Part shown: one piece after another, positions 1-64,000 of the stretch
How the letters are laid out: every line of letters begins with the position of its first letter
Position numbering within the stretch: the stretch's first letter is position 1
Assembly (NCBI RefSeq): GCF_020733635.1
Contig: NZ_JAJFZL010000001.1
Span: forward strand, 558,001 to 622,000
Length of the DNA: 64,000 nucleotides
Direction: 5' to 3'
Source of the DNA: Nocardia spumae
GTDB lineage: Bacteria > Actinomycetota > Actinomycetes > Mycobacteriales > Mycobacteriaceae
Notes under the pieces: generated by a model
What the model saw: the letters and a program-made list of their open reading frames with translations, nothing else
Database searches by the model: none
Told to the model about the DNA's origin: nothing
Made by a program: the position numbers and the translations under genes

Positions 1-1
1 G

Positions 2-481
2 CTGAGCGTGGACGAGATCGCCTCCCGCGCGGGGGTCAGCAAGAACACCATCTATCGCTGGTGGCCGACCAAAGCCGCGGTACTGATGGACGCGTTCACC
101 GACGCCTTCGCCGCGCGCATGACCGTCCCCGCCGAAGGTGATGCGCTGACCCGGCTGCGAACCACGGTCCGTCGCGTCGCGAGCCTCATGAGTGATCCGG
201 ATGCGCGCCGGCCGTTCGTCGCACTGGTCGCCGCGGCCCAGCACGATCCGGAACTCGCCGCGGCACTGCGGGAGCGATTCATCGCCGGCCGCCGTGCCGA
301 GGTGAACGAGGTCCTGTCGGCCGCGATCGCCGGCGGCCGACTCCCCTCGGACTTCGACGCGGAAGCCGCGGTCGACCTGATCTACGGCGCGCTGTACTAC
401 CGCCTGCTGATCAGCGGGGCGCCCCTGGGGCCGGATTACGCGGATCGCGTACTCACGGCGATGGGCCTACCCGTCGACTGA
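2..481 (+). CDS. TetR/AcrR family transcriptional regulator, 5' end missing
   Basis: This is the 3' part of a TetR-type repressor. The visible frame opens inside the helix-turn-helix (VDEIASRAGVSKNTIYRWW), the usual DNA-recognition segment. The remaining ~145 residues are an all-helical ligand-binding and dimerisation domain. The frame is open to the left edge, and TetR proteins normally carry 25-35 residues before this motif, so the true start lies outside the window; the GTG at position 8 is internal. It ends in TGA at 479-481. Its target and ligand cannot be read from what is visible. Confidence 0.85.
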   Translation: MSVDEIASRAGVSKNTIYRWWPTKAAVLMDAFTDAFAARMTVPAEGDALTRLRTTVRRVASLMSDPDARRPFVALVAAAQHDPELAAALRERFIAGRRAEVNEVLSAAIAGGRLPSDFDAEAAVDLIYGALYYRLLISGAPLGPDYADRVLTAMGLPVD

Positions 482-573
482 TCGAGTTTCGTCGAATTCG
501 ATTGCTGGACAGCGTTGTTCGTATCCGCGCCCGCGCCGCGGTCCGGGCCGATCACACCTGTCCGATCGGGAGC

Positions 574-2343
574 TCAGTCCCCGTAACCGGTTGTCGGCCA
601 GGAGGGCCGGGCGCGACCCGGGCCCTCGCCGGTGGGATGGCGGTCGGGGTGCGGGTCGCGTGTGGTGGGCCAATTCTGGTTGGGGCGTGAACGTTCGGGC
701 GGTTCGCCCGATCGAGGCGGACGGCGGGGGATACGGCGGGCGCCGCCGGTCGTGTCGGGGGAGCCTTCCGCACGCCGCTGCCCGCCGGTGTTCTCCGCGC
801 CTCGGCCGTCGGTGCGCCGGTGGCCGCCGGTCGCCTCGGACGCTCGATCCGGAATGCGCCGGTGGCTCCCGGTCGTCTCCGCGCCGCGGTCGACACGCCG
901 TTGCCCGCCGGTGCGTTCCGCGCTGCGGCCCGGTACCTGTCGGCGGGCGCCCGTGGTCTCCGCGTCGCGGCGTCGCCCGGCGGATGGCCGGGCGCCGTCG
1001 GGCACGCGCCGGTGGCTACCCGTGGTGTCGGCGTCGTTGCCGCCGCGCCGACCGGCCGGAACCGGGGTCCGGGCGCGCCGGGGTCGCGGTTCGGGCTCGT
1101 CGTCGACATCGGCGCGCTGTCCGAACGGGCGGGCCAGCAGTACGGCGATGACGGTGGTCAGCGGTACCGACAGGGCCAGACAGATGCCGCCGACCGCGGA
1201 GCGGGTGATCTCGATGGCCACCGCGTCGCCGGTCAGGACATCACGGATGGAGCGGCCGGCGACCGAGAACATCAGCAGCAATGGCAGTGCGCCGCCGGCG
1301 TAGGCGAGGACCAGGGTGTACACGGTGCTGGCGATGTGGTCGCGGCCGACGCGCATGGCGGCCGCGAACACCTCCCGGCGAGTGGCGCCCTTATCGATGT
1401 CGGCCAGTTCGAATGCGGCCGATGCCTGGGTGATGGTGACATCGTTGAGCACACCGAGGGAGCCGATGATGAAGCCCGCCAACAACAGCCCCGTGATACT
1501 GACGTGATCGATATAGGTCGCGACGTTGGTGTTCTGCTCTTCCGATAGACCCGTCAGGTGAGTGATCTTCAATGCCACCCAGGACAGCGCCGCCGCGAGC
1601 AGCATCGCGCTGAGCGTGCCCAGCAACGCGGAACTGGTCCGCAGATTGATGCCGTGCGCCAGATACAGCACCGCGTAGAGAATCAGCGCTCCCGCGACGA
1701 GCGCGACCGGCAGGGCGGGTTGTCCGTCGAGCAGTGCGGGCAGCATGAACACCACGAGCACACCGAAGGCGAACACCAGACCCAGTACCGCGCGTAGTCC
1801 GCGCCACCGCGCCACCGCCACGATCACCACCACGAAGACCAGCGTGATCAGCAGCAGCGGCATCCCGCGCGAATAGTCGTCGAACGAGTAGACGGTGGTC
1901 CCGGAGGGATCGTCCTGCCGGACCAGGCGAATGTGATCGCCGGCGTGCAGATCCGGCTGTCCCGGCCCGGGCGCGATCTCCAGCAGCGTGCGGCTGCCCT
2001 TACCGGGTCCCGATTCGATCGACACCAGACTGCGCTGACAGGTGTAGGCATTGGTCGGCGGTGGTTGTGGAGTGTCGGCGAACGCGCGCCCGTTCGAGGC
2101 ACTGCCGCAGGGGCCGATGTCCTGCATCACCACGGTGCCGGCCTCGGTCTGTACCGCGCCGCCGCCACCGTTCTGCATCGGCAGCGGAATATCCACATGC
2201 TGATGACTGGGCCACATCCAGATCATGGCGATCACCACGATCACCCCGATCCCGGTCAGCAGACCGACCACGACCCGCGCCGCGGTGGCCCCGATGGCGA
2301 TCGGCCCGGAATGATCGTGATGGTGGTGGTGATGCTCGCTCAC
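574..2343 (-). CDS. YibE/F family multi-pass membrane protein with His-rich N-terminus and repeat tail
   Basis: A 589-residue membrane protein of the YibE/F type, whose biochemical role is unknown. A stretch of six histidines sits at residues 4-9. One membrane segment (about 21-43) is followed by a ~115-residue extracytoplasmic domain, then a bundle of hydrophobic helices (about 160-405) with the YibE/F-like segment around GSLGVLNDVTITQASA. The last ~180 residues are hydrophilic and contain about seven copies of a 14-residue TGxxRR repeat. I chose GTG at 2343 because a TAAGCT -10-like hexamer lies 7 nt upstream, as expected of a leaderless transcript; ATG at 2367 or 2373 would add 8 or 10 residues. 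The histidines may bind metal, which is inference. Confidence 0.85.
   Translation of the reverse strand: MSEHHHHHHDHSGPIAIGATAARVVVGLLTGIGVIVVIAMIWMWPSHQHVDIPLPMQNGGGGAVQTEAGTVVMQDIGPCGSASNGRAFADTPQPPPTNAYTCQRSLVSIESGPGKGSRTLLEIAPGPGQPDLHAGDHIRLVRQDDPSGTTVYSFDDYSRGMPLLLITLVFVVVIVAVARWRGLRAVLGLVFAFGVLVVFMLPALLDGQPALPVALVAGALILYAVLYLAHGINLRTSSALLGTLSAMLLAAALSWVALKITHLTGLSEEQNTNVATYIDHVSITGLLLAGFIIGSLGVLNDVTITQASAAFELADIDKGATRREVFAAAMRVGRDHIASTVYTLVLAYAGGALPLLLMFSVAGRSIRDVLTGDAVAIEITRSAVGGICLALSVPLTTVIAVLLARPFGQRADVDDEPEPRPRRARTPVPAGRRGGNDADTTGSHRRVPDGARPSAGRRRDAETTGARRQVPGRSAERTGGQRRVDRGAETTGSHRRIPDRASEATGGHRRTDGRGAENTGGQRRAEGSPDTTGGARRIPRRPPRSGEPPERSRPNQNWPTTRDPHPDRHPTGEGPGRARPSWPTTGYGD
727..1035 (-). 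repeat. Coding repeat tract, TGxxRR units in the YibE/F protein tail
   Basis: About seven degenerate units of 13-15 residues encode the cytoplasmic-type tail. Their cores read TTGSHRR, TTGARRQ, RTGGQRR, TTGSHRR, ATGGHRR, NTGGQRR and TTGGARR. The units are basic and lie between acidic residues. The function is unknown; the pattern fits a disordered tail that grows and shrinks by repeat-unit slippage. Confidence 0.8.
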
Positions 2344-2804
2344 CGCGCCGAGCTTAAAGGATTTCATTTTCAACAGCAGGGCGGACCGCCGCGTCGTCCC
2401 TTTCGGCCGTATTCGACCGTCCGCCTCTCCGCGAATTTCGGCCCGACAGAGGCGCGGGCTCCTGCGCGTCGGCGGCCGGCGGTTCGGTCGACCGGTTCCG
2501 TCGGTCCGTATCCGGTGAGTGACCCATGTGCTCGCGCGAGATCAGCGGTGCGGGTGGCATGGCGAAACAGTGGGAGCGGGCGGCGGAGAGCAGGGGGATG
2601 TCTCCGCCGCCCGAAGGGATCCGACGGCCCAGGGGGGTAGGCGGTCGAATCCAGGGCCGAGCGGCCCAGGGGGGGTAGGCGGCTCGGCCGGGCACTGTGA
2701 GTGCCGAGGACTACTGTACACAAAAATCCGATGTTTGCACTAGCGAATCTTCTAAAACCCCTGGTTTCCGTACTCCCGGTTTGTTTTACCGGGGTTCGGC
2801 CTGA
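2344..2804. other. Intergenic stretch with a 20-bp direct repeat
   Basis: There is no credible gene in these 461 bases between the YibE/F start and the aminotransferase stop. It holds two near-identical copies of a G-rich ~20-bp element (CGGCCCAGGGGGGTAGGCGG) at 2625-2644 and 2662-2682, 37 bp apart and differing by one G. Its part nearest the YibE/F gene must carry that gene's promoter. No terminator with a clear stem and T tract was found for the aminotransferase. Confidence 0.55.
2351..2356 (-). promoter_or_regulatory. -10-like hexamer for a leaderless YibE/F transcript
   Basis: On the minus strand TAAGCT ends 7 nt before GTG 2343. Actinobacterial -10 boxes (TANNNT) at this distance from a start codon usually give leaderless mRNAs. 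No convincing -35 is visible. Confidence 0.4.
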
Positions 2805-4055
2805 TCACTGCCGATAACTGGAGAGGAAGTTCCCGAATCGTTCGATCGCCACGGACAGATCTCTGGCCCACGGCAGCGTCACGATGCGCAGGTGGTCGTG
2901 CTGCGGCCAGTTGAATCCGGTGCCCTGCACCATCAGGATCTTCTCCTGCAGCAAGAGGTCGAGCACCAATTTGGCGTCGTCGTGGATCTCGTAGACCTCG
3001 GGGTCCAGCCGCGGGAACGCGTACAACGCGCCCTTGGGTTTCACACATGAGACACCGGGGATCATATTGAGCTTCTCCCAGGCGACATCGCGCTGTTCGA
3101 GGAGCCGGCCGCCGGGCAGGATCAGGTCCTCGATGCTCTGGTATCCGCCCAGGGCCACCTGAATGGCGTGCTGCGCGGGCACATTCGGGCACAACCGGGT
3201 GGACGCCAGCAGATCGATACCCTCGAGGAATCCGGCCGCATGTTCCTTGGGGCCGGTGATCACCAGCCAGCCGGACCGGTATCCCGCGACCCGGTAGGCC
3301 TTGGACAGGCCGTTGAAAGTCAGGCACAGCAGGTCGGGGGCGAGGGAGGCCAGCGAGATGTGCTTGGTGTCGTCGTAGAGGATCTTGTCGTAGATCTCGT
3401 CCGCGAGCAGCAGCAGCTGATGTTTGCGCGCCAGGTCCACCAGCTGCTGCAGTACCTCCGTCGAGTACACCGCGCCGGTGGGGTTGTTCGGGTTGATCAC
3501 CAGCAGGGCCTTGGTCTTGTCGGTGATCTTGGATTCGATATCGGCCACATCGGGCTGCCAGCCGTTGGACTCGTCACACAGATAGTGCACGGCGGTACCG
3601 CCGGCCAGGCTGGTCATCGCGGTCCACAGCGGATAGTCCGGGGCCGGGATCAGCACCTCGTCACCGCTGTCGAGCAGGGCCTGCATGGTCATGGTGATCA
3701 GCTCGGAGACGCCGTTGCCCAGGTAGACGTCGTCGACGTCGAATTCCGGGAAGCCGGGGACCAGTTCGTACCTGGTCACGATGGCGCGCCGCGCGGGCAG
3801 AATGCCCTTGGATTCGGAATAGCCCTGCGCGTACGGCAGCGCGGCGATCATGTCGCGCATGATCACATCCGGCGCGTCGAATCCGAACGGCGCCGGGTTG
3901 CCGATGTTCAGCTTGAGGATGCGATGTCCCTCGGCCTCCAGCCGTGCCGCATGTGCGTGTACCGGTCCGCGGATCTCGTAGAGAACGTTCTGGAGCTTGA
4001 GAGACTGCTCCAGAATCCGTGGGGGCTGATGCGGTGACTGGCTGGTAGGGCTCAC
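2805..4055 (-). CDS. Pyridoxal-phosphate aminotransferase, class I/II (alanine/aspartate type)
   Basis: A 416-residue fold-type I aminotransferase that should transfer an amino group between an amino acid and a 2-oxoacid in the cytoplasm. Visible signatures are the substrate and PLP segment NPNNPTGAVYS, the PLP-contact Asp-Glu-Ile-Tyr (LLADEIYDKILYDD), the Schiff-base lysine in GLSKAYRVAGYRSGW and the C-terminal arginine (HDHLRIVTLP). It corresponds by position to the AspC/AlaT-like Rv0337c of mycobacteria, next to etfD; alanine-pyruvate specificity is likely but unproven. GTG 4055 was chosen because a CACCAT element lies 7 nt upstream and the residues before it look non-coding. Confidence 0.9.
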   Translation of the reverse strand: MSPTSQSPHQPPRILEQSLKLQNVLYEIRGPVHAHAARLEAEGHRILKLNIGNPAPFGFDAPDVIMRDMIAALPYAQGYSESKGILPARRAIVTRYELVPGFPEFDVDDVYLGNGVSELITMTMQALLDSGDEVLIPAPDYPLWTAMTSLAGGTAVHYLCDESNGWQPDVADIESKITDKTKALLVINPNNPTGAVYSTEVLQQLVDLARKHQLLLLADEIYDKILYDDTKHISLASLAPDLLCLTFNGLSKAYRVAGYRSGWLVITGPKEHAAGFLEGIDLLASTRLCPNVPAQHAIQVALGGYQSIEDLILPGGRLLEQRDVAWEKLNMIPGVSCVKPKGALYAFPRLDPEVYEIHDDAKLVLDLLLQEKILMVQGTGFNWPQHDHLRIVTLPWARDLSVAIERFGNFLSSYRQ

Positions 4056-4103
4056 CCGATCAATGGTGCCACCGCGTCGCAAGTGCTTATCGGAGGCCCG
4101 TCG

Positions 4104-4209
4104 GCGGCGCCGCGCCGGGTGAACGCGCCGGCGCCGTGCCGGGTGAACGCGCCGGCGCCGTGCCGGGTGAACGCGGCGGCGCCGCGCCGGGTGAACGCGC
4201 CGGCGCCGA
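4104..4209. repeat. 24-bp GC-rich tandem repeat, about 4 copies
   Basis: A GCCGGGTGAACGCG-type unit recurs with exact 24-bp spacing; its GCCGGGT core starts at 4114, 4138, 4162 and 4186. Each unit also contains the palindrome GGCGCC. The array lies between the stop of the XRE/TPR gene and the start of the aminotransferase, so transcription from the first gene would run through it. It could form stacked hairpins. Confidence 0.85.
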
Positions 4210-4220
4210 CGGGCTCGTGC

Positions 4221-5612
4221 TCAGGCCGGTGGATTGGCGGGCAGCATCCCGCTGGTGACGGTGGTGCCGCAGAATTCCTCGATCCGCTCGTCGAGGCGGC
4301 GGGCCTCGACCGCATCCCGGAACTGCGGGGTGGCGATGCGGCGCCGCAATCCGGTCAGCCGCTCCTCGAGTTGTGCGATGCGCCGGTCCTCGGACAGTTC
4401 GAGGACGGGGCTCAGCGCGTCTCCGGCGCCGTCGAGGCTGCCGTTGATGAGCTGGGCCGCCGCATTGTCGACGCGGGCCAGTGCCTCGGCGCCGTAGGAG
4501 CGCTGCTCGCGCGGGCCGCCGCTGTACAACTCGATGGTGCGCTGGGTCTCGGTGAGCGCCGGCTCCGCCTGACCGAGATGGATGTAGGTCGCGCCGGCGT
4601 AGTAGTGGCTCTTGGCCTCGGGGAAGCCAAAAACACCACCCGTCTCGTCGTGCAATTCGTCGGTGGTGTTGCCGGTTCGCGCGGCGTCGGCGGCCCGGAT
4701 GCAGCGTTCGGCGTCGGTGGCGCTGCCCAGTTTCGACCAGATGCGCGCCTCGATATTGTGCAGGCGCACCTGGGCTGTCACCGAATCCGCGTACCGCTGG
4801 CCGTGCTGCGCCAGCATCACCGCGCGGCGCGGACGTTCGGACCAGTATTCGATCAGTGCCTGCATACCGCGTGTCCAGGCGCGTAAACCGTTGTGGCCGC
4901 ACAGTTCCGCGTAGGCCCAGGCCGCCCGGGCCTGTTCTCCGGCGGCGTCGAGATGACCGAGATCGGTACTGGCATTGGCCAGCAGGCCCGACAGCGTTCC
5001 GGCCAGCAGATACAAATGGCTTGTGTCCGCGGGCTTCTGATGACCCTCGAGCAGTCGGTACACGCGCCGGCGCACCCGCAGCATCTCCACCATCATCGGA
5101 ACCGGCGGCACATGGACATACTCTCTGGCGATGCGGGTGGCATCGGCGTCGAGCTGTTCCAGCGCGGAGGCGCCGACATTGGTGGCCTCGGCGCGACCGG
5201 CGTGCTCGCTGGCTTCGTGGGCAGCCGCCATGATCAGATCCCTCTCCGAAATCTCGGCTAACGCATCACCTCTCATTGCACCGGCGTCTACGAGTGCCAA
5301 AAGTTCCGCGTCGCTCGAATACTTGCCGTGCGCCGAATGATGGTGGCGCACCTCGAATTCCGGCTCGGGATGATCGACCACGGGCTGATCGATCATTGCC
5401 GCGAACCGTGCCCGCACGACTTCGTCGGACCTGGCCAATGATGTGTCCAGCGCGGCCTGGTTGACCGGGCGCGGATGCACTCTGGCACCCCCGGCCTCCC
5501 ATTTGGAGACCAGTCGTTCGTGTACTCCCAGATGGGCCGCGAACTCCCTGATGCTCATTCGTTTGGCATCGCGGAGGGCACGGGCTTCTTTACCTGACCA
5601 CTGCCGGACCAC
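4221..5612 (-). CDS. XRE family transcriptional regulator with TPR-like C-terminal domain
   Basis: A 463-residue cytoplasmic regulator. Residues 6-35 form an XRE helix-turn-helix (REFAAHLGVHERLVSKWEAGG). The rest is alpha-helical with repeated Ala-rich helix pairs that resemble TPR repeats, as in many actinomycete regulators of this layout. GTG 5612 is taken as the start because GAAGGGA lies 8 nt upstream and the helix-turn-helix begins soon after; a longer frame from 5675 would run into the promoter of the divergent gene at 5810. The divergent pair is probably co-regulated. The signal sensed is unknown. Confidence 0.82.
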   Translation of the reverse strand: MVRQWSGKEARALRDAKRMSIREFAAHLGVHERLVSKWEAGGARVHPRPVNQAALDTSLARSDEVVRARFAAMIDQPVVDHPEPEFEVRHHHSAHGKYSSDAELLALVDAGAMRGDALAEISERDLIMAAAHEASEHAGRAEATNVGASALEQLDADATRIAREYVHVPPVPMMVEMLRVRRRVYRLLEGHQKPADTSHLYLLAGTLSGLLANASTDLGHLDAAGEQARAAWAYAELCGHNGLRAWTRGMQALIEYWSERPRRAVMLAQHGQRYADSVTAQVRLHNIEARIWSKLGSATDAERCIRAADAARTGNTTDELHDETGGVFGFPEAKSHYYAGATYIHLGQAEPALTETQRTIELYSGGPREQRSYGAEALARVDNAAAQLINGSLDGAGDALSPVLELSEDRRIAQLEERLTGLRRRIATPQFRDAVEARRLDERIEEFCGTTVTSGMLPANPPA

Positions 5613-5809
5613 GATGTCATCCCTTCCGCGCGAACTGGTCTCCAGAGTACGAGCGGACGGTGATCGCAGCCACATCCGAAATCGACCTGGTATCCGGGAA
5701 TTCCCAGGTCTACGAAGTTTGGGCAGTGAAAGGGCAGTGCTGGGCGCGTGTGGGGGCGTTTCGGGGCCGACGCAGTGGCGGGACCCTTGAATGGATAGAG
5801 GGAGTCGCC

Positions 5810-6259
5810 GTGAATGTCGAGAAGCTCAGGACCGCCGACGATTGGGTGATGTTCTATCGGCACCGAGCCGGTCTGACATGCATCCAGCGTGGCGGTTTCG
5901 TGACGCTGCCGGTCACCGGCAGCGTCGGTATCGTTCATCTGCCGTCGGACCGTGCCGAACGAGTGTGCGGATCACTGTCCGAGCACGGCGGGTGCGGTCC
6001 GGTGCTGGCCCGGCGGGCCCGCTGGAGTTTCCTGGTGATTCCGGACGGCCGGCCCGGCGGGCAGGTCTCGGACATATTGCAGCGCCTCGATATCGGCATT
6101 CCCTCGGTCGGCGGCGAGATCATGATGCCCACCAGCCTGGGTCGATGGACCCGCGAGGGCTGTCACTGGATTGTGGCGCCGGCGCCCGATCTCGAACTTC
6201 CACCCCTTTCGAAAGTCGTCACGACTGCACTGGCGGTGGGAAGAGGCGGCGAGGACTGA
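5810..6259 (+). CDS. Conserved protein of unknown function, partner of the divergent XRE regulator
   Basis: A 149-residue soluble protein that I do not recognise by name. Its C-terminal half (RRARWSFLVIPDG, then GGEIMMPTSLGRW) resembles the protein encoded at 40947-41456 (HSRRWTFLLEPD, then GASVALPAPTD). Both genes lie beside an XRE regulator on the opposite strand. GTG 5810 was chosen because AGAGGGAG sits just upstream; earlier in-frame starts would overlap the regulator's start region. Role as a regulator partner is inferred only from position and this shared pattern. Confidence 0.7.
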   Translation: MNVEKLRTADDWVMFYRHRAGLTCIQRGGFVTLPVTGSVGIVHLPSDRAERVCGSLSEHGGCGPVLARRARWSFLVIPDGRPGGQVSDILQRLDIGIPSVGGEIMMPTSLGRWTREGCHWIVAPAPDLELPPLSKVVTTALAVGRGGED

Positions 6260-6378
6260 ACCCGCAGACCGGTTCTCGCTGCCGCGGATCCGGGTCCGTC
6301 TCGTTGCCTGTCGGAGGCGGACCCGGATTCGGAACATGAGATATTTCAGATTCGGCCCAATTGTGACACGACACTGTT

Positions 6379-6384
6379 TACGAT
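6379..6384 (+). promoter_or_regulatory. -10 hexamer, leaderless promoter of the first secreted paralog
   Basis: TACGAT ends 6 nt before ATG 6391. No Shine-Dalgarno sequence precedes that ATG, which fits leaderless translation. Confidence 0.5.
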
Positions 6385-6390
6385 TGACCG

Positions 6391-7062
6391 ATGAAGCTCC
6401 AGCGCCTTACCGCGGTATCCGCTCTGGTCGTCGGCGCCCTGACCGCCGGCACAGCCGCCGTGCATGCCGATCCGGGCCCCGCGCCCGCACCGTCGGCCAT
6501 CAAGTACTCGGTGAAGCTCGTCGACAAGACCGTGGTGGCAACCCTGCAGGGCGGCACCTTCCGGCTTGCCGAGGACGGCAGGTCCTATGCCGTCACCGAT
6601 GCCCACGGTGCCACCGTCGTCTCCCTGCCGACCGAGATCCGGCTCGCCGACACCGCGATTCCGGTGAAATCGGTTATCGGCCACGACGACACCGTGCTCG
6701 AACTGACTCCCGAGCGCACCGTCACGGTCGAACACCCCGGCAGTGCCGTGCGGCCGATCGCCTCCGCGATGGAGAACCACAAGGCGTTGAACGACTTCGA
6801 CACCAATTTCGGTATCGCCACCGCGGTGGGCACCTTCCTGGGGACCGCCGTCGGCGCCATCGTCGGGGGCATCACCGGTTGCATTCTCGGCCTGCCGCTG
6901 CTGGGTCTGGGCTGCATTCCGGCGGCCGTCGCGGGCGCCGGAATCGGCGGAGTGCTGGGCACGATCGTGATCGGCGGGCCCGCATTGGCGATCACCGGGT
7001 TCGATGTGATCAATACGCTGTCCGCGGCCCCGGGCACCACCAAATGGGCTGACGACAAGTAA
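6391..7062 (+). CDS. Secreted glycine-zipper protein, paralog 1 of 3
   Basis: A 223-residue exported protein of unknown function. Residues 1-26 are a Sec signal peptide (basic start, hydrophobic core, cleavage near VHA-DP). A ~110-residue domain follows, beginning YSVKLVDKTVVATLQGG. The C-terminal third has two hydrophobic helices rich in GxxxG (GTFLGTAVGAIVGGITG, then AGAGIGGVLGTIVIGG) flanking two cysteines spaced GCILGLPLLGLGC. The proteins at 7291 and 13296 share the same plan. The zipper helices suggest insertion into, or assembly on, a membrane, possibly the mycolic outer layer; this is inference. Confidence 0.82.
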   Translation: MKLQRLTAVSALVVGALTAGTAAVHADPGPAPAPSAIKYSVKLVDKTVVATLQGGTFRLAEDGRSYAVTDAHGATVVSLPTEIRLADTAIPVKSVIGHDDTVLELTPERTVTVEHPGSAVRPIASAMENHKALNDFDTNFGIATAVGTFLGTAVGAIVGGITGCILGLPLLGLGCIPAAVAGAGIGGVLGTIVIGGPALAITGFDVINTLSAAPGTTKWADDK

Positions 7063-7290
7063 CTTTCACGGCGCGGATCGGGGCGCCAGGGTGTCGTACC
7101 CGATCCGAATTCCGCATTTGTGATTATCCCCAGTATTGGGGCTTCGCCTGCGCGCGCGGGTCACATAGTGTATCGGGCGCACCTGCGTGACGCTGAGTGG
7201 TGACTCCGGCCGGAATCACCCGATCCGCAGGGCGGCGGTGTTCGTCGAGGGGGCGAACGCCGAAATCCGATGACGGAATGGGAAATTCGA

Positions 7291-7965
7291 ATGAGAATCC
7301 GCAGCCTCACCGCGGCGTCCGCCGTGTTGATCGGCGCAATGACCGCCGGGCTGACCACCGCCCACGCCGATCCGGCTCCCGCGCTGGATCAGTCCGGGAT
7401 CAAATACTCGGTCAAACTCGTGGATAAAACGGTCGTGGCGACCTTGCAGGGGGGAACCTTCCACTTGGCGCAGGACGAAAAGTCCTATGCCGTCACCGAT
7501 TCCCACGGCGCGACCGTAGTGTCACTGCCCACCGACGTGCGAGTGGAGCACTCCGATATTCCGGTGAAGCCGGTGCTGAAGAACAACGGCACCGTGCTGG
7601 AATTGACTCCGCAGCGCACCATGACCACCGATCACCCCGTCGTGGTCCAGCCGATCGCGTCGCCGGTCGAGAATCAGCGGGCGATGAACGATTTCTCCAC
7701 TCAGTTCGGAATCGCCACGGCGGTGGGCGGATTCGTCGGCACCGCCATCGGCGTGGTCGTGGGTGGCGTCATCGGCTGTGTCCTGGGCCTGCCGCTGCTG
7801 GGCGTCGGCTGCATTCCGGCCGCGATCGCCGGCGCGGGAATCGGTGGCATCCTCGGCACCATCGCCGTCGGCGGACCCGCGCTGGGCATCGCCGGAATGG
7901 ATTTGGTCAGCACCCTGCAGGCCGCACCGGGAACCAGTAAGTGGGCCCAGCAGCCCACGGGATAA
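7291..7965 (+). CDS. Secreted glycine-zipper protein, paralog 2 of 3
   Basis: A 224-residue close paralog of the preceding gene, with the same signal peptide type (cleavage near AHA-DP), the same YSVKLVDKTVVATLQGG segment and the same paired GxxxG helices around GCVLGLPLLGVGC. ATG 7291 was chosen over 7270 because alignment with paralog 1 starts there and GGAATGGGA lies just upstream. It ends directly against the stop codon of the convergent AraC gene. The 228-bp gap to paralog 1 suggests its own promoter. Confidence 0.82.
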   Translation: MRIRSLTAASAVLIGAMTAGLTTAHADPAPALDQSGIKYSVKLVDKTVVATLQGGTFHLAQDEKSYAVTDSHGATVVSLPTDVRVEHSDIPVKPVLKNNGTVLELTPQRTMTTDHPVVVQPIASPVENQRAMNDFSTQFGIATAVGGFVGTAIGVVVGGVIGCVLGLPLLGVGCIPAAIAGAGIGGILGTIAVGGPALGIAGMDLVSTLQAAPGTSKWAQQPTG

Positions 7966-8874
7966 TCAAGCAGTTCGATCCGCACGATGGCCGGTCGTTC
8001 CCGAAAGGGGCGGCCGGCCAACCGGTTTCGGACTACCCGCGGCGCGGCGCTCGGCCGTGAGCCGATCCCGATACCGGCCGGGCGTCATACCCGTGCTCGC
8101 CCGGAAATGGCGATGCAGGTGACTCTGGTCGGCGAAACCGGTAGCGGTGGCGGTGTCCGCGAGAGGGTAACCGTTCTCCAACAGCCTGCGGGCCAGCCGG
8201 ATGCGGTGCGCGATCTGCACGGCGTGGGGAGTGGTTCCCGTGCGCTCACGGAAAACACGGATCAGGCGGAATTTATCGATACCCGCGGCGCCGGCGAGTT
8301 CGTCCAGACCGATATTGCGCGGGGAGTTGTCGCCGAGATAGTCACAAGCGAGCCGGAACGGCCCGTCATCGCGCATGCGCGTGGTCGACGGTGACCCGCG
8401 CTTCGCCGAGTGGCGCCCGATGACGGTGTGCAGCCATACCGTGAGCCGTTCGTCACGCTCGAGCCTTGTCGCGGGCTTCTCCAGCACGTGGTGCAGCCGG
8501 ACGAACTCGGCGGCGAGCCGGGGATCGTCGAGAACCGGATCAGGAAAGGCGACGTCTGCCAGTACGTCCTGTTCACCGCCGAGATGCGCCAGATCGGCGA
8601 GCTCGACGATCATCAGACGGCACGACCACGGCCGGTGGGTGACCGAGGTGCCGGAATGCGCGTGCGACGGATCCCAGGCGACCACTCGGCCCGGTGCGAC
8701 GGTCCGGCGTTCCCGCCCCCGGCGTGCGACCATCGCTTCCCCCGCGACGACGCCGAAGACGTACTCCCCGCGCGGTTCGATCCCGTAACCCGTCGTTCGA
8801 CCGGCCATGAGCAGGATGCGGCCCGCGTCCGGCGGACGCCGGATCCGGACCTGTTCCACGGCCGACGCGCTCAT
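7966..8874 (-). CDS. AraC family transcriptional regulator
   Basis: A 302-residue regulator. The N-terminal ~170 residues form a cupin-like sensor domain (EYVFGVVAGEAMVARRGRERR). The C-terminal ~100 residues are the paired AraC helix-turn-helix motifs: IGLDELAGAAGIDKFRLIRVFRERTG, and a second ending FADQSHLHRHFRASTGMTPGRYR. ATG 8874 is preferred over the in-frame TTG at 8895. It is divergent from the VOC gene at 8931 with ~56 bp between starts, so it probably regulates that gene and itself. Confidence 0.88.
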   Translation of the reverse strand: MSASAVEQVRIRRPPDAGRILLMAGRTTGYGIEPRGEYVFGVVAGEAMVARRGRERRTVAPGRVVAWDPSHAHSGTSVTHRPWSCRLMIVELADLAHLGGEQDVLADVAFPDPVLDDPRLAAEFVRLHHVLEKPATRLERDERLTVWLHTVIGRHSAKRGSPSTTRMRDDGPFRLACDYLGDNSPRNIGLDELAGAAGIDKFRLIRVFRERTGTTPHAVQIAHRIRLARRLLENGYPLADTATATGFADQSHLHRHFRASTGMTPGRYRDRLTAERRAAGSPKPVGRPPLSGTTGHRADRTA

Positions 8875-8917
8875 ACCGACATCAATAACGTTCAAGACCG
8901 GGGTATTCCGATCGGCC

Positions 8918-8923
8918 TACTTT
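8918..8923 (+). promoter_or_regulatory. -10 hexamer, leaderless promoter of the VOC gene
   Basis: TACTTT ends 7 nt before ATG 8931 and there is no Shine-Dalgarno sequence. The site lies in the short divergent region shared with the AraC gene. Confidence 0.45.
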
Positions 8924-8930
8924 TCGGTCC

Positions 8931-9371
8931 ATGTCGATCACAGCGCATATTGTCGTGGCGGGCGCCGACCGTGCCGCCGCCTTCTACCACCGGGCCTTCG
9001 GAGCCGAGGAGCTCAGCCGAATTCCGACCCCGGACGGAAGGTTGATGTCGGTGGTACTCGGCATCGGGGACGGACGGCTGCACCTGGCGGATGAATTTCC
9101 GGAGATGGGTGTGCTCGCGCCGCCGTCCATCGGCGGCACCGCGGTGGTACTCGCGCTCGAGGTGGCCGATGCGGAGGCGGCATTCGCCGCGGCGGTAGCC
9201 GCCGGTGCCGAAGTCCGGACGCCGCTGCAGGAGACGTTCTGGGGGGAGCTGCACGGCCAAGTCGAGGATCCGTTCGGACACCGATGGAATATCGGCCGGC
9301 AGGTCCGAGAGGTGCCACATGCGGAGGTGGTGGCGGCTGCCGCGCGACTGTTCGGAGAGCGCGGGCGGTGA
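8931..9371 (+). CDS. VOC (glyoxalase/bleomycin-resistance fold) family protein
   Basis: A 146-residue cytoplasmic protein of the vicinal oxygen chelate fold, closest in pattern to the PhnB/YdeN-like group. It shows the two beta-alpha-beta-beta-beta halves: AHIVVAGADRAAAFYHRAFGAEEL opens the first, and VLALEVADAEAAFAAAVAAGAEV the second. It ends in the typical DPFGHRWNIG. Members bind metals, antibiotics or small metabolites; the substrate here is unknown. The divergent AraC regulator suggests induction by a small molecule. Confidence 0.85.
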   Translation: MSITAHIVVAGADRAAAFYHRAFGAEELSRIPTPDGRLMSVVLGIGDGRLHLADEFPEMGVLAPPSIGGTAVVLALEVADAEAAFAAAVAAGAEVRTPLQETFWGELHGQVEDPFGHRWNIGRQVREVPHAEVVAAAARLFGERGR

Positions 9372-9459
9372 AAGAGATCGGGGGCGGTGAAGAGATCGGG
9401 GGCGGTGAAGAGATCGGGGGCGGTGAAGAGATCGGGGGCGGTGAAAGAGATCGGGGGCG
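9369..9459. repeat. 18-bp tandem repeat, about 5 copies, beside a terminator
   Basis: GATCGGGGGCGGTGAAGA recurs with 18-bp periodicity, beginning at the stop codon of the VOC gene. The last copy carries an extra A and its GATCGGGGGC becomes the left arm of the adjoining hairpin, so the array may have grown from the terminator arm by slippage. Confidence 0.85.
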
Positions 9460-9483
9460 CTGCCGTATCGGCAGCGCCCCCGA
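9451..9483. terminator. Bidirectional terminator hairpin between the VOC gene and etfD
   Basis: A perfect 15-bp GC-rich stem (TCGGGGGCGCTGCCG paired with its complement) with a TAT loop lies between two convergent genes. There is no T tract, as is common in actinobacteria. Confidence 0.8.
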
Positions 9484-9497
9484 CTCGGTTCGCGGTG

Positions 9498-12400
9498 TTA
9501 CTTCTTGCGGCCCGGGGCTTTCGCTCCGGCCTTGAAGCCGAGGCCACCCGGCTTGGCGGCCGGGGGCGCCACGGATCCGTTGCCCTCGGCGCCGGCCGAT
9601 TCGGTGCTCGCGGTCGAATCCTCGGCGTCCGGGGTCGCCGGGGTCGCCGGGGTCTGCTCCGCGCTCGCCGGCGCGGCGCCCGCGCCGTTGCCGGCGCTAT
9701 CGGATTCCGTTGCGGGAGCGGGCTCGGTGGCGGGCTTCGCCGCACCCGGAGCCTTCGGGCCGGGGCGCTTGAAGCCGGACTTCATCGCCAAGCCCTTGGG
9801 TGCCACCGTGGGCTTGGTCTCGGTGGGACCGGAGGCGGCCGGAGTCGCCGCATCCGATGTCGTCTCCCTCGACGGTGCCTCGGCCGCAGCGGTTTCCGGT
9901 GCGGCGGTATTCGCGACCTCGGCTTCCGGAGCCTCGGCCGCCTTGGCGCCCGGAGCCTTGGCCTTGCCCTTCATGGCCAGGCCCTTGCCACCGGGAGCCT
10001 TGGCGGCACCCTTCATCGCCAGACCGCCCGGCTTGGCGGCCGGCGCGGCCGGCGCCTCGGAGCTCTCCGTGGCCGGAGTCTCGGCCGTGGATGCTTCCGC
10101 CGCGGGTTCCCGCGCGGGCTCCGGAGTCGCCTTGGCGCCCGGGGCTTTCGCCGCGCCCTTCATGGCCAGACCCTTGCCGCCAGGTGCCTTCGCCGGGCCC
10201 TTCATGGCCAGGCCACCGGGCTTGGCGGTCGGGGTGGCGGGCGCCTCGGAGGTCTCCGTGGCCTCCGTGGTCTCCGTGGCCTCCGTCTCCGCGGGCGCGC
10301 CGGCGCCCGGAGCCTTGGCCGCGCCCTTCATCGCCAGGCCCTTGCCACCCGGTGCCTTACCGCCGCCCTTCATGGCCAAGCCGCCACCGCCGGGTGCCTT
10401 GCCGCCGCCCTTCATCGCGAGGCCCTTCCCGGCAGCCGGTGCGGCCTGCTCGGCGGGTTCCGCTGCCGCCTCGGCCACTTCGGCCTCGGCCGGGGCTTCG
10501 GCAGGTGTCTCAGCGACCGGTTCGGGAGCCTGCTTCGGCTGCTGGATCACCTTCAGGTTCTCCGACAGCGTGGCCGGTTCGACCCGCTCGATGGAATTCA
10601 GCATCAGCTGCGCGACATCGACGACCTCGACGGCCTGGCCGGCCTCACCCGAGTCCTTGCGAGCGGTCACGCCATCGGTGAGCATCACGCGGCAGAACGG
10701 GCAGCCGGTGGCGATCAGGCCAGAATCGGAACCGCCGGCAGCGTCTTTCAGGGCCGCCAGTGCCTCATCGGTGCGGTCCAGGTTGATCCGCTTACCGAGT
10801 TGCTCCTCCATCCACATGCGGGCACCACCGGCGCCACAGCACATGGATCGCTCACCGTGCCGCGGCATCTCGGTGACGGCCGCGCCGGAGGCGGCCATCA
10901 GCTCACGGGGCGCGTTGTAGATCTTGTTGTGCCGGCCCAGGTAGCAGGGGTCGTGGTAAGTGACCTTCTCCGACACCGGCTTGACCCGGATCAGCTGCTT
11001 CTGCCGCACCAGACGGTTCAGCAGCTGAGTGTGGTGCACGACCTCGTAGCTGCCGCCGACCTGCGGGTACTCGTTGTTGAGCGCGTTGAAGCAGTGCGCA
11101 CAGGTGACGACGATCTTCTTCTTCGACTGTTCGACACCCTCGAACACCGAATTCAGCGTCTCGATGTTCTGCATCGCCAACTGCTGGAACAGGAATTCGT
11201 TACCCGCGCGCCGGGCCGAGTCACCGGTACAGGTTTCCTCCGCGCCCAGCACCATGAATTTCACACCCGCGGTGGCGAGCAGTTCGGCGACCGCCTTGGT
11301 GGTCTTCTTCGCCCGGTCCTCGTAAGCACCGGCACAGCCGACCCAGAACAGGTATTCGTACCCCTCGAAGGTCTCGGCATCCTGGCCGAACACCGGAATG
11401 TCGAAGTCCAGCTCCGACATCCAGTTCAGCCGGTCCTTGGCGTTCTGGCCCCAGGGGTTGCCCTTGTTCTCCAGGTTCTTGAACAGCCCGGCGAGCTCGG
11501 ACGGGAACTCCGATTCGATCAGCACCTGGTAGCGGCGCATATCGATGATGTGGTCGACGTGCTCGATATCCACCGGGCACTGCTCGACGCAGGCGCCGCA
11601 GGTGGTGCAGCTCCACAGCACCTCGGGATCGATGATGCCGCTGACGTCCTCGCCACCGACCAGCGGACGCTCGGCCTCGGCGCGCGCGGCCTCGGAGATC
11701 CGGGCCAGCGCGGCCTCGTCCGGCTTACCTTCGGCGTCGACCAGGCCGACCTCGTCGCCGCCCATATCCTTGCGGCCACCCGCGAGCAGATACGGCGCCT
11801 TGGCCGCACCGTGGTCGCGCAGCGACATGATCAGCAGCTTCGGCGACAGCGGCTTGGCGGTGTTCCACGCCGGGCACTGGCTCTGGCAGCGGCCACATTC
11901 GGTGCAGGTGGTGAAGTCCAGCCAGCCCTTCCAGGAGAAGTCCTCGATCCGGCCGGCGCCCAGGGTGTCGGTATCGGGATCGACGTTCTCCATATCCAGG
12001 GCGCGGCCCTTGGACATCATCGGCTTGGCCGCACCGAGGGCGACGCCACCGTCGTCCTCGCGCTTGAAGTAGATGTTGAAGAAGGCCGCGAACCGGTGCC
12101 ACGCCACACCCCAGGTGATGTTGCGGCCCACGAAGTACAGGAACGCCATACCCGACATCAGCTTGACGAAGGCGAAGATCGACACCATCGTCACGTTGGC
12201 GGGAAGCAGTTCGGCGATCTGCCCGGTGAAGAAGTCGGTCCAGTGGTGTTCGCCTTCGAGAGCGAGCACACCCGCCTTCACCATGACCATGCCGATGCCC
12301 TCCAACAGGACGATCGCCTCGATCACGTACGCGGGCGCGAACTTGGAGCCGCTGAAGCGGGACAGACGCTGTGGAACACGGGGATGGTTCAGCTGGCGGA

Positions 12401-12794
12401 TGATGATCAGCGCGACGATGCCGACCACGGTCGCGATGCCCAGGATCTCGTCACCGAGGTGGAACCACCAGGTATTGCCGATCAGTGGCCAGGCGAAGGT
12501 CGGCTTGAAGGTCTGACCGTAGGCCTCGAACCAGAACTGAGCGCCGGCGAGGAAGCCGATCATCACCAGCCAGTGGGCCCAGCCCACCGTCCGGAATTTG
12601 TTCATGCGGGTGTGCGCGATGAACTCGACCAGCATCTGTTTGAAACGCGGGAAGAACGGCCGCCAGCGATCTGGCGCGGGCTGACCGACCCGGATCGCGC
12701 TGACGATCTTCCACGCGCCGCTGATGAACGCGGCCCAAGCCACCAGGCTGAGCAGCGCTCCAATCGTGCCCAGCGTCACTGTCAGGGCATTCAT
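9498..12794 (-). CDS. etfD: EtfD-type membrane Fe-S oxidoreductase (HdrD-like)
   Basis: A 1098-residue membrane oxidoreductase. The N-terminal ~300 residues carry hydrophobic helices of a NarI-like haem or quinone module. Two 4Fe-4S motifs follow (CTECGRCQSQCP and CTTCGACVEQCP), then two heterodisulfide-reductase-type cysteine domains (the second with CCGAGGARMW). In mycobacteria the syntenic protein Rv0338c (EtfD) takes electrons from electron-transfer flavoprotein during fatty-acid beta-oxidation; the same role is inferred here. The last ~310 residues are an Ala/Pro/Glu linker with nine GLAMKGxxKAPG-like repeats. ATG 12794 was chosen for its GAAGGAAGG ribosome-binding site; upstream in-frame codons run through a palindromic operator. 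Confidence 0.9.
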   Translation of the reverse strand: MNALTVTLGTIGALLSLVAWAAFISGAWKIVSAIRVGQPAPDRWRPFFPRFKQMLVEFIAHTRMNKFRTVGWAHWLVMIGFLAGAQFWFEAYGQTFKPTFAWPLIGNTWWFHLGDEILGIATVVGIVALIIIRQLNHPRVPQRLSRFSGSKFAPAYVIEAIVLLEGIGMVMVKAGVLALEGEHHWTDFFTGQIAELLPANVTMVSIFAFVKLMSGMAFLYFVGRNITWGVAWHRFAAFFNIYFKREDDGGVALGAAKPMMSKGRALDMENVDPDTDTLGAGRIEDFSWKGWLDFTTCTECGRCQSQCPAWNTAKPLSPKLLIMSLRDHGAAKAPYLLAGGRKDMGGDEVGLVDAEGKPDEAALARISEAARAEAERPLVGGEDVSGIIDPEVLWSCTTCGACVEQCPVDIEHVDHIIDMRRYQVLIESEFPSELAGLFKNLENKGNPWGQNAKDRLNWMSELDFDIPVFGQDAETFEGYEYLFWVGCAGAYEDRAKKTTKAVAELLATAGVKFMVLGAEETCTGDSARRAGNEFLFQQLAMQNIETLNSVFEGVEQSKKKIVVTCAHCFNALNNEYPQVGGSYEVVHHTQLLNRLVRQKQLIRVKPVSEKVTYHDPCYLGRHNKIYNAPRELMAASGAAVTEMPRHGERSMCCGAGGARMWMEEQLGKRINLDRTDEALAALKDAAGGSDSGLIATGCPFCRVMLTDGVTARKDSGEAGQAVEVVDVAQLMLNSIERVEPATLSENLKVIQQPKQAPEPVAETPAEAPAEAEVAEAAAEPAEQAAPAAGKGLAMKGGGKAPGGGGLAMKGGGKAPGGKGLAMKGAAKAPGAGAPAETEATETTEATETSEAPATPTAKPGGLAMKGPAKAPGGKGLAMKGAAKAPGAKATPEPAREPAAEASTAETPATESSEAPAAPAAKPGGLAMKGAAKAPGGKGLAMKGKAKAPGAKAAEAPEAEVANTAAPETAAAEAPSRETTSDAATPAASGPTETKPTVAPKGLAMKSGFKRPGPKAPGAAKPATEPAPATESDSAGNGAGAAPASAEQTPATPATPDAEDSTASTESAGAEGNGSVAPPAAKPGGLGFKAGAKAPGRKK
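9501..10440 (-). repeat. Coding repeats, GLAMKGxxKAPG units in the EtfD tail
   Basis: Nine copies of a 12-14-residue Lys/Gly unit (cores GLAMKGGGKAPG, GLAMKGAAKAPG, GLAMKGPAKAPG, GLAMKGKAKAPG, GLAMKSGFKRPG, GLGFKAGAKAPG) are separated by acidic Ala/Pro/Glu/Thr linkers. They end at the C-terminus, ...KAPGRKK. Function unknown. Confidence 0.9.
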
Positions 12795-12875
12795 GTCGCG
12801 ACCTTCCTTCGGTTCCACGAGCATTTCGGCGACCGGGCTGAGGTCGCCGTTGGTTGCACGTATCGTAACGGGCAG

Positions 12876-12897
12876 TAAGTTACCCGCCGGTAACTTA
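12876..12897. promoter_or_regulatory. Palindromic operator upstream of etfD
   Basis: A perfect inverted repeat, TAAGTTAC-N6-GTAACTTA, lies 82-103 bp upstream of the etfD start. Its form (8-bp arms, GTTAC-GTAAC core) resembles TetR-family operators of lipid catabolism genes. A regulator gene is not identifiable from the sequence. Confidence 0.6.
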
Positions 12898-13098
12898 TTT
12901 GTCCACCCTATGATCGCGAATGACCCAGCGCAGGTGGTGTGGCCCATTCGCGGCTGCGGTGTGACCGGACTCACGCCTTGTTCTGCGGGTTCGGTGTGGC
13001 CGCGGTCGACTCATACGGTAAATCCCGGCAAATCCGTCCGACGAGCCAGGACAGGCTTAGTCGACCCGGGTCCGAATCGTCAGGAAATTCCGCGCTAA

Positions 13099-13117
13099 TT
13101 GTTAGGGCGCATAACAA
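13099..13117. promoter_or_regulatory. Inverted repeat TTGTTA-N7-TAACAA upstream of secreted paralog 3
   Basis: This is a perfect 6-bp-arm dyad, extended imperfectly to 8 bp, in an AT-richer patch ~180 bp before ATG 13296. It is shaped like an operator for a dimeric repressor. Confidence 0.4.
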
Positions 13118-13295
13118 ATCTCGCTTTCTGTCGGGGAATTCGACTAAGCTCACGGCGTCCTGCTTGCTGTGTGCACCTTCACACTGCTCGGGGAGGTCCG
13201 TCGGGTTTGAAATCGGGATTTCGCAGCCTGATGGATGCGTGGGCTCTCGCGGAGAAGTTGCGTGTGGCAAACCCTGATGACGGATTGGAAACCGA

Positions 13296-14138
13296 ATGAA
13301 GCTCCGCAGAGGTACTGCGGTCGCCGCTATGGTCATCGGCGCAATGACCGCCGCGTTGGGAACCGCCAACGCCGACCCGGTGCCGGCTCCGGCGCCTGCG
13401 CCCGACGCCGCGAAGCCGGGTATCGATTACTCGGCCAAGCTGGTCGACAAGACGGTTGTCACCAAGCTCAAGAACGGCACGTTCGAACTCGTCGAGAAGC
13501 AAGGTGCCACTCCCGACCAGAAACAGCAGGTCGTCGACATCAAGGATCCGGCCGGCAATGTCGCGCTGGAGATGCCGGTCGACTTCCGCATCGCGGGGAT
13601 ACCGATTCCGGTCAAGTCGGTGCTCAAGGAAGCCGGCACCGTCCTGGAACTGACCCCGGACAAGCCCGGCAATGTCGATCTGACCAAGCCGGTCGCCGCG
13701 GCCCCGGTGGCCGCTGTCGTGGACACCAAGGCCGGTCAGCAGACGGCCATCAAGGCCGATAAGCCGGTGCTCAAGGATGTCGCCTCGCCGATCGAGGATC
13801 AGCGGGCGATGAGCGACTTCGCCACGAAATTCGGCCTGGCGACCGCGATCGGCGGCTTCGTCGGCACCGCGATCGGCGCGGCAATCGGCTGTGTCGTCAC
13901 GCTGCCCGTCGGCTGCATCCCCGGTCTGGTGACCGGCGCCGGTGTCGGCGGCATCGTCGGCACCGTCGCGGCCGGTGGCCCGACCCTGGTCGCCGCAGGT
14001 GTCGACCTGCTCAGCACCATGCAGGCGGCCGACGGCACCACCCAGTGGTCGGATGCGGCCATGGCGGCGGCCAGCGGTCAGCAGCCGGCCGGTCAGCAGG
14101 CCGCTGCCCAGCAGCAGCCCGCGAACCAGCCCAAGTAA
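13296..14138 (+). CDS. Secreted glycine-zipper protein, paralog 3 of 3
   Basis: A 280-residue exported protein related to those at 6391 and 7291. It has a signal peptide with cleavage near ANA-DP, then the shared domain (YSAKLVDKTVVTKLKNG) and the two GxxxG helices around GCVVTLPVGC. It differs by a longer middle domain and a Gln/Ala-rich tail built on QQPAGQQAAAQQQP. The start matches the paralogs. It is divergent from etfD across a 501-bp region holding two operator-like dyads. Function unknown. Confidence 0.82.
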   Translation: MKLRRGTAVAAMVIGAMTAALGTANADPVPAPAPAPDAAKPGIDYSAKLVDKTVVTKLKNGTFELVEKQGATPDQKQQVVDIKDPAGNVALEMPVDFRIAGIPIPVKSVLKEAGTVLELTPDKPGNVDLTKPVAAAPVAAVVDTKAGQQTAIKADKPVLKDVASPIEDQRAMSDFATKFGLATAIGGFVGTAIGAAIGCVVTLPVGCIPGLVTGAGVGGIVGTVAAGGPTLVAAGVDLLSTMQAADGTTQWSDAAMAAASGQQPAGQQAAAQQQPANQPK

Positions 14139-14154
14139 CACAGCACCAACACCG

Positions 14155-14188
14155 GACGGCCCGTCTTCCCCCGGGGAGGCGGGCCGTC
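14155..14188. terminator. Bidirectional terminator hairpin
   Basis: A GC-rich imperfect stem (GACGGCCCG paired with CGGGCCGTC, extended through TCCCC/GGGGA) lies between the convergent secreted-protein and NRDE genes. Confidence 0.75.
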
Positions 14189-14207
14189 GGCGTCTGCGCG
14201 GTCGGTC

Positions 14208-15059
14208 TCAATCCTCCCGGGCGCGATCCAGCGCCACCCGGCCGCTGAAGCGCACCTCGCCGAGCGGTTCGCCGAGTTCGGCGAAGGATCGCTCGGCGAT
14301 GACGAACTGCCCATCCTCGCCGACCAGGAGCACCGTGCTGCAACGGGTTCCGTGCCAGGTGTCGGCCACGAAGCGGGCCGAGACCGATCGCTCACGGTCC
14401 CATGGCAGTCCGGTGTGCGGCAGTTCGGTATCCGGCGCGATGGTGCGGTCGGCGAGCACGTCGAAATAGTCGTTCACGTCCCGGGAGCCGAGGACCGCGT
14501 CCAGATCGCGCAATCCGTCGCGGACCTTCGGCCAGGCGGCGGCGCCGGTATCGGTGCGGACCTCGAGCGATGCCGCACCGGGGCCGGCCGATCCGAGCAG
14601 CGCGGCATTGGACAGTCCGTGCAGGCCCGGCGGCAGTTCCAGCGGTGTGTTCCCGCTGCGGTTACTGTGCCACCACAGCGTCTCCAGATCCGAGACCAGC
14701 AGGTTGTATCCGTTGTAGTCGTCGGTATCGGCCGCGGTGGCTCGGACGAACTTCTCCGGCGCCGGGGACCCGCTCAGATAGTCCATCAGCAGGGCGCCGC
14801 GGGAGCGGGCATCGGTGCGCCCCTCGGCCGGGCCCCGCACATTGGTGACGGTGGCGAACCGCCCGGCCTCCGGAACCAGCCCCAGCCAGGTACCGGGGAC
14901 GCCGCTCGGGGCGCCCAGATCGCGGCCGGCCAGGAGGCCGGGACGCTCCGGCCACCACCGCATCGATTCGGTTGGGCGCGTGTAGAACTCATCTCGGTTG
15001 GCCGCGATGATCAGCCGGAGATCCGGATGTGCGCGCCACCCGAGTAAAACCAGACACAT
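14208..15059 (-). CDS. NRDE (TANGO2-like) family protein
   Basis: A 283-residue protein of the NRDE/TANGO2 family, named for the N-R-D-E motif seen here near residue 21 (IIAANRDEFYTRPT). The ATG at 15059 gives the typical family start MCLVLL, with Cys2 exposed after the initiator Met. The family is N-terminal-nucleophile-like in fold; animal members are linked to lipid or haem handling, while the bacterial role is unsettled. A conserved YNGYNLL and a C-terminal GTRCSTVLLV segment are visible. It stands alone between two terminators. Confidence 0.85.
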   Translation of the reverse strand: MCLVLLGWRAHPDLRLIIAANRDEFYTRPTESMRWWPERPGLLAGRDLGAPSGVPGTWLGLVPEAGRFATVTNVRGPAEGRTDARSRGALLMDYLSGSPAPEKFVRATAADTDDYNGYNLLVSDLETLWWHSNRSGNTPLELPPGLHGLSNAALLGSAGPGAASLEVRTDTGAAAWPKVRDGLRDLDAVLGSRDVNDYFDVLADRTIAPDTELPHTGLPWDRERSVSARFVADTWHGTRCSTVLLVGEDGQFVIAERSFAELGEPLGEVRFSGRVALDRARED

Positions 15060-15155
15060 ATTTCCAGCATGCACCAGCCACCGCTGTCGCAGTACCACCC
15101 GGATACTGCCGCTGAGCTGCCTCACCTCCGGCGCGAAGGGGCCTGGAACACGACA

Positions 15156-15181
15156 AAGGCCCGGCAGTGCCGCCGGGCCTT
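15156..15181 (-). terminator. Terminator of the first serine protease gene
   Basis: A perfect 10-bp stem (AAGGCCCGGC paired with GCCGGGCCTT) with a 6-nt loop lies 17 bp past the stop codon at 15198. Confidence 0.8.
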
Positions 15182-15197
15182 CGTCGGGCTGGATAGC

Positions 15198-16544
15198 TCA
15201 GTTGGTGCGAACCCGCAGGCCGGGGTTGTCCGAGAGCACCTGATTCACCGGCTGCGCGAACAGCTGGGGGGCGTCGCCGGTCAGCGCGCCGATCAGGTTC
15301 GGGATCTCGCAGATCGGGTAGTCGGCCACCGAGGAGGCGCTGGAAATGCCCAGGGCCATGGTGCCGGTGACGATCGTGCCGCCCGAATCACCCGGCAGCG
15401 CGCAGATGTTCGCCGAGAACGACTGGGTCAGATCCCGGTCGCCGACCTGCACGGTCTGATCCACGGCATTGACCACGCCGCAGCTGAATCCGGTGCGCGA
15501 ACCCGACTTGCAGACCGGGGCGCCCACCACCGGATCCGCCACACCGGTGATCGCGATCGGCGCCGCACCCGGCACTCGGACCAGGTTGTTGGCGAAGCGG
15601 TCCCGCGCGCCCGCATCGATCGAGACGATCGAGTAGTCCTGGTTGCCCAGCACCGACTTCTGGAAGGTGCCCAGCTGCGCGCCGACGTGGTTGCCCGGCA
15701 GCAGTTCGAACATGGCCGGGGCGTTCGCGGTGCCGGCGGCCGGGATGTTCGGATCACAGTGGCCGGCGGTGATGTTCACCGGATTGCCGTTGCGGTCCAC
15801 ACCGTTGAAGCCGGTCGAGCAGACCAGCTGCATCTTGCCGGCCACCGAGGCGTAGGCGTCGCCGCCCGCACGAGGCGCGTTGGGCTGCTCACCGGCGATC
15901 GGCTGCGCCTGCGGATCGGACTCCGGCGGGCCCACCGGGGGCGCCGCCATCACGATCACGTGCGCCGGGTCGACGAAGCCCGGCATCGGCACACCGGCCT
16001 TGTCCACGCGCACGGCGATGCTGTTGTTGACCGTGTCGACGACCACTCCGCGCACCGCCTGCACGACCGCCTCCGGCTGGCCCGACAGCCACTGCTGGAA
16101 AGCGTTCTTCTCGCTGCGGAGCACGGTCTGGCTCTTGGCGACGTCCTTCACGGCGAATCCGGCGTCCTGCGCGGACTTCCTGGCGTCGTCGGACCCCTGG
16201 CCCGGAGCCAGCGCGACCACGGCCTTGCCGGCGTCGTCGAGCCACGCGCCCGCGAACGCCTGCGGGAACTGACGCTGTGCGGTGGTCGCGAAGGTCCCCA
16301 GGTGCTGGGCCACGTCCGCGCGATGCAGATACTCCTGCGGCGAGATCTTCAGATCGCGCTGCACTGCCGAGATCAGGTCGGCGGGCAGGTTCGGGGCCGG
16401 AGCGGGCGCCGGGTCGGCGGACGAGGTCGCCGCGAGCGGCCCGAGAACCAGAACCGCCGCCGAGGCGGCGACAGCCGCGCTACGGAGGCGGGTGCGCGGG
16501 GCTCGTCCCGCGGCGGACGACAGTCGGATGCGTGGCAGGAGCAT
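15198..16544 (-). CDS. Secreted chymotrypsin-like serine protease (S1 family) with pro-region
   Basis: A 448-residue exported protease. A long signal peptide (about residues 1-42, cleavage near SSA-DP) is followed by a ~170-residue pro-region of the alpha-lytic-protease kind and then the catalytic domain. The triad is visible: His in NITAGHCD, Asp in NQDYSIVSID, Ser in LPGDSGGTIV. Two cysteine pairs fit disulfides. TATAGT lies 6 nt before ATG 16544, so the mRNA is probably leaderless. The upstream gene at 16670 is a paralog with the same architecture. Substrate unknown. Confidence 0.9.
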   Translation of the reverse strand: MLLPRIRLSSAAGRAPRTRLRSAAVAASAAVLVLGPLAATSSADPAPAPAPNLPADLISAVQRDLKISPQEYLHRADVAQHLGTFATTAQRQFPQAFAGAWLDDAGKAVVALAPGQGSDDARKSAQDAGFAVKDVAKSQTVLRSEKNAFQQWLSGQPEAVVQAVRGVVVDTVNNSIAVRVDKAGVPMPGFVDPAHVIVMAAPPVGPPESDPQAQPIAGEQPNAPRAGGDAYASVAGKMQLVCSTGFNGVDRNGNPVNITAGHCDPNIPAAGTANAPAMFELLPGNHVGAQLGTFQKSVLGNQDYSIVSIDAGARDRFANNLVRVPGAAPIAITGVADPVVGAPVCKSGSRTGFSCGVVNAVDQTVQVGDRDLTQSFSANICALPGDSGGTIVTGTMALGISSASSVADYPICEIPNLIGALTGDAPQLFAQPVNQVLSDNPGLRVRTN

Positions 16545-16550
16545 GAGGCG

Positions 16551-16556
16551 ACTATA
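16551..16556 (-). promoter_or_regulatory. -10 hexamer, leaderless promoter of the first protease gene
   Basis: TATAGT on the minus strand ends 6 nt before ATG 16544, with no Shine-Dalgarno sequence between. It gives this gene a promoter separate from the upstream paralog. Confidence 0.6.
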
Positions 16557-16669
16557 TGGGGTTTGCGCGGCTATGCCTACTTGTCGCGGAGTTCGGCCGT
16601 AACCACACCCGGAGTACCGGATATGCGGGCACGCGACATCACCGGTAGACCAGCCGCGCGACCCCGGAA

Positions 16670-18061
16670 TCAGCCGGCGTTCGGCCGCGTCCGGACGGTG
16701 ATTCCCGAGCCGAGCCCGCCGCCGGAATTGGCGTCGATATCGGTGAGGATCTGCCGGATCGGGATGCCCAGCGTCGCGGTACCGCCGTAGGCCGCCAGAT
16801 CCATGTTCGCGGACCGGCAATCGGGTGCGTCGGCGGCGTTGGAACCGCTGGTGATACCCAGGGCGAGGGTGCCCGAGACGATGGCGCCGCCGCTGTCACC
16901 GCCGAGGGTGCAGGCCGAACTCGCGAAACCGCGGACCGTCTTGGATTCGCCCTCCGTGGTGAACAACTGTGTCTCGACCCGATCGGCGACCACGTAACCG
17001 CAGGTGAACGTCGAGGACTGGCCGGACTTGCAGATCGGAGCGCCGGTGATCGGCTCGGCGGTGCCGGTGACCGTCACGGTGGTGCCGTTGGCGCCGCGCA
17101 CCGACGGCTGGTCCATCCCCGCGCCCACGGCCTTGTCGTTGAGTTTGATCACCGAGTAGTCGAGTCCGGTATTGCCGCCCAGTTGCGCCTTGACGAAGGT
17201 GCCGAACTGCTGGCTGGCCTTCAGATTGCGCACATTGGGCAGATAGACACCGGCCGTGCCGTCGCCCTTGCCCAGGTTCGGATCGCAGTGTCCGGCACTG
17301 ATATTCAGCGCGTTCCCGGCGGCGTCGACGCTGTTGAATCCGAACGAGCACACATCCACCGACTTCAACGCGGAATCGTCGAGGGAGGTGGGAGCGCTGA
17401 TGTAGGTGTCACCCCCCATCGGGCGGTGTTCGACCGGACCGCCGCCGTCCGGCGACAGTACGACCTTGATGTTGGCGATCAGGGTCGGCAGGTTCAGCAG
17501 ATGTCCGGCGGGTGTGTTGGCCATGGTCAGTACGAGCTGGCTGTTCAGGAAATCGATGGCGACCGAGTTGATTCCGGACGACAGCTCGCGCGGCAGCCCG
17601 CCGACCCACTTGACCAGCTGATCGAGCGAGGTCTCCAGATTATCGGCCGAAATCGGCGCCAAGCGGGTCTGATAACCGGCGGAGTTGGCGATCCGGGCGG
17701 CGTCGAGTGAGGTGACCGCCATGATGGGCTTACCGTCGGCGCCCATCCAGGCACCGGCGAAGGCTTCGGGATGTTCGGAGCGGAATCCGTGGGCGTAGTC
17801 ACGCAATTGCTGTGCGCGGGCGGCGCGGTCCAGATATTCGGCGGGCGACATCTTCAGATCGCGGCCGATGGCCTGCACCAGTTCGGGCGGCAGCTGATCG
17901 GCGGGCAGCTGGGCCACGGCCGGATCCGCGAGGGCCGGCGAGGTGGCGATCCACGGGCCGAGAAGAAGGGCCGAAGCGAGGGCGGCAGCCGCTGCTTTCA
18001 CCGACGCGCGTGCCACCGAGGCGCGTCCGACCTTGGCGCGACGCGCCGCCAACTTGCGCAT
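16670..18061 (-). CDS. Secreted chymotrypsin-like serine protease (S1 family), tandem paralog
   Basis: A 463-residue exported protease, paralogous to the gene at 15198. The signal peptide (cleavage near ALA-DP around residue 46) is followed by a pro-region (LPADQLPPELVQAIGRDLKMSP, matched by NLPADLISAVQRDLKISP in the paralog) and the catalytic domain. Triad residues are His in NISAGHCD, Asp in TGLDYSVIKL and Ser in LGGDSGGAIV. GAAGGGA precedes ATG 18061 at good spacing. The paralogs differ most in the pro-region linker and in the loop before the serine, so their substrates may differ. Confidence 0.9.
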   Translation of the reverse strand: MRKLAARRAKVGRASVARASVKAAAAALASALLLGPWIATSPALADPAVAQLPADQLPPELVQAIGRDLKMSPAEYLDRAARAQQLRDYAHGFRSEHPEAFAGAWMGADGKPIMAVTSLDAARIANSAGYQTRLAPISADNLETSLDQLVKWVGGLPRELSSGINSVAIDFLNSQLVLTMANTPAGHLLNLPTLIANIKVVLSPDGGGPVEHRPMGGDTYISAPTSLDDSALKSVDVCSFGFNSVDAAGNALNISAGHCDPNLGKGDGTAGVYLPNVRNLKASQQFGTFVKAQLGGNTGLDYSVIKLNDKAVGAGMDQPSVRGANGTTVTVTGTAEPITGAPICKSGQSSTFTCGYVVADRVETQLFTTEGESKTVRGFASSACTLGGDSGGAIVSGTLALGITSGSNAADAPDCRSANMDLAAYGGTATLGIPIRQILTDIDANSGGGLGSGITVRTRPNAG

Positions 18062-18092
18062 GGAGTCCCTTCGTCAGGCACATTTCGTGCCG

Positions 18093-18123
18093 GCCACCCG
18101 TGGGCGGTAAACCATTGGGTGGC
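18093..18123. other. Imperfect inverted repeat upstream of the second protease gene
   Basis: GCCACCC-N17-GGGTGGC with inner TGG/CCA pairing lies between the start of the protease gene and the stop of the Hsp70-like gene. It could terminate the latter or act as an operator for the former. Confidence 0.35.
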
Positions 18124-18230
18124 AACAGCCCTCGACGATCAAGCAGACCGCTCCTCCGGCGGGTAGTACGCCTACGACCGGTCAGCGCATCACTTTAGGG
18201 CACAACGGCGTGAGTTTCGCTACGAAACCA

Positions 18231-19385
18231 TCAGGGAGTTGATTTCCACGGTTCCGGAACACCCGACGGCCACTCGAAGCCCGGTACCGAATCGAACGGG
18301 TCGGGGGTGGTCGTGGTGGTTCGCGGTCGGGTGGAGGGCCGCTGCCGGGTGGTGGATTCCGGTGTGGTGGTCGGAGTCCGGCCGACGGTGCTCGTCGGCG
18401 GGGGTGCCGGCGTGGTGGTGGTCGTCGGCGCCTCGGTGTATTCCGGCGCCGCCGGTTCCGGTGCGACCGCGGTGGCCGGCGGCGGGGGCGGGGGTGGCGC
18501 CTGGACGGTGGTGGTGATCGACGGGTGCGCCTCGGCCTCACCGGAGACCGAGGTGCCGGGCTGCTGTGACGCGGTGTCCCCGGGCAGCAGTACAGCGGCG
18601 GCGACCCCGCCGAGGGCCAGGCCCACCAGTGCGGCGGCCGCGGCGATCAGCAGCGGGGTGCGGCGATTCTTCTTCGGTTCGGCCGGTACCTCCGCCGGGG
18701 CCGCCTTGGTGGCCGCGACGGTCATCGGCTCCGGTACGGGTGTTTCCTGCGGCACCGGAATCGCCGCCGAATATGCCTGCGCGGTGGCGGCGGGCGCCGG
18801 TACCGCGGGCAGGACATCGGTGACCACCAGCGCGTTCTCGGCGCCGGCCGGATCGGGTGGGGTGGCGCCGGCCGGGGTCGACAGGACCGCGGCCAAGGCG
18901 GCGCGGGCGGCATCGCGGGCGTGGCCTCGGCCGTCCTCGGCCGCCGGCAGATCGCCCTCGCTTACCAGGACCACCGAGCGCAGGCCCAGGTAGTCCAGGG
19001 CCTCGCGCACACCGCGAATATGCTCGGGCGGCCAGTCGGCCGGGTGGGTCGCGTAGAACTCCGCCGGTCCGTTCAAATGATCGGCGGCCAGGTTGATCAG
19101 GCAGAAGATGGCGGTCGCGAGCAGATCCTCGGCACGGTAGGCCTCACCCGCGTCCACCGGGATACCGGCGGGATCGCCCACAGCGCGGACGAATCCGGTG
19201 ATCGAGTGGGAATGGCCCGGGGGCGCCTCACCACCGAGCGCGGTATCCCCGTCGTCGGACATGTGCAGAACCGACTCGCGGGTGATGTACAGGGGTTCGG
19301 GTGTGTCATCGGATTCGCCACCACTGGCGACTATCGCCGCGATGCACTCGTCCTCGGCGATCCGCAGGCCCACCCCTGTGGCCAT
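18231..19385 (-). CDS. Truncated Hsp70-like lobe fused to a membrane segment and Pro/Thr-rich tail
   Basis: A 384-residue protein, last gene of the hsp70-like/iniR operon. Residues 1-150 align by eye with the first lobe of the Hsp70-like protein at 21934: GIPVDAGEAYRAEDLLATAI against ILLPDGSSVAAADLVADTI, and ADWPPEHIRGVREALDYLGL against AWWSAHTVEAQRQALARAG. The second actin-fold lobe with its nucleotide motifs is absent. A linker, a single membrane helix (244-267) and a Thr/Pro-rich extracytoplasmic tail follow. ATG 19385 has GAGG 8 nt upstream. It probably cannot bind ATP; a scaffold or sensor role is inference. Confidence 0.75.
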   Translation of the reverse strand: MATGVGLRIAEDECIAAIVASGGESDDTPEPLYITRESVLHMSDDGDTALGGEAPPGHSHSITGFVRAVGDPAGIPVDAGEAYRAEDLLATAIFCLINLAADHLNGPAEFYATHPADWPPEHIRGVREALDYLGLRSVVLVSEGDLPAAEDGRGHARDAARAALAAVLSTPAGATPPDPAGAENALVVTDVLPAVPAPAATAQAYSAAIPVPQETPVPEPMTVAATKAAPAEVPAEPKKNRRTPLLIAAAAALVGLALGGVAAAVLLPGDTASQQPGTSVSGEAEAHPSITTTVQAPPPPPPPATAVAPEPAAPEYTEAPTTTTTPAPPPTSTVGRTPTTTPESTTRQRPSTRPRTTTTTPDPFDSVPGFEWPSGVPEPWKSTP

Positions 19386-19421
19386 CGTCAATACCTCGCT
19401 TCGGTGTCTCGAGCGCGGGAA

Positions 19422-21920
19422 TCACACGGCAGGCGAACCGTGCCCCATTGCGCGAAGCATCGACAATAGCTCCGACCGGGATCCGGCCCCGATCCGACGC
19501 CGGATCCGCGCGACATGATGCTCCACCGTCTTCGCCGAGATGTACAGCCGAGCGCCGATCTCACGGTAGGTAAGGCCCAGCAGGACCAGCTCGGCGACCT
19601 CGCGTTCGCGGTCGCTGAGTACGGACACGGCCGAATCGGCGGGAGCCCCGTCGGGTGCGAGCGCCCGATCGGGCACCGCGGACGGCCGGGCGTCGGCGCG
19701 GACTGTGCGAGCGAGCTTCAGCAGTGCGGTGGCCGTCGCGGGATCCCGGGAACTCAGGGCCGCCTCGCTGGCCAGCCGGGCGGCATCCCAGACCATCCCG
19801 ATCGCCGCCAGCCGCCGCACCGCCGCGGTCACCCGATCCTCGGCGACCTCGCCGCGCAGGACCAGCACCCAGGTGCGTCCGGCGTCGGCCAGGATCGCGG
19901 CGTGTGGATCACCCTCCTGCGCAGCGGATTTCAACCGGCGCGCCGGCGGTATCAGTTCGTCGGGGCGCTCGTGCGCGATGGCCGCCTGCAGTTCGTACCA
20001 GTGGAAGACGTTCGCCCAGGCCGGCGGATTACCGCAGCGGTGCAACACCTCTCGTGCCGCCTCCACCAGCCGGTTCATCCGCTCCTGATCGCCGAGCCGG
20101 ATACCGGCCAGCCAGAGTTCCCCGATCGGCAACAGTGCGGGCAGATCGACATCGACCTCGTCGCAGGTCGGCAGGGCCGCTTCCCAGGCCCGCTGCAGGA
20201 CGCCCGGATCACCGGCGCGGCGGGCGAGACCCACCCGGACACCATGTGCGAGCAGACGATCGCGCGGTGGCAGCGTCTCGGGTGCCAGGCCGACCAGGGT
20301 CTCGGCGGCGAGCTGTTCGTCACCGCCGAGCATCGCCGTCCACGCCGTCAGGACCCGGACCGGTGGATCGGCGGGATGCGCGTCACGCAGCGCGTCGGCG
20401 GCGCGGCGCGGCTCGCCCATGCTCAGGCAGAGCAGGGTCGCGGCCGTCACCGGTGGGCACGGCAGCATCCGGTCCGCGATCGTCTCGGTGCGGGCGAGCT
20501 GGATGAGGGCGGCCGCGGCAGCGGTTGCCGCACCGCGGGATCGTCCGGTGACCGTCTGTGCCAGTGCGGTGGTGAAGCGGTCGGCACGGGTATTGGTCTC
20601 GGTCGGGGGCCGCTGTGCCGCCGCGCCCGAGGCCGCGATCGCCTCGTCGGCCGCGCCACGCAAGTAGAACACCGCCGCGGCATCGCTGCGATCCGCGTCG
20701 GAGCGGGTCGCGGCGAGCCAGGAGTACAGGTGCGCCGCGCGATCGACCAGTCCGCGCCGGGCCTGGATGTTCGCGCAGATCCGCACGGCGGCCGACAGTT
20801 GCGCATCGGTGGTGTCGTCGGCGTCCAGGACCGGCTCGGCCAAGCGCAGGGCCCCCTCGTCGTCACCGGCACGCACCGCCGCGGTCGCGCGCGGGATCGC
20901 GATCGCCTGGGCGGGATAGCCTCCCGCGACCGCCGCGGTGTAGTAGCGGCTCGCCTCGTCGCCGGCGTTCTCGGCCGCGGCACGCAGGAATTCGGCGAGT
21001 CGGTCATCGCGCACACCGGATTCGGCGAGCAACAGCGCGGTGTGGTCGCGCAGCAGGCCGGACTCCAGCCGGGCGGCGAGCAGACGTCGCTGGATCGACA
21101 CGAAGCGCCGCTCGCCGACCAGGGTGCGCAGCGGTTCGATGGCCGGCGCCAGCAGCAGGTCGGCATCGGTGATCAGGGCGCCGGCACGGGCCCGGTCGAC
21201 GAATCCGATCGCGACGTCCTCGTCGATGGCGAGCACGTCGGCCAGTTCGCCGGGATCCAGACCGGCGCCGGTGGTGGCGACGGCGAGAACCTCCAGTAGC
21301 CGAGGTTCGGTGTCGTCGAGAAGAGTGCGCGCCCAGGCGGTTACCGCCTCCTCGACCGCCTCGATACCGCCGTCCATCCGGGCGGCGCAGGCAGCGGTGA
21401 GCGCCGCGGTCACGCCGCCCGGAATGCCGCCGGTGAGCCGGTGGACGTGTTCGACGACCGGACGCGGCACCGTCATTCCCAATTCCCGTGCGAACGGGCC
21501 GATATCGGAGAAGCTCAGCGGGCGGAGCTCGAGAATCCGGCCGCGCCGCGACACCGCATCGGACAGGGCGCGCAGCGCGGTGTCGTGCGGCTGCGGCCGG
21601 GTGGCGATGATCAGGGTGCGGGAATCCGATTCCACCGCGGCCAACAGTTTGTCCATCTGGAACTGGTCCAGGGTGTGGGCATCGTCGACGATGACCGCGG
21701 AGTTGGCGTCCGCGGGTGTCGTCGCGCTCGCGTCGTCGCGGCAGCCGATACCCCGGCGGCGCAATCGATTCCGGATGGCGGCGAGCAACTCCGACTTCCC
21801 GGTACCGCAGCGGCCCCGGATCAGATAGACGAGCGGATCCGGAGACTCCGAATCCAGCTCACGAAGAATGTCGCGGGCGCCGGGCAGGGCGCCGAGTGCG
21901 AGCGTCACGGTACCGGCCAC
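19422..21920 (-). CDS. iniR: IniR-type STAND ATPase transcriptional regulator with LuxR helix-turn-helix
   Basis: An 832-residue regulator. A P-loop (GRCGTGKS, 36-43) and Walker B (AVIVDDAHTLDQ) form the N-terminal NTPase. A long helical TPR-like middle region leads to a C-terminal LuxR helix-turn-helix (LSDREREVAELVLLGLTYREIGARL). Its place beside iniBAC and its architecture match mycobacterial IniR (Rv0339c), reported to activate iniBAC under cell-wall stress in response to trehalose. GTG 21920 is preceded by GAGGAAACGAGG. It starts 13 bp after the stop of the Hsp70-like gene and is followed after 36 bp by the truncated Hsp70-like gene, so the three form an operon. Confidence 0.88.
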   Translation of the reverse strand: MAGTVTLALGALPGARDILRELDSESPDPLVYLIRGRCGTGKSELLAAIRNRLRRRGIGCRDDASATTPADANSAVIVDDAHTLDQFQMDKLLAAVESDSRTLIIATRPQPHDTALRALSDAVSRRGRILELRPLSFSDIGPFARELGMTVPRPVVEHVHRLTGGIPGGVTAALTAACAARMDGGIEAVEEAVTAWARTLLDDTEPRLLEVLAVATTGAGLDPGELADVLAIDEDVAIGFVDRARAGALITDADLLLAPAIEPLRTLVGERRFVSIQRRLLAARLESGLLRDHTALLLAESGVRDDRLAEFLRAAAENAGDEASRYYTAAVAGGYPAQAIAIPRATAAVRAGDDEGALRLAEPVLDADDTTDAQLSAAVRICANIQARRGLVDRAAHLYSWLAATRSDADRSDAAAVFYLRGAADEAIAASGAAAQRPPTETNTRADRFTTALAQTVTGRSRGAATAAAAALIQLARTETIADRMLPCPPVTAATLLCLSMGEPRRAADALRDAHPADPPVRVLTAWTAMLGGDEQLAAETLVGLAPETLPPRDRLLAHGVRVGLARRAGDPGVLQRAWEAALPTCDEVDVDLPALLPIGELWLAGIRLGDQERMNRLVEAAREVLHRCGNPPAWANVFHWYELQAAIAHERPDELIPPARRLKSAAQEGDPHAAILADAGRTWVLVLRGEVAEDRVTAAVRRLAAIGMVWDAARLASEAALSSRDPATATALLKLARTVRADARPSAVPDRALAPDGAPADSAVSVLSDREREVAELVLLGLTYREIGARLYISAKTVEHHVARIRRRIGAGSRSELLSMLRAMGHGSPAV

Positions 21921-21933
21921 GGTCCTCGTTTCC

Positions 21934-23682
21934 TCAGTTGTCCTGGTGTGGGAGCACTTTGCCCGGCACCTGCAACACGGTGCCGACGGTGTTGCCGACC
22001 TGGTCCAACCCGTTGTTCAGGGTGTTGCCCAGCGAACTGCCGGGCGCACTCGGTTGCGAGGGCTGGGAGGGCGCCGACGGCGCCGACGGCACCGATGGCG
22101 GTTGTGCGGCCGTCTGCGGGGGCGACTGCGGTGACGGCGAGTTCGGTGCGGGTGCGTTGGGAGCGGGTGCGTTCTGCGCCGGCACGTCCGCCGCGGGGGC
22201 GGGCGCCGCCGCGTTCGGCGCCGCCACGGTGCCCGGGCCATCGGCCGCCGGGGTGTTCACCGTCGCCGCGTTGGGCGCGGCGGCACCTGGGACGGAGGGG
22301 TTCCGGCCGGACGAATCGACCTGCGGCGCACCGGATTTCGCATCCTGCACGGGAACGACCCCCGCAACGGCCGAGTGTGCGGAGGCGGTCGTGGGCGCCA
22401 CCGAGGTGGCCGCCGCGGGCGCGGGTGTCGACGAGGGGCCACTCGCGGTGCCCAAGGCCAGGGTCCCGGTCGCGAGCGCACCCACCGCGATCGCGGCTCC
22501 GGCGAGGAAGGTGGCTCGCCGCCACCGGCCGGAACCGCCCGGGGCGGCGGTATCGGCAGGCGGCGGTTCGATCGTGGTCCGGGCGTCGATCGGGGCCGGC
22601 GCCGTCGTCTGGACCTCATCCGAAACGATCTGCGGGATGGCGCTTTCCGAGACCGCCAGCGCCTGTGTCGCCGGGGTGGCGGCTTCGGTTTCGGACCACA
22701 GATCCGCGGCGAGCAGCGCGGCGCCGCGCGCGCTGATCGATCCGGGATCGTCGATCGGGGCCAGGGGAACGGCGAATGCGCCGGAGACCACCTCGGTCAG
22801 CAGGCCGATCGAGGCGCCACCGCCGGTGAGCAGGATTCGCCCGACCTCGTCGATGCCGATACCCGCCCGCCGTACCGCCTCGTGCACGAGCGCCATCGAT
22901 TCGGTCAGCGGGGCGCGGAGCAGGTCCTCCCACTCGTCGCGGACCAGCCGGACGTCACGGGCGGTGCCGGCCAGCCGCACCGGGACGGTCGTCGCGGTAT
23001 TGGCGGAAAGGTGGTGTTTGGCGGCGGCGCAACGGTTTCTGAGGACCGCCAATTCTTGTTCGACAACCGGGTCGAAGGGGTCGAAATCCCTTTCTCCCAA
23101 CGCGTTTGCCAGCACGTAGCGCATGGTCAGGAGATCGAATTCCGCGCCGGAGATGCCGGTCGCGCGAACAGGCTCGCCGAGTAGGCCCGAGTGTGGGCCC
23201 GAACCCACCACCGACACCGTCGTGCCGGTCGCGCCGAGATCGTAGACGACCACCGGGGTCTCGGGCGGGAGTGCGGTCCGGGCTTCGGCCCGGCGCAGTG
23301 CGGCGAGAGGTTCCGGGACCAGTACCACCGCATCGGATCCGGCCCGCGCGAGTGCCTGCCGTTGGGCCTCGACGGTGTGCGCCGACCACCACGCGGGCAC
23401 GGTGGCGACCGCGGACACCGGATCGAAATCGGCCACGACCTGGCTGATCGTGTCCGCCACGAGATCGGCGGCGGCAACCGAGGAACCGTCGGGCAGCAGG
23501 ATGTCGACCGGATCGCCCACGCGGGACAACACATTCTCCGACAATTCCGGCATCGATCCGGCGCGATGCCGGCGAATGTGAACAGAGATATTTTCCGGGT
23601 CGGCGCTCGCGGTCGCGGAGCCGGTCGCGGCCACTGTGCGCGACGACCCGACCGTGATGCCGAGCGTCAGGCCCTGAGTCAT
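21934..23682 (-). CDS. Hsp70-like protein with C-terminal membrane anchor and Pro/Ala-rich tail
   Basis: A 582-residue protein, first gene of the iniR operon. Residues 1-330 form an Hsp70/actin-like fold. Phosphate-1 is degenerate (LGITVGSSRT instead of GIDLGTT), phosphate-2 is YDLGATGTT at 147-155, and the adenosine motif LLTGGGAS lies at 284-291. No peptide-binding domain follows. Instead there is a linker, one membrane helix (390-412) and a ~170-residue Pro/Ala-rich tail ending in an amphipathic segment. ATG 23682 has AGGGG upstream. It faces iniB across 252 bp. Its operon with iniR suggests a part in sensing or relaying envelope stress; that is inference. Confidence 0.8.
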   Translation of the reverse strand: MTQGLTLGITVGSSRTVAATGSATASADPENISVHIRRHRAGSMPELSENVLSRVGDPVDILLPDGSSVAAADLVADTISQVVADFDPVSAVATVPAWWSAHTVEAQRQALARAGSDAVVLVPEPLAALRRAEARTALPPETPVVVYDLGATGTTVSVVGSGPHSGLLGEPVRATGISGAEFDLLTMRYVLANALGERDFDPFDPVVEQELAVLRNRCAAAKHHLSANTATTVPVRLAGTARDVRLVRDEWEDLLRAPLTESMALVHEAVRRAGIGIDEVGRILLTGGGASIGLLTEVVSGAFAVPLAPIDDPGSISARGAALLAADLWSETEAATPATQALAVSESAIPQIVSDEVQTTAPAPIDARTTIEPPPADTAAPGGSGRWRRATFLAGAAIAVGALATGTLALGTASGPSSTPAPAAATSVAPTTASAHSAVAGVVPVQDAKSGAPQVDSSGRNPSVPGAAAPNAATVNTPAADGPGTVAAPNAAAPAPAADVPAQNAPAPNAPAPNSPSPQSPPQTAAQPPSVPSAPSAPSQPSQPSAPGSSLGNTLNNGLDQVGNTVGTVLQVPGKVLPHQDN

Positions 23683-23782
23683 TCGGGAACCCCTGTCGTT
23701 GAAATTCGCGGTCGTCACGACCTAACACCGGTGTCGGTTGCCGGAGTGCGGGCGTTACCGCCGATCCGCGAGGTTCAGGGAA

Positions 23783-23814
23783 ATTCCCCTAATGTCGCGG
23801 ATTCCCCTATCGCG
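23783..23814. promoter_or_regulatory. Direct repeat in the iniR-operon/iniB divergent promoter
   Basis: Two adjacent copies of an ATTCCCCTA...CGCG element (23783-23800 and 23801-23814) differ by a 4-nt insertion. Tandem direct repeats between divergent promoters are candidate activator boxes, here for IniR. Confidence 0.45.
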
Positions 23815-23845
23815 CCCATTGTGGAAATTGAGGGATTCACCCCGA

Positions 23846-23876
23846 TTCACGTAACGCCGGGCGTTCTTAGCGTGAA
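23846..23876. promoter_or_regulatory. Inverted repeat upstream of iniB
   Basis: TTCACG/CGTGAA arms enclose AACGCC/GGCGTT arms; the two halves differ by a 4-nt asymmetry. It lies 59-89 bp before the iniB start, where a promoter operator would be expected. Confidence 0.4.
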
Positions 23877-23934
23877 AGGCAATTCGACTGCTGCGGATCG
23901 CCCGATGGTCCGCCGATCCAGGAGACGATCTGCG

Positions 23935-25638
23935 ATGACCCCCAACGCCATTCTCGAATTCATCCTCACGTTGCTCCGCGACCACGAGGCCGCGGTCGGC
24001 TACTGCGCGAATCCATCCGAATCGCTGTGCGCGGCCGGACTGGAGGCCGTGACGCCGGAGGACATCGCCGCCGTCGCGCCGATGGTCGCCGAATCCGCCC
24101 TGGTCACGGGCGGCTCGCAGCTGGCGGCCATCGTGGCGGCGGGCGGTGGTGCGGGCGTCGCGGCCGGCGCCGGCGGTACCGCGGCCGCGACCACCGAGGC
24201 CAATCTGGGCGCGGGTGCCGCGCTCGGTGGTGAGACCGGCATCGAAGCCGGGACCGGACTGGGCATCGGGCTCGGGGCGGGCGGCGGCCTGGGGGCGGAT
24301 CTAGGCGCGGGCCTGGCCACCGGACTCGGTGCCGCGGCGTCGGTCGGTGCCGGGCTCGAAGCCGGTCTCACCGCGGGGCTCGGAGCGCTGACCGGAGTCG
24401 CGGTCGGCCTGGGCACCGCGGTGTCCGGGTCCGGGCAGGTCGGAATAGACCTCGGTCTCTCGGCCGGAGCGACCGGCGTCGCCGATGCCGTCACCCAAGC
24501 GGGTGCGAACCTGTCCGCCGAGCTCAGCGCCGGTATCCAGTCCGGAATCGACGTTGCCGCGGATACCGGCGCCGGCCTCGGCGCGCAGCTGGGTGGCGCG
24601 CTCAGCGGTGCCGCACAGGCGGGCGCCGGGCTGGGCGCGCAGGTGGGCAGCGCCTTCGAAGGCGCGGCCCAGGCCGGTGCGGGTCTCGGTGCCGCACTCG
24701 GCGGTGCGGCCGGTGCGGGGATCGGTGGCGCGCTCGGCGCCGGAACCGGGCTGGGCGCGGGACTCGAGACGAGTCTGTCCGGAGCCGCCGTTGCCGCGGC
24801 CGGTGCGGGACTGGGCGGCGTGCTGAACGGCGCCACGCAGGTCGGCGATCTCGGCGCTGCTCTCGGCGGCGCCGCACAGGCCGGCACGGATGTGGGCGCC
24901 GTGCTGGACGGTGCCGCGAATGCCGGGCTGGGTGCGGCGGCGACCGGTTCCACCGGGCTCGAGACCGGCCTGACCAGCGGGGTGCAGGGCGGGATCGACG
25001 GCGGTTCGCAGATCGGTTCCGCCCTGTCCGGTGCGCTGTCCGGTGGTACGGCGGCGGGCGCGCACACCGCCGGTGATCTCTCCACATCGCTGTCGGGCAC
25101 TGCCGCATCGGGTCTGCATTCGGCCGGTGACCTGTCGAGTTCGCTGTCCGGCTCGGCCGATTCGGCTCTGCACACCGGTGCCGACGCATCGACCGCGTTG
25201 TCGGGGTTCGGCGGTGGACTGTCGACGAACCTGTCCGGCTCGGCCGATTCCGGGCTGCATGCCGGAACCGATACCTCGTCGGCGCTGTCGAGTGCGGCCG
25301 GGGCCGGGCTGCACTCGGTCGGCGATGCCGCGTCGTCCGCCGCGAGCTCGGCGAGCGGCGATCTGGGATCGACGGCCGCGAGCACCGCGCACGCCGGGCC
25401 GGGCGGCGATTCCGCACTGGGCGGCTCAGCCGGGACCTGGTCGGGCGTGGACGTCTCCCATGCCTTCGGATCCGGTATCGACAGCACGCTGTCGGGAAGT
25501 GCCCACAGCTCGCTCGGTGGCGGCATCGACACTGCGGGGCACGCGGATTCGGGCCTGTTCGGCGATACCTCCGGTCATGCGTCGACGGTCACCGATACCC
25601 ATGCCGCCGGTGACATCACCGGCGGATTCCTGCACTGA
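23935..25638 (+). CDS. iniB: IniB-like Gly/Ala-rich protein
   Basis: A 567-residue protein. The conserved IniB-type N-terminal domain spans about residues 1-55 (ILEFILTLLRDHEAAVGYCANP, then AVTPEDIAAVAPMVAE). The remainder is low-complexity: first Gly/Ala/Leu repeats (GAGLGAQLGGALSGAAQ), then Ser/His/Gly repeats (SGLHSAGDLSSSLSG units). There is no signal peptide. In mycobacteria iniB heads the isoniazid-inducible iniBAC operon. GGAG lies ~10 nt before ATG 23935. iniA follows after 28 bp. The repeat body probably varies in length between strains. Confidence 0.85.
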   Translation: MTPNAILEFILTLLRDHEAAVGYCANPSESLCAAGLEAVTPEDIAAVAPMVAESALVTGGSQLAAIVAAGGGAGVAAGAGGTAAATTEANLGAGAALGGETGIEAGTGLGIGLGAGGGLGADLGAGLATGLGAAASVGAGLEAGLTAGLGALTGVAVGLGTAVSGSGQVGIDLGLSAGATGVADAVTQAGANLSAELSAGIQSGIDVAADTGAGLGAQLGGALSGAAQAGAGLGAQVGSAFEGAAQAGAGLGAALGGAAGAGIGGALGAGTGLGAGLETSLSGAAVAAAGAGLGGVLNGATQVGDLGAALGGAAQAGTDVGAVLDGAANAGLGAAATGSTGLETGLTSGVQGGIDGGSQIGSALSGALSGGTAAGAHTAGDLSTSLSGTAASGLHSAGDLSSSLSGSADSALHTGADASTALSGFGGGLSTNLSGSADSGLHAGTDTSSALSSAAGAGLHSVGDAASSAASSASGDLGSTAASTAHAGPGGDSALGGSAGTWSGVDVSHAFGSGIDSTLSGSAHSSLGGGIDTAGHADSGLFGDTSGHASTVTDTHAAGDITGGFLH

Positions 25639-25666
25639 TCACCGTGCGGACGACGAAAGGGATCGG

Positions 25667-27517
25667 GTGGCAACGGATATGAACACTGTGGTCGCGGCGG
25701 ATACCGCGGAGGCACCGGCCTCGCCGCTGTCGCGCATTCTCGCCGAAACCATCGCCGCCGCCCGTGCCGCCGATCGCGACGATCTGGTCGGCCGGCTCGA
25801 GGTGCTGGCCGACCGGATCCGCGATCCCCGCCGCCGGATCGTGGTGGCGGGCTTGGGCAATCAGGGCAAGAGTCAATTCGTCAACGCCCTGCTGAATCTC
25901 GAGATCAGCCCGGTGGGCGACGATGCGACGACCACGGTGCCGATCGTGCTCGCGCACGGTTCCCAGGCCCGCGCGCAGCTGGTGATCGCGGGCGCCTCGG
26001 GTGACGAGCGCGATCTCCGGCGAATACCGGTGCCGCTCGAGGAGATTCGCGCCGTCGGCGCGCGGTCGCCACACGGCCGGGTGCTGCGGGTGGAGGTCGA
26101 GCTGCCGAATCCGCTGCTGGCCGACGGCGTCGTCGTCATCGACACCCCGCCGGTCGGCGGCCATGCGACGGCCACGTCGGCGGCGGTGCTCGCGCTCGCT
26201 CCGGCGGCCGACGCGGTGCTCGTGCTGTCGGACGCGTCCACCGAACTCACCGAACCCGAGGTCGAGTTCCTGCGCCAGGTGCGGCAGTTGTGCCCCGCGG
26301 TGGCGCTGGTCCTGAGCAAGATCGATCTGTACCCGCACTGGCGTCAGGTGCTCGAGGCGGACCGATCCCATCTGGAGCGACATCGGCTGGTGCTGCCGAT
26401 CGTTCCGGTGTCGTCGGTGCTGCGCAGTCATGCGGTGCGCCTGCAGGATCAACAGCTGGGCCGTGAATCCGGATTCGGGGTGCTGTTCGATTTCCTGCGC
26501 GAACAGGTGGTGGCGCGGGATCAGGCCGCCGCCCGGCGCGCGGTGGCACTCGACATCTCCGCCGCCGCCGAACATCTCGCGCTGGCGCTCAGCAGCGAAC
26601 TGGTCGCGTTGCGCGACCCCGCGCGCGGTGCGGCGGCCATCCGGGAACTGCGAACCGCGAAGGCGCAGGCGGAGGATCTGCATCGCCGCACGGCGGCCTG
26701 GCAGCAGACCCTCGGCGACGGCATCACCGATCTGGCCGGCGATATCGACCACGATCTTCGAGATCGGTTGCGCACCATCGGCAGAACAGCCGAGGACTGG
26801 ATCGACGACAACGATCCGGGCCGGCTGTGGGAGCAGCTCGAGCAGTGGCTGACGCAGACCACCGACACCGCTGTCGGCGACAACCTGCTGTGGACCCACC
26901 AGCGCGCGATCCATCTCGCCGAGCGGGTGGCCGCCCATTTCCTCGAATTCGGTGCGGTGGATCTGCCCTCGGTGCGGTCCGGATCCGCGGCCGGCGAGAC
27001 ACGGGTGGCCGCGGTGACGCTCGCCGATCTCGAACCCGATCTCGGCCTCGGGCACAAACTGCTCGTCGGAATGCGCGGTTCCTACGGCGGCATGGTGATG
27101 GTCGGGCTGGCCAGTACCGTCGCCGGACTGGCCTTGATCAACCCGGTGTCGCTGGGTGCGGGAGTTCTGCTGGGTAGCAAGGCCTTCCGCGACGACAAGC
27201 GGGAACGGCTGGCCCGGCGCCGCAGCGAGGCGAAGGGGGCGGTGCGCCGCTATCTCGACGACGTGAGCTTCGAAGCGGGTAAGGAGTCCCGCGATCGCCT
27301 GCACCGCATCCATCGCATCCTGCGCGATCACTTCACCGGTATCGCCGATCGCAGTCTGCGGTCGATCAACGATTCGCTGCAGGGCGCGCAGGACGCGGCC
27401 GGTGTGGAGACCGCGCAGCGCGACCAGCGGTGCGCGGAACTCGATCGGCAGCTGCGGGTGGTGGCCGAACTGCGGCGCTACGCCGACTCCGTACTGCCGA
27501 GCGCCCCCGCGTCCTGA
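25667..27517 (+). CDS. iniA: IniA dynamin-like GTPase
   Basis: A 616-residue bacterial dynamin-like protein. The GTPase motifs are G1 GLGNQGKS (62-69), the G2-region threonines DDATTT, G3 DTPP and G4 SKID. A long helical stalk follows, with a hydrophobic paddle-like patch (GGMVMVGLASTVAGLALINPVSLGAGVLLG) that fits membrane insertion. Mycobacterial IniA binds and remodels membranes, and its loss raises sensitivity to cell-wall drugs. GTG 25667 is chosen because AAAGGG lies 5 nt upstream; ATG 25679 is the alternative. It is co-transcribed with iniB (28-bp gap). Confidence 0.9.
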   Translation: MATDMNTVVAADTAEAPASPLSRILAETIAAARAADRDDLVGRLEVLADRIRDPRRRIVVAGLGNQGKSQFVNALLNLEISPVGDDATTTVPIVLAHGSQARAQLVIAGASGDERDLRRIPVPLEEIRAVGARSPHGRVLRVEVELPNPLLADGVVVIDTPPVGGHATATSAAVLALAPAADAVLVLSDASTELTEPEVEFLRQVRQLCPAVALVLSKIDLYPHWRQVLEADRSHLERHRLVLPIVPVSSVLRSHAVRLQDQQLGRESGFGVLFDFLREQVVARDQAAARRAVALDISAAAEHLALALSSELVALRDPARGAAAIRELRTAKAQAEDLHRRTAAWQQTLGDGITDLAGDIDHDLRDRLRTIGRTAEDWIDDNDPGRLWEQLEQWLTQTTDTAVGDNLLWTHQRAIHLAERVAAHFLEFGAVDLPSVRSGSAAGETRVAAVTLADLEPDLGLGHKLLVGMRGSYGGMVMVGLASTVAGLALINPVSLGAGVLLGSKAFRDDKRERLARRRSEAKGAVRRYLDDVSFEAGKESRDRLHRIHRILRDHFTGIADRSLRSINDSLQGAQDAAGVETAQRDQRCAELDRQLRVVAELRRYADSVLPSAPAS

Positions 27518-27547
27518 GCCGGCCGTGCCCACCGGGAAACGAGTGGT

Positions 27548-27573
27548 GGCGCCGCCGCCCGGGCGGCGGCGCC
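27548..27573. terminator. 26-bp perfect palindrome between iniA and iniC
   Basis: GGCGCCGCCGCCC is followed directly by its reverse complement. It lies 30 bp past the iniA stop and just before the iniC promoter. A strong hairpin here could terminate or attenuate the iniBA transcript. Confidence 0.6.
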
Positions 27574-27585
27574 GGCCCGCTCGGG

Positions 27586-27591
27586 TACCGT
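27586..27591 (+). promoter_or_regulatory. -10 hexamer, possible leaderless promoter of iniC
   Basis: TACCGT ends 6 nt before GTG 27598 and there is no Shine-Dalgarno sequence. With the palindrome just upstream, iniC may be transcribed separately from iniBA. Confidence 0.5.
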
Positions 27592-27597
27592 AGCGGC

Positions 27598-29199
27598 GTG
27601 AGTTACCAGGTCAGCGACCGGGCGCCCGGGATCGCGGGCGAAGCGCACCTGTTGGTCGCGGCCGCGCGGCAGGCCTTCGCGCCGCATTCGGCCCCGGCGC
27701 GGCTGCTCGGCGACTGTGCGCGGCGCCTCGAACAACCGCTGCGCGTGGCGCTGGCCGGTCAGCTCAAAGCCGGAAAGTCGACGTTGCTCAACGCACTGGT
27801 GGGTCAGGACATCGCCCCGACCGATGCCACCGAGTGCACTCGGATGGTGACCTGGTACCGGCACGGTTCGGCGCCACGGGTGACGGCCCTGGCCGCGGAC
27901 GGCGCGCACGCCGATGTGGCGGTACGCCGCACACCCGGTGCCGACGGCCTGCCCGGTGCGCACGGGCTGAGCTTCGATCTGTCGGCTCTGCGCTGGAATA
28001 CCGCCGGCGATCACGAGGTCGACCACCTGGACGTGCAATGGCCGACGGCCACTCTGGCCCGGACCACCATCATCGATACGCCGGGGACGTCCTCGCTGTC
28101 GCGTGAGGTGTCGCTGCGCACCTCCACGCTGCTCGCCCCGGAGCCGGATGCCGCGGTGGCGCTGCCCGAGGCCGACGCGGTGGTGTATCTGCTGCGCCGC
28201 CTCGACGCCGCCGATATCGGATTCCTCGAGCGCATCGGTGCGGGACACGAAGAGCAGCAGGGTATCTCGGGTCCGTTGGGAGTGATCGGGGTGGTCTCCC
28301 GCGCGGACGAGATCGGTGCGGGCCGTATCGACGCCCTGCATTCGGCCCGGGAGGTATCGGCCCGCTTCGCCACCGAACTGGAGCGAACGGGCCTGTGCCA
28401 GGAGGTGATTCCGGTCGCGGGCCTGCTCGCCTTCGCGGCCGCGACCTTGCGTCAACGCGAATTCGATGCCTTCGAGGCCTTGGCCGGTGTGTCGACCGAG
28501 GACCTGAGCGTCGCGCTGCTGTCGGCCGACCGGTTCTCGCACCCGGAGCTGCCGCTGCCGGTGCCGGCGCGACTGCGCGCCCACCTCGCCGCCCGCTTCG
28601 GTCTGTTCGGCATTCGGATGGCCGTGACCCTGATCCGGCTCGGTGTCCGCGATTCCGCCGCATTGGCGGCGGAATTGGCGCAGCGCAGCGGTGTGGACGA
28701 GTTGCGATCGGTGCTCGATACCCAATTCGCGCAGCGCGCCGATCAGTTGAAGGCGCATTCGGCGCTGACCGCGGTCGCGCGCATCGTGGCCGCGCACCCG
28801 GGAACTCGTGCCGACGAGTTGCTACCGCGCATCCACAGGCTGTTGGCGGATGTGCACGGATTCGCGGAACTCCGATTGCTCGGCCGACTGCGCACCGACG
28901 AACTGCCCCTGCCCGCCGACGATCTCGCGGAGTTGCATCGCCTGATCGGCGGAGCCGGGATCGCGCCGCATCTGCGGCTCGGACTACCCGTGGATTCCGC
29001 ACCGGACATGCTGCGCACCCGTGCCGTCGCGGCGGTGAACAAATGGCGGGCCCGCGCCCGCCACCCCCTCGCGGATCAGCTCACCACCAACGCGTGCCTG
29101 ACCGCGGTCCGCAGCGCGGAAGGTCTGGTGGTGCAGTTGCGGGAACCGGAGACCGCGCCACTGCAGCAGGTCCGGCGACCGCCACGCTTCCGGAGCTGA
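27598..29199 (+). CDS. iniC: IniC dynamin-like GTPase
   Basis: A 533-residue dynamin-like protein, partner of IniA. Motifs are G1 GQLKAGKS (54-61), the G2-region threonine in DATECTRMV, G3 DTPGTSS and G4 SRADE. The C-terminal ~250 residues are helical. IniA and IniC are thought to act together at the membrane. Its start follows a 26-bp palindrome and a -10-like hexamer, unlike the tight coupling expected in one operon. GTG 27598 is the only start that fits the N-terminus of the family without overlapping the palindrome. Confidence 0.88.
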   Translation: MSYQVSDRAPGIAGEAHLLVAAARQAFAPHSAPARLLGDCARRLEQPLRVALAGQLKAGKSTLLNALVGQDIAPTDATECTRMVTWYRHGSAPRVTALAADGAHADVAVRRTPGADGLPGAHGLSFDLSALRWNTAGDHEVDHLDVQWPTATLARTTIIDTPGTSSLSREVSLRTSTLLAPEPDAAVALPEADAVVYLLRRLDAADIGFLERIGAGHEEQQGISGPLGVIGVVSRADEIGAGRIDALHSAREVSARFATELERTGLCQEVIPVAGLLAFAAATLRQREFDAFEALAGVSTEDLSVALLSADRFSHPELPLPVPARLRAHLAARFGLFGIRMAVTLIRLGVRDSAALAAELAQRSGVDELRSVLDTQFAQRADQLKAHSALTAVARIVAAHPGTRADELLPRIHRLLADVHGFAELRLLGRLRTDELPLPADDLAELHRLIGGAGIAPHLRLGLPVDSAPDMLRTRAVAAVNKWRARARHPLADQLTTNACLTAVRSAEGLVVQLREPETAPLQQVRRPPRFRS

Positions 29200-29316
29200 G
29201 TGGTCGCACGTGACGTAGGTCACGGCGACGAGCTGTCACAGCGCTCCCCCTCGGGTGTCGAAACCGGATGTAAGGACCGAAAACCGTCGGTCGACGATCC
29301 CATCCGAGGACACATC

Positions 29317-30210
29317 ATGCCCACCGTGACGACACTCGATTCCTTCATGACCTACCGCGACACCGGTGCGGGTACGGTGCCCGTGGTCTTCCTGCACGGC
29401 AATCCGACCTCGTCCTATCTGTGGCGCAATGTGATTCCGCATGTCGATCCGCTGACCCGCGTGCTGGCGCCCGATCTGATCGGGATGGGGGAATCGGGTA
29501 AGCCCGACAGCGGCTATCGGTTCGCCGATCACGCTCGCTATCTCGATGCCTGGTTCGATGAGCTGGAGTTGGACGAGGTGGTGCTCGTCGGGCACGACTG
29601 GGGTGGGGCACTGGCCATGGACCGGGCCGCGCGCCATCCCGAGCGGGTGCGCGGGATCGCGGTGCTGGAGACCTTCCTGCGGCCGCTGGCCTGGTCGGAT
29701 CTGCCGCAACAGGGTCAGGATCTGTTCCGGCGCTTCCGGTCACCCGAGGGGGAGCGAATGATCTTGCAGGACAATATGTTCATCGAGTTCAACCTTCCGT
29801 TCGGCGCGAAGAGCCTGACCCCGGCCGATCTGGATGTGTATCGAGCCCCCTACCCGACGCCGGAGTCGCGGCTGCCGATGCTGGTGTGGCCGAGGGAATT
29901 ACCGCTCGACGGCGAACCGGCCGATGTCGTCGCCGTGATCGAGGACTACGGCCGCTGGATGGCCGCGACCCCGGATATCCCCAAGCTGGTGATGGCTGTG
30001 GACAACGGTGTCGGGATGGGCGGGCAGGAGTCGATCGATTGGGCGCGGCGCACATTCGCCGCGGTGGAGGTCGCGAACATCGGCCCCGCCGGACATCACG
30101 CGCCCGAGGATCGGCCCGATGCCATCGGCACGGCGGTCGCCGAGTGGGTGAGCCGTCACGGGCTCACCACCCGGCGGGATTCGGCCGGGGAGCTGACAAG
30201 CACTCGATGA
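29317..30210 (+). CDS. Haloalkane dehalogenase (alpha/beta hydrolase)
   Basis: A 297-residue enzyme that should hydrolyse carbon-halogen bonds in haloalkanes to alcohols. The catalytic set seen in the DhaA/LinB-type subfamily is present: nucleophile Asp94 and halide-binding Trp95 (GHDWGG), halide-binding Asn29 (HGNPTSS), acid Glu118 (VLETFLRP) and base His260 (GPAGHHAPED). CGAGGA lies 6 nt before ATG 29317. The length matches the family. The ECF sigma gene follows closely. The true substrate in the cell is unknown; many such enzymes have no known natural halide. Confidence 0.9.
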   Translation: MPTVTTLDSFMTYRDTGAGTVPVVFLHGNPTSSYLWRNVIPHVDPLTRVLAPDLIGMGESGKPDSGYRFADHARYLDAWFDELELDEVVLVGHDWGGALAMDRAARHPERVRGIAVLETFLRPLAWSDLPQQGQDLFRRFRSPEGERMILQDNMFIEFNLPFGAKSLTPADLDVYRAPYPTPESRLPMLVWPRELPLDGEPADVVAVIEDYGRWMAATPDIPKLVMAVDNGVGMGGQESIDWARRTFAAVEVANIGPAGHHAPEDRPDAIGTAVAEWVSRHGLTTRRDSAGELTSTR

Positions 30211-30254
30211 CCTGTGCGGTTGCGCGGTCCGGGAGATCGCCGGACGATCGGTCG

Positions 30255-31112
30255 ATGACCGCCGACCCCGCCGATGAGCACAGACGCGCTACCGAACTGG
30301 TCGATCGCGCCGTCGCGGGGGACCGCGGCGCGATCACCGAGGTCGTGCGAACGCTGCAGGATCCGCTGTACCGCTTGGCCCTGCGCATGACCGGCCGTCC
30401 CGTCGACGCCGAGGACGCGGTGCAGGAGATCCTGCTGCGCGTGGTCGGCAATCTGGCGAGCTGGCGCGGTGAGGCGAAGCTGTCGACCTGGGCGTATCGC
30501 ATCGGCGTGAACTATCTGCTGAATCTGCGGCGTCGCAGTCCGCAGGAGGCGGCCCGGCTGGATCTCGACGTCTTCGGCGACAGTTTGCTGGCCGGGCTCG
30601 CCGACGACGACTACCGGGGGCCGGAAGCGACCGTGCTCACCCGGGAGGTGCGTTTGGGGTGCAGTCAGGCGATGCTGCAGTGTCTGAGCCGGGACGAGCG
30701 GATCGCGTTCGTCCTCGCCGACGTCTTCGAACTGAGTTCCGCCGAGGCGGCCTGGATCCTCGACATTACCGCCGCCGCCTATCGGAAACGGCTGGAGCGA
30801 GCCAGAACTCGGCTCGGCAACTTCCTGAACGCCACCTGCGGTGTGGTGAATCCGGCGGGGCCGTGCCGCTGTGCCCGCCGGGTGCCGGCCGCGATCGCCG
30901 GCGGCCGGATCGACGCGAATCGTCCGGCCCTGGCGGCCCATCCGGTCGCGGCCGGTGGCCGCACCGCCGAACGAGCCGAACAGCAGATGATCGGCTTGCA
31001 CGACGCCGCATCGGTCTTTCGCGCCCATCCCGACTACGCGCTGCCGCCGGCGCGGCTCGACGCGATCGCGCGCCTGCTGAACTCCGGACGTTTTCCGATG
31101 CTCGATCGCTGA
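30255..31112 (+). CDS. ECF-type RNA polymerase sigma factor
   Basis: A 285-residue ECF sigma factor. Region 2 is clear (DPLYRLALRMTGRPVDAEDAVQEI, then LSTWAYRIGVNYLLNLRRR). Region 4 is the helix-turn-helix around LSSAEAAWILDITAAAYRKRLERAR. A ~100-residue C-terminal extension contains a Cys-rich segment (CGVVNPAGPCRCARR) that may bind zinc and replace a separate anti-sigma factor. ATG 30255 gives the expected distance to region 2. An ATG at 30207 overlaps the dehalogenase stop (ATGA) and would add 16 residues, so translational coupling is possible. Targets unknown. Confidence 0.85.
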   Translation: MTADPADEHRRATELVDRAVAGDRGAITEVVRTLQDPLYRLALRMTGRPVDAEDAVQEILLRVVGNLASWRGEAKLSTWAYRIGVNYLLNLRRRSPQEAARLDLDVFGDSLLAGLADDDYRGPEATVLTREVRLGCSQAMLQCLSRDERIAFVLADVFELSSAEAAWILDITAAAYRKRLERARTRLGNFLNATCGVVNPAGPCRCARRVPAAIAGGRIDANRPALAAHPVAAGGRTAERAEQQMIGLHDAASVFRAHPDYALPPARLDAIARLLNSGRFPMLDR

Positions 31113-31115
31113 GCG

Positions 31116-32276
31116 TCACACCTCGATCACTGAACTACCCGGATCCACGAGGATCTTCGCGTGCTTGTCCGGACTGCCCAGTGCGGTGAACGCGTTGTCC
31201 ACACCGCTGAGCCCCACCGTGCCCGTGATCAGCGGCGCGGGATCGACCTTGCCGTCCGCGAGCATATGCAGGGTGTCGCGGAATTCGCCGGGGTCGTAGC
31301 CGAAGGCGAAGCGGAGCTCGATCTCCTTGTTGATCGCCATCGCGGGCCGGAACCGGTCGACCTCCATGCACACCCCCACCACCACGATCCGGGTCGAGGG
31401 CGGCGCGGCGGTGAGGAGCTGGTCGATCATGCCGGGGACGCCGACACATTCGAAGACGACCGGACCGGTCGGTGCGGCATCGAGGGTGTGGGCGATGCGG
31501 AACAGATACCACCAGGGCAGTTTCGGCACACTGCGCAACCGCGCCATGGCGTCGAAGCCGAGGTTGAGCACATCGGTGACGCCGGAGATCCGGCCCTTGG
31601 CGGGATTGGCCTGCCACGGTGATTCCAATGCCGGATCGACCACCACATTGGCGCCGCACTGCCGGGCCAGCTCACGCCGCCGTGGTGAGAAGTCGCTGGC
31701 GACAATGTTCTTCACGCCCGAGGCGCGCAGCATGCTGATCACCGCCAGGCCGATCGGGCCGCAGCCGACGACGAACGCCGTCTGCTTGCGCCCCACCCGC
31801 CCCTTGCGCACCGCGTGCCAGGCCACCGCCATCGGTTCGGTCAGCGCCGCGTGATCGGTCGACAGTCCGTTGGGAACCGGAAAGGTCATCGACTCCTGGA
31901 CGACCACCTGCTCGGCGTAGCCGCCGGGCGCCCGCTGCGACAGCCCCGTCAGTTCCGGCTCGCGCCCGTTACGGATGATCGGCAGCGCCACCACCCGGGT
32001 GCCGGGCGCCCATCGTTTGCGGCAGTCCGGGCCGTATTCGACTATCTCCCCGCAGAATTCGTGGCCCAGCACCACACGCTGATCGGATCGCATGAAGTTC
32101 TGGTAGCCGGTCGCCGCCGCGAGCTCGGCGAGATCGTCGCAGTGCAGACGGGCGTGCAGATCCGAACCGCAGATCCCGCAGCGCGACACCGACAGCAGCA
32201 CCTGGCCCGGTCCGGGCCTCGGTGCCGGAATGTCGGCGACTTCCAGCTTGCCTTCGGAACACACCACGGCCTTCAT
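31116..32276 (-). CDS. Zinc-dependent alcohol dehydrogenase
   Basis: A 386-residue medium-chain dehydrogenase/reductase that should oxidise an alcohol with NAD(P). Catalytic zinc ligands lie in RCGICGSDLH and LGHEFCGE. The Rossmann motif is VVGCGPIGLAVISML. An insertion around residues 215-260 (long segment after ASDFSPRRRELARQCGANVVVDP) is typical of the group. Only 3 bp separate its stop from that of the convergent sigma factor. The start ATG 32276 opens the family N-terminus MKAVVCSEGKLEV. Substrate unknown. Confidence 0.88.
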   Translation of the reverse strand: MKAVVCSEGKLEVADIPAPRPGPGQVLLSVSRCGICGSDLHARLHCDDLAELAAATGYQNFMRSDQRVVLGHEFCGEIVEYGPDCRKRWAPGTRVVALPIIRNGREPELTGLSQRAPGGYAEQVVVQESMTFPVPNGLSTDHAALTEPMAVAWHAVRKGRVGRKQTAFVVGCGPIGLAVISMLRASGVKNIVASDFSPRRRELARQCGANVVVDPALESPWQANPAKGRISGVTDVLNLGFDAMARLRSVPKLPWWYLFRIAHTLDAAPTGPVVFECVGVPGMIDQLLTAAPPSTRIVVVGVCMEVDRFRPAMAINKEIELRFAFGYDPGEFRDTLHMLADGKVDPAPLITGTVGLSGVDNAFTALGSPDKHAKILVDPGSSVIEV

Positions 32277-32516
32277 ATTCGAACGGTACCGCGCAGTCGG
32301 GTGGCGCTGCCGCGACTTCGCCCACCTCCACTGTGGCCGGTTCCACTCGGAAGCCGGCCCCTCGGGGCGGCGCCTCCGGCGACTGCCCGAATGAGCTCGT
32401 GGCACAGCCGGATCCGTGGGTTGCCCTCCGGTGAGGCGGACCCCGCGCAGACGGGTCGGCCGGCTGTCGGGATCCCTCAACGGTGCGATGCGGCCCTGCG
32501 CAGTTCACCGGCGCTC

Positions 32517-32522
32517 TACCAT
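32517..32522 (+). promoter_or_regulatory. -10 hexamer, leaderless promoter of the DUF1707 pair
   Basis: TACCAT ends 6 nt before GTG 32529, without a Shine-Dalgarno sequence. Confidence 0.5.
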
Positions 32523-32528
32523 CCAGGG

Positions 32529-33614
32529 GTGAGCTCCCGATCGTCCTCTATGCCTGAATCGCCGCGTGCGGCCGCACCGGGGATGCGGGCCCGCGATATG
32601 GACCGGGTTCGGGTCCGCGCCCTGCTGGACGCCGCCTATGAGGAGGGGCAGCTCGGCGCCGACGAGTACCACGATCGATCCGACCGGGCCGACGCCGCGA
32701 AGACGATCGGGGAACTGCGGCGGCTGGTGGGGGATCTGCAAGCTCCCGCGGGTGTCGCGGGCTGGGCCGAACCGCCCCGCCCGGGGGCCGCGCGGAGCAC
32801 AGGGCGGTATCCGGCGCGTATCCGGGCTCGGGCCGAGGATCGGGACCGCACCTGCCGCGCCCTCGACGCCGCCTTGGCCGACGGCCAGTTGTCCGCGGAC
32901 GAGCATGAGGCGCTGACCGCCCTGACCGCCGATGCGAAGACCCTGGGCGATCTGGCGGCCTTGACCGAAGATCTGCAGCGCCCGGCCGAATCGCCGATCG
33001 ATCCGCGTTCGCGGGCGAATACCCGGGCGGCGTGGCTCACCGGTGCGGCGGCGGTGGTGGCGGTCGCCGCGGCGGTGGGTGGCTATCTGCTGACGCATCG
33101 GTCCGCGCCGGTACCCGAACCGGTGGCCGCGCCGGTGCCGCAGCGGGTGGCGCCCGTCGTGGTCGAGACCCCGGATCTCACCACGGCCGCGGGATTCGAG
33201 AAGTTCCGCCGGGACTTTCAGGCGAAATTCGGCGATACCACCGTCGACGAGGTGACCCTGTTCCCCGACTACGCATCGATCGACCGGACGTCGGCCGCAC
33301 AGCCGAATCGGGTTGTCGACTACTCGTATCGCGGTGGCTTCATGGCCACCAGCGCGCCGACGACCCGCTCCGCCGACAAACCGATCTTCGATCTGGCCGG
33401 TGTGAACGCGGCCGTACTGGCCGATCTGATCGCCCGCGCCGTCCCGATGCTGAAGGTCGAGGGCGGTGCGGTGAGCCACCTCGACATGGGCATCGACAGC
33501 AGCACCGAGGTGCCGACGATCAGCATCTATGTCGGCAACAAATTCAACGAGAGCGGCTACCTGGAGGCCACCCCCGCCGGTGAGCTGATCCGGGCCTACC
33601 CGTTCGGCAGATAG
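32529..33614 (+). CDS. Membrane protein with two DUF1707 domains
   Basis: A 361-residue protein. Two DUF1707 domains are visible (RARDMDRVRVRALLDAAYEEGQL around residue 25, and RAEDRDRTCRALDAALADGQL around residue 105). One membrane helix (near 170-190) follows, then an extracytoplasmic domain starting TTAAGFEKFRRDFQAKFG. The next gene encodes a shorter paralog with one DUF1707 domain, and the C-terminal domains align through DEVTLFPDYASIDR and DDVTLHPDNASIER. DUF1707 resembles SHOCT-type binding modules; function unknown. The leaderless GTG 32529 gives the longest supported start. Confidence 0.8.
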   Translation: MSSRSSSMPESPRAAAPGMRARDMDRVRVRALLDAAYEEGQLGADEYHDRSDRADAAKTIGELRRLVGDLQAPAGVAGWAEPPRPGAARSTGRYPARIRARAEDRDRTCRALDAALADGQLSADEHEALTALTADAKTLGDLAALTEDLQRPAESPIDPRSRANTRAAWLTGAAAVVAVAAAVGGYLLTHRSAPVPEPVAAPVPQRVAPVVVETPDLTTAAGFEKFRRDFQAKFGDTTVDEVTLFPDYASIDRTSAAQPNRVVDYSYRGGFMATSAPTTRSADKPIFDLAGVNAAVLADLIARAVPMLKVEGGAVSHLDMGIDSSTEVPTISIYVGNKFNESGYLEATPAGELIRAYPFGR

Positions 33615-33625
33615 GTGCGGATGTG

Positions 33626-34417
33626 ATGGCGGCTTACGAATCGACGGCCAACAGTGGTCTGCGCGTTCGCGATACGGATCGAGTGGATGCGTGCGCACTC
33701 CTGGACGCCGCGCGTGACAACGGGCAATTGACCGATGCCGAACATGCCACCCGTACCGCCGCGGCGATGCGGGCGCGCACCTTCGGTGAGGTGGAGGCCG
33801 TTGTCGACGATCTGCAGATCCCGGCCAATTTGGTCGACTCGCCCGTGGTCAGTCCAGCCCGGCGCCGGTCGTCGCGTCGCTGGATCGTGGCCGCCGCGGT
33901 GGTGGCCGGGGCGGCGTTGATCGGCATGTTCTGCGGCTGGGTGAGCAGCGAGGGCGGTCCGATCGGGAAGCCCGCTCCCGCGGATATGACGACCGCGGCG
34001 GGTATCGAATCCTTCCTCGCCGCCTATCGCGCGCATTTCGGTGACCTGTTGGCCGACGATGTCACACTGCATCCGGACAACGCGTCGATCGAGCGACCCG
34101 GACAGGGTGATCCGGCGAAGTCCGAAAGGATCTCCTACAAAGGCGAATTCGACACCTGGACCACCAGCACCCGGGAGCCGGACCTCGCGCCGATCGATCT
34201 CGGTGCGATCGATGTTCCGAAACTGGCGGCGCTGATGGCCGGCGCCGCGCGCACGGTCGGTGCGCCGCAGGCGCCGATCAGTCACCTCATCATCGACCGC
34301 ACGACGCTCGGCGTCGGGAAGGAGCCCGTCATCACCATCTATACCGAGGGCGCGCGCGGTGGCTATCTGGTGACCAGCCTGGCCGGTGAGCCGCTGTACG
34401 TCTCCAAGGCCCGATAG
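33626..34417 (+). CDS. Membrane protein with one DUF1707 domain, tandem paralog
   Basis: A 263-residue paralog of the preceding gene, starting 11 bp after its stop and so in the same operon. One DUF1707 domain (RVRDTDRVDACALLDAARDNGQL), one membrane helix (near residues 86-108) and a C-terminal domain beginning TTAAGIESFLAAYRAHFG. GTG 33623 is an equal alternative start. Function unknown; the pair looks like a tandem duplication in which one copy gained or lost a DUF1707 domain. Confidence 0.8.
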   Translation: MAAYESTANSGLRVRDTDRVDACALLDAARDNGQLTDAEHATRTAAAMRARTFGEVEAVVDDLQIPANLVDSPVVSPARRRSSRRWIVAAAVVAGAALIGMFCGWVSSEGGPIGKPAPADMTTAAGIESFLAAYRAHFGDLLADDVTLHPDNASIERPGQGDPAKSERISYKGEFDTWTTSTREPDLAPIDLGAIDVPKLAALMAGAARTVGAPQAPISHLIIDRTTLGVGKEPVITIYTEGARGGYLVTSLAGEPLYVSKAR

Positions 34418-34515
34418 GCCGGGTACGTGGCGCGCGGGCCGGCGGTTTCATCCGTTGCCGCGGGGTAGAACCACATCGAGAGCAATCGCCGGGACCCACG
34501 AGAGCAGGTGACGGG

Positions 34516-35166
34516 ATGAGCGCGCACGACGACCGGATCGCCCGGGAACTGCTGGACCGAGCCGGGACCACCTATGCCGCCGAGGCCGGGATATCGCTGG
34601 CCGACAAGCCCGCCCCGCTGTTCCAGTTGCTGATGCTGTCCCAATTGCTCAGTACCCGGATATCGGCGCGGATCGCGGTGGCCGCGGCGCGCGAGTTGGT
34701 TTCGAGCGGATACCGCACCGCGCAGCGCGTCGCTGACGCCGACTGGCAGGAGCTCGTCGACGCGCTGGGGCGCGGCCACTATCGCCGCTACGACGAATCC
34801 ACCGCCACCCGGCTCGGCGCCAACGCGTCGATGATCCTCGATCACTACCACGGTGACCTGCGCGAACTGGTCGGGGAATCGGATCGAGACCCGGTCCGGC
34901 TGGCCGAGCTGCTGCAGCGGTTCCACGGCATCGGACCGACCGGCGCCGACATCTTCCTGCGCGAGGTTCAGGATGTGTGGACCTGGCTGCGCCCGCATTT
35001 CGACGAACGGGCGCGCCGCGGCGCCGGCCTGCTGCACCTGTCCGAGGATCCGGCCGACCTCGATCGGCTGAGCCGCGCGGGGCGCGACGCCGAATTGGCG
35101 GCCGCGCTGGTCCGGGTGAGCCTCGACCAGGACCTCGCGGGCCGGGTGCTCGCCGCGGCCGGGTGA
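34516..35166 (+). CDS. HhH-GPD superfamily protein (endonuclease III-like)
   Basis: A 216-residue protein with the helix-hairpin-helix GPD fold of base-excision repair glycosylases (LQRFHGIGPTGADIFLREV). The N-terminal PLFQLLMLSQLLSTRIS matches the family's first conserved helix. The catalytic Asp expected about 20 residues after the hairpin may be the D in HFDERAR, three residues later than in endonuclease III; there is no Lys in the bifunctional position and no C-terminal 4Fe-4S cysteines. DNA binding is likely, and glycosylase activity uncertain. GAGCAGGTGACGGG precedes ATG 34516. Confidence 0.75.
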   Translation: MSAHDDRIARELLDRAGTTYAAEAGISLADKPAPLFQLLMLSQLLSTRISARIAVAAARELVSSGYRTAQRVADADWQELVDALGRGHYRRYDESTATRLGANASMILDHYHGDLRELVGESDRDPVRLAELLQRFHGIGPTGADIFLREVQDVWTWLRPHFDERARRGAGLLHLSEDPADLDRLSRAGRDAELAAALVRVSLDQDLAGRVLAAAG

Positions 35167-35320
35167 GAAACCCACGTGATTCCGCGATAAGCGCAGGTCG
35201 CGGGCGGTTTCGCCGCGCCGTCCGGTGAGGCGGGCACGGTCCCTCGAATCCGATCCGCGAAATTTTCCGTCCGGCCGGGAATGAACTTCCGGCCCCGCTC
35301 GTTGAGCTGATCAACGCAAG

Positions 35321-35341
35321 GTTGAGCGTAATGGACTCAAG
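35321..35341. promoter_or_regulatory. HspR operator (HAIR) upstream of dnaK
   Basis: GTTGAGC-N7-ACTCAAG matches the HspR-associated inverted repeat CTTGAGT-N7-ACTCAAG known from Streptomyces and mycobacteria at 12 of 14 arm positions. HspR is encoded at the end of this operon, giving feedback repression. Confidence 0.85.
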
Positions 35342-35375
35342 TCTCTGGTTGACTCCGAGCGGATCGGAGTGCAGG

Positions 35376-35396
35376 ATTGAGCCGACCACGCTCAGT
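35376..35396. promoter_or_regulatory. Second, weaker HAIR-like site
   Basis: ATTGAGC-N7-GCTCAGT keeps the arm spacing and the TTGAG/CTCA core of HAIR, 55 bp downstream of the first site. It could give cooperative HspR binding. Confidence 0.5.
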
Positions 35397-35554
35397 GTTG
35401 CTGAGGACCGTGCTCCGTGCGGTGTCAGGGGCCGAACCGTCAGGTACGGCAAGACCCTCGGGTACGGCAAGGTCCGACCCGGTGCGAGACCTTCGTGCCG
35501 AGCAGGCCCACCCTGCACCACCCACACAGTTACATCACCAAGGAGGAACCCACT

Positions 35555-37398
<1,844 letters not shown>

Positions 37399-37402
<4 letters not shown>

Positions 37403-38025
37403 CCGAACAGAACCCGAAAGAGGAGCCGGTCACCATCGTCGACAACCGCAAGATCGATCCGAACGGTGCAGTGCAGGGTGATGTGAGCGAGGGTGCGGCG
37501 TCCGACCAGGACGCCGCGGCCTCGGCCGGCGAGGAGGCTCTCGCCGACACCATCAGCGCCGAATTGTCGGAGCGCACTGCTGATCTGCAGCGGCTGACCG
37601 CCGAATACGCCAACTACCGACGCCGCGTCGACCGCGACCGCAAGGCCGCCATCGATTCGGCGAAGGCCGGCGTGGTCACCGAATTGCTCGGTGTACTCGA
37701 CGATCTGGATCGCGCCCGCGCCCACGGTGATCTCGAGTCCGGACCGCTGAAGTCGGTCGCGGACAAGCTCGCCGACGCGCTGCAGAAGCAGGGCCTCGAG
37801 GAATTCGGTGTCGAGGGTGAACCTTTCGACCCGACCCTGCACGAGGCCGTGCAGCACGAGGGTGAGGGCCACAACCCGGTGATCGGTGTGGTCATGCGCA
37901 AGGGTTACCGCTTCGGTGATCGCGTCCTGCGCCACGCGCTGGTCGGCGTCACCGACGGGGTGGCGGATCTGCTCGGAACATCGGACACTACGAATGCCGG
38001 CCGAGATGCCGACGGTGCCGAGTAA
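37399..38025 (+). CDS. grpE: Nucleotide exchange factor GrpE
   Basis: A 208-residue dimeric exchange factor that releases ADP from DnaK. A long N-terminal helix ([19 protein letters not shown]) leads to the beta-domain with the GrpE signature ([20 protein letters not shown]). The GTG start overlaps the dnaK stop as GTGA, so translation is coupled. The first ~60 residues are acidic and poorly conserved, as usual. Confidence 0.97.
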
Positions 38026-38076
38026 CACACAGCCGCCGGCTGTGCCGCGCGACGGCATGAAAGGAGGAGATGCCCG

Positions 38077-39248
<1,172 letters not shown>

Positions 39249-39249
<1 letters not shown>

Positions 39250-39638
39250 TGAACGGTGATCCGAAGAACCGGGCAACCGGCACCGAGTACTTCATGATCT
39301 CGGTGGCGGCTCAGCTGGCGGGGATGCACGCGCAGACGTTGCGGACCTACGACCGGCTGGGATTGGTTACGCCGCAACGCACATCGGGCGGCGGGCGGCG
39401 CTATTCGTCCCGGGATGTGGAGCTGTTGCGCGAAGTGCAGCGGCTGTCCCAGGACGAGGGCGTGAACCTGGCCGGAGTCAAACGGATCATCGAACTGACC
39501 AACCAGGTCGAAGCGCTACAGCAGCGCGTGGGTGAACTGACCGCCGAGGTCGATCGGCTGCGCTCGGGTCACCGGTCCGTTCCGCCCCAGCACAGCACCG
39601 CTCTGGTGGTGTGGCAACCGCGCAACAAACGGCGGTAG
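39249..39638 (+). CDS. hspR: Heat-shock repressor HspR (MerR family)
   Basis: A 129-residue MerR-type repressor. The winged helix-turn-helix (MISVAAQLAGMHAQTLRTYDRLGLV, then GGGRRYSSRDVELL) is followed by a dimerisation helix (LTNQVEALQQRVGELTAEVDRL) and a short tail. It should bind HAIR operators, probably with DnaK as co-repressor as in Streptomyces. ATG 39249 overlaps the dnaJ stop; an upstream in-frame GTG would lie inside dnaJ. Likely targets in this window are the dnaK operon and clpB. Confidence 0.95.
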
Positions 39639-39655
39639 GCGAAATAGGCTGTGCG

Positions 39656-39686
39656 ACAGCGCTCCCGGACATCCCGGGAGCGCTGT
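39656..39686. terminator. Terminator after hspR
   Basis: A perfect 13-bp stem (ACAGCGCTCCCGG with its complement) and a 5-nt loop close the dnaK operon. It also lies just past the stop of the convergent Uma2 gene and may serve both. Confidence 0.85.
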
Positions 39687-39694
39687 TCGCTATC

Positions 39695-40297
39695 TCAGGG
39701 CTGTTCCAGAACGTCGAAGGGGATGGTCACTTCGACGGGCTCGTCGAGCAGCAGAACCCGTCGGTGCACCGCATGCGCCCGGTATCGGCGGCCGGACCAG
39801 TCGAGGCGGTATTCCTCGATCTCCTCGATCCGTTCTTCCTTCTGATCGAGCCGGACGATCAGATATCGCGGAATGCCCGCGGATGCGTACTGAATGCGTT
39901 TGTCGGTGATATCGGCATCGATGGTCGATTCCGAGGTCACTTCGACAATCAGCAGAATGTGTTGCCGCACGGTATTCACGTCGTAGGGCTCGCAGTCCCG
40001 CATCCAGATGTCTGGGTAGCGGATGTTCAACCGCCGATCGGCCGCGCTGGACTCGGCATCGGCGAAACGGGCGGCCACGTCGGAATCGACCACCATGCAC
40101 GGTCCCCCGTCGCGCCTGGCCGCCTCCAGCAGCCCCGCCAATCTGCATACCACCCGGCTGTGCACCGCACTCTGTGCCATCATGCGGACCACACGGCCGT
40201 CCACGATTTCGATGTCACCGAGGCCCGAGGTTGCTCCTGCGGCGAACTCTTCGGCCGTTACGCGCCGACCGTCGGGAGCGCTCATACCGTGCATCAT
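39695..40297 (-). CDS. Uma2 family (PD-(D/E)xK-like) endonuclease
   Basis: A 200-residue protein of the Uma2/DUF820 family, which has a restriction-endonuclease-like fold and spreads widely through actinobacteria and cyanobacteria. Core motifs are RYPDIWMRD (acidic residue) and ILLIVEVTSEST (Glu of the E-x-K-like site), then DKRIQYASAGIPRYLIV. It marks the start of the accessory island beyond hspR. The start could be ATG 40297, 40294 or 40285. Activity and target are unknown. Confidence 0.82.
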   Translation of the reverse strand: MMHGMSAPDGRRVTAEEFAAGATSGLGDIEIVDGRVVRMMAQSAVHSRVVCRLAGLLEAARRDGGPCMVVDSDVAARFADAESSAADRRLNIRYPDIWMRDCEPYDVNTVRQHILLIVEVTSESTIDADITDKRIQYASAGIPRYLIVRLDQKEERIEEIEEYRLDWSGRRYRAHAVHRRVLLLDEPVEVTIPFDVLEQP

Positions 40298-40401
40298 TGC
40301 AGCCTGAACCCGCCGCGGCGAGCGAAGCTTCGGACGCGATCATCACAGCGGGCGTCATGCGGGGGTCTTCGAGAGTGTGCTCACGCCGTCGGTGAAGATG
40401 A

Positions 40402-40944
40402 TCATTGTTCGCAGGTGTACTCACGGCCTACTCCCGGATTCCTGGTCGGCGAATCACGGCGGATCGCCTCTACCCAATACCGCAACGGCATTCCCCGGCC
40501 ACGTGATCCCCGAACTAATCGTGCAAACCACGCCTCATTATGGGGTTTTCGCGGAATCTCGTCGAGGTTTGCACGATCTGTTCGGGCTGCGACAGGACCA
40601 GCAGAGTGTTTGCCACACCCAGCCGAGTGCCGTCGCAGTACTGAAGGGTTGGTGAGGCGTGCTCCCAGCCGGTGGCCTGTATTGCGGCCCGACTCCCGTG
40701 CAAGCGTCCGCCGGGTATCCGCGGCCGACATCTCATGCAGTCTGGACAGGACCAGCTCGTAGTCGCGTTCGGTGTCGGTGCGCGCGGGCCATTGCGATTC
40801 CAGGTGGTGGCAGTAACTTTCGAATGCCAGCCGTCGCTGGACGGTGGCTACGGTCAGGCCCGGCTCGCGTGGTGGCCACCAGCAGCCGACACCGATGAGA
40901 ACGCCGCACATGGTCACCATCAGCGCAGTCGTGATCACGAACAT
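40402..40944 (-). CDS. Small membrane-anchored protein of unknown function
   Basis: A 180-residue protein with an N-terminal membrane helix (about residues 3-24, ending in GCWWPPREPG) and a basic, cytoplasm- or cell-wall-facing remainder rich in Arg. I recognise no domain. ATG 40944 follows the stop of the gene at 40947 by 2 bp, with GAGGTG 8 nt upstream, so the two are co-transcribed. Coding confidence is moderate because the C-terminal half has little recognisable structure. Confidence 0.55.
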   Translation of the reverse strand: MFVITTALMVTMCGVLIGVGCWWPPREPGLTVATVQRRLAFESYCHHLESQWPARTDTERDYELVLSRLHEMSAADTRRTLARESGRNTGHRLGARLTNPSVLRRHSAGCGKHSAGPVAARTDRANLDEIPRKPHNEAWFARLVRGSRGRGMPLRYWVEAIRRDSPTRNPGVGREYTCEQ

Positions 40945-40946
40945 GA

Positions 40947-41456
40947 TCAGTTCACCTCATCCGGTGCCGCGAGGTCTGCTCCCGCACTGAGGTAGTGCTG
41001 CCGGGCGAAGTCGCGGATGAGCTCGATCACCAGAGCCGCCGACGGTCGAGAATCGCTGGGCGGCAGTTGTTTCCACACCCGATAGCCGTCCTCGGGATCC
41101 GTCGGCGCGGGCAGAGCGACGCTGGCCCCGATCGGCGCGATGGTGACCGAGCGGCGATACATCTCGGCATACAGTTCGTAGTCCTCGAACGGGATATCCG
41201 GTTCCAGCAGGAAGGTCCATCGCCGGCTGTGGGTGTGCAGGATGATCGGGCCGGTCGCGGTGCCGCGTGCGGTCAGTGCGTCCAAAACACGCCCGCCGAG
41301 AGGCTCCGGCATCGTAATCGCTGCTATAACACCAACTTTCACGACGATGCGGTTAGCATAGGGTTCAACCGAGGCTGGTAGGCCGTACCGTTTTCGGTAG
41401 AAGTCGCGTCTGCCGTACGCACTATCGGTCGGTTCCGAAACCGGCGATTGATTCAT
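40947..41456 (-). CDS. Conserved protein, partner type found beside XRE regulators
   Basis: A 169-residue soluble protein of unknown function, divergent from the XRE regulator at 41689. Its core (PIILHTHSRRWTFLLEPD, then ASVALPAPTDPEDGYRVWKQLPP) resembles that of the protein at 5810-6259, which also faces an XRE regulator. ATG 41456 is the only good start. The two pairs suggest that this family works with such regulators; that is inferred from context only. Confidence 0.72.
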   Translation of the reverse strand: MNQSPVSEPTDSAYGRRDFYRKRYGLPASVEPYANRIVVKVGVIAAITMPEPLGGRVLDALTARGTATGPIILHTHSRRWTFLLEPDIPFEDYELYAEMYRRSVTIAPIGASVALPAPTDPEDGYRVWKQLPPSDSRPSAALVIELIRDFARQHYLSAGADLAAPDEVN

Positions 41457-41688
41457 GGGTACCTCACGAATGTCGTTGGGGTAGCGATCCGGTGGCGATC
41501 ACGGTCCGCGTAGTGGCGACGCGGCGGCGGGGTGATTCGGCCGCACACAGGAAACAGCGCGTAGAAGCCTTGTGGAGGCTGAAAATGGGGACCCGGAAAA
41601 TCGGTGCGAACGCGCAGGGTGGTTCCCGAAACGCATGCGAAATGGTTCCCGATTCGGGAGCCGATGACCACCCGAAGGGGGGAACACC

Positions 41689-42657
41689 ATGACCGACCGT
41701 GACAGCAGCATCACCCGCCGCCAGTTGGGGCGCTACCTTCGTGAAGCCCGTGAGGCAGTCGGGATGCGCCTGGAAGATGCCGCAGCCCTGATGGAATGGG
41801 GTAAGAGCAGCCTGCAGCGTCTGGAGAAGGGGCAGAACCAGAAAGTTCGCATCCGCGATCTTGATGGCCTGATCGAAATCTATGGGATAGAAGGAAGACA
41901 AGCCGATGGACTGCGCGGGCTGGCGCAGGAGGCGGCGGAGAAGTCGTGGTGGCACGAGTTCGGCAGTTCGATACCGCCCACCTTCAGTGTGTACATGGGG
42001 CTCGAGTCTGCGGCTCGTCGGTTGACGTCATATCAGCCCGACCTCGTGCCCGGGCTGCTGCAGACCGTCGATTATGCTCGGGTGCTGGTTCGTGATGCGT
42101 TTCCCGACGAGTCCGACAAGGAGATCGAAGCGAGGGTAGCGCCTCGAATACATCGCCAGCATCTGATCTTTCGAAAGCGGATGCCGGTCGAGATCGACGT
42201 GGTGGTTTCCGAGGGCGCATTGCATCGTGTTATCGGGAGCCGTCACATCATGGCCGAGCAGCTGCGTCATCTGGTCGATGTCAGCACTCGACCGAACGTC
42301 AGTGTTCGGGTACTTCCCTATTCAGCCGGGATGCCGACCGGCGACCTATCGTTGAACGGTACGCACAGGCTCATGCGCAGCTTCGACAAGCAGCGCTGGG
42401 TGAAGCCGCGTCCAGGGACCTGTTGCGGGTGGGAGCAAGGGAGTGCAAGCATGAATATTGATCTGTCCGAAGCGAACTGGTTCAAGAGCAGCCGCAGCGG
42501 TGGAGCAAAGGAATGCGTAGAGGTAGCATTCCTGGACGGTGGACTGACCGGAGTCCGTGATTCGAAGAACCCGGCCGGTCCGGCGTTGTTTTTCACTCCC
42601 GGCGAGTGGGACGCCTTCGTGAAAAACGCATCGTACGGTGCTCTCGACTTGGCGTAA
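41689..42657 (+). CDS. Scr1-like XRE regulator, internally deleted and fused in frame to DUF397
   Basis: The open frame is 322 codons. Residues 1-218 are an XRE helix-turn-helix (GMRLEDAAALMEWGKSSLQRLEKG) and most of the DUF5753 sensor domain (SYQPDLVPGLLQTVDYARVL). After GMPTGD at about 42345 the frame changes character. The missing C-terminus reads in the -1 frame (VERYAQAHAQLRQAAL, then ASRDLLRVGARE) and ends at TGA 42459-42461, overlapping the DUF397 ATG. So an internal deletion, probably of some tens of codons, shifted the frame; the original stop is skipped and translation runs on into DUF397. The product is either a fusion protein or a dead regulator. Confidence 0.8.
   Translation: MTDRDSSITRRQLGRYLREAREAVGMRLEDAAALMEWGKSSLQRLEKGQNQKVRIRDLDGLIEIYGIEGRQADGLRGLAQEAAEKSWWHEFGSSIPPTFSVYMGLESAARRLTSYQPDLVPGLLQTVDYARVLVRDAFPDESDKEIEARVAPRIHRQHLIFRKRMPVEIDVVVSEGALHRVIGSRHIMAEQLRHLVDVSTRPNVSVRVLPYSAGMPTGDLSLNGTHRLMRSFDKQRWVKPRPGTCCGWEQGSASMNIDLSEANWFKSSRSGGAKECVEVAFLDGGLTGVRDSKNPAGPALFFTPGEWDAFVKNASYGALDLA
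42451..42657 (+). CDS. DUF397 domain protein
   Basis: A 68-residue DUF397 protein (NWFKSSRSGGAKECVEVAFL, then GVRDSKNPAGPALFFTPGEWDAFV). Such small genes normally follow Scr1-type XRE regulators in actinomycetes, often overlapping the regulator's stop. ATG 42451 has GGGAG 8 nt upstream, so it can still start on its own, even though the regulator's shifted frame now also reads through it. Homologous pairs act as small partner or antitoxin-like proteins of the regulator, but the role is not settled. Confidence 0.8.
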   Translation: MNIDLSEANWFKSSRSGGAKECVEVAFLDGGLTGVRDSKNPAGPALFFTPGEWDAFVKNASYGALDLA

Positions 42658-42727
42658 GGGCATCCGGCACGGGTTCGAGCCGACGGCGAACTTGCTCGAG
42701 CTCGATGCCATCCCGGTGCGGGAATGA

Positions 42728-42922
42728 CAGCGAGCGCGTGATGGTGGCGAATACTATTGCCACACACAGGGTTTGAAGTTTGTAGAGGTCGCCTGGCTCA
42801 CCAACGGTCCTGTCGGCGTTCGTGCTTCGAGAAATCCTACCGGACCGGCGCTGATTCTTGTCGCCGACCAGTGGGATGCGTTCAACGCAGGTCTGCAGGC
42901 AGGACGCGTCCACCGCTCGTGA
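42728..42922 (+). pseudogene. Decayed second DUF397 gene
   Basis: A frame with DUF397 C-terminal character (FVEVAWLTNGPVGVRASRNP, then TGPALILVADQWDAF) ends at TGA 42920-42922. The N-terminal part is unrecognisable (GGEYYCHTQGLK in place of the usual SSYSGG...C), an in-frame stop lies at 42725-42727, and there is no good start or ribosome-binding site. It was probably a tandem copy of the preceding gene. Confidence 0.6.
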
Positions 42923-43212
42923 CCAGCCGCGCTCAGCGGATGTGGCACCCACTACCGACGAATGTCGGTGGTGGGTGCCGGGGTCCTCAGTGATTCCCGG
43001 GCGTTCGTGGTGATCTGTGCGAGCAAGTTAGGGCACTGCTCCTGTGGTATCAGTGTTTCCTACCGGATCAGAACTGGAATCCTTCGAACTCTTTCTTGTA
43101 AGCCTCATCCCTCAGGGATCGCGGTTCGAGCATGACCGCGTATGAGAAATCCTCGCAACAGTGCGGGAGCCCCGGGTGATGCTCTGGCTGGGGTGGTTCT
43201 ACGCTGTCACGC
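42923..43212. other. Intergenic stretch, nothing recognised
   Basis: Between the DUF397 remnant and the stop of the first lipoprotein gene I see no gene, repeat or clear terminator. Base composition is lower in GC than in the flanking core regions, as across the rest of the island. Confidence 0.5.
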
Positions 43213-44010
43213 CTATCGTTGTTCGGACGGGCCGATCCATTCGGGATACTGCACTGCGACAGGATGGATTGGGGGTTGATAGTCCGGTGGTGAGGTCACG
43301 AATTTGCCATGCGGTGGACGGGTGAATGTGGGAAATTGTTGTATCCACCAATCCATACATGCATCGGGGTTGGCATAGTTCACGTAATTCTTGATGCGGG
43401 TGACCTGCCAGCTGCCGAATATATTCCAGGTAGGTGACCAGTGGCCGCTGGTGGCGTGTCCTGGTTGGTTGCCATCGGGAATTCCCGGCGGCCCAGGTGT
43501 TTTTCCGGTGTTTGTCAGCTGAATTTGCGTCGAATCGTCCAGCACCCAAGGGGAATCTGGCTTCCCCGCTGCCGATGGGATGACATAGCTGCACACATCT
43601 GCAGAGATTTGGGTTTCGCTGGCAGAGAAGTTTGTGATGTAGTTGTAGAAGGTCCATCTCCCTGGGTTGGCAGGGTCATTGATCTCGGACCACACCAACC
43701 TTTCCGACTTGTCTTCATTGTGCCAGGAGACTGGAGCGCCTACGGCCCGGTTGTAGCCGGGGTAGGAACGATCGACTCCCACGTAACGCGTGTAACGACC
43801 GGCCTCGTATGTGCCACGAACGAGTTCTGCTCCACGGGAGAACAGGTCAACGCCCCGGTCTGCGGACCATACATGCGTGTACGGAATCGCGGGCTCCGGT
43901 TGGGTATGTTCCGCATGGGAGGATTGTTTCGTCGATGAACAGCCCACGGCCAGAATGAGCATGAGAGCGATGGGCGAAAAAGTCATGTTGTGGCGGCGAT
44001 GCAATTTCAT
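43213..44010 (-). CDS. Lipoprotein of unknown function, downstream duplicate
   Basis: A 265-residue lipoprotein. The signal peptide carries a lipobox (LAVGC, Cys near residue 24), so the protein is anchored outside the membrane. The mature domain is shared with the upstream copy at 44119 throughout (HVWSADRGVDLFSRGAELVRGT; PDSPWVLDDS; identical end HPVAVQYPEWIGPSEQR). ATG 44010 was chosen because it matches the start of the other copy in a shared stop-start context. It lies directly behind a leftover tail of the large ESX-type gene. It may be an immunity or accessory factor; this is inference. Confidence 0.8.
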   Translation of the reverse strand: MKLHRRHNMTFSPIALMLILAVGCSSTKQSSHAEHTQPEPAIPYTHVWSADRGVDLFSRGAELVRGTYEAGRYTRYVGVDRSYPGYNRAVGAPVSWHNEDKSERLVWSEINDPANPGRWTFYNYITNFSASETQISADVCSYVIPSAAGKPDSPWVLDDSTQIQLTNTGKTPGPPGIPDGNQPGHATSGHWSPTWNIFGSWQVTRIKNYVNYANPDACMDWWIQQFPTFTRPPHGKFVTSPPDYQPPIHPVAVQYPEWIGPSEQR

Positions 44011-44106
44011 TATTTGGCCTCGAGGCTGTGCGAGTGAGTTCATCGTAAGCCATCTGGAAAATCTGAGGGTTTCCCATCCCGCACATTGTCGTGTCGACTT
44101 CAGTGC
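44011..44106 (-). pseudogene. Orphan 3' tail of the large ESX-type gene (duplicate)
   Basis: This stretch encodes GNPQIFQMAYDELTRTASRP on the minus strand, the counterpart of GNPQVFRNAYDDVTRTAARP at the end of the 772-residue protein. Nucleotide similarity runs over about 90 bp and ends at the start codon of the following lipoprotein gene, as in the intact copy. There is no start codon or upstream portion. It shows that the duplicated unit was the tail of the large gene plus the lipoprotein gene. Confidence 0.8.
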
Positions 44107-44118
44107 TTCGGGACTTCC

Positions 44119-44916
44119 TTATCGCTGTTCGGACGGCCCGATCCATTCCGGGTACTGCACTGCGACAGGATGGATTGGTATTTGAAAGTCCGGGGGTGAC
44201 GTGACGAAGTTACCGTCCGGCGATCGCGAAAAGGTGGGGAATTGTTGTATCCACCAGTCGGCGCATGCAGCTGGGATAGCGCCATCCGCGTATTTCTTGA
44301 TCCGGGTAACATGCCAACTGTCAAATATGTTCCAGTTGGGTGACCGATGGCCGCTGGTGGCGTGTCCTGCCGGGTCGTCGTCGGGGATTCCAGGCAACCC
44401 GGGAGTATTTCCGATATTCGTTAGCTGAACTTGCGCCGAGTCGTCCAGCACCCACGGGGAATCTGGATGGGAACTGTGCGCCACGGAGAGTCCGTAGCTA
44501 CATACATCTGCGGTGATCTGCGTGTCGCTTGCCGAGTAGTTGACGATATGGCTGTAGTAAGTCCCGGGTTTGATCATTTTGACGTACGGATCCGGTTCGG
44601 ACCATACCCATCTCTCCGACTTGTTCTCGTCTCGCCATGAAGCAGGTTCGCCGACCGCCTCGGTGTAGCCGGGGTATGACTTGCCGACTCCCACGAACTG
44701 CGTGAGGTAACCGGCCTCGAATGTGCCACGAATCAGCTCTGCTCCACGGGAGAACAGGTCAATGCCCTGGTCTGCGGACCATACATGCGTATATGAGATC
44801 GCGGGTTCTTGTTTGGAATTCTCCGAATTCGGGGGTGTTTTTGTAGACGAACATCCCGCTGCTCCAACGAGCATAAAGGTAATGGCCGTACGAGCGATGA
44901 GGCAGCGGACTTTCAT
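44119..44916 (-). CDS. Lipoprotein of unknown function, paired with the ESX-type gene
   Basis: A 265-residue lipoprotein with a lipobox (VGAAGC, Cys near residue 22). The ATG overlaps the stop of the 772-residue gene as TGATG, so translation is coupled and the two products should be made together. The downstream copy at 43213 is a paralog. The mature region has no motif I can name; conserved blocks are SRGAELIRGTFEAG, ADVCSYG, SPWVLDDSAQVQL and ADWWIQQFPTF. A coupled, surface-anchored partner is what one would expect of an immunity or chaperone protein, but this is inference. Confidence 0.82.
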   Translation of the reverse strand: MKVRCLIARTAITFMLVGAAGCSSTKTPPNSENSKQEPAISYTHVWSADQGIDLFSRGAELIRGTFEAGYLTQFVGVGKSYPGYTEAVGEPASWRDENKSERWVWSEPDPYVKMIKPGTYYSHIVNYSASDTQITADVCSYGLSVAHSSHPDSPWVLDDSAQVQLTNIGNTPGLPGIPDDDPAGHATSGHRSPNWNIFDSWHVTRIKKYADGAIPAACADWWIQQFPTFSRSPDGNFVTSPPDFQIPIHPVAVQYPEWIGPSEQR

Positions 44917-47234
44917 CACTTGGGCCTTGCCGCTGTGCGAGTCACGTCGTCATAAGCGTTTCGGAAAACCTGAGGATTTCCCACTTCGCTCATCATTTTA
45001 TCGACTACATCACTTCTGTCTCGGTTTTCATAAGAGCCATCACCTAAAATTACTGTCCAGGGTTTCAGTACGCCATGATCGAACAAGATCGAGTAATTCT
45101 TCTGGACTTCCGGAGGAATTTCCATCCGGCTCAAGACTTCATAGTTGCGCTGGGAGAAGTTCGGAGCAACGAGCTTCGCATTCTCGGTATCCCCCGGAGC
45201 AGACCCGATAATCGCGCTCTTGAGCGAATCGCCTCCTCCGTCGATGATGCTCTTGGTGGCTTCGGTGACCGGTGCGAATTCAGGGTTGGTGGTGCCGGTC
45301 ATGGTGAGTCCGAACTGGGTCCCGGCTTTGAGCGCATCGTAGACGCGGGCTTTGCGGTCGTAGGCTTCCTTGGCGATATCGTGCTTGTTTTCGTTGGAAG
45401 CCTGGATACCGTCCTGCAGCCCGCGATCGGACAGCGCATTGATTCGTCCCGCAGTCGCCAAGTCGGAGTCTGCATCCGGTCGGTGCGGATCGCGGGCGTA
45501 CTCGGCTTCGTTCTGCAGGATGCGATCGATTGCCGCACCGGTGAACTGCTCGCCTGCCTCCTTGTCGGTGTTCATCAATGCGAACATCCGTTCCGAACCC
45601 TCGTATGTCTGGTTATCTGCGGGGTCTATCCAGCTCTTGCCGTCGTCGGTACGAGTTCGGAATCCCGGAAGCTCTTCACGCGGTTGGCCGGCTAGTGAGT
45701 CGATGTATGGAGACATGCTGTGGGACAGCTGGCGAACCAGATCCGGATTTCTTTCCCCGGCGGACTGGTTACCACCGACGTCGGCGAACTTCTTCCACTG
45801 ATCCTCGGTTGAGGCATACTCGCCGAACTTGCTCATGATGTGGCCCGCGCGCGTGGCCGTCGCGACGTCGGCCCGGTTGCTCGGGTCCGTCACCACCGCG
45901 TCGCCATCATTGAACTTGAACATGCTCGACGCGGCTTTGCCGTCGTCGCTCCATTCGTGAGTCATGACATCGGTGACGAAATCCTTGCCGTGAGCTTTGT
46001 CGGTGACGGCAGCCTCGACAGCGAATTTATCGGGGCCGACTGCTTGGAAGATCGGTTCTGTCACACGGCCATTGGTGGGAACATAGCCGTCGGCGGTGAG
46101 GGCCTCGAGGTTCTTGTGCGGGTTCTGCTCGTGTTTGACTTGGGCGTCCAGGTATTGGCGGCCGACATCCATCAGGTGGTTGTCGAGCGTGCTGCCCTGC
46201 TTGTAGCGGTCGTCGCCTGCCGCAACGATATTCGCGATGGTTTGGTTGTCGGCGACACCGTTGAGGTTGATGGATTTGGTGCGCGAGGTGTAGTCCTGGC
46301 TCACCAGATCCTTGCGAGTCAGCGAGTCGCGAACCTCTTTGGGAAGTTTGTCGAAGTTGCCTTTGCCCGCCGAACCGCCGTCGACTCGCTCGTTGGAAAC
46401 CAGTTGGAAGGCATTGGCGAGGGCTTGACGTCCGTCGGGCGGCAGCTTGTCCATGATCTGGGCAATCTCCTGGGGGCTTTTGCCGTCCAGGGATCGTGAC
46501 AGTTCGGTGAGGTATTGCATCTGGGAGGCGGGTATCGTTGCCGCGCCACCGGATTGGAGATCGGCAAGCTGTTCGGGTGACAGTTGTCCGGCGTCGATCA
46601 AGCGGGCGATGTCGTCCGGGCTCATGGTGCCCGCGGCGAGGTCTGTGGCGTCGGCTTTGGCTTGGTCGGTTCCCAGTGCGGAGGCGCTGGTGAACTGTGC
46701 GGGTAGCCCGGCTGCGGCGGTGTTGAGCTGGTTGCACAGCGCGTCGTTGGCGGACTTCGCTGCCGCTGCGCCGTCGGTGAGGTCGAACAGGAGTTGTTGT
46801 ATCTCGGCCTTTTTGGCCGCGTCCAACTCGCCCCAGGGTTTGCCGCTGATGACGGTGTTGTCGCTGATCTCGTAGTGGTCCGCGACCGGGGCGGACACGG
46901 CGAGGGGGAACCCTTCGCGGGCCAGGGCGTCGAGTGCGGTCTTGGCGCGCTGGAGTGGGGCCTCGATTCCGTACCACTGGTCGTTGAGCAGGCGGGCCAG
47001 GCCGCGGACGGCTTCGGTTGCCTCGCCGATGTGTTTGCGGTCGTCGAGCGCTGACTGTTGTGCGGCGTCGGCTCCGGCGCCTTCCCAGTACCCGCCGTCG
47101 GAGGTGCGGATCAACGCGTCGTGGTAGTCGGTGAACTTCTGGTCGAGCTTGTCGGCCAGTGTGTTCCACTCGGTGGCGACCTCGACCAGGTCATGTGGAC
47201 GCCAGGCGCGGATCTGGTCGGGCAAGAGGCTCAC
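44916..47234 (-). CDS. Large WxG-domain protein, probable ESX (type VII) substrate
   Basis: A 772-residue protein. The N-terminal ~115 residues form a WXG100-like helical hairpin with W50-E-G (SDGGYWEGAGADAA). The middle (LIDAGQLSPEQLADLQSGG; LPPDGRQALANAF) matches proteins annotated in mycobacteria as TPR-repeat-region proteins. The C-terminal ~150 residues carry no catalytic motif I can identify. The GTG start overlaps the stop of the upstream small gene (GTGA) and the stop overlaps the lipoprotein start. Layout resembles polymorphic toxins, with a conserved export head and a cognate partner downstream; toxicity is not shown. Confidence 0.8.
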   Translation of the reverse strand: MSLLPDQIRAWRPHDLVEVATEWNTLADKLDQKFTDYHDALIRTSDGGYWEGAGADAAQQSALDDRKHIGEATEAVRGLARLLNDQWYGIEAPLQRAKTALDALAREGFPLAVSAPVADHYEISDNTVISGKPWGELDAAKKAEIQQLLFDLTDGAAAAKSANDALCNQLNTAAAGLPAQFTSASALGTDQAKADATDLAAGTMSPDDIARLIDAGQLSPEQLADLQSGGAATIPASQMQYLTELSRSLDGKSPQEIAQIMDKLPPDGRQALANAFQLVSNERVDGGSAGKGNFDKLPKEVRDSLTRKDLVSQDYTSRTKSINLNGVADNQTIANIVAAGDDRYKQGSTLDNHLMDVGRQYLDAQVKHEQNPHKNLEALTADGYVPTNGRVTEPIFQAVGPDKFAVEAAVTDKAHGKDFVTDVMTHEWSDDGKAASSMFKFNDGDAVVTDPSNRADVATATRAGHIMSKFGEYASTEDQWKKFADVGGNQSAGERNPDLVRQLSHSMSPYIDSLAGQPREELPGFRTRTDDGKSWIDPADNQTYEGSERMFALMNTDKEAGEQFTGAAIDRILQNEAEYARDPHRPDADSDLATAGRINALSDRGLQDGIQASNENKHDIAKEAYDRKARVYDALKAGTQFGLTMTGTTNPEFAPVTEATKSIIDGGGDSLKSAIIGSAPGDTENAKLVAPNFSQRNYEVLSRMEIPPEVQKNYSILFDHGVLKPWTVILGDGSYENRDRSDVVDKMMSEVGNPQVFRNAYDDVTRTAARPK

Positions 47235-47581
47235 TGGCCCGCTCCCGACGTCCAGGCGCCCGTGCTCTGGCGCAGGGTGGCGACAAGGGCGTCCCGGGAG
47301 TGCTCATCCTTGGCCTGATAGGCCTTGAAAGTAGTGGACATCGCATCGGCAACGCCCTCCAGTCGTGCCTTGGCGCCCTTGACCAGTGCGTCGTGCAGCA
47401 CGTTCTTCGTGATCGCGATCGCTGCCTCGTGAGCTGACATGACACCACCGGGCTTACCGGTGTTGAACGCCTCCGCCGCGCCCTTCTCGCATTTCACCTC
47501 ACCCACGGTGCGTGCCAGATCGCGGACCGAGGTGCTGAGTCGATTCAGCTGATCCAGGTCTGCTCTGAAGGTGTCGGTCAT
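47231..47581 (-). CDS. EspC/DUF2580-like small ESX-associated protein
   Basis: A 116-residue helical protein. It has no W-x-G but carries the type VII export motif YxxxD at Y88-D92 (AYQAKDEH) after the second helix, as in EspC-like partners. A strong ribosome-binding site (GAGGGGGG) lies before ATG 47581. It is first in the four-gene cassette and overlaps the large gene by 4 bp. It probably pairs with the N-terminal WxG domain of the large protein for secretion. Confidence 0.78.
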   Translation of the reverse strand: MTDTFRADLDQLNRLSTSVRDLARTVGEVKCEKGAAEAFNTGKPGGVMSAHEAAIAITKNVLHDALVKGAKARLEGVADAMSTTFKAYQAKDEHSRDALVATLRQSTGAWTSGAGQ

Positions 47582-48078
47582 TTACCCCCCCTCATTTCGG
47601 ACGAAACGTGCAGATGAGTCTAGCTTCACCTCACCCTGGTATGCGTTCGATCCCCTGCGGGCTCCCGCGCTGTCGCGATCCACGAGATCAGCCGCATCGT
47701 TGGAGCCGATTTGTGACTGCGTGATGAGGACCGCTTTCCGCATTCGGTTCGGCAACAGACCGTTTCGCTCTTCGAGGCGTCATGCGTCGTACGATCCGCC
47801 GGTGAGCGTATGTGCTGCGCCCCCGAAGGAATGGCCGAGATCAATGCCGCCTTCGCTGCATTCGAAAAGCCCGCGCTGACGTGCCGGAAGAGCGACGATT
47901 CCGCCTGTCGGACCGATTCGGCGGCCAGGACTTCGAGGGCACCGAGCACAAGGATTGGGTGCGCGAACAGCAAAAAGCTCCGCGGCGAGCCGGACAGCTG
48001 ACTCGATCGAACCTCACACGCCGCCGAAACGTCGCATCCAGGACAGTGCCGGATCGTTGGACCAACCGATGTGACAGC
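47582..48078. other. Intergenic stretch with a possible decayed leaderless gene
   Basis: No intact gene is supported. TACGAT lies 6 nt before GTG 47802. After it, coding-like segments appear in successive frames: GMAEINAAFAAFEKPALT, then PEERRFRLSDRFGGQDFEG and HKDWVREQQK. This looks like a small gene broken by frameshifts. The rest holds the promoter of the ESX-type cassette. Confidence 0.4.
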
Positions 48079-48867
48079 TCAGAAGCCGTCGAAACAGATT
48101 GCGTCCGCCGGAGTTCCGGTATTCACCAGCCGGTCCAGTGTCGCCTGGGTCATGCCCGGCGACCCACACACCAGTACCTGGTGATGCAGCAGTGGTCCCA
48201 TATCGCCGACCACGTCGGCGAGAGTGCCCTCCATCATCTCGTCGACCTCGAATCCGACGTCCACGCGGCAACTTTCGTACCACTGGTCGACCCAGTTCGG
48301 ATCGTCGGCGCGTTCCACCACGGGAATCACAGTGAGCCAGGGCATGTCACCGGCCATCAGATACAGCATGTCCGAGGCGTAGAGGTCGCGTGGGGTGCGG
48401 CCGCCGACGAACAGGTGGGTGCGTGGTGGTTGCGGGCGGCGGGACAAGTCCAGCAGCAGCGAGCGCATCGGTGCCAAACCCGTTCCGCCGGCGATCATCA
48501 CGAGGTCGGTGGTGTCGGCATCCACGGTCAGCCAGCCCGCGGGTGCGCTGATCCGCCACTCGTCCCCGGGCCGGGTATCGCTGACGATCGATCCGCTGCA
48601 CCAGCCGCCGGGCACGGTGCGGATATGGAATTCCAGTTTGCCGTCCAGCGACGGCGGCAGCGCGGGGGAGAACCGGCGGCGCATGCCCGGATGCTGCGGG
48701 ACCTGCACATCCACCGACTGCCCGGCTTCGAACGGGACGAACTCGCCGATCAGCCGGATCACCGCGAGATCGTGGCGCAATCGGTGGTGGCCGACCACGG
48801 TGGATGACCACTCCGTCGGCGCATCGAGCCGGATCTCCCCGGTCTGGTCCGGTCCCAGCGTCACCAT
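48079..48867 (-). CDS. Stand-alone FNR-type reductase, related to the flavohaemoglobin reductase domain
   Basis: A 262-residue ferredoxin-NADP reductase-like protein. The FAD motif is degenerate (RRRFSPA where RxYS is usual), and the NAD(P) motif is MIAGGTGLAPMRSLL. The domain resembles the reductase part of the neighbouring flavohaemoglobin (RYLSPA; MIGSGTGIAPLRA) but lacks the globin. The two genes run in the same direction, 201 bp apart, and look like a duplication with loss of the globin domain. It may feed electrons to an unknown oxygenase or haem protein. Confidence 0.85.
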   Translation of the reverse strand: MVTLGPDQTGEIRLDAPTEWSSTVVGHHRLRHDLAVIRLIGEFVPFEAGQSVDVQVPQHPGMRRRFSPALPPSLDGKLEFHIRTVPGGWCSGSIVSDTRPGDEWRISAPAGWLTVDADTTDLVMIAGGTGLAPMRSLLLDLSRRPQPPRTHLFVGGRTPRDLYASDMLYLMAGDMPWLTVIPVVERADDPNWVDQWYESCRVDVGFEVDEMMEGTLADVVGDMGPLLHHQVLVCGSPGMTQATLDRLVNTGTPADAICFDGF

Positions 48868-49068
48868 TCCTCCTGTAATTTCCGGGACATCCGCGCCCGG
48901 TCGGCATGGCGAGCCGCTGCGAGCCGGTCGCTCACCATGCCTCCTCTGGCCCGCGGATACCCCGCGCCCGAAACCCCTTGTACCGATACCGGTTCCGCAT
49001 ATTCCGGCACGTCACCAAGTTACGCCGTCCGTGCCCGGTTGCCTACCGGTTGCCGCATCTCGCCCGAC

Positions 49069-50226
49069 TTACACGGGATCGGTCATGATCACGTGCTCCG
49101 GTGTGCCCACTGCCAGCAGTGCCCGCTTGGTGTCGGCGATCATGCGCGCCGAACCGGCGATCTGGATCTGGCGATCCGACCACGATCCGAAGCTGGCCAC
49201 CAGCGCGCCCAGATTCCCGATCAGCCGGCGGTGCATACCGAACGGCGGATCGGCCGGCGGATGCGGATGCCACCACGGGTTGGATTCGCTCTCGCAGACC
49301 GGCACCACCGTCAGCCACGGATTGCTCAGCGACAGCTGCCACATGTTCTCGACATCGTAGAGATCGCACGGGTAGCGACCGCCGATGAAGAAGTGCACCC
49401 GGGGATTGACGCCGCGCCGCCCCATCTCGATCAGTTGGGCCCGTAACGGCGCGATGCCGGTGCCGGAGCCGATCATCAGCACATCACGGCCCGATTCGGT
49501 GTCGACGTGCAGACCGCCGAGCGGACTCGCGATCTGCCAGATGTCGCCGACCTCGGCCTCACCGACGATGGCGGGGCTGACCCAGCCGGTGCGCACCTTG
49601 CGGACGTGGAATTCGATCTCCCCGTAGGGATTGGTCGGGATGGCCGGCGACAGGTACCGCCACATCTTCGGCCGTTGCGGAATGCACACCGGCACGTACT
49701 GGCCCGCCTGATACGGGATCGGCTCCTCGGATTGCAGGCGCACGATCGACAGATCGTCGAGCACCCGCCGGTGGCCGACCACCTTCGCCTCCCAATACGG
49801 TTGCGAGGTATCGGAATTGGCGCCGATGGCCATCGAAGCCGAGACCAGAATGGCGATATCGCGCCACCCCGCCTCCAGCTCGCGGCTCCAGAAGGGGCCG
49901 TTGTAGTTGTGGAACGCAGCGAGGAGTGCGCGCCCGGCGGCATCGTAATGCTCCGTCTCGACCCCGTATTTGCGGTGGTCGAGAGCCAGTTGCTCCAGGA
50001 ACCGTTGTGCCCGATCCCAGTTCTCCAGATGGTCGAGCACGAACTGGATGGCGGCGACCACCCGTTTCGGCTGCATATCCATCGTGTGCGGGAAGAGATC
50101 GCGCAGTCCGGGGGACTCTGCGAACAGATGACTGTAAAACGCGCTGATCAATCGTTCGGGCCCGGTCGGGGCCTCGGTGATCGACCGGAAGTTTGCGCGG
50201 ACCAGCGCTGCCGAACGCGCATCCAC
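49069..50226 (-). CDS. Flavohaemoglobin, type II-like (Rv0385 group)
   Basis: A 385-residue globin-reductase fusion. Globin residues are Tyr31 (B10), Phe45 (CD1), Gln52 (E7) and proximal His84 in LDHRKYGV. FAD-binding RYLSPA and NAD-binding GSGTGIAPLRA follow. Mycobacterial Rv0385, also divergent from clpB, is a type II flavohaemoglobin that oxidises D-lactate rather than acting mainly as an NO dioxygenase; the same is possible here. The start ATG 50226 lies 388 bp from the clpB start. Regulation with clpB cannot be excluded because the intergenic region is shared. Confidence 0.88.
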   Translation of the reverse strand: MDARSAALVRANFRSITEAPTGPERLISAFYSHLFAESPGLRDLFPHTMDMQPKRVVAAIQFVLDHLENWDRAQRFLEQLALDHRKYGVETEHYDAAGRALLAAFHNYNGPFWSRELEAGWRDIAILVSASMAIGANSDTSQPYWEAKVVGHRRVLDDLSIVRLQSEEPIPYQAGQYVPVCIPQRPKMWRYLSPAIPTNPYGEIEFHVRKVRTGWVSPAIVGEAEVGDIWQIASPLGGLHVDTESGRDVLMIGSGTGIAPLRAQLIEMGRRGVNPRVHFFIGGRYPCDLYDVENMWQLSLSNPWLTVVPVCESESNPWWHPHPPADPPFGMHRRLIGNLGALVASFGSWSDRQIQIAGSARMIADTKRALLAVGTPEHVIMTDPV

Positions 50227-50613
50227 GACGTCGAGCTTCCTTTCCTTCGGTGTGATCCGGCGACGGTGCCGCCGGGTCGATCCGACAGCCGTGCCGCGGG
50301 CTGTGCCACCGGCGATCGCCGGCCTCCGGAGACCAGTATCCCTGAAAAGGCGGTGGTCGCACGGTTATGGGCGGAACACGTTACCCAGCACTGTCGCGGG
50401 TGAAACGTGTGGACGGCGGCCTCGGGTTCCGGACCGGCGCGTAGCGTTGGGCACATTCCGTCGCGGAATCCCGAAATATGTCAAACTTGAGCGGAACAGA
50501 CTCAACTCCTACCGCGTTGAAATGTCCAGAAGAGTTCGTCCGGCGCCTCGTCCCGATCCGACCGGCACGAACCCGACCGGCAACCACGCGATACGACACG
50601 TAGGAAGGTGATC
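50227..50613. other. Divergent promoter region of clpB and the flavohaemoglobin gene
   Basis: No gene is present. A HAIR operator lies at 50486-50506 on the clpB side. Nothing clearly assignable was seen on the flavohaemoglobin side. Confidence 0.6.
50486..50506. promoter_or_regulatory. HspR operator (HAIR) upstream of clpB
   Basis: CTTGAGC-N7-ACTCAAC matches the HAIR consensus at 12 of 14 arm positions and lies 108-128 bp before the clpB start. HspR is encoded at 39249. Confidence 0.85.
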
Positions 50614-53181
50614 GTGGACTCGTTCAACCCCACCACCAAGACACAGGCGGCGCTGACGGCGGCCCTGCAGGCGGCCTCGGCCGCCGGGAATCCGGAGATT
50701 CGCCCGGCGCACTTGCTGGTGGCGCTGCTGGATCAGACCGACGGCATCGCCGCCCCCCTGCTGAAGGCTGTCGCGGTCGACCCGGCCACGGTGCGACGCG
50801 AGGCGCAGGACATCGTCGACCGGCTGCCCCGCGCCACCGGTGCGACCACGCAGCCGCAGCTGGGCCGCGAGGCCCTGGCCGCGATCACCGCCGGGCAGCG
50901 CCTGGCGACCGAACTCGGCGACGAATACGTCTCCACCGAACACGTCGTCGTGGGGCTGGCCGAGGGCGACTCTGATATCTCCCAGCTGCTGCTCAAATAC
51001 GGTGCGACCGCCGACGCCCTGCGCGAGGCGTTCACCGCCGTGCGCGGCAACACCCGGGTGACCACGGCCGACCCCGAGGGCACCTATCAGGCGCTGGAGA
51101 AGTACTCCACCGACCTCACCGCCGCCGCCCGTGACGGCAAACTCGATCCGGTCATCGGCCGCGACACCGAGATCCGGCGGGTGGTGCAGGTGCTGAGCCG
51201 GCGCACCAAGAACAATCCCGTCCTCATCGGTGAGCCCGGTGTCGGTAAGACCGCCATCGTCGAGGGCCTCGCTCAGCGCATCATCGCCGGCGACGTCCCC
51301 GAATCCCTGCGCGGGAAGAAGCTGGTCTCCCTCGACCTCGGCGCCATGGTGGCCGGTGCGAAGTATCGCGGTGAATTCGAGGAACGGCTCAAGGCGGTGC
51401 TGGAGGAGATCAAATCCAGTGCCGGGCAGATCATCACCTTCATCGACGAGCTGCACACCATCGTCGGCGCGGGCGCGACCGGTGAATCGGCGATGGACGC
51501 CGGCAACATGATCAAGCCGATGCTGGCGCGCGGTGAACTGCGCCTGGTCGGTGCCACCACGCTCGACGAATACCGTCAGCACATCGAGAAGGACGCCGCC
51601 CTGGAGCGGCGGTTCCAGCAGGTGCTGGTCGGCGAACCGTCGGTCGAGGACACCATCGGCATCCTGCGCGGACTCAAGGAACGCTACGAGGTCCACCACG
51701 GCGTGCGGATCACCGATTCCGCGCTCGTGGCGGCGGCGACGCTCAGCGATCGCTACATCACCTCGCGCTTCCTGCCGGACAAGGCGATCGACCTGGTCGA
51801 CGAGTCGGCGTCGCGGTTGCGGATGGAGATCGATTCGCGGCCGGTCGAGATCGACGAGGTCGAGCGGGCCGTGCGCCGGCTCGAGATCGAGGAGGTCGCA
51901 CTCGCCAAGGAAACCGACGAGGCGTCCAAGCAGCGGCTCGAGAAGTTGCGCCAGGAACTCGCCGACGACCGCGAGAAGCTCAATCAGCTGATGGCGCGCT
52001 GGCAGAACGAGAAGCAGGCCATCGACTCGGTCCGGACCATCAAGGAGGAACTGGAGTCGCTGCGCGGGGAATCCGAGCGAGCCGAACGCGACGGTGATCT
52101 CGGCAAGGCGGCCGAACTGCGCTACGGCCGCATCCCGCAGCTGGAGAAGCAGCTCGCCGAGGCCGAGAAGAACGCCGGCAAGGCGGGCAGCGGCAGCCTC
52201 GAGGACGAGGTCATGCTCAAGGAGGAGGTCGGCCCGGACGATATCGCCGAGGTGGTCTCGTCGTGGACCGGCATTCCGGTCGGCCGCATGCTCGAGGGCG
52301 AGACGCAGAAGTTGCTGCGGATGGAGGACGAACTCCGGCATCGGGTGGTCGGGCAGTCCGAAGCCGTCACCGCGGTCTCGGATGCGGTGCGCCGCGCCCG
52401 GGCCGGGGTCGCCGATCCCAATCGGCCCACGGGTTCGTTCATGTTCGTCGGACCGACCGGTGTCGGTAAGACCGAGCTGGCGAAGGCGCTGGCGGACTTC
52501 CTGTTCGACGACGAGCGCGCCATGACCCGCATCGATATGAGCGAGTACTCCGAGAAGCATTCGGTGGCTCGCCTGGTCGGCGCCCCGCCCGGATACGTCG
52601 GCTACGACCAGGGCGGCCAGCTCACCGAGGCGGTGCGACGACGCCCGTACACCGTGGTGCTGTTCGACGAGATCGAGAAGGCGCATCCGGACGTCTTCGA
52701 CATCCTGCTGCAGGTACTGGACGAGGGACGGCTGACCGACGGCCAGGGCCGCACGGTGGACTTCCGCAACACCATCCTCATCCTGACCTCGAACCTGGGC
52801 GCCGGTGGTGACAAGGACATGGTGATGAACGCCGTGCGGTCGGCGTTCAAACCGGAATTCCTCAACCGGCTCGACGATGTGGTGATGTTCTCCGCGCTCA
52901 ACGAGGAACAGCTCGAGGACATCGTCGACATCCAGCTGGCGCAGCTGCAGAAGCGGTTGTCGCAGCGGCGGCTGAAGCTCGACGTCAGCGATTCGGCACG
53001 GTTCTGGCTGGCGGTGCGCGGGTACGACCCGGTCTACGGCGCCCGTCCGCTGCGCCGGCTGATCCAGCAGGCCATCGGTGATTCACTGGCCAAGGAATTG
53101 CTGGCCGGCGAGGTTACCGACGGTGACCTGGTGAAGGTCAACGTCGCCCCCGACGGTGACGGGCTGATCGTAGGCCGATGA
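50614..53181 (+). CDS. clpB: ATP-dependent disaggregase ClpB (Hsp104)
   Basis: An 855-residue AAA+ chaperone that, with DnaK, pulls aggregated proteins apart. The Clp-N domain is followed by ATPase 1 ([30 protein letters not shown]), the ClpB coiled-coil middle domain (about 410-520) and ATPase 2 ([26 protein letters not shown]). GTG 50614 starts the typical actinobacterial [14 protein letters not shown] and has AGGAAGG 5 nt upstream. It is controlled by the HAIR site and closed by a strong hairpin. Confidence 0.98.
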
Positions 53182-53190
53182 GGACCCGGC

Positions 53191-53231
53191 ACGCGCGGAG
53201 TGTGAGTGAAACCGACTCGCACTCCGCGCGT
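53191..53231. terminator. Terminator after clpB
   Basis: A 17-bp stem with one G-T wobble (ACGCGCGGAGTG... paired with ...CACTCCGCGCGT) and a 7-nt loop lies 10 bp past the clpB stop. Confidence 0.88.
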
Positions 53232-53238
53232 CTGCACC

Positions 53239-53244
53239 TACCCT
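53239..53244 (+). promoter_or_regulatory. -10 hexamer, leaderless promoter
   Basis: TACCCT ends 7 nt before ATG 53252, right after the clpB terminator. Confidence 0.5.
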
Positions 53245-53251
53245 GGTGGGC

Positions 53252-54133
53252 ATGACGAATCCGAGCGACCCGTGGGCGCAGCGACCGGATTCGCCCGATA
53301 CACCGACCGAGAAGCTCGGTGCGTCGGGCCGGGATCCGGGCGATACGCCGACGCACACGACGGAATACTCGGAAGCCTACGGTCGGAGCCCCGAGCCGTA
53401 TCAGAGCACGCTGTCCTACGGACATCCCGGGCCCTACGAGCAGACCAAGGCCTACGAGTTCCCGGAGCACCCGGACTATCAGGGCCGGCAGTACTTCGAG
53501 CAGTCGCCGGGGCCCAACGCCACCCGGGAGATTCCGCCCTACGACAGTCAGTGGGGCGGGTACGAATCCGGATACGGCGAATCCGGCGGATATCCCCCCT
53601 ACGGTTCCGGTCCGGCCGGGGCCGATGGCCGGCGGCAAGCGGTCGGCCCGACCGGACTGCCGGTCGAGTCACCGCGCCGCCGGACCGGTCTGTGGATAGC
53701 CCTGACCGCGGCGGTATTCGTCCTGGTCGTGCTCGGTGGCATCGCCGCCGGACTGCTCCTCGCCGGTAACGACTCCTCGTCCTCCACCGACGCGGCGACC
53801 GGTCGTCCGGCCCCCACCCGCGTCCCGATCGTCCCGCCCAACCCCTCCGGCGCGCAGCCGAGCCTGCCGCAGCTTCCGGGCCTGGGCGATATCGACGGCA
53901 TCGGCGCGACGATGGGGACGGTCACGACCAACGACGGCGCCACGATCGTGATCCAGTCCCTGCTCGGATCCTCCGTCACCGTGCATACCAACGCCGATAC
54001 CCAGATCATCTCGGCGGGCGCGGGAAAGGTGTCGGACCTGCACCAGGGGGACATGGTGGTGGTGCAGGGCGACAAGGGCCCCGACGGCGCGATCACGGCG
54101 AAGATCATCATCAGCACCCAGCTGCCGCGCTAG
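53252..54133 (+). CDS. Membrane-anchored protein with DUF5666-like C-terminal domain
   Basis: A 293-residue protein. The N-terminal ~145 residues are Tyr/Pro/Gly-rich and disordered (SGGYPPYGSGPAG). One membrane helix (about 150-175) is followed by a Ser/Thr/Pro linker and an extracytoplasmic beta domain (MGTVTTNDGATIVIQSLLGS, then VHTNADTQI and GDMVVVQG) with the pattern of DUF5666-type small OB-like folds. Function unknown. It has its own promoter, so it is separate from clpB. Confidence 0.8.
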   Translation: MTNPSDPWAQRPDSPDTPTEKLGASGRDPGDTPTHTTEYSEAYGRSPEPYQSTLSYGHPGPYEQTKAYEFPEHPDYQGRQYFEQSPGPNATREIPPYDSQWGGYESGYGESGGYPPYGSGPAGADGRRQAVGPTGLPVESPRRRTGLWIALTAAVFVLVVLGGIAAGLLLAGNDSSSSTDAATGRPAPTRVPIVPPNPSGAQPSLPQLPGLGDIDGIGATMGTVTTNDGATIVIQSLLGSSVTVHTNADTQIISAGAGKVSDLHQGDMVVVQGDKGPDGAITAKIIISTQLPR

Positions 54134-54322
54134 GTCTGCCTGCGCTTCGCTCCGGCGGCGTTTCGCCAACCAGTACCGTCTCGGGAATGTTCGCCTGGGT
54201 GGTGACCCGGGCGAGAACCTCGGGGTGCGCGGTGGCACGTCGGCGGCGGGCCGCGGTATGTCGCGAACCGCGGGGCGAACGGGCGCGAGCAATCGTGTCC
54301 GCACCAACTAGACTCGGGGGCG

Positions 54323-55693
54323 ATGACAGCAGCAATCTGGTTCGGCCTCGCGGCGATCGCACTCGTGGGTGCGATCGTATTGCTGTATTTCGATCGCGTG
54401 CAGCGGCAGCGGACCGGACACGTACGGCAGGTCTGGGCCAAATCCCAGGGGTACACCTACGTTTCGGTCGAACCGTCGCTGGCATCCACCTGGCGGCGGG
54501 GCGCGATGGCCAAACTGGGGTATCTGTCCGCGATCGATGTGGTCTCCGGCAATCGCAAGGGCGAGAAGTTCGTCCTGTTCGATCTGGAGGATGCCGCGAC
54601 GCTGGTCGCGGTGCGCCGCCAGATCGGCTCGGACATCGATATCGACCTCCGCCTCAAGACCGCCTCTCCGCCCAAGGACGCCGATCTGGAACTGCTCGGT
54701 GCGATCGGTGATCGCGTGGTGTTCGCGACGAACCCCGATATCGCGCGCCATGCGGTGGATCAGCGGATGGTCCACTTCATCGAGACGCTGCCGTCGACGG
54801 TGCAGCAGCTCTGGAGTGAGGGCAACTGGACCCTGGGCATGCTGCCGGTCGGTACCGCCGCCAAGGATTGGGAGGCCGCGATCGATTCCGTGCTGCGGCT
54901 GTCCGGTCTGCTGCACGTGCTGCCGCCGGTGGCCGGTGGCGATCGCCGCGTGGAGTCCGATCTGCACGATCCGGGCCGCCCGCGCCCGCAGAGTGTCGAG
55001 GGCGGCCCCGGTGGCGCCGATGCCGAGTACGGCGACCGCTATCGCGGCGAGGCGATCATCCCCGCCGCCGATCGTCGTCCCGGTGACTACGACGATCGCC
55101 CCGGCGACCGCTACGAGCACTTCGACGACGATGTCGACGACGCCCCGGACGACAGGTTCGACGGCCGCTTCGGCGAGGATGCCCCCGATCGTTTCGACGA
55201 CCACTTCCGCGCCGAGCGCGACGGCACCTTCCGCCCGGAGCGTGACGACCGTCCCCGCGACGAGGTTCGGCCCACTCCGCCTCGCCAGCCGGACGCGCGC
55301 GGCGGCCGGCTCGAGGACGAGGTAGCCGGTCACGGTCGCGAGGCGGCGGGTCCCGTTCGCCGTGAGGCGGCCGAGCCGCTGCGTGCGGACGACCGGGCCA
55401 CCCACGACGCGGCCGATCGCGAGTCCGGTGTCATCGCGGCGCCGCCGGTGGGCGATATCGCGGGCGACTCCGAGCCGCAACCGCCGCGCCGCCCAGCGCT
55501 GGCGGTGGTGCCCGATCCGCGCAATCGGGTTCGCCGGAACTGGCCGCCCGCCGAGGAATACGCTGAGGGTGACGAACCCGATTCGGCCGCAGAGGATTTC
55601 GACGATCCCCCGGCCGAGGACGAGCTACCGAAGCGTCCTGGCGGTCCGTTCCACCCGGGGTTCCGTCCCTATCAGGGCCCCGCACCCCGGTGA
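54323..55693 (+). CDS. Conserved membrane-anchored protein (Rv0383c-like)
   Basis: A 456-residue protein. One N-terminal membrane helix (residues 3-24) is followed by a ~200-residue conserved domain (VRQVWAKSQGYTYVSVEPSL; DLEDAATLVAVRRQIGSD; FIETLPSTVQQLWSEG). The C-terminal ~240 residues are a charged Asp/Arg/Pro-rich tail (DRFDGRFGEDAPDRFDDHF). Position between clpB and pyrE matches mycobacterial Rv0383c, a conserved protein of unknown function. TAGACT lies 8 nt before ATG 54323. Confidence 0.78.
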   Translation: MTAAIWFGLAAIALVGAIVLLYFDRVQRQRTGHVRQVWAKSQGYTYVSVEPSLASTWRRGAMAKLGYLSAIDVVSGNRKGEKFVLFDLEDAATLVAVRRQIGSDIDIDLRLKTASPPKDADLELLGAIGDRVVFATNPDIARHAVDQRMVHFIETLPSTVQQLWSEGNWTLGMLPVGTAAKDWEAAIDSVLRLSGLLHVLPPVAGGDRRVESDLHDPGRPRPQSVEGGPGGADAEYGDRYRGEAIIPAADRRPGDYDDRPGDRYEHFDDDVDDAPDDRFDGRFGEDAPDRFDDHFRAERDGTFRPERDDRPRDEVRPTPPRQPDARGGRLEDEVAGHGREAAGPVRREAAEPLRADDRATHDAADRESGVIAAPPVGDIAGDSEPQPPRRPALAVVPDPRNRVRRNWPPAEEYAEGDEPDSAAEDFDDPPAEDELPKRPGGPFHPGFRPYQGPAPR

Positions 55694-55762
55694 CCGGTCC
55701 GTTGTACGAGCCGGTGTCGGGGAGTTCGAATTGTCCGCCCGACACCAGGTGGTTGACGATCC

Positions 55763-56599
55763 ATGACCGATAGCCCCGCTACCGCACCGTCCGGCGATTC
55801 GGCCGCCGCCAAACTTCCCGGAGCCGGCCGCCCGGTCGCGCTGGTGACGGGGCCGACCTCCGGTATCGGCCAGGCCTACGCCACCCGCTTGGCCTCCCTC
55901 GGCTACGACCTCGTACTGGTGGCCCGGGACGAACAACGGCTGGGCGCGCTCGCCGACGAGTTGGGCCGCCGGTTCGGTACCGGCGCCGAGGTCCTGCCCG
56001 CCGATCTCGCGCGGGCCAGCGACCGGGACCGGGTCGCCGAGCGGCTCGGCGCGGGCGTCGAATTCCTGGTCAACAACGCGGGGTTCGGGCTCACCGGCGA
56101 ATTCTGGACGGTGGAGCCGGCCGCATTGCAGGCCCAACTCGACGTCAATGTCACCGCGGTGCTGCAATTGACTCGCGCCGCGTTGCCGCCGATGATCGCC
56201 GCGGCCAAGGGTTCGGTGGTGAATGTGGCGAGTGTGGCCGGGCTGGTGCCCGGCCGCGGATCGACCTATTCGGCCTCCAAGGCCTACGTCATATCCTTGA
56301 CCGAGGGTCTGGCCGGTGGCTTGGCCGGGACCGGAGTCCGGGTGCAGGCGCTGTGCCCGGGATTCGTGCACACCGAGTTTCACGAGCGCGCCGGAATCGC
56401 GATGTCGTCGCTGCCGAAACCGCTGTGGCTCGACGTGGATCAGGTGGTCTCCGGTTCGCTGCGGGATTTGGAGAAGGACCGGGTGATCAGTGTGCCCGGA
56501 GTGCAGTACAAGGCGCTCACCGCGGTGGCGGGACTGATTCCGCGCAGTGCGGTGACCCGGCTCAACCGAGGCATATTCAACGCACGGGGAAGGACGTAA
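55763..56599 (+). CDS. Short-chain dehydrogenase/reductase (SDR)
   Basis: A 278-residue classical SDR. The cofactor motif is TGPTSGIG (29-36), NNAG lies at 104-107, and the catalytic Ser157, Tyr169 and Lys173 (YSASK) are all present. An acidic residue after beta-2 is absent and an Arg is found (LVARDEQRL), which favours NADP(H). The first ~20 residues are a disordered extension. Six bp separate it from pyrE, so the two are probably co-transcribed. Substrate unknown. Confidence 0.88.
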
Positions 56600-56605
56600 A
56601 CCCAC

Positions 56606-57151
56606 ATGATCGAATCCACCACCGACCGAGACAGATTGGCAGAGCTGGTCCGCGAGCTCGCCGTCGTACACGGGCGGGTGACGCTGTCCTCCGGTAAGGA
56701 GGCCGACTACTACGTCGATCTGCGCCGGGCGACCCTGCACCATCAGGCGGCGCCGCTGATCGGCACGCTGTTACGAGAGCTGGTGTCGGACTGGGATTTC
56801 GAGGCCGTCGGCGGTCTCACCATGGGCGCGGATCCGGTTGCTCTGGCGATGCTGCACGCGCCCGGCCGCCCGCTGAACGCCTTCGTGGTGCGCAAGGCCG
56901 CCAAGACACATGGCATGCAGCGCCAGATCGAGGGACCGGACATCGTGGGTAAGCGGGTGCTCGTGGTCGAGGACACCACCACCACCGGAAACTCCCCGCT
57001 GACCGCGGTGCGGGCCCTGCGTGAGGCCGGCGCCACCGTGGCCGGCGTGGCCACCGTCGTGGATCGTGAGACCGGCGCCGACCAGGTCATTGCCGCCGAG
57101 GGGCTGGAATACCGCTCGATCCTCGGGCTCAAGGATCTGGCTCTGGGCTGA
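56606..57151 (+). CDS. pyrE: Orotate phosphoribosyltransferase
   Basis: A 181-residue enzyme of pyrimidine synthesis that joins orotate to PRPP, giving orotidine 5'-phosphate. The PRPP-binding loop VLVVEDTTTTGNS (118-130) and the catalytic flexible loop with Lys and His (VRKAAKTHGMQRQIEG) are present. Position next to the Rv0383c-like gene matches mycobacterial Rv0382c (umpA/pyrE). It is probably in one transcript with the SDR gene. Confidence 0.95.
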   Translation: MIESTTDRDRLAELVRELAVVHGRVTLSSGKEADYYVDLRRATLHHQAAPLIGTLLRELVSDWDFEAVGGLTMGADPVALAMLHAPGRPLNAFVVRKAAKTHGMQRQIEGPDIVGKRVLVVEDTTTTGNSPLTAVRALREAGATVAGVATVVDRETGADQVIAAEGLEYRSILGLKDLALG

Positions 57152-57183
57152 CATTTGGGCCTGGGTTAGCCTGGACGCATCTT

Positions 57184-58275
57184 GTGTCCGAGCGTGAAGG
57201 GTCGAGTGAGTCACCAGTGGTGAGCATTGCAGTCAATGAGGGTCGCGCAAATGTTGCGATGCTCGGCATCGGCGCATACCGGCCGAAACGCGTCGTCAGT
57301 AACGCCGAGGTCTGTGAGGTCCTGGATTCCACTCCGGAATGGATCTTCGAACGCACCGGCATCCGCAATCGCCGCTGGATCGGCGAGGACGAAACCCTGC
57401 GCAGTATGTCGGTCGCCGCTGGTGAGCGCGCGATCGCGAACAGTGGGATCGATCGCTCCAAGATCAACACGCTGATCCTGGCCACCTCCAGCTGGCTGAA
57501 GCTGACCCCGCACGGCGCTCCCTCGGTGGCCTTCGATCTGGGGATGAACGGCATCCCGGCCTTCGACCTGACTTCCGGCTGCGGTGGTTTCGGCTACGCG
57601 CTCGGCGTCGCGGCGGACCTGATTCGGGCGGGCTCGGCGGAATACGTCCTGGTGATCGGCGCGGAGACCATGACCGTCGGGCTCGATCCGACCGATCGTG
57701 GCACCGCGATGATCTTCGGTGACGGCGCGGGCGCGGTGGTGATCGGCCCCAGCGACCAGAACGGCATCTCCCCGACGGTGTGGGGCAGTGACGGTGAGAG
57801 CGCCGAGGCGATCGCCCAGGACGTCGACTTTCTCGCATACATGAACAGGGCAGAGGCGCTACAGGGCACCGACCCGGCCGAGGAGCCGGTCGGCCGGATG
57901 GCGCTGCGGATGGAGGGGCCGCGAGTATTCCGTTGGGCCGCTGTCACCTTGCCACGGGCGCTGTCGACCGCGCTGGAGGTCTCGGGTGTGGCGAAGGAGG
58001 ATATCGAGGTCTTCGTGCCCCATCAGGCCAATGCCCGCATCAACGAGTTGATGAAGAAGAACCTCGGCCTGGCCGACGATATCCCCATGGCCAACGATAT
58101 CGAGAACACCGGCAACACCTCCGCCGCCTCGATCCCGCTGGCCATGGAGGAAATGCTGGTCACCGGTAAGGCGAAGGGCGGACAGCTGGCCCTGCTGCTG
58201 GGCTTCGGGGCCGGACTGAGCTACGCCGGGCAGGTGGTCACATTGCCGCCCAAGCCGATCGAGCCCAGTTTCTGA
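57184..58275 (+). CDS. 3-oxoacyl-ACP synthase III family protein (FabH-like)
   Basis: A 363-residue KAS III. The catalytic triad is complete: Cys133 (TSGCGGFGYA), His280 (VPHQANARI) and Asn311 (ENTGNTSAAS). It differs from a housekeeping FabH by an insertion around residues 190-245 (SDGESAEAIAQDVDFLAY) and an N-terminal extension, so it may start a specialised fatty-acid or polyketide chain, or make beta-ketones. GTG 57184 is the longest start; GTG 57217 or 57220 would remove 11-12 residues. The stop overlaps the lysoplasmalogenase ATG (TGATG). Confidence 0.85.
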   Translation: MSEREGSSESPVVSIAVNEGRANVAMLGIGAYRPKRVVSNAEVCEVLDSTPEWIFERTGIRNRRWIGEDETLRSMSVAAGERAIANSGIDRSKINTLILATSSWLKLTPHGAPSVAFDLGMNGIPAFDLTSGCGGFGYALGVAADLIRAGSAEYVLVIGAETMTVGLDPTDRGTAMIFGDGAGAVVIGPSDQNGISPTVWGSDGESAEAIAQDVDFLAYMNRAEALQGTDPAEEPVGRMALRMEGPRVFRWAAVTLPRALSTALEVSGVAKEDIEVFVPHQANARINELMKKNLGLADDIPMANDIENTGNTSAASIPLAMEEMLVTGKAKGGQLALLLGFGAGLSYAGQVVTLPPKPIEPSF

Positions 58276-58961
58276 TGCCGCGCCCCTTCCGTGCTGGGTT
58301 CGTCGCGGCCGCCGCGGTGACCGTCGCCGGTGCGGCCACCGGCCGTGACCGCTGGCAGTGGGCGGCGAAACCGCTGATGATGCCGCTGCTGGCCGCCGAT
58401 GTCCTGCACAGCGGCGGTGCGCTACCGGACACCGAACGACGGGTGCTGCTGGGATCGCTGGCCGCGGCGACCGTCGGTGACGTATTGCTGATCGATCCCG
58501 ACGACGATCGGCGCCTGGTCGCGGGCGCCTCCGCGTTCGCGATCATGCAGACCGGATACTCCGCGCTGTGGTGGCGGCGGGGTGGACGGCCACGGGCCGC
58601 GGTGGTGGCGCCCCGGGTACTGGCCTGGCTGGGGGCGGGTGCGCTGCTGCGAGCCCGGGCTCCGAAGATCGCGGCGCCGCTGACGGCCTACGGGGCGACG
58701 CTGGGCGCCGCGGCCGCGCTGGCCTCCGATCCGGCGCTGGCGCCGGGCGCGAAAACCGTTGCGGGAACCGTGGTCCCGAACCGCGACCCGCGCAGTCGGC
58801 TGGCTCTGGGGGCGCTGCTGTTCACGCTGTCCGACGGCTCGATCGTGCTGCGGCGCCTGTTCGCCCGCACCCCGCGTTCGCGCCGCGCCGCCGAGGCGTT
58901 CATCCTGGCCACCTACGCCGGCGCCCAGTATCTGTTGACGGCCCCCACCCATTTCGACTGA
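58275..58961 (+). CDS. Lysoplasmalogenase (YhhN/TMEM86 family)
   Basis: A 228-residue multi-pass membrane protein with the YhhN pattern of about eight helices and family-typical acidic residues (SLAAATVGDVLLIDPDDD; LFTLSDGSIVLRR). The family cleaves the vinyl-ether bond of lysoplasmalogens; in a bacterium without plasmalogens the substrate may be another lipid. The ATG overlaps the stop of the KAS III gene, so the two are translationally coupled and may act in the same lipid pathway. Confidence 0.85.
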   Translation: MPRPFRAGFVAAAAVTVAGAATGRDRWQWAAKPLMMPLLAADVLHSGGALPDTERRVLLGSLAAATVGDVLLIDPDDDRRLVAGASAFAIMQTGYSALWWRRGGRPRAAVVAPRVLAWLGAGALLRARAPKIAAPLTAYGATLGAAAALASDPALAPGAKTVAGTVVPNRDPRSRLALGALLFTLSDGSIVLRRLFARTPRSRRAAEAFILATYAGAQYLLTAPTHFD

Positions 58962-59000
58962 TTCACCGCCCGCCGCCGGCCTCGGAGATACCGCCGGGCA

Positions 59001-59447
59001 TCAGAGACAGAGCATGATCCGATCGCGGTCCGCCGGATCCACCCGGATCGAGATCGTCTCGCCCACATGCATTCTCGGCTGATCGATCGGCGCCACATCG
59101 AAAACCACCGTGCCCCGGTAGGTTTCCGACCCCGGCACGGTCAGCTCGAGATCGAGTTCGGTCAGTTCGGTGTGGTGATCGGTGGGCCGCAACGGGTGCA
59201 CGCCCTCGATGATCGCCCACCCCTCCAAACCGTGCCGCAACAGCCGCCGGTCCGACCGCGACGGCCGCTGCGCGACCATCATCCCGATCCCCACACACGA
59301 CCCGAACGCCCCGACCAGTGCCATGATCTGATACGGCTCGGTACCCGGGGGTGTGTGCTGATGTACCCACCCCAGCCACACCGCGAGCACGATCACGTAC
59401 CCGACCGTGACTCCGAGTACGGTCCGAAGTATGCGTGCGTGGTCCAT
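59001..59447 (-). CDS. Conserved membrane protein of unknown function
   Basis: A 148-residue protein with two membrane helices (about 8-30 and 42-60) and a C-terminal beta-rich domain (LTELDLELTVPGSETYRGTVV, then HVGETISIRVDPADRDRIMLCL). This pattern resembles small actinobacterial proteins with an OB-like C-terminus, but I cannot name a family. ATG 59447 has GGAGG 6 nt upstream; a GTG at 59462 would break that site. Confidence 0.7.
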   Translation of the reverse strand: MDHARILRTVLGVTVGYVIVLAVWLGWVHQHTPPGTEPYQIMALVGAFGSCVGIGMMVAQRPSRSDRRLLRHGLEGWAIIEGVHPLRPTDHHTELTELDLELTVPGSETYRGTVVFDVAPIDQPRMHVGETISIRVDPADRDRIMLCL

Positions 59448-59639
59448 AACCGCCTCCACCACCCGCGTGTATCTCCAGGATAGGTCCGGTCGACACCGGC
59501 CTCGGCGTACTCCGCGAACTTAGGCGACCCGGTCGGTCCGTCGGGATCCCGGCGACAGGATCTCCACGGCCGATAGCACGGCACCGGAGTTCCACCGGAG
59601 CAGGTTGTCGCAGGTCGGCCCGCCTCGCCTCGCACGCCC

Positions 59640-60302
59640 TCAGCCGCGCAGGCGCAGGACGGCCATGACTCGGCGATGGTGGGTGTCGGAGGGTGGGAGG
59701 TCGAGTTTCAGGAAGACGTTGCCGATGTGTTTTTCCACCGCCCGCTCGGTGACGGTGAGGGCGCCCGCGATGGCGGCGTTGGTCAGGCCCTGGGCCATCA
59801 GTTCCAGGACCTCGCGCTCGCGGGGAGTCAGGCGGGCCAGTGAATCCTGTTGTCGCGCAGCGCCCATCAGCTGACTCACCACTTCCGGATCGAGGGCGGT
59901 GCCGCCGGTCGCGACGCGGTGCAGGGCGTCGACGAATTCGCGCACATCGGCCACCCGGTCCTTGAGCAGATAGCCGACGCCACCCGCGCCGCCGGCGAGA
60001 AGTTCGGTGGCGTAGCGGGTTTCGACCCACTGGGAGAACACCAGCACACCGGTTCCCGGGAACGAGCGGCGCAGGGCGATGGCGGCGAGGAGGCCTTCGT
60101 CGGTGAACGACGGCGGCATCCGCACATCCACCACCGCGACATCGGGCCGGGTCTCGGCCACGATATCGGTGAGCCGGGTCGCGTCGCCCACCATCGCGAC
60201 GATCTCGTGCCCGCGGTCGCTCAGCAATCCGGCCAGCCCGTCCCGGAGAATGGCGCTGTCCTCGGCGATCACGATGCGCAGTGCGGTGGGAGCGGAGGTC
60301 AT
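59640..60302 (-). CDS. NarL/FixJ family response regulator
   Basis: A 220-residue response regulator. The receiver domain has the phosphorylated Asp59 (VVDVRMPP) with acidic pocket residues (AEDS) and the conserved Lys (LLKD). The C-terminal LuxR helix-turn-helix is LTPREREVLELMAQGLTNAAIAGAL. The start overlaps the stop of the sensor kinase gene at 60299 and forms one operon with it. Targets unknown. Confidence 0.93.
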   Translation of the reverse strand: MTSAPTALRIVIAEDSAILRDGLAGLLSDRGHEIVAMVGDATRLTDIVAETRPDVAVVDVRMPPSFTDEGLLAAIALRRSFPGTGVLVFSQWVETRYATELLAGGAGGVGYLLKDRVADVREFVDALHRVATGGTALDPEVVSQLMGAARQQDSLARLTPREREVLELMAQGLTNAAIAGALTVTERAVEKHIGNVFLKLDLPPSDTHHRRVMAVLRLRG

Positions 60303-61708
60303 CGCGGGCCCGCGATCGGCAGCGTGATGGTGACCACCGTCGGGCCTCCTGCCGGGCTGTCGACCGTCAGGGTGCCGTCGACGGCACGGGCGCGGGCCGC
60401 CAGTCCCGACAATCCGCCGCCCACGAGGCGCTCGGTGGGCGCATCGTCGGGTGCGGCCGGGGCGAGTGCACCCGGCTGCCGCACTCCGCCGTGACCGTTG
60501 TCGCGCACACTCACCATCATGGTCGACGAACCGGCCGGTGCCACCGACACCCACGCGGCATTCGCACCGGAGTGCTTGACCACATTGGTGAGCAGTTCGG
60601 CGACCGAGAAGTAGGCGATCGCCTCGATGGCCGGACTCGGCCGCTGCGGTAGGTGGACGCGCGATTCGACCGGTACCGCACAGCGCGCGGTCAGCGTCTC
60701 CAGGGCCGGTTCCAGCCCCAGCTCGAGCGCCGGCGGGTGGATGCCGCGCACCAGTTCTCGCAGTTCGGCGAGGGCATCCTTGGCCCCGGCGCGGGCGTCG
60801 GCGATCAGGGCGGCCGGATCGCCGCCGGAGGCGATCCGCTCCTCCGCGCGCCCCAGGGCCATGGCGATACTGACCAGCCGGGCCTGGGTGCCGTCGTGCA
60901 GATCGCGCTCCAGCCGGCGCAGGGTCGCCGCGGAGTCCTCGACCGCGACACGGCGGCTCTCCTGCAGTTCGACCAGCTGTCGATCACGCGCGGTCGGCGT
61001 CAGCAGCGCCAGCATCAGGGCGCGGTGAATCCAGCACACCCCGCGCACGATCCACGGCAGCGCGAAGCAGCCGATGATCCCCACCGCCGCCATCCCCAGC
61101 ACGCGCGGCCAGGTGTCGATGAAATAGTCGCCGAACTGGGCCAGCGAATGATGTTCGCGACCTCGCGAGTCCACATTGGTCGGATGGAACAGCACCCAGG
61201 GGATCGGGGAGATGGCGGTGAAGACGGTCATCGCGATCACGATCAGCACCCAATAGCCCAGAAAGACACCGAGCGTCGCTTCCACGATCAGGAAGGCCAG
61301 TGCCCGCCACGAGGTGCGGTCGGTGAAGGCGGCGCGCAACCAGCCGAGGAATCCGGGCTGCGGCCGGAAATCCGGCGGGGCGGGCAGGTCGGCGCCGAGC
61401 AGTGTGGCGCCCACCGCACGGTAGATCCGTCCCCAGATCCGGCCGCCGAGCAGCACGCCGGCCAGGAGCGGAATGCCCAGCAGGATGAGGGAGGTCCACA
61501 GTCCGGCCCCGTACCCGGCGAACAGATAGGCCATGACGATTCCGCCGAGCACCACGGCGACGATCAGATAGGCCAGCTCTTTCCAGGTCCGCGCCTCGAA
61601 CGGGCCGCGCAGGATCGCCCGCAGCACCGATCGCGCGGTCGGCGGGGGCGCGTCGGGACGGTCGAGGACGAGCGTCGGTTCGGCGAAGGTCTCGGTCATA
61701 GGTTCCAT
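60299..61708 (-). CDS. Sensor histidine kinase (HisKA_3 type)
   Basis: A 469-residue membrane kinase. Two blocks of hydrophobic helices (about 44-92 and 134-235) with a loop between form the sensor part. The phospho-acceptor is His271 in LERDLHDGTQARLV, and the ATPase domain shows the N box (LLTNVVKHSGA) and G1 box (VRDNGHGG). It should phosphorylate the response regulator encoded directly downstream. ATG 61708 or 61699 may be used. It is divergent from the TrmH gene. Confidence 0.92.
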   Translation of the reverse strand: MEPMTETFAEPTLVLDRPDAPPPTARSVLRAILRGPFEARTWKELAYLIVAVVLGGIVMAYLFAGYGAGLWTSLILLGIPLLAGVLLGGRIWGRIYRAVGATLLGADLPAPPDFRPQPGFLGWLRAAFTDRTSWRALAFLIVEATLGVFLGYWVLIVIAMTVFTAISPIPWVLFHPTNVDSRGREHHSLAQFGDYFIDTWPRVLGMAAVGIIGCFALPWIVRGVCWIHRALMLALLTPTARDRQLVELQESRRVAVEDSAATLRRLERDLHDGTQARLVSIAMALGRAEERIASGGDPAALIADARAGAKDALAELRELVRGIHPPALELGLEPALETLTARCAVPVESRVHLPQRPSPAIEAIAYFSVAELLTNVVKHSGANAAWVSVAPAGSSTMMVSVRDNGHGGVRQPGALAPAAPDDAPTERLVGGGLSGLAARARAVDGTLTVDSPAGGPTVVTITLPIAGPR

Positions 61709-61823
61709 GCTGGTCGCGGGCCCACCCCCGGGGCGAGGGAGGAGACCGGCGAATCGACGGTGTGGACAGCACCACTCTCGCCCCGACGCTACCGCGAGCG
61801 CATCCGCCGGTGCCGCGCGCCGC

Positions 61824-61829
61824 TACGAT
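61824..61829 (+). promoter_or_regulatory. -10 hexamer, leaderless promoter of the TrmH mini-ORF
   Basis: TACGAT ends 7 nt before GTG 61837, a leaderless spacing. Confidence 0.45.
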
Positions 61830-61836
61830 GACCCGC

Positions 61837-61899
61837 GTGCACTACCCGCCTACGCCGATGCCCCACGGTCACTTCCACGCCGCGGCGGCATCTTCGTGA
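61837..61899 (+). CDS. Leaderless mini-ORF (20 codons) coupled to the TrmH gene
   Basis: A short frame starting GTG (VHYPPTPMPHGHFHAAAASS) lies 7 nt after TACGAT and ends in a TGA that overlaps the GTG of the methyltransferase (GTGA). It is His/Pro-rich. It may couple translation, supplying ribosomes to a gene with a poor ribosome-binding site, or it may be a chance frame. Confidence 0.4.
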   Translation: MHYPPTPMPHGHFHAAAASS

Positions 61900-62564
61900 G
61901 CGCGGACGAGCACGGACCCGGTCCCACCGAATGGGGTGAGCATCCGCACGGAGTCGGCCCGTGGCGTACCGAATTCGGCACCGAACCGCCGGACGATCCC
62001 CGGCTGGACCCGGAGCTGCTCGCGCACGGCGACCGCCGCAATGTCGTCGACGCCTACCGCTACTGGACCCGGGACGCGATCGTCGCCGATATCGACACCC
62101 GCCGCCATCCGCTGCACATCGCGATCGAGAACTTCGGGCACGACGCGAATATCGGCACCGTCGTGCGCACCGCCAACGCCTTCGCCGCGGCGGCGGTGCA
62201 CATCGTCGGCCGGCGCCGCTGGAACCGCCGCGGGGCCATGGTGACCGACCGCTATCAGCACATCGTGCATCACAGCGATATCGCCGAACTGCTCGATTTC
62301 GCCGACGGCGCGAATCTGACAGTTGTCGCGGTGGACAATGTCGCGGGTTCGGTCCCGCTGGAGACCGTCGAATTGCCCCGCGACTGCCTGCTGCTGTTCG
62401 GGCAGGAGGGCCCGGGTGTCACCGAGGCCGCCAAACAGGCCGCGCGCATGACGGTGTCCATCGCGCAGTTCGGCTCCACCCGCAGTATCAATGCCGGCGT
62501 GGCCGCGGGAATCGCCATGCACGCGTGGATAACTCAACACGCTGATCTCGATCGCGCCTGGTAG
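61896..62564 (+). CDS. TrmH/SpoU family RNA 2'-O-methyltransferase
   Basis: A 222-residue SPOUT methyltransferase that should methylate a ribose 2'-OH in tRNA or rRNA using S-adenosylmethionine. Motif 1 is NFGHDANIGTVVRTANAF, motif 2 LLLFGQEGPGV and motif 3 STRSINAGVAAGIAMHAW, which together form the trefoil knot. Position near pyrE and clpB matches Rv0380c. GTG 61896 overlaps the stop of a leaderless mini-ORF. Only 3 bp separate its stop from that of the convergent UvrA-like gene. Confidence 0.9.
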   Translation: MSADEHGPGPTEWGEHPHGVGPWRTEFGTEPPDDPRLDPELLAHGDRRNVVDAYRYWTRDAIVADIDTRRHPLHIAIENFGHDANIGTVVRTANAFAAAAVHIVGRRRWNRRGAMVTDRYQHIVHHSDIAELLDFADGANLTVVAVDNVAGSVPLETVELPRDCLLLFGQEGPGVTEAAKQAARMTVSIAQFGSTRSINAGVAAGIAMHAWITQHADLDRAW

Positions 62565-62567
62565 CGG

Positions 62568-64000
62568 TCACCGCTCGCGCAGTGCGGCCGCGGTTTCCGA
62601 CTCCGCGCACCGCAGTAGCTGATCCGGGGTGCCTTCGAAGACGATCCGGCCGCCGTGCCGTCCGGGCCCCGGACCGAGATCGATGACGCGGTCCGCCGCC
62701 CGGACGATATCGAGATCGTGTTCGACCACGACCACGGTGTTGCCCTTGTCGATCAGGCGGTCGAGCAGTTCGAGCAGGGTGTCGATATCGCGCAGATGCA
62801 GTCCCGTCGTGGGTTCGTCGAGGACGTAGAGGGTGTTGCTGTCGGCGCGAGCGAGCTCCTTGGCGATTTTCAGCCGCTGGCATTCGCCGCCGGACAGGGT
62901 GGTCAGCGACTGGCCGAGGCGCAGATAGCCCAGGCCGACCTCGTCGAGGTGGCGCAGCGCGCGGGCGACGGCCGGTACCGGCAGCCGGTGATTCGCCTCC
63001 GCGATGGTCAATTCGTCGATATCGGCGATGCTCAGCCCGTCCACGGTGTAGCCGAGGGCACGAGCGCCGAATCGGCGGCCGCCGCAGCTTTCGCAGGGCG
63101 TCTCCCTGCCGTCCATGAACGCCAGATCGGTGTAGATCACCCCGGCACCGCCGCACGCCGGGCAGGCACCCTCGGAATTGGCGCTGAACAGCGCTTCGCT
63201 CACACCGTGCCGCTTCGCGAACAACCGGCGTATCGCCGGTGCGATGCCGGCGTAGGTGAGTGGGGTGGAGCGGCGGTTGGTACTGACCGCGCGCTGATCG
63301 ACCACCGTGGCCGGATAACGGTCGGTCAGTTCCCGCGCCAGACTGGACTTCCCCGATCCGGCGACTCCGGTCAGGACGGTCAGGACACCGGTCGCGATAT
63401 CGACCGAGATGTCGCGCAGGTTGTTGCGGGTCGCGTTGTCCACCCTCAGTTTTCCGGTCGGTATCCGCGGTTTCCGCCGGGGACGCCGCCGGCGCAGGCC
63501 CTGACCGGTCGGTGTATCGGCCGCGCGCAGGGTGTCGAAATCTCCGGTGAAGACGATCCGCCCGCCCGCGGTGCCCGCTCCCGGGCCGACCTCGACGATC
63601 CGGTCGGCGACGCGTAGCACCGCCGGGTCGTGCTCCACCACCAGTACACTGTTTCCCCGGTCCCGCAGCGATTTCAGGATGTCGGTCATCGATCGCACAT
63701 CGTGCGGATGCAGTCCGACGGTGGGCTCGTCGAAGATGTACAGCATTTCGGTGAGACTGCTCCCGAGGTGCCGCACGGTTTTGATGCGCTGCGATTCGCC
63801 ACCGGACAGCGTGGTCGTCGGCCGCGAGAGCGACAGATAGCCCAGCCCGATCGCGACCAGTGCGCACAGCCGCTCCCGCAGTGCGGTCACCACCGGAATT
63901 ACCTCCGGCGCCCGCACATCGGCAATCAACTCGGCCAGCTCGCTGATTTCCATCCGGCTCATCTCCACGATGCCGCGGCCGAGGACCCGGGCCGCGCGCG
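62568..64000 (-). CDS. UvrA-like ABC ATPase (UvrA2/DrrC type), N-terminus cut by window edge
   Basis: The visible 477 residues are the C-terminal part of a UvrA-type protein. They include the end of the first ATPase (LSGGESQRIKTV; LYIFDEPTVGLHPHD) and the second ATPase with Walker A GVAGSGKSS. A zinc-binding insertion follows (CPACGGAGV and CESCGGRRF), then the second signature LSGGECQRLKIA and Walker B LYVLDEPTTGLHLRD. Spacing is shorter than in housekeeping UvrA, which suggests the compact drug-resistance class. The frame is open to position 64000. Confidence 0.9.
   Translation of the reverse strand, partial: RAARVLGRGIVEMSRMEISELAELIADVRAPEVIPVVTALRERLCALVAIGLGYLSLSRPTTTLSGGESQRIKTVRHLGSSLTEMLYIFDEPTVGLHPHDVRSMTDILKSLRDRGNSVLVVEHDPAVLRVADRIVEVGPGAGTAGGRIVFTGDFDTLRAADTPTGQGLRRRRPRRKPRIPTGKLRVDNATRNNLRDISVDIATGVLTVLTGVAGSGKSSLARELTDRYPATVVDQRAVSTNRRSTPLTYAGIAPAIRRLFAKRHGVSEALFSANSEGACPACGGAGVIYTDLAFMDGRETPCESCGGRRFGARALGYTVDGLSIADIDELTIAEANHRLPVPAVARALRHLDEVGLGYLRLGQSLTTLSGGECQRLKIAKELARADSNTLYVLDEPTTGLHLRDIDTLLELLDRLIDKGNTVVVVEHDLDIVRAADRVIDLGPGPGRHGGRIVFEGTPDQLLRCAESETAAALRER

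Follow-up and report, generated by a model that had tools for sequence, protein, structure and literature searches.

The window, that is, the whole stretch of 64,000 nucleotides that was analysed, carries a tight unit of three minus-strand genes encoding an Hsp70-like protein (Hsp70A), an IniR-type regulator and a second, short Hsp70-like protein (Hsp70B), which lies divergent from iniB-iniA-iniC. The three genes are separated by 13 and 36 bp, and 252 bp lie between the Hsp70A start and the iniB start at 23935; the coordinates confirm these values as the initial annotation had given them. The features of the region are:

15198..16820, minus strand: second protease, of the same type as the next; open frame with the real start inside it, 218-bit match to the first protease
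16670..18061, minus strand: first protease, a secreted alpha-lytic/streptogrisin-type serine protease with a pro-region (PDB matches 2pfe and 3ure)
18231..19385, minus strand: Hsp70B, predicted single-lobe (lobe I only) Hsp70 fold, membrane segment and P/T-rich tail
19422..21920, minus strand: IniR-type STAND regulator (NF038181, 484.7 bits; PF00196 at 766-821)
21934..23682, minus strand: Hsp70A, from an ATG start; the open frame reaches 23718
23785..23809, minus strand: candidate IniR site, a direct repeat of two TAGGGGA boxes with 18-bp spacing
23935..25638, plus strand: iniB (NF038175, IniB N-terminal domain, 58.7 bits, cut-off 40)
25646..27517, plus strand: iniA, dynamin-like GTPase (PF00350, Dynamin_N, 3.4e-13); start approximate
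27430..29199, plus strand: iniC, dynamin-like GTPase (PF00350, Dynamin_N, 1.4e-11); open frame, start uncertain

The second protease shows TAGHC and GDSGG motifs by eye. No sigma-70-type promoter was found in a scan of 23600-24000, and scans of the whole window for Rfam families (gathering scores) and tRNAs gave no match.

The window IniR has an N-terminal NTPase domain with the P-loop GRCGTGKS and a C-terminal LuxR DNA-binding domain, and its gene adjoins iniB-iniA-iniC. The Mycobacterium regulator (Rv0339c, MMAR_0612) is likewise a STAND-LuxR protein encoded beside iniBA(C) with the same domain order, although the window protein, which matches NF038181 over its whole length (13-825), scores below the NCBIfam equivalog cut-off of 750. 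According to the available portion of Boot et al. (PMC5760070), mycobacterial IniR activates iniBAC on wall stress or in response to trehalose, the reported cue; ChIP-seq in M. tuberculosis placed IniR upstream of iniBAC, and the purified protein multimerises without trehalose. The same portion describes iniB*, not Hsp70A, as the only gene between iniR and iniB in M. marinum and M. tuberculosis, where IniR controls iniBAC nonetheless, so that an adjacent Hsp70A is not required everywhere. The initial annotation knew of no description of an Hsp70-IniR unit, which is nearly right: none was found in titles or abstract openings of the open-licence literature, nor did that literature yield a paper on a single-lobe Hsp70 or on a site for IniR, the qualification being the work of Boot et al. 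(PMC5760070), whose available portion gives IniR no Hsp70 partner. New here are the boxes, the losses of the IniR ATPase domain beside a retained Hsp70A, the apparently degenerate Hsp70A ATPase and the predicted single-lobe Hsp70B.

Hsp70A was the next gene upstream of iniR on the same strand in 122 of 125 loci from an even draw of the family (134 iniR loci, of which 9 with less than 1 kb upstream were left out), and in 61 of 65 loci of a named set that shares species with it (80 iniR loci, 15 left out for too little upstream DNA). Outside the family the same was seen in 39 of 42 loci (23, plus 16 of 17 read from coordinates); there a gene was counted as upstream if it shared the strand of iniR and lay no more than 2.5 kb from the matched part of IniR, the interval itself being read in 13 loci. 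The initial annotation would have abandoned its proposal had the linkage been confined to this genome; these counts place it far above chance, and a conserved Hsp70-IniR unit exists that is not peculiar to the window genome. The spacing is close: taken to the earliest in-frame start codon that iniR could use, it lies between -37 and +31 bp in 121 of these 122 loci, with a 4-bp overlap the commonest value (23 loci); the real starts may be later. Among 251 genomes, 127 carry both IniR and Hsp70A, 7 IniR only, 11 Hsp70A only and 106 neither (thresholds 1e-30 for IniR and 1e-40 for Hsp70A), in a test that ignores shared descent. The Hsp70A profile was built from 169 upstream genes that the window Hsp70A itself found in 214 loci, so that later counts lean on that protein.

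The exceptions are few. Four named Nocardia loci have no Hsp70A upstream of iniR, nor do L268 and L269, in which an Hsp70 gene converges on iniC. L281 lacks both: its short IniR-like frame of 287 residues, matched only over 513-749, is without the NTPase, and its Hsp70 gene lies on the opposite strand. That Hsp70A stands almost always beside IniR in Nocardia, Rhodococcus and mycobacteria suggests an unrecognised protein partner of the switch. Operon structure might simply hold the genes together with no joint function, given that the whole region is conserved (of 110 loci with 7 kb of DNA upstream, 106 have iniB and 100 have iniA); this is, however, very improbable, and was rejected as the main reading because the neighbours downstream of iniR are far less constant (an Hsp70-like gene in 76 of 128 loci, a same-strand relative of the protease in 87 of 128). 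The pairing moreover spans several families of the order and survives repeated loss of the IniR NTPase domain. The first protease is a frequent neighbour and a possible member of the unit.

Boxes occur in 85 of the 89 divergent intergenic regions of the even-draw set and in 49 of the 50 of the named set; 44 of the 183 Hsp70A loci gave no such region, iniB being unlocated or the contig ending. The consensus is (A/G)TTAGGGGA(T/A), arranged as direct repeats with 18- or 15-bp spacing, and the tandem at 23785..23809 is the only perfect copy in the 7.07-Mb genome. The MalT box, quoted as GGGGA(T/G)GAGG in the portion of PMC7567727 drawn upon, shares the core with these repeats but differs in the flanks, the box here being TTAGGGGA at the spacings given. 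The tandem is a candidate operator to which IniR would bind.

The window Hsp70A matches PF00012 (E 9.7e-18), and its two-lobe Hsp70/actin-fold nucleotide-binding domain is complete in the predicted fold. The substrate-binding domain is absent, the match reaching only profile position 375 of 599, and is replaced by one membrane segment and a low-complexity tail rich in P, A, T and S that is probably extracytoplasmic. Of the two catalytic Mg-site aspartates, which we take to be D8 and D194 of DnaK, the first is T in the window protein. Across 120 family loci the first aspartate is present in 2, the second-phosphate aspartate in 118 and the adenosine GG in at least 119, whereas by eye the outgroups show the reverse: of 13 proteins, 12 have the first aspartate and 4 the second. 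Hsp70A is thus, judged by its residues, a degenerate ATPase, one aspartate missing in the family and the other in most of the outgroups read. In the family it differs from the DnaK/Hsp70 chaperones in its altered catalytic aspartate, its lack of a substrate-binding domain and its membrane anchor with tail; a single-lobe version, Hsp70B, also exists here.

Hsp70B gave no Pfam match at E 0.01 and aligns to lobe I of Hsp70A with 99.7% probability. It was first annotated as truncated, but its mean column identity of 61% over 32 sequences and a confident single-lobe structure prediction point to a conserved protein, predicted to be an intact single-lobe Hsp70, and rule out a pseudogene.

The initial annotation further suggested a relay, in which wall damage would be sensed at the external tails of the two Hsp70-like proteins and the signal carried across the membrane to IniR. 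The anatomy it described is widespread, with a membrane segment in 179 of 183 family Hsp70A proteins and a median tail of 173 residues (named and even-draw sets, which overlap; segments called by hydropathy window, not by a dedicated predictor); Hsp70B has a segment too, and the secreted proteases downstream of iniR could act on such tails. Pairing does not need this anatomy, however. Of the 13 outgroup Hsp70A proteins read, seven lack a C-terminal membrane segment, and tails of just 20, 37 and 26 residues were seen in three of the other six; the seven keep their pairing with iniR, and five have TAGGGG upstream (a count that stands without a shuffle control). The partnership must therefore have its core elsewhere than in the tail, a transmembrane relay is unlikely as its core function, and the cue named in the available portion of Boot et al. 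(PMC5760070) is trehalose. The relay, itself one version of a partnership and overlapping with the explanation preferred below, is unlikely.

Of 121 IniR rows, 24 have no NTPase domain, which takes at least 6 changes, and 46 lack either the P-loop lysine or the whole domain, which takes at least 9. Hsp70A lies upstream in each of the 46, in a set whose rows were picked for having it, save L268 and L269, and from which 13 rows had been left out (contig ends, broken or short frames, L281). The P-loop lysine is kept in six of the seven loci with room yet without Hsp70A upstream: L268 and L269, and by eye L093, L098, L104 and L105.

Distance correlation did not single out IniR as the partner of Hsp70A. 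The partial correlation was 0.19 for Hsp70A-IniR given IniC and 0.71 for Hsp70A-IniC given IniR; with IniA as the third protein the values were 0.56 (Hsp70A-IniR) and 0.65, and with the protease 0.63 (Hsp70A-IniR) and 0.65. Hsp70A distances thus follow IniC best, as they might if Hsp70A and Hsp70B were effectors that work with the dynamins IniA and IniC in membrane repair and stand beside iniR only for co-induction. Judging from the boxes, Hsp70A may itself be induced; iniA is found divergently upstream of iniR at 38 of the 42 loci outside the family; and at a second locus of the same genome a stretch of about 18 kb holds two Hsp70-like genes together with a dynamin resembling IniA (among the matches listed). 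The available portion of PMC11898655 counts a paralogue, Rv0312/MSMEG_0692, among the interactome of FhaA, a protein of polar growth. The tight, often overlapping pairing is nevertheless with iniR: at three loci of genus g24 no iniBAC lies within about 7.9 kb upstream, iniA being 14-18 kb off on the same contig (among the matches listed), yet Hsp70A, iniR and the boxes are all kept. Outgroup proteins without a membrane segment also fit a membrane effector poorly, and an effector role is rather improbable.

Taken as a whole, the data are best explained by Hsp70A and IniR forming one dedicated regulatory unit, which we consider somewhat better than an even prospect. Hsp70A would most likely bind IniR through its nucleotide-binding domain, chiefly lobe I, at the cytosolic face of the membrane, and would set IniR activity, the favoured form being restraint until envelope stress (trehalose, nucleotide state) frees IniR. 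Freed IniR would then bind the tandem boxes and switch on both iniBAC and the Hsp70A-iniR operon that encodes it. In lineages whose IniR lacks the NTPase, Hsp70A would be the sole remaining nucleotide-binding part, and Hsp70B may be a second, lineage-specific partner or competitor. The E. coli MalT system resembles this arrangement in its STAND LuxR-type activator, membrane-side partner and direct-repeat GGGGAT-like boxes, but the MalT partner is the ATPase of an ABC transporter, MalK, as against an Hsp70 fold in presumed contact here. Restraint is favoured because MalT held at the maltose transporter, a precedent taken from the discussion in the available portion of Boot et al. (PMC5760070), is the nearest working one.

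Within the regulatory-unit explanation, a catalytically dead Hsp70 fold may be a dedicated, near-obligate co-regulator of a STAND transcription factor, the switch being run by nucleotide binding of the IniR-docked Hsp70 lobe rather than by the IniR ATPase. The loss of a different aspartate in each lineage, the cutting back of lobe II more than once and the repeated deletion of the IniR NTPase point this way, and Hsp70B would be the extreme case, a one-lobe Hsp70; we hold this tentatively, as possible but short of even. If true, both the STAND and the Hsp70 fields would be surprised by the repeated loss of a STAND NTPase beside a kept Hsp70 fold and by a single-lobe Hsp70 that is stable. The iniBAC operon is a well-known mycobacterial wall-damage response and serves as a readout in drug screens. 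Since almost all iniR loci examined across the order have the partner gene, and a candidate operator is at hand, damage sensing by IniR becomes directly testable in harmless laboratory strains.

Membrane proteins of the Rv0312 and Rv2264c type are presumably Hsp70-like, with genes that we take not to adjoin iniR. Rv0312 resembles Hsp70A in having one membrane segment, ATP binding and Pro/Thr-rich sequence, as described in the available portion of PMC11898655. In the Hsp70 family tree, which was used cautiously and for this grouping only because one row (A_L166) was badly trimmed and branches were long, mycobacterial paralogues group with mycobacterial Hsp70A.

Three genes follow one another on the minus strand of the window: Hsp70A (a two-lobe Hsp70-like gene), an IniR-type regulator and Hsp70B (a short, single-lobe Hsp70-like gene). 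The gene coordinates bear out the gaps of 13 and 36 bp claimed in the initial annotation, as well as the divergent interval of 252 bp from the Hsp70A start to that of iniB, which lies on the opposite strand and is followed by iniA and iniC.

Features in the window
21934-23682, minus strand, Hsp70A
19422-21920, minus strand, IniR-type regulator, 13 bp from Hsp70A
18231-19385, minus strand, Hsp70B, 36 bp from the IniR gene
16670-18061, minus strand, secreted alpha-lytic/streptogrisin-type serine protease, after Hsp70B
15198-16820, minus strand, second secreted serine protease of alpha-lytic/streptogrisin type, after Hsp70B

The genome is 7.07 Mb in size, and its nearest loci among the named set (80 iniR loci, the best 80 of at least 552) are from Nocardia.

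The proposed linkage of Hsp70 with iniR proved to be conserved beyond this genome. A same-strand Hsp70A lies directly upstream of iniR in 122 of the 125 loci with at least 1 kb upstream in the unnamed set (251 genomes drawn evenly from the family; 134 had IniR at 1e-30, and their neighbourhoods were read) and in 61 of 65 such named-set loci. If iniR is taken to begin at its earliest possible in-frame start, 121 of the 122 loci have a gap between -37 and +31 bp, a 4-bp overlap being the most common value. The arrangement was not found in L268, L269 and L281 of the even draw (3/125), nor in the named Nocardia loci L093, L098, L104 and L105 (4/65). L268 and L269 have, instead of the upstream Hsp70A, an Hsp70 gene convergent with iniC, that of L268 falling among mycobacterial Hsp70A in the tree; L281 has an IniR-like frame of only 287 residues, with its Hsp70 gene on the opposite strand. 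Across the 251 genomes, 127 carry both IniR and Hsp70A, seven IniR alone, 11 Hsp70A alone and 106 neither, an agreement inflated by shared descent. In six of the IniR-only genomes the sequence upstream of iniR is at or near a contig end; the remaining one (G069, locus L271) has a divergent Hsp70A at that position. Within one genus group (g29), Hsp70A is upstream of iniR in 12 of 14 loci and an Hsp70-like gene downstream in five of 14; the gene noted by Boot et al. (2017) in M. smegmatis may be either of the two. Descriptions of an Hsp70-IniR unit were not found among the listed titles and abstract starts of the open-licence literature, and no paper on an IniR site or on a single-lobe Hsp70 came up in a phrase search of that literature.

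In some mycobacterial loci, an Hsp70-like gene was also seen inside iniBAC, at its 3' end, or convergent on iniC.

Hsp70-like genes elsewhere in mycobacterial loci
L138:1952-3841, minus strand
L140:717-2489, minus strand
L268:1-1716; also in L269

In a sample of 200 genomes from the order, IniR was found at 1e-40 in 42 that lie outside the family, and 23 of these 42 show a strong same-strand Hsp70A match upstream of iniR. A wider profile, applied to 17 of the remaining 19, gave an upstream match in 16, judged by coordinates; the only exception was G463. Among the matches listed, Hsp70A adjoins iniA on a different contig in the remaining two of the 19 (G310 and G400). A divergent iniA is upstream of iniR in 38 of the 42 outgroup loci.

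The iniB-Hsp70A intergenic region contains the motif TAGGGGA in 85 of 89 loci of the unnamed set and in 49 of 50 of the named set, compared with a mean of 4.2 and a maximum of 8 in 20 shuffles of all 139 regions. The box consensus is (A/G)TTAGGGGA(T/A), with one orientation dominant (194 vs 18), and the boxes stand as direct repeats, most commonly spaced by 18 or 15 bp. Over 121 unnamed loci, the 700 bp around the Hsp70A start have 168 hits and the remaining sequence 79, a 51-fold difference in box density. A perfect 18-bp tandem occurs once in the window's own genome, at 23785-23809 of the window; with up to two mismatches there are 18 copies in all, no excess over the reversed control (43), as would suit a dedicated regulator. 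L268 and L269, which lack the upstream Hsp70A, have boxes immediately before iniR and a further set about 830 bp from it on the iniB side; in genus g24, iniBAC was not found within about 7.9 kb, and boxes are kept upstream of Hsp70A-iniR. The shorter TAGGGG is upstream of Hsp70A in 11 of the 13 outgroup loci read, a count without shuffle control, and was not found there in L302 and L310. ChIP-seq in M. tuberculosis located IniR directly upstream of iniBAC (PMC5760070), and the box core resembles the MalT box GGGGA(T/G)GAGG quoted in PMC7567727. We infer that the TAGGGGA boxes are a candidate operator to which IniR would bind. PMC13413693 reports a separate repressor site, for HpoR, within the iniBAC promoter.

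The N-terminal NTPase is missing from 24 of 121 IniR rows, and in 46 of the 121 either the P-loop lysine or the entire domain is gone; a tree of IniR built with FastTree requires at least six changes for the former and at least nine for the latter. Of 98 full-length IniR proteins, 76 have the lysine. Upstream Hsp70A is present in all 46 rows (24 + 22), the 121 rows having been pre-selected for it save L268 and L269. Conversely, the lysine is kept by six of the seven loci with room but without upstream Hsp70A, L281 being the exception. That IniR often drops its ATPase and seldom its partner suggests that Hsp70A matters to the IniR switch. A second gene resembling only the NTPase half of IniR was noted between iniR and Hsp70B in N. 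cyriacigeorgica (L088, 2827-4389; L090) and in four loci of the window's genus (L155-L158).

In the preferred reading, Hsp70A and IniR would form a dedicated complex at the inner membrane face, in which Hsp70A would most likely hold IniR back; the restraint of MalT at the maltose uptake system, as discussed by Boot et al. (2017; PMC5760070), offers a precedent. Counting against such a complex, Boot et al. describe IniR as functional with only iniB* separating iniR from iniB (PMC5760070), and in the distance test Hsp70A did not track IniR more closely than IniC, IniA or the protease. The main rival explanation, that Hsp70A is an effector working with the dynamins IniA and IniC, draws on a second locus of the same genome, at about 2.144-2.163 Mb (L288:6409-8337, L288:15824-17170 and L289:4539-6830), where, among the matches listed, an IniA-like dynamin (42% identity) and two Hsp70-like genes share a stretch of about 18 kb, separated by ABC transporter genes; a paralogue also belongs to the FhaA interactome (PMC11898655).

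Hsp70B aligns with Hsp70A in lobe I only. Its predicted model (pLDDT 88.6) spans DnaK residues 1-357 with only 165 residues aligned, and is predicted to comprise lobe I and its closing helix without lobe II. At least 255 relatives were found; among the 120 listed, those named are Nocardia, none has a Pfam domain and most are annotated 'hypothetical protein'. Hsp70B represents an established small family rather than a decayed gene. Among the best 80 named loci, short Hsp70-like genes with a membrane segment near residue 210-260 are also downstream of iniR in Rhodococcus, Skermania and Antrihabitans. An Hsp70-like gene, long or short, is downstream of iniR in 76 of 128 loci, and protease relatives in 87 of 128; the two proteases of the window may process the Hsp70 tails. 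The window also contains a dnaK gene (35417-37399, plus strand; assigned from its N-terminal sequence), which places a canonical and a degenerate Hsp70 gene close together, Hsp70A being about 12 kb away.
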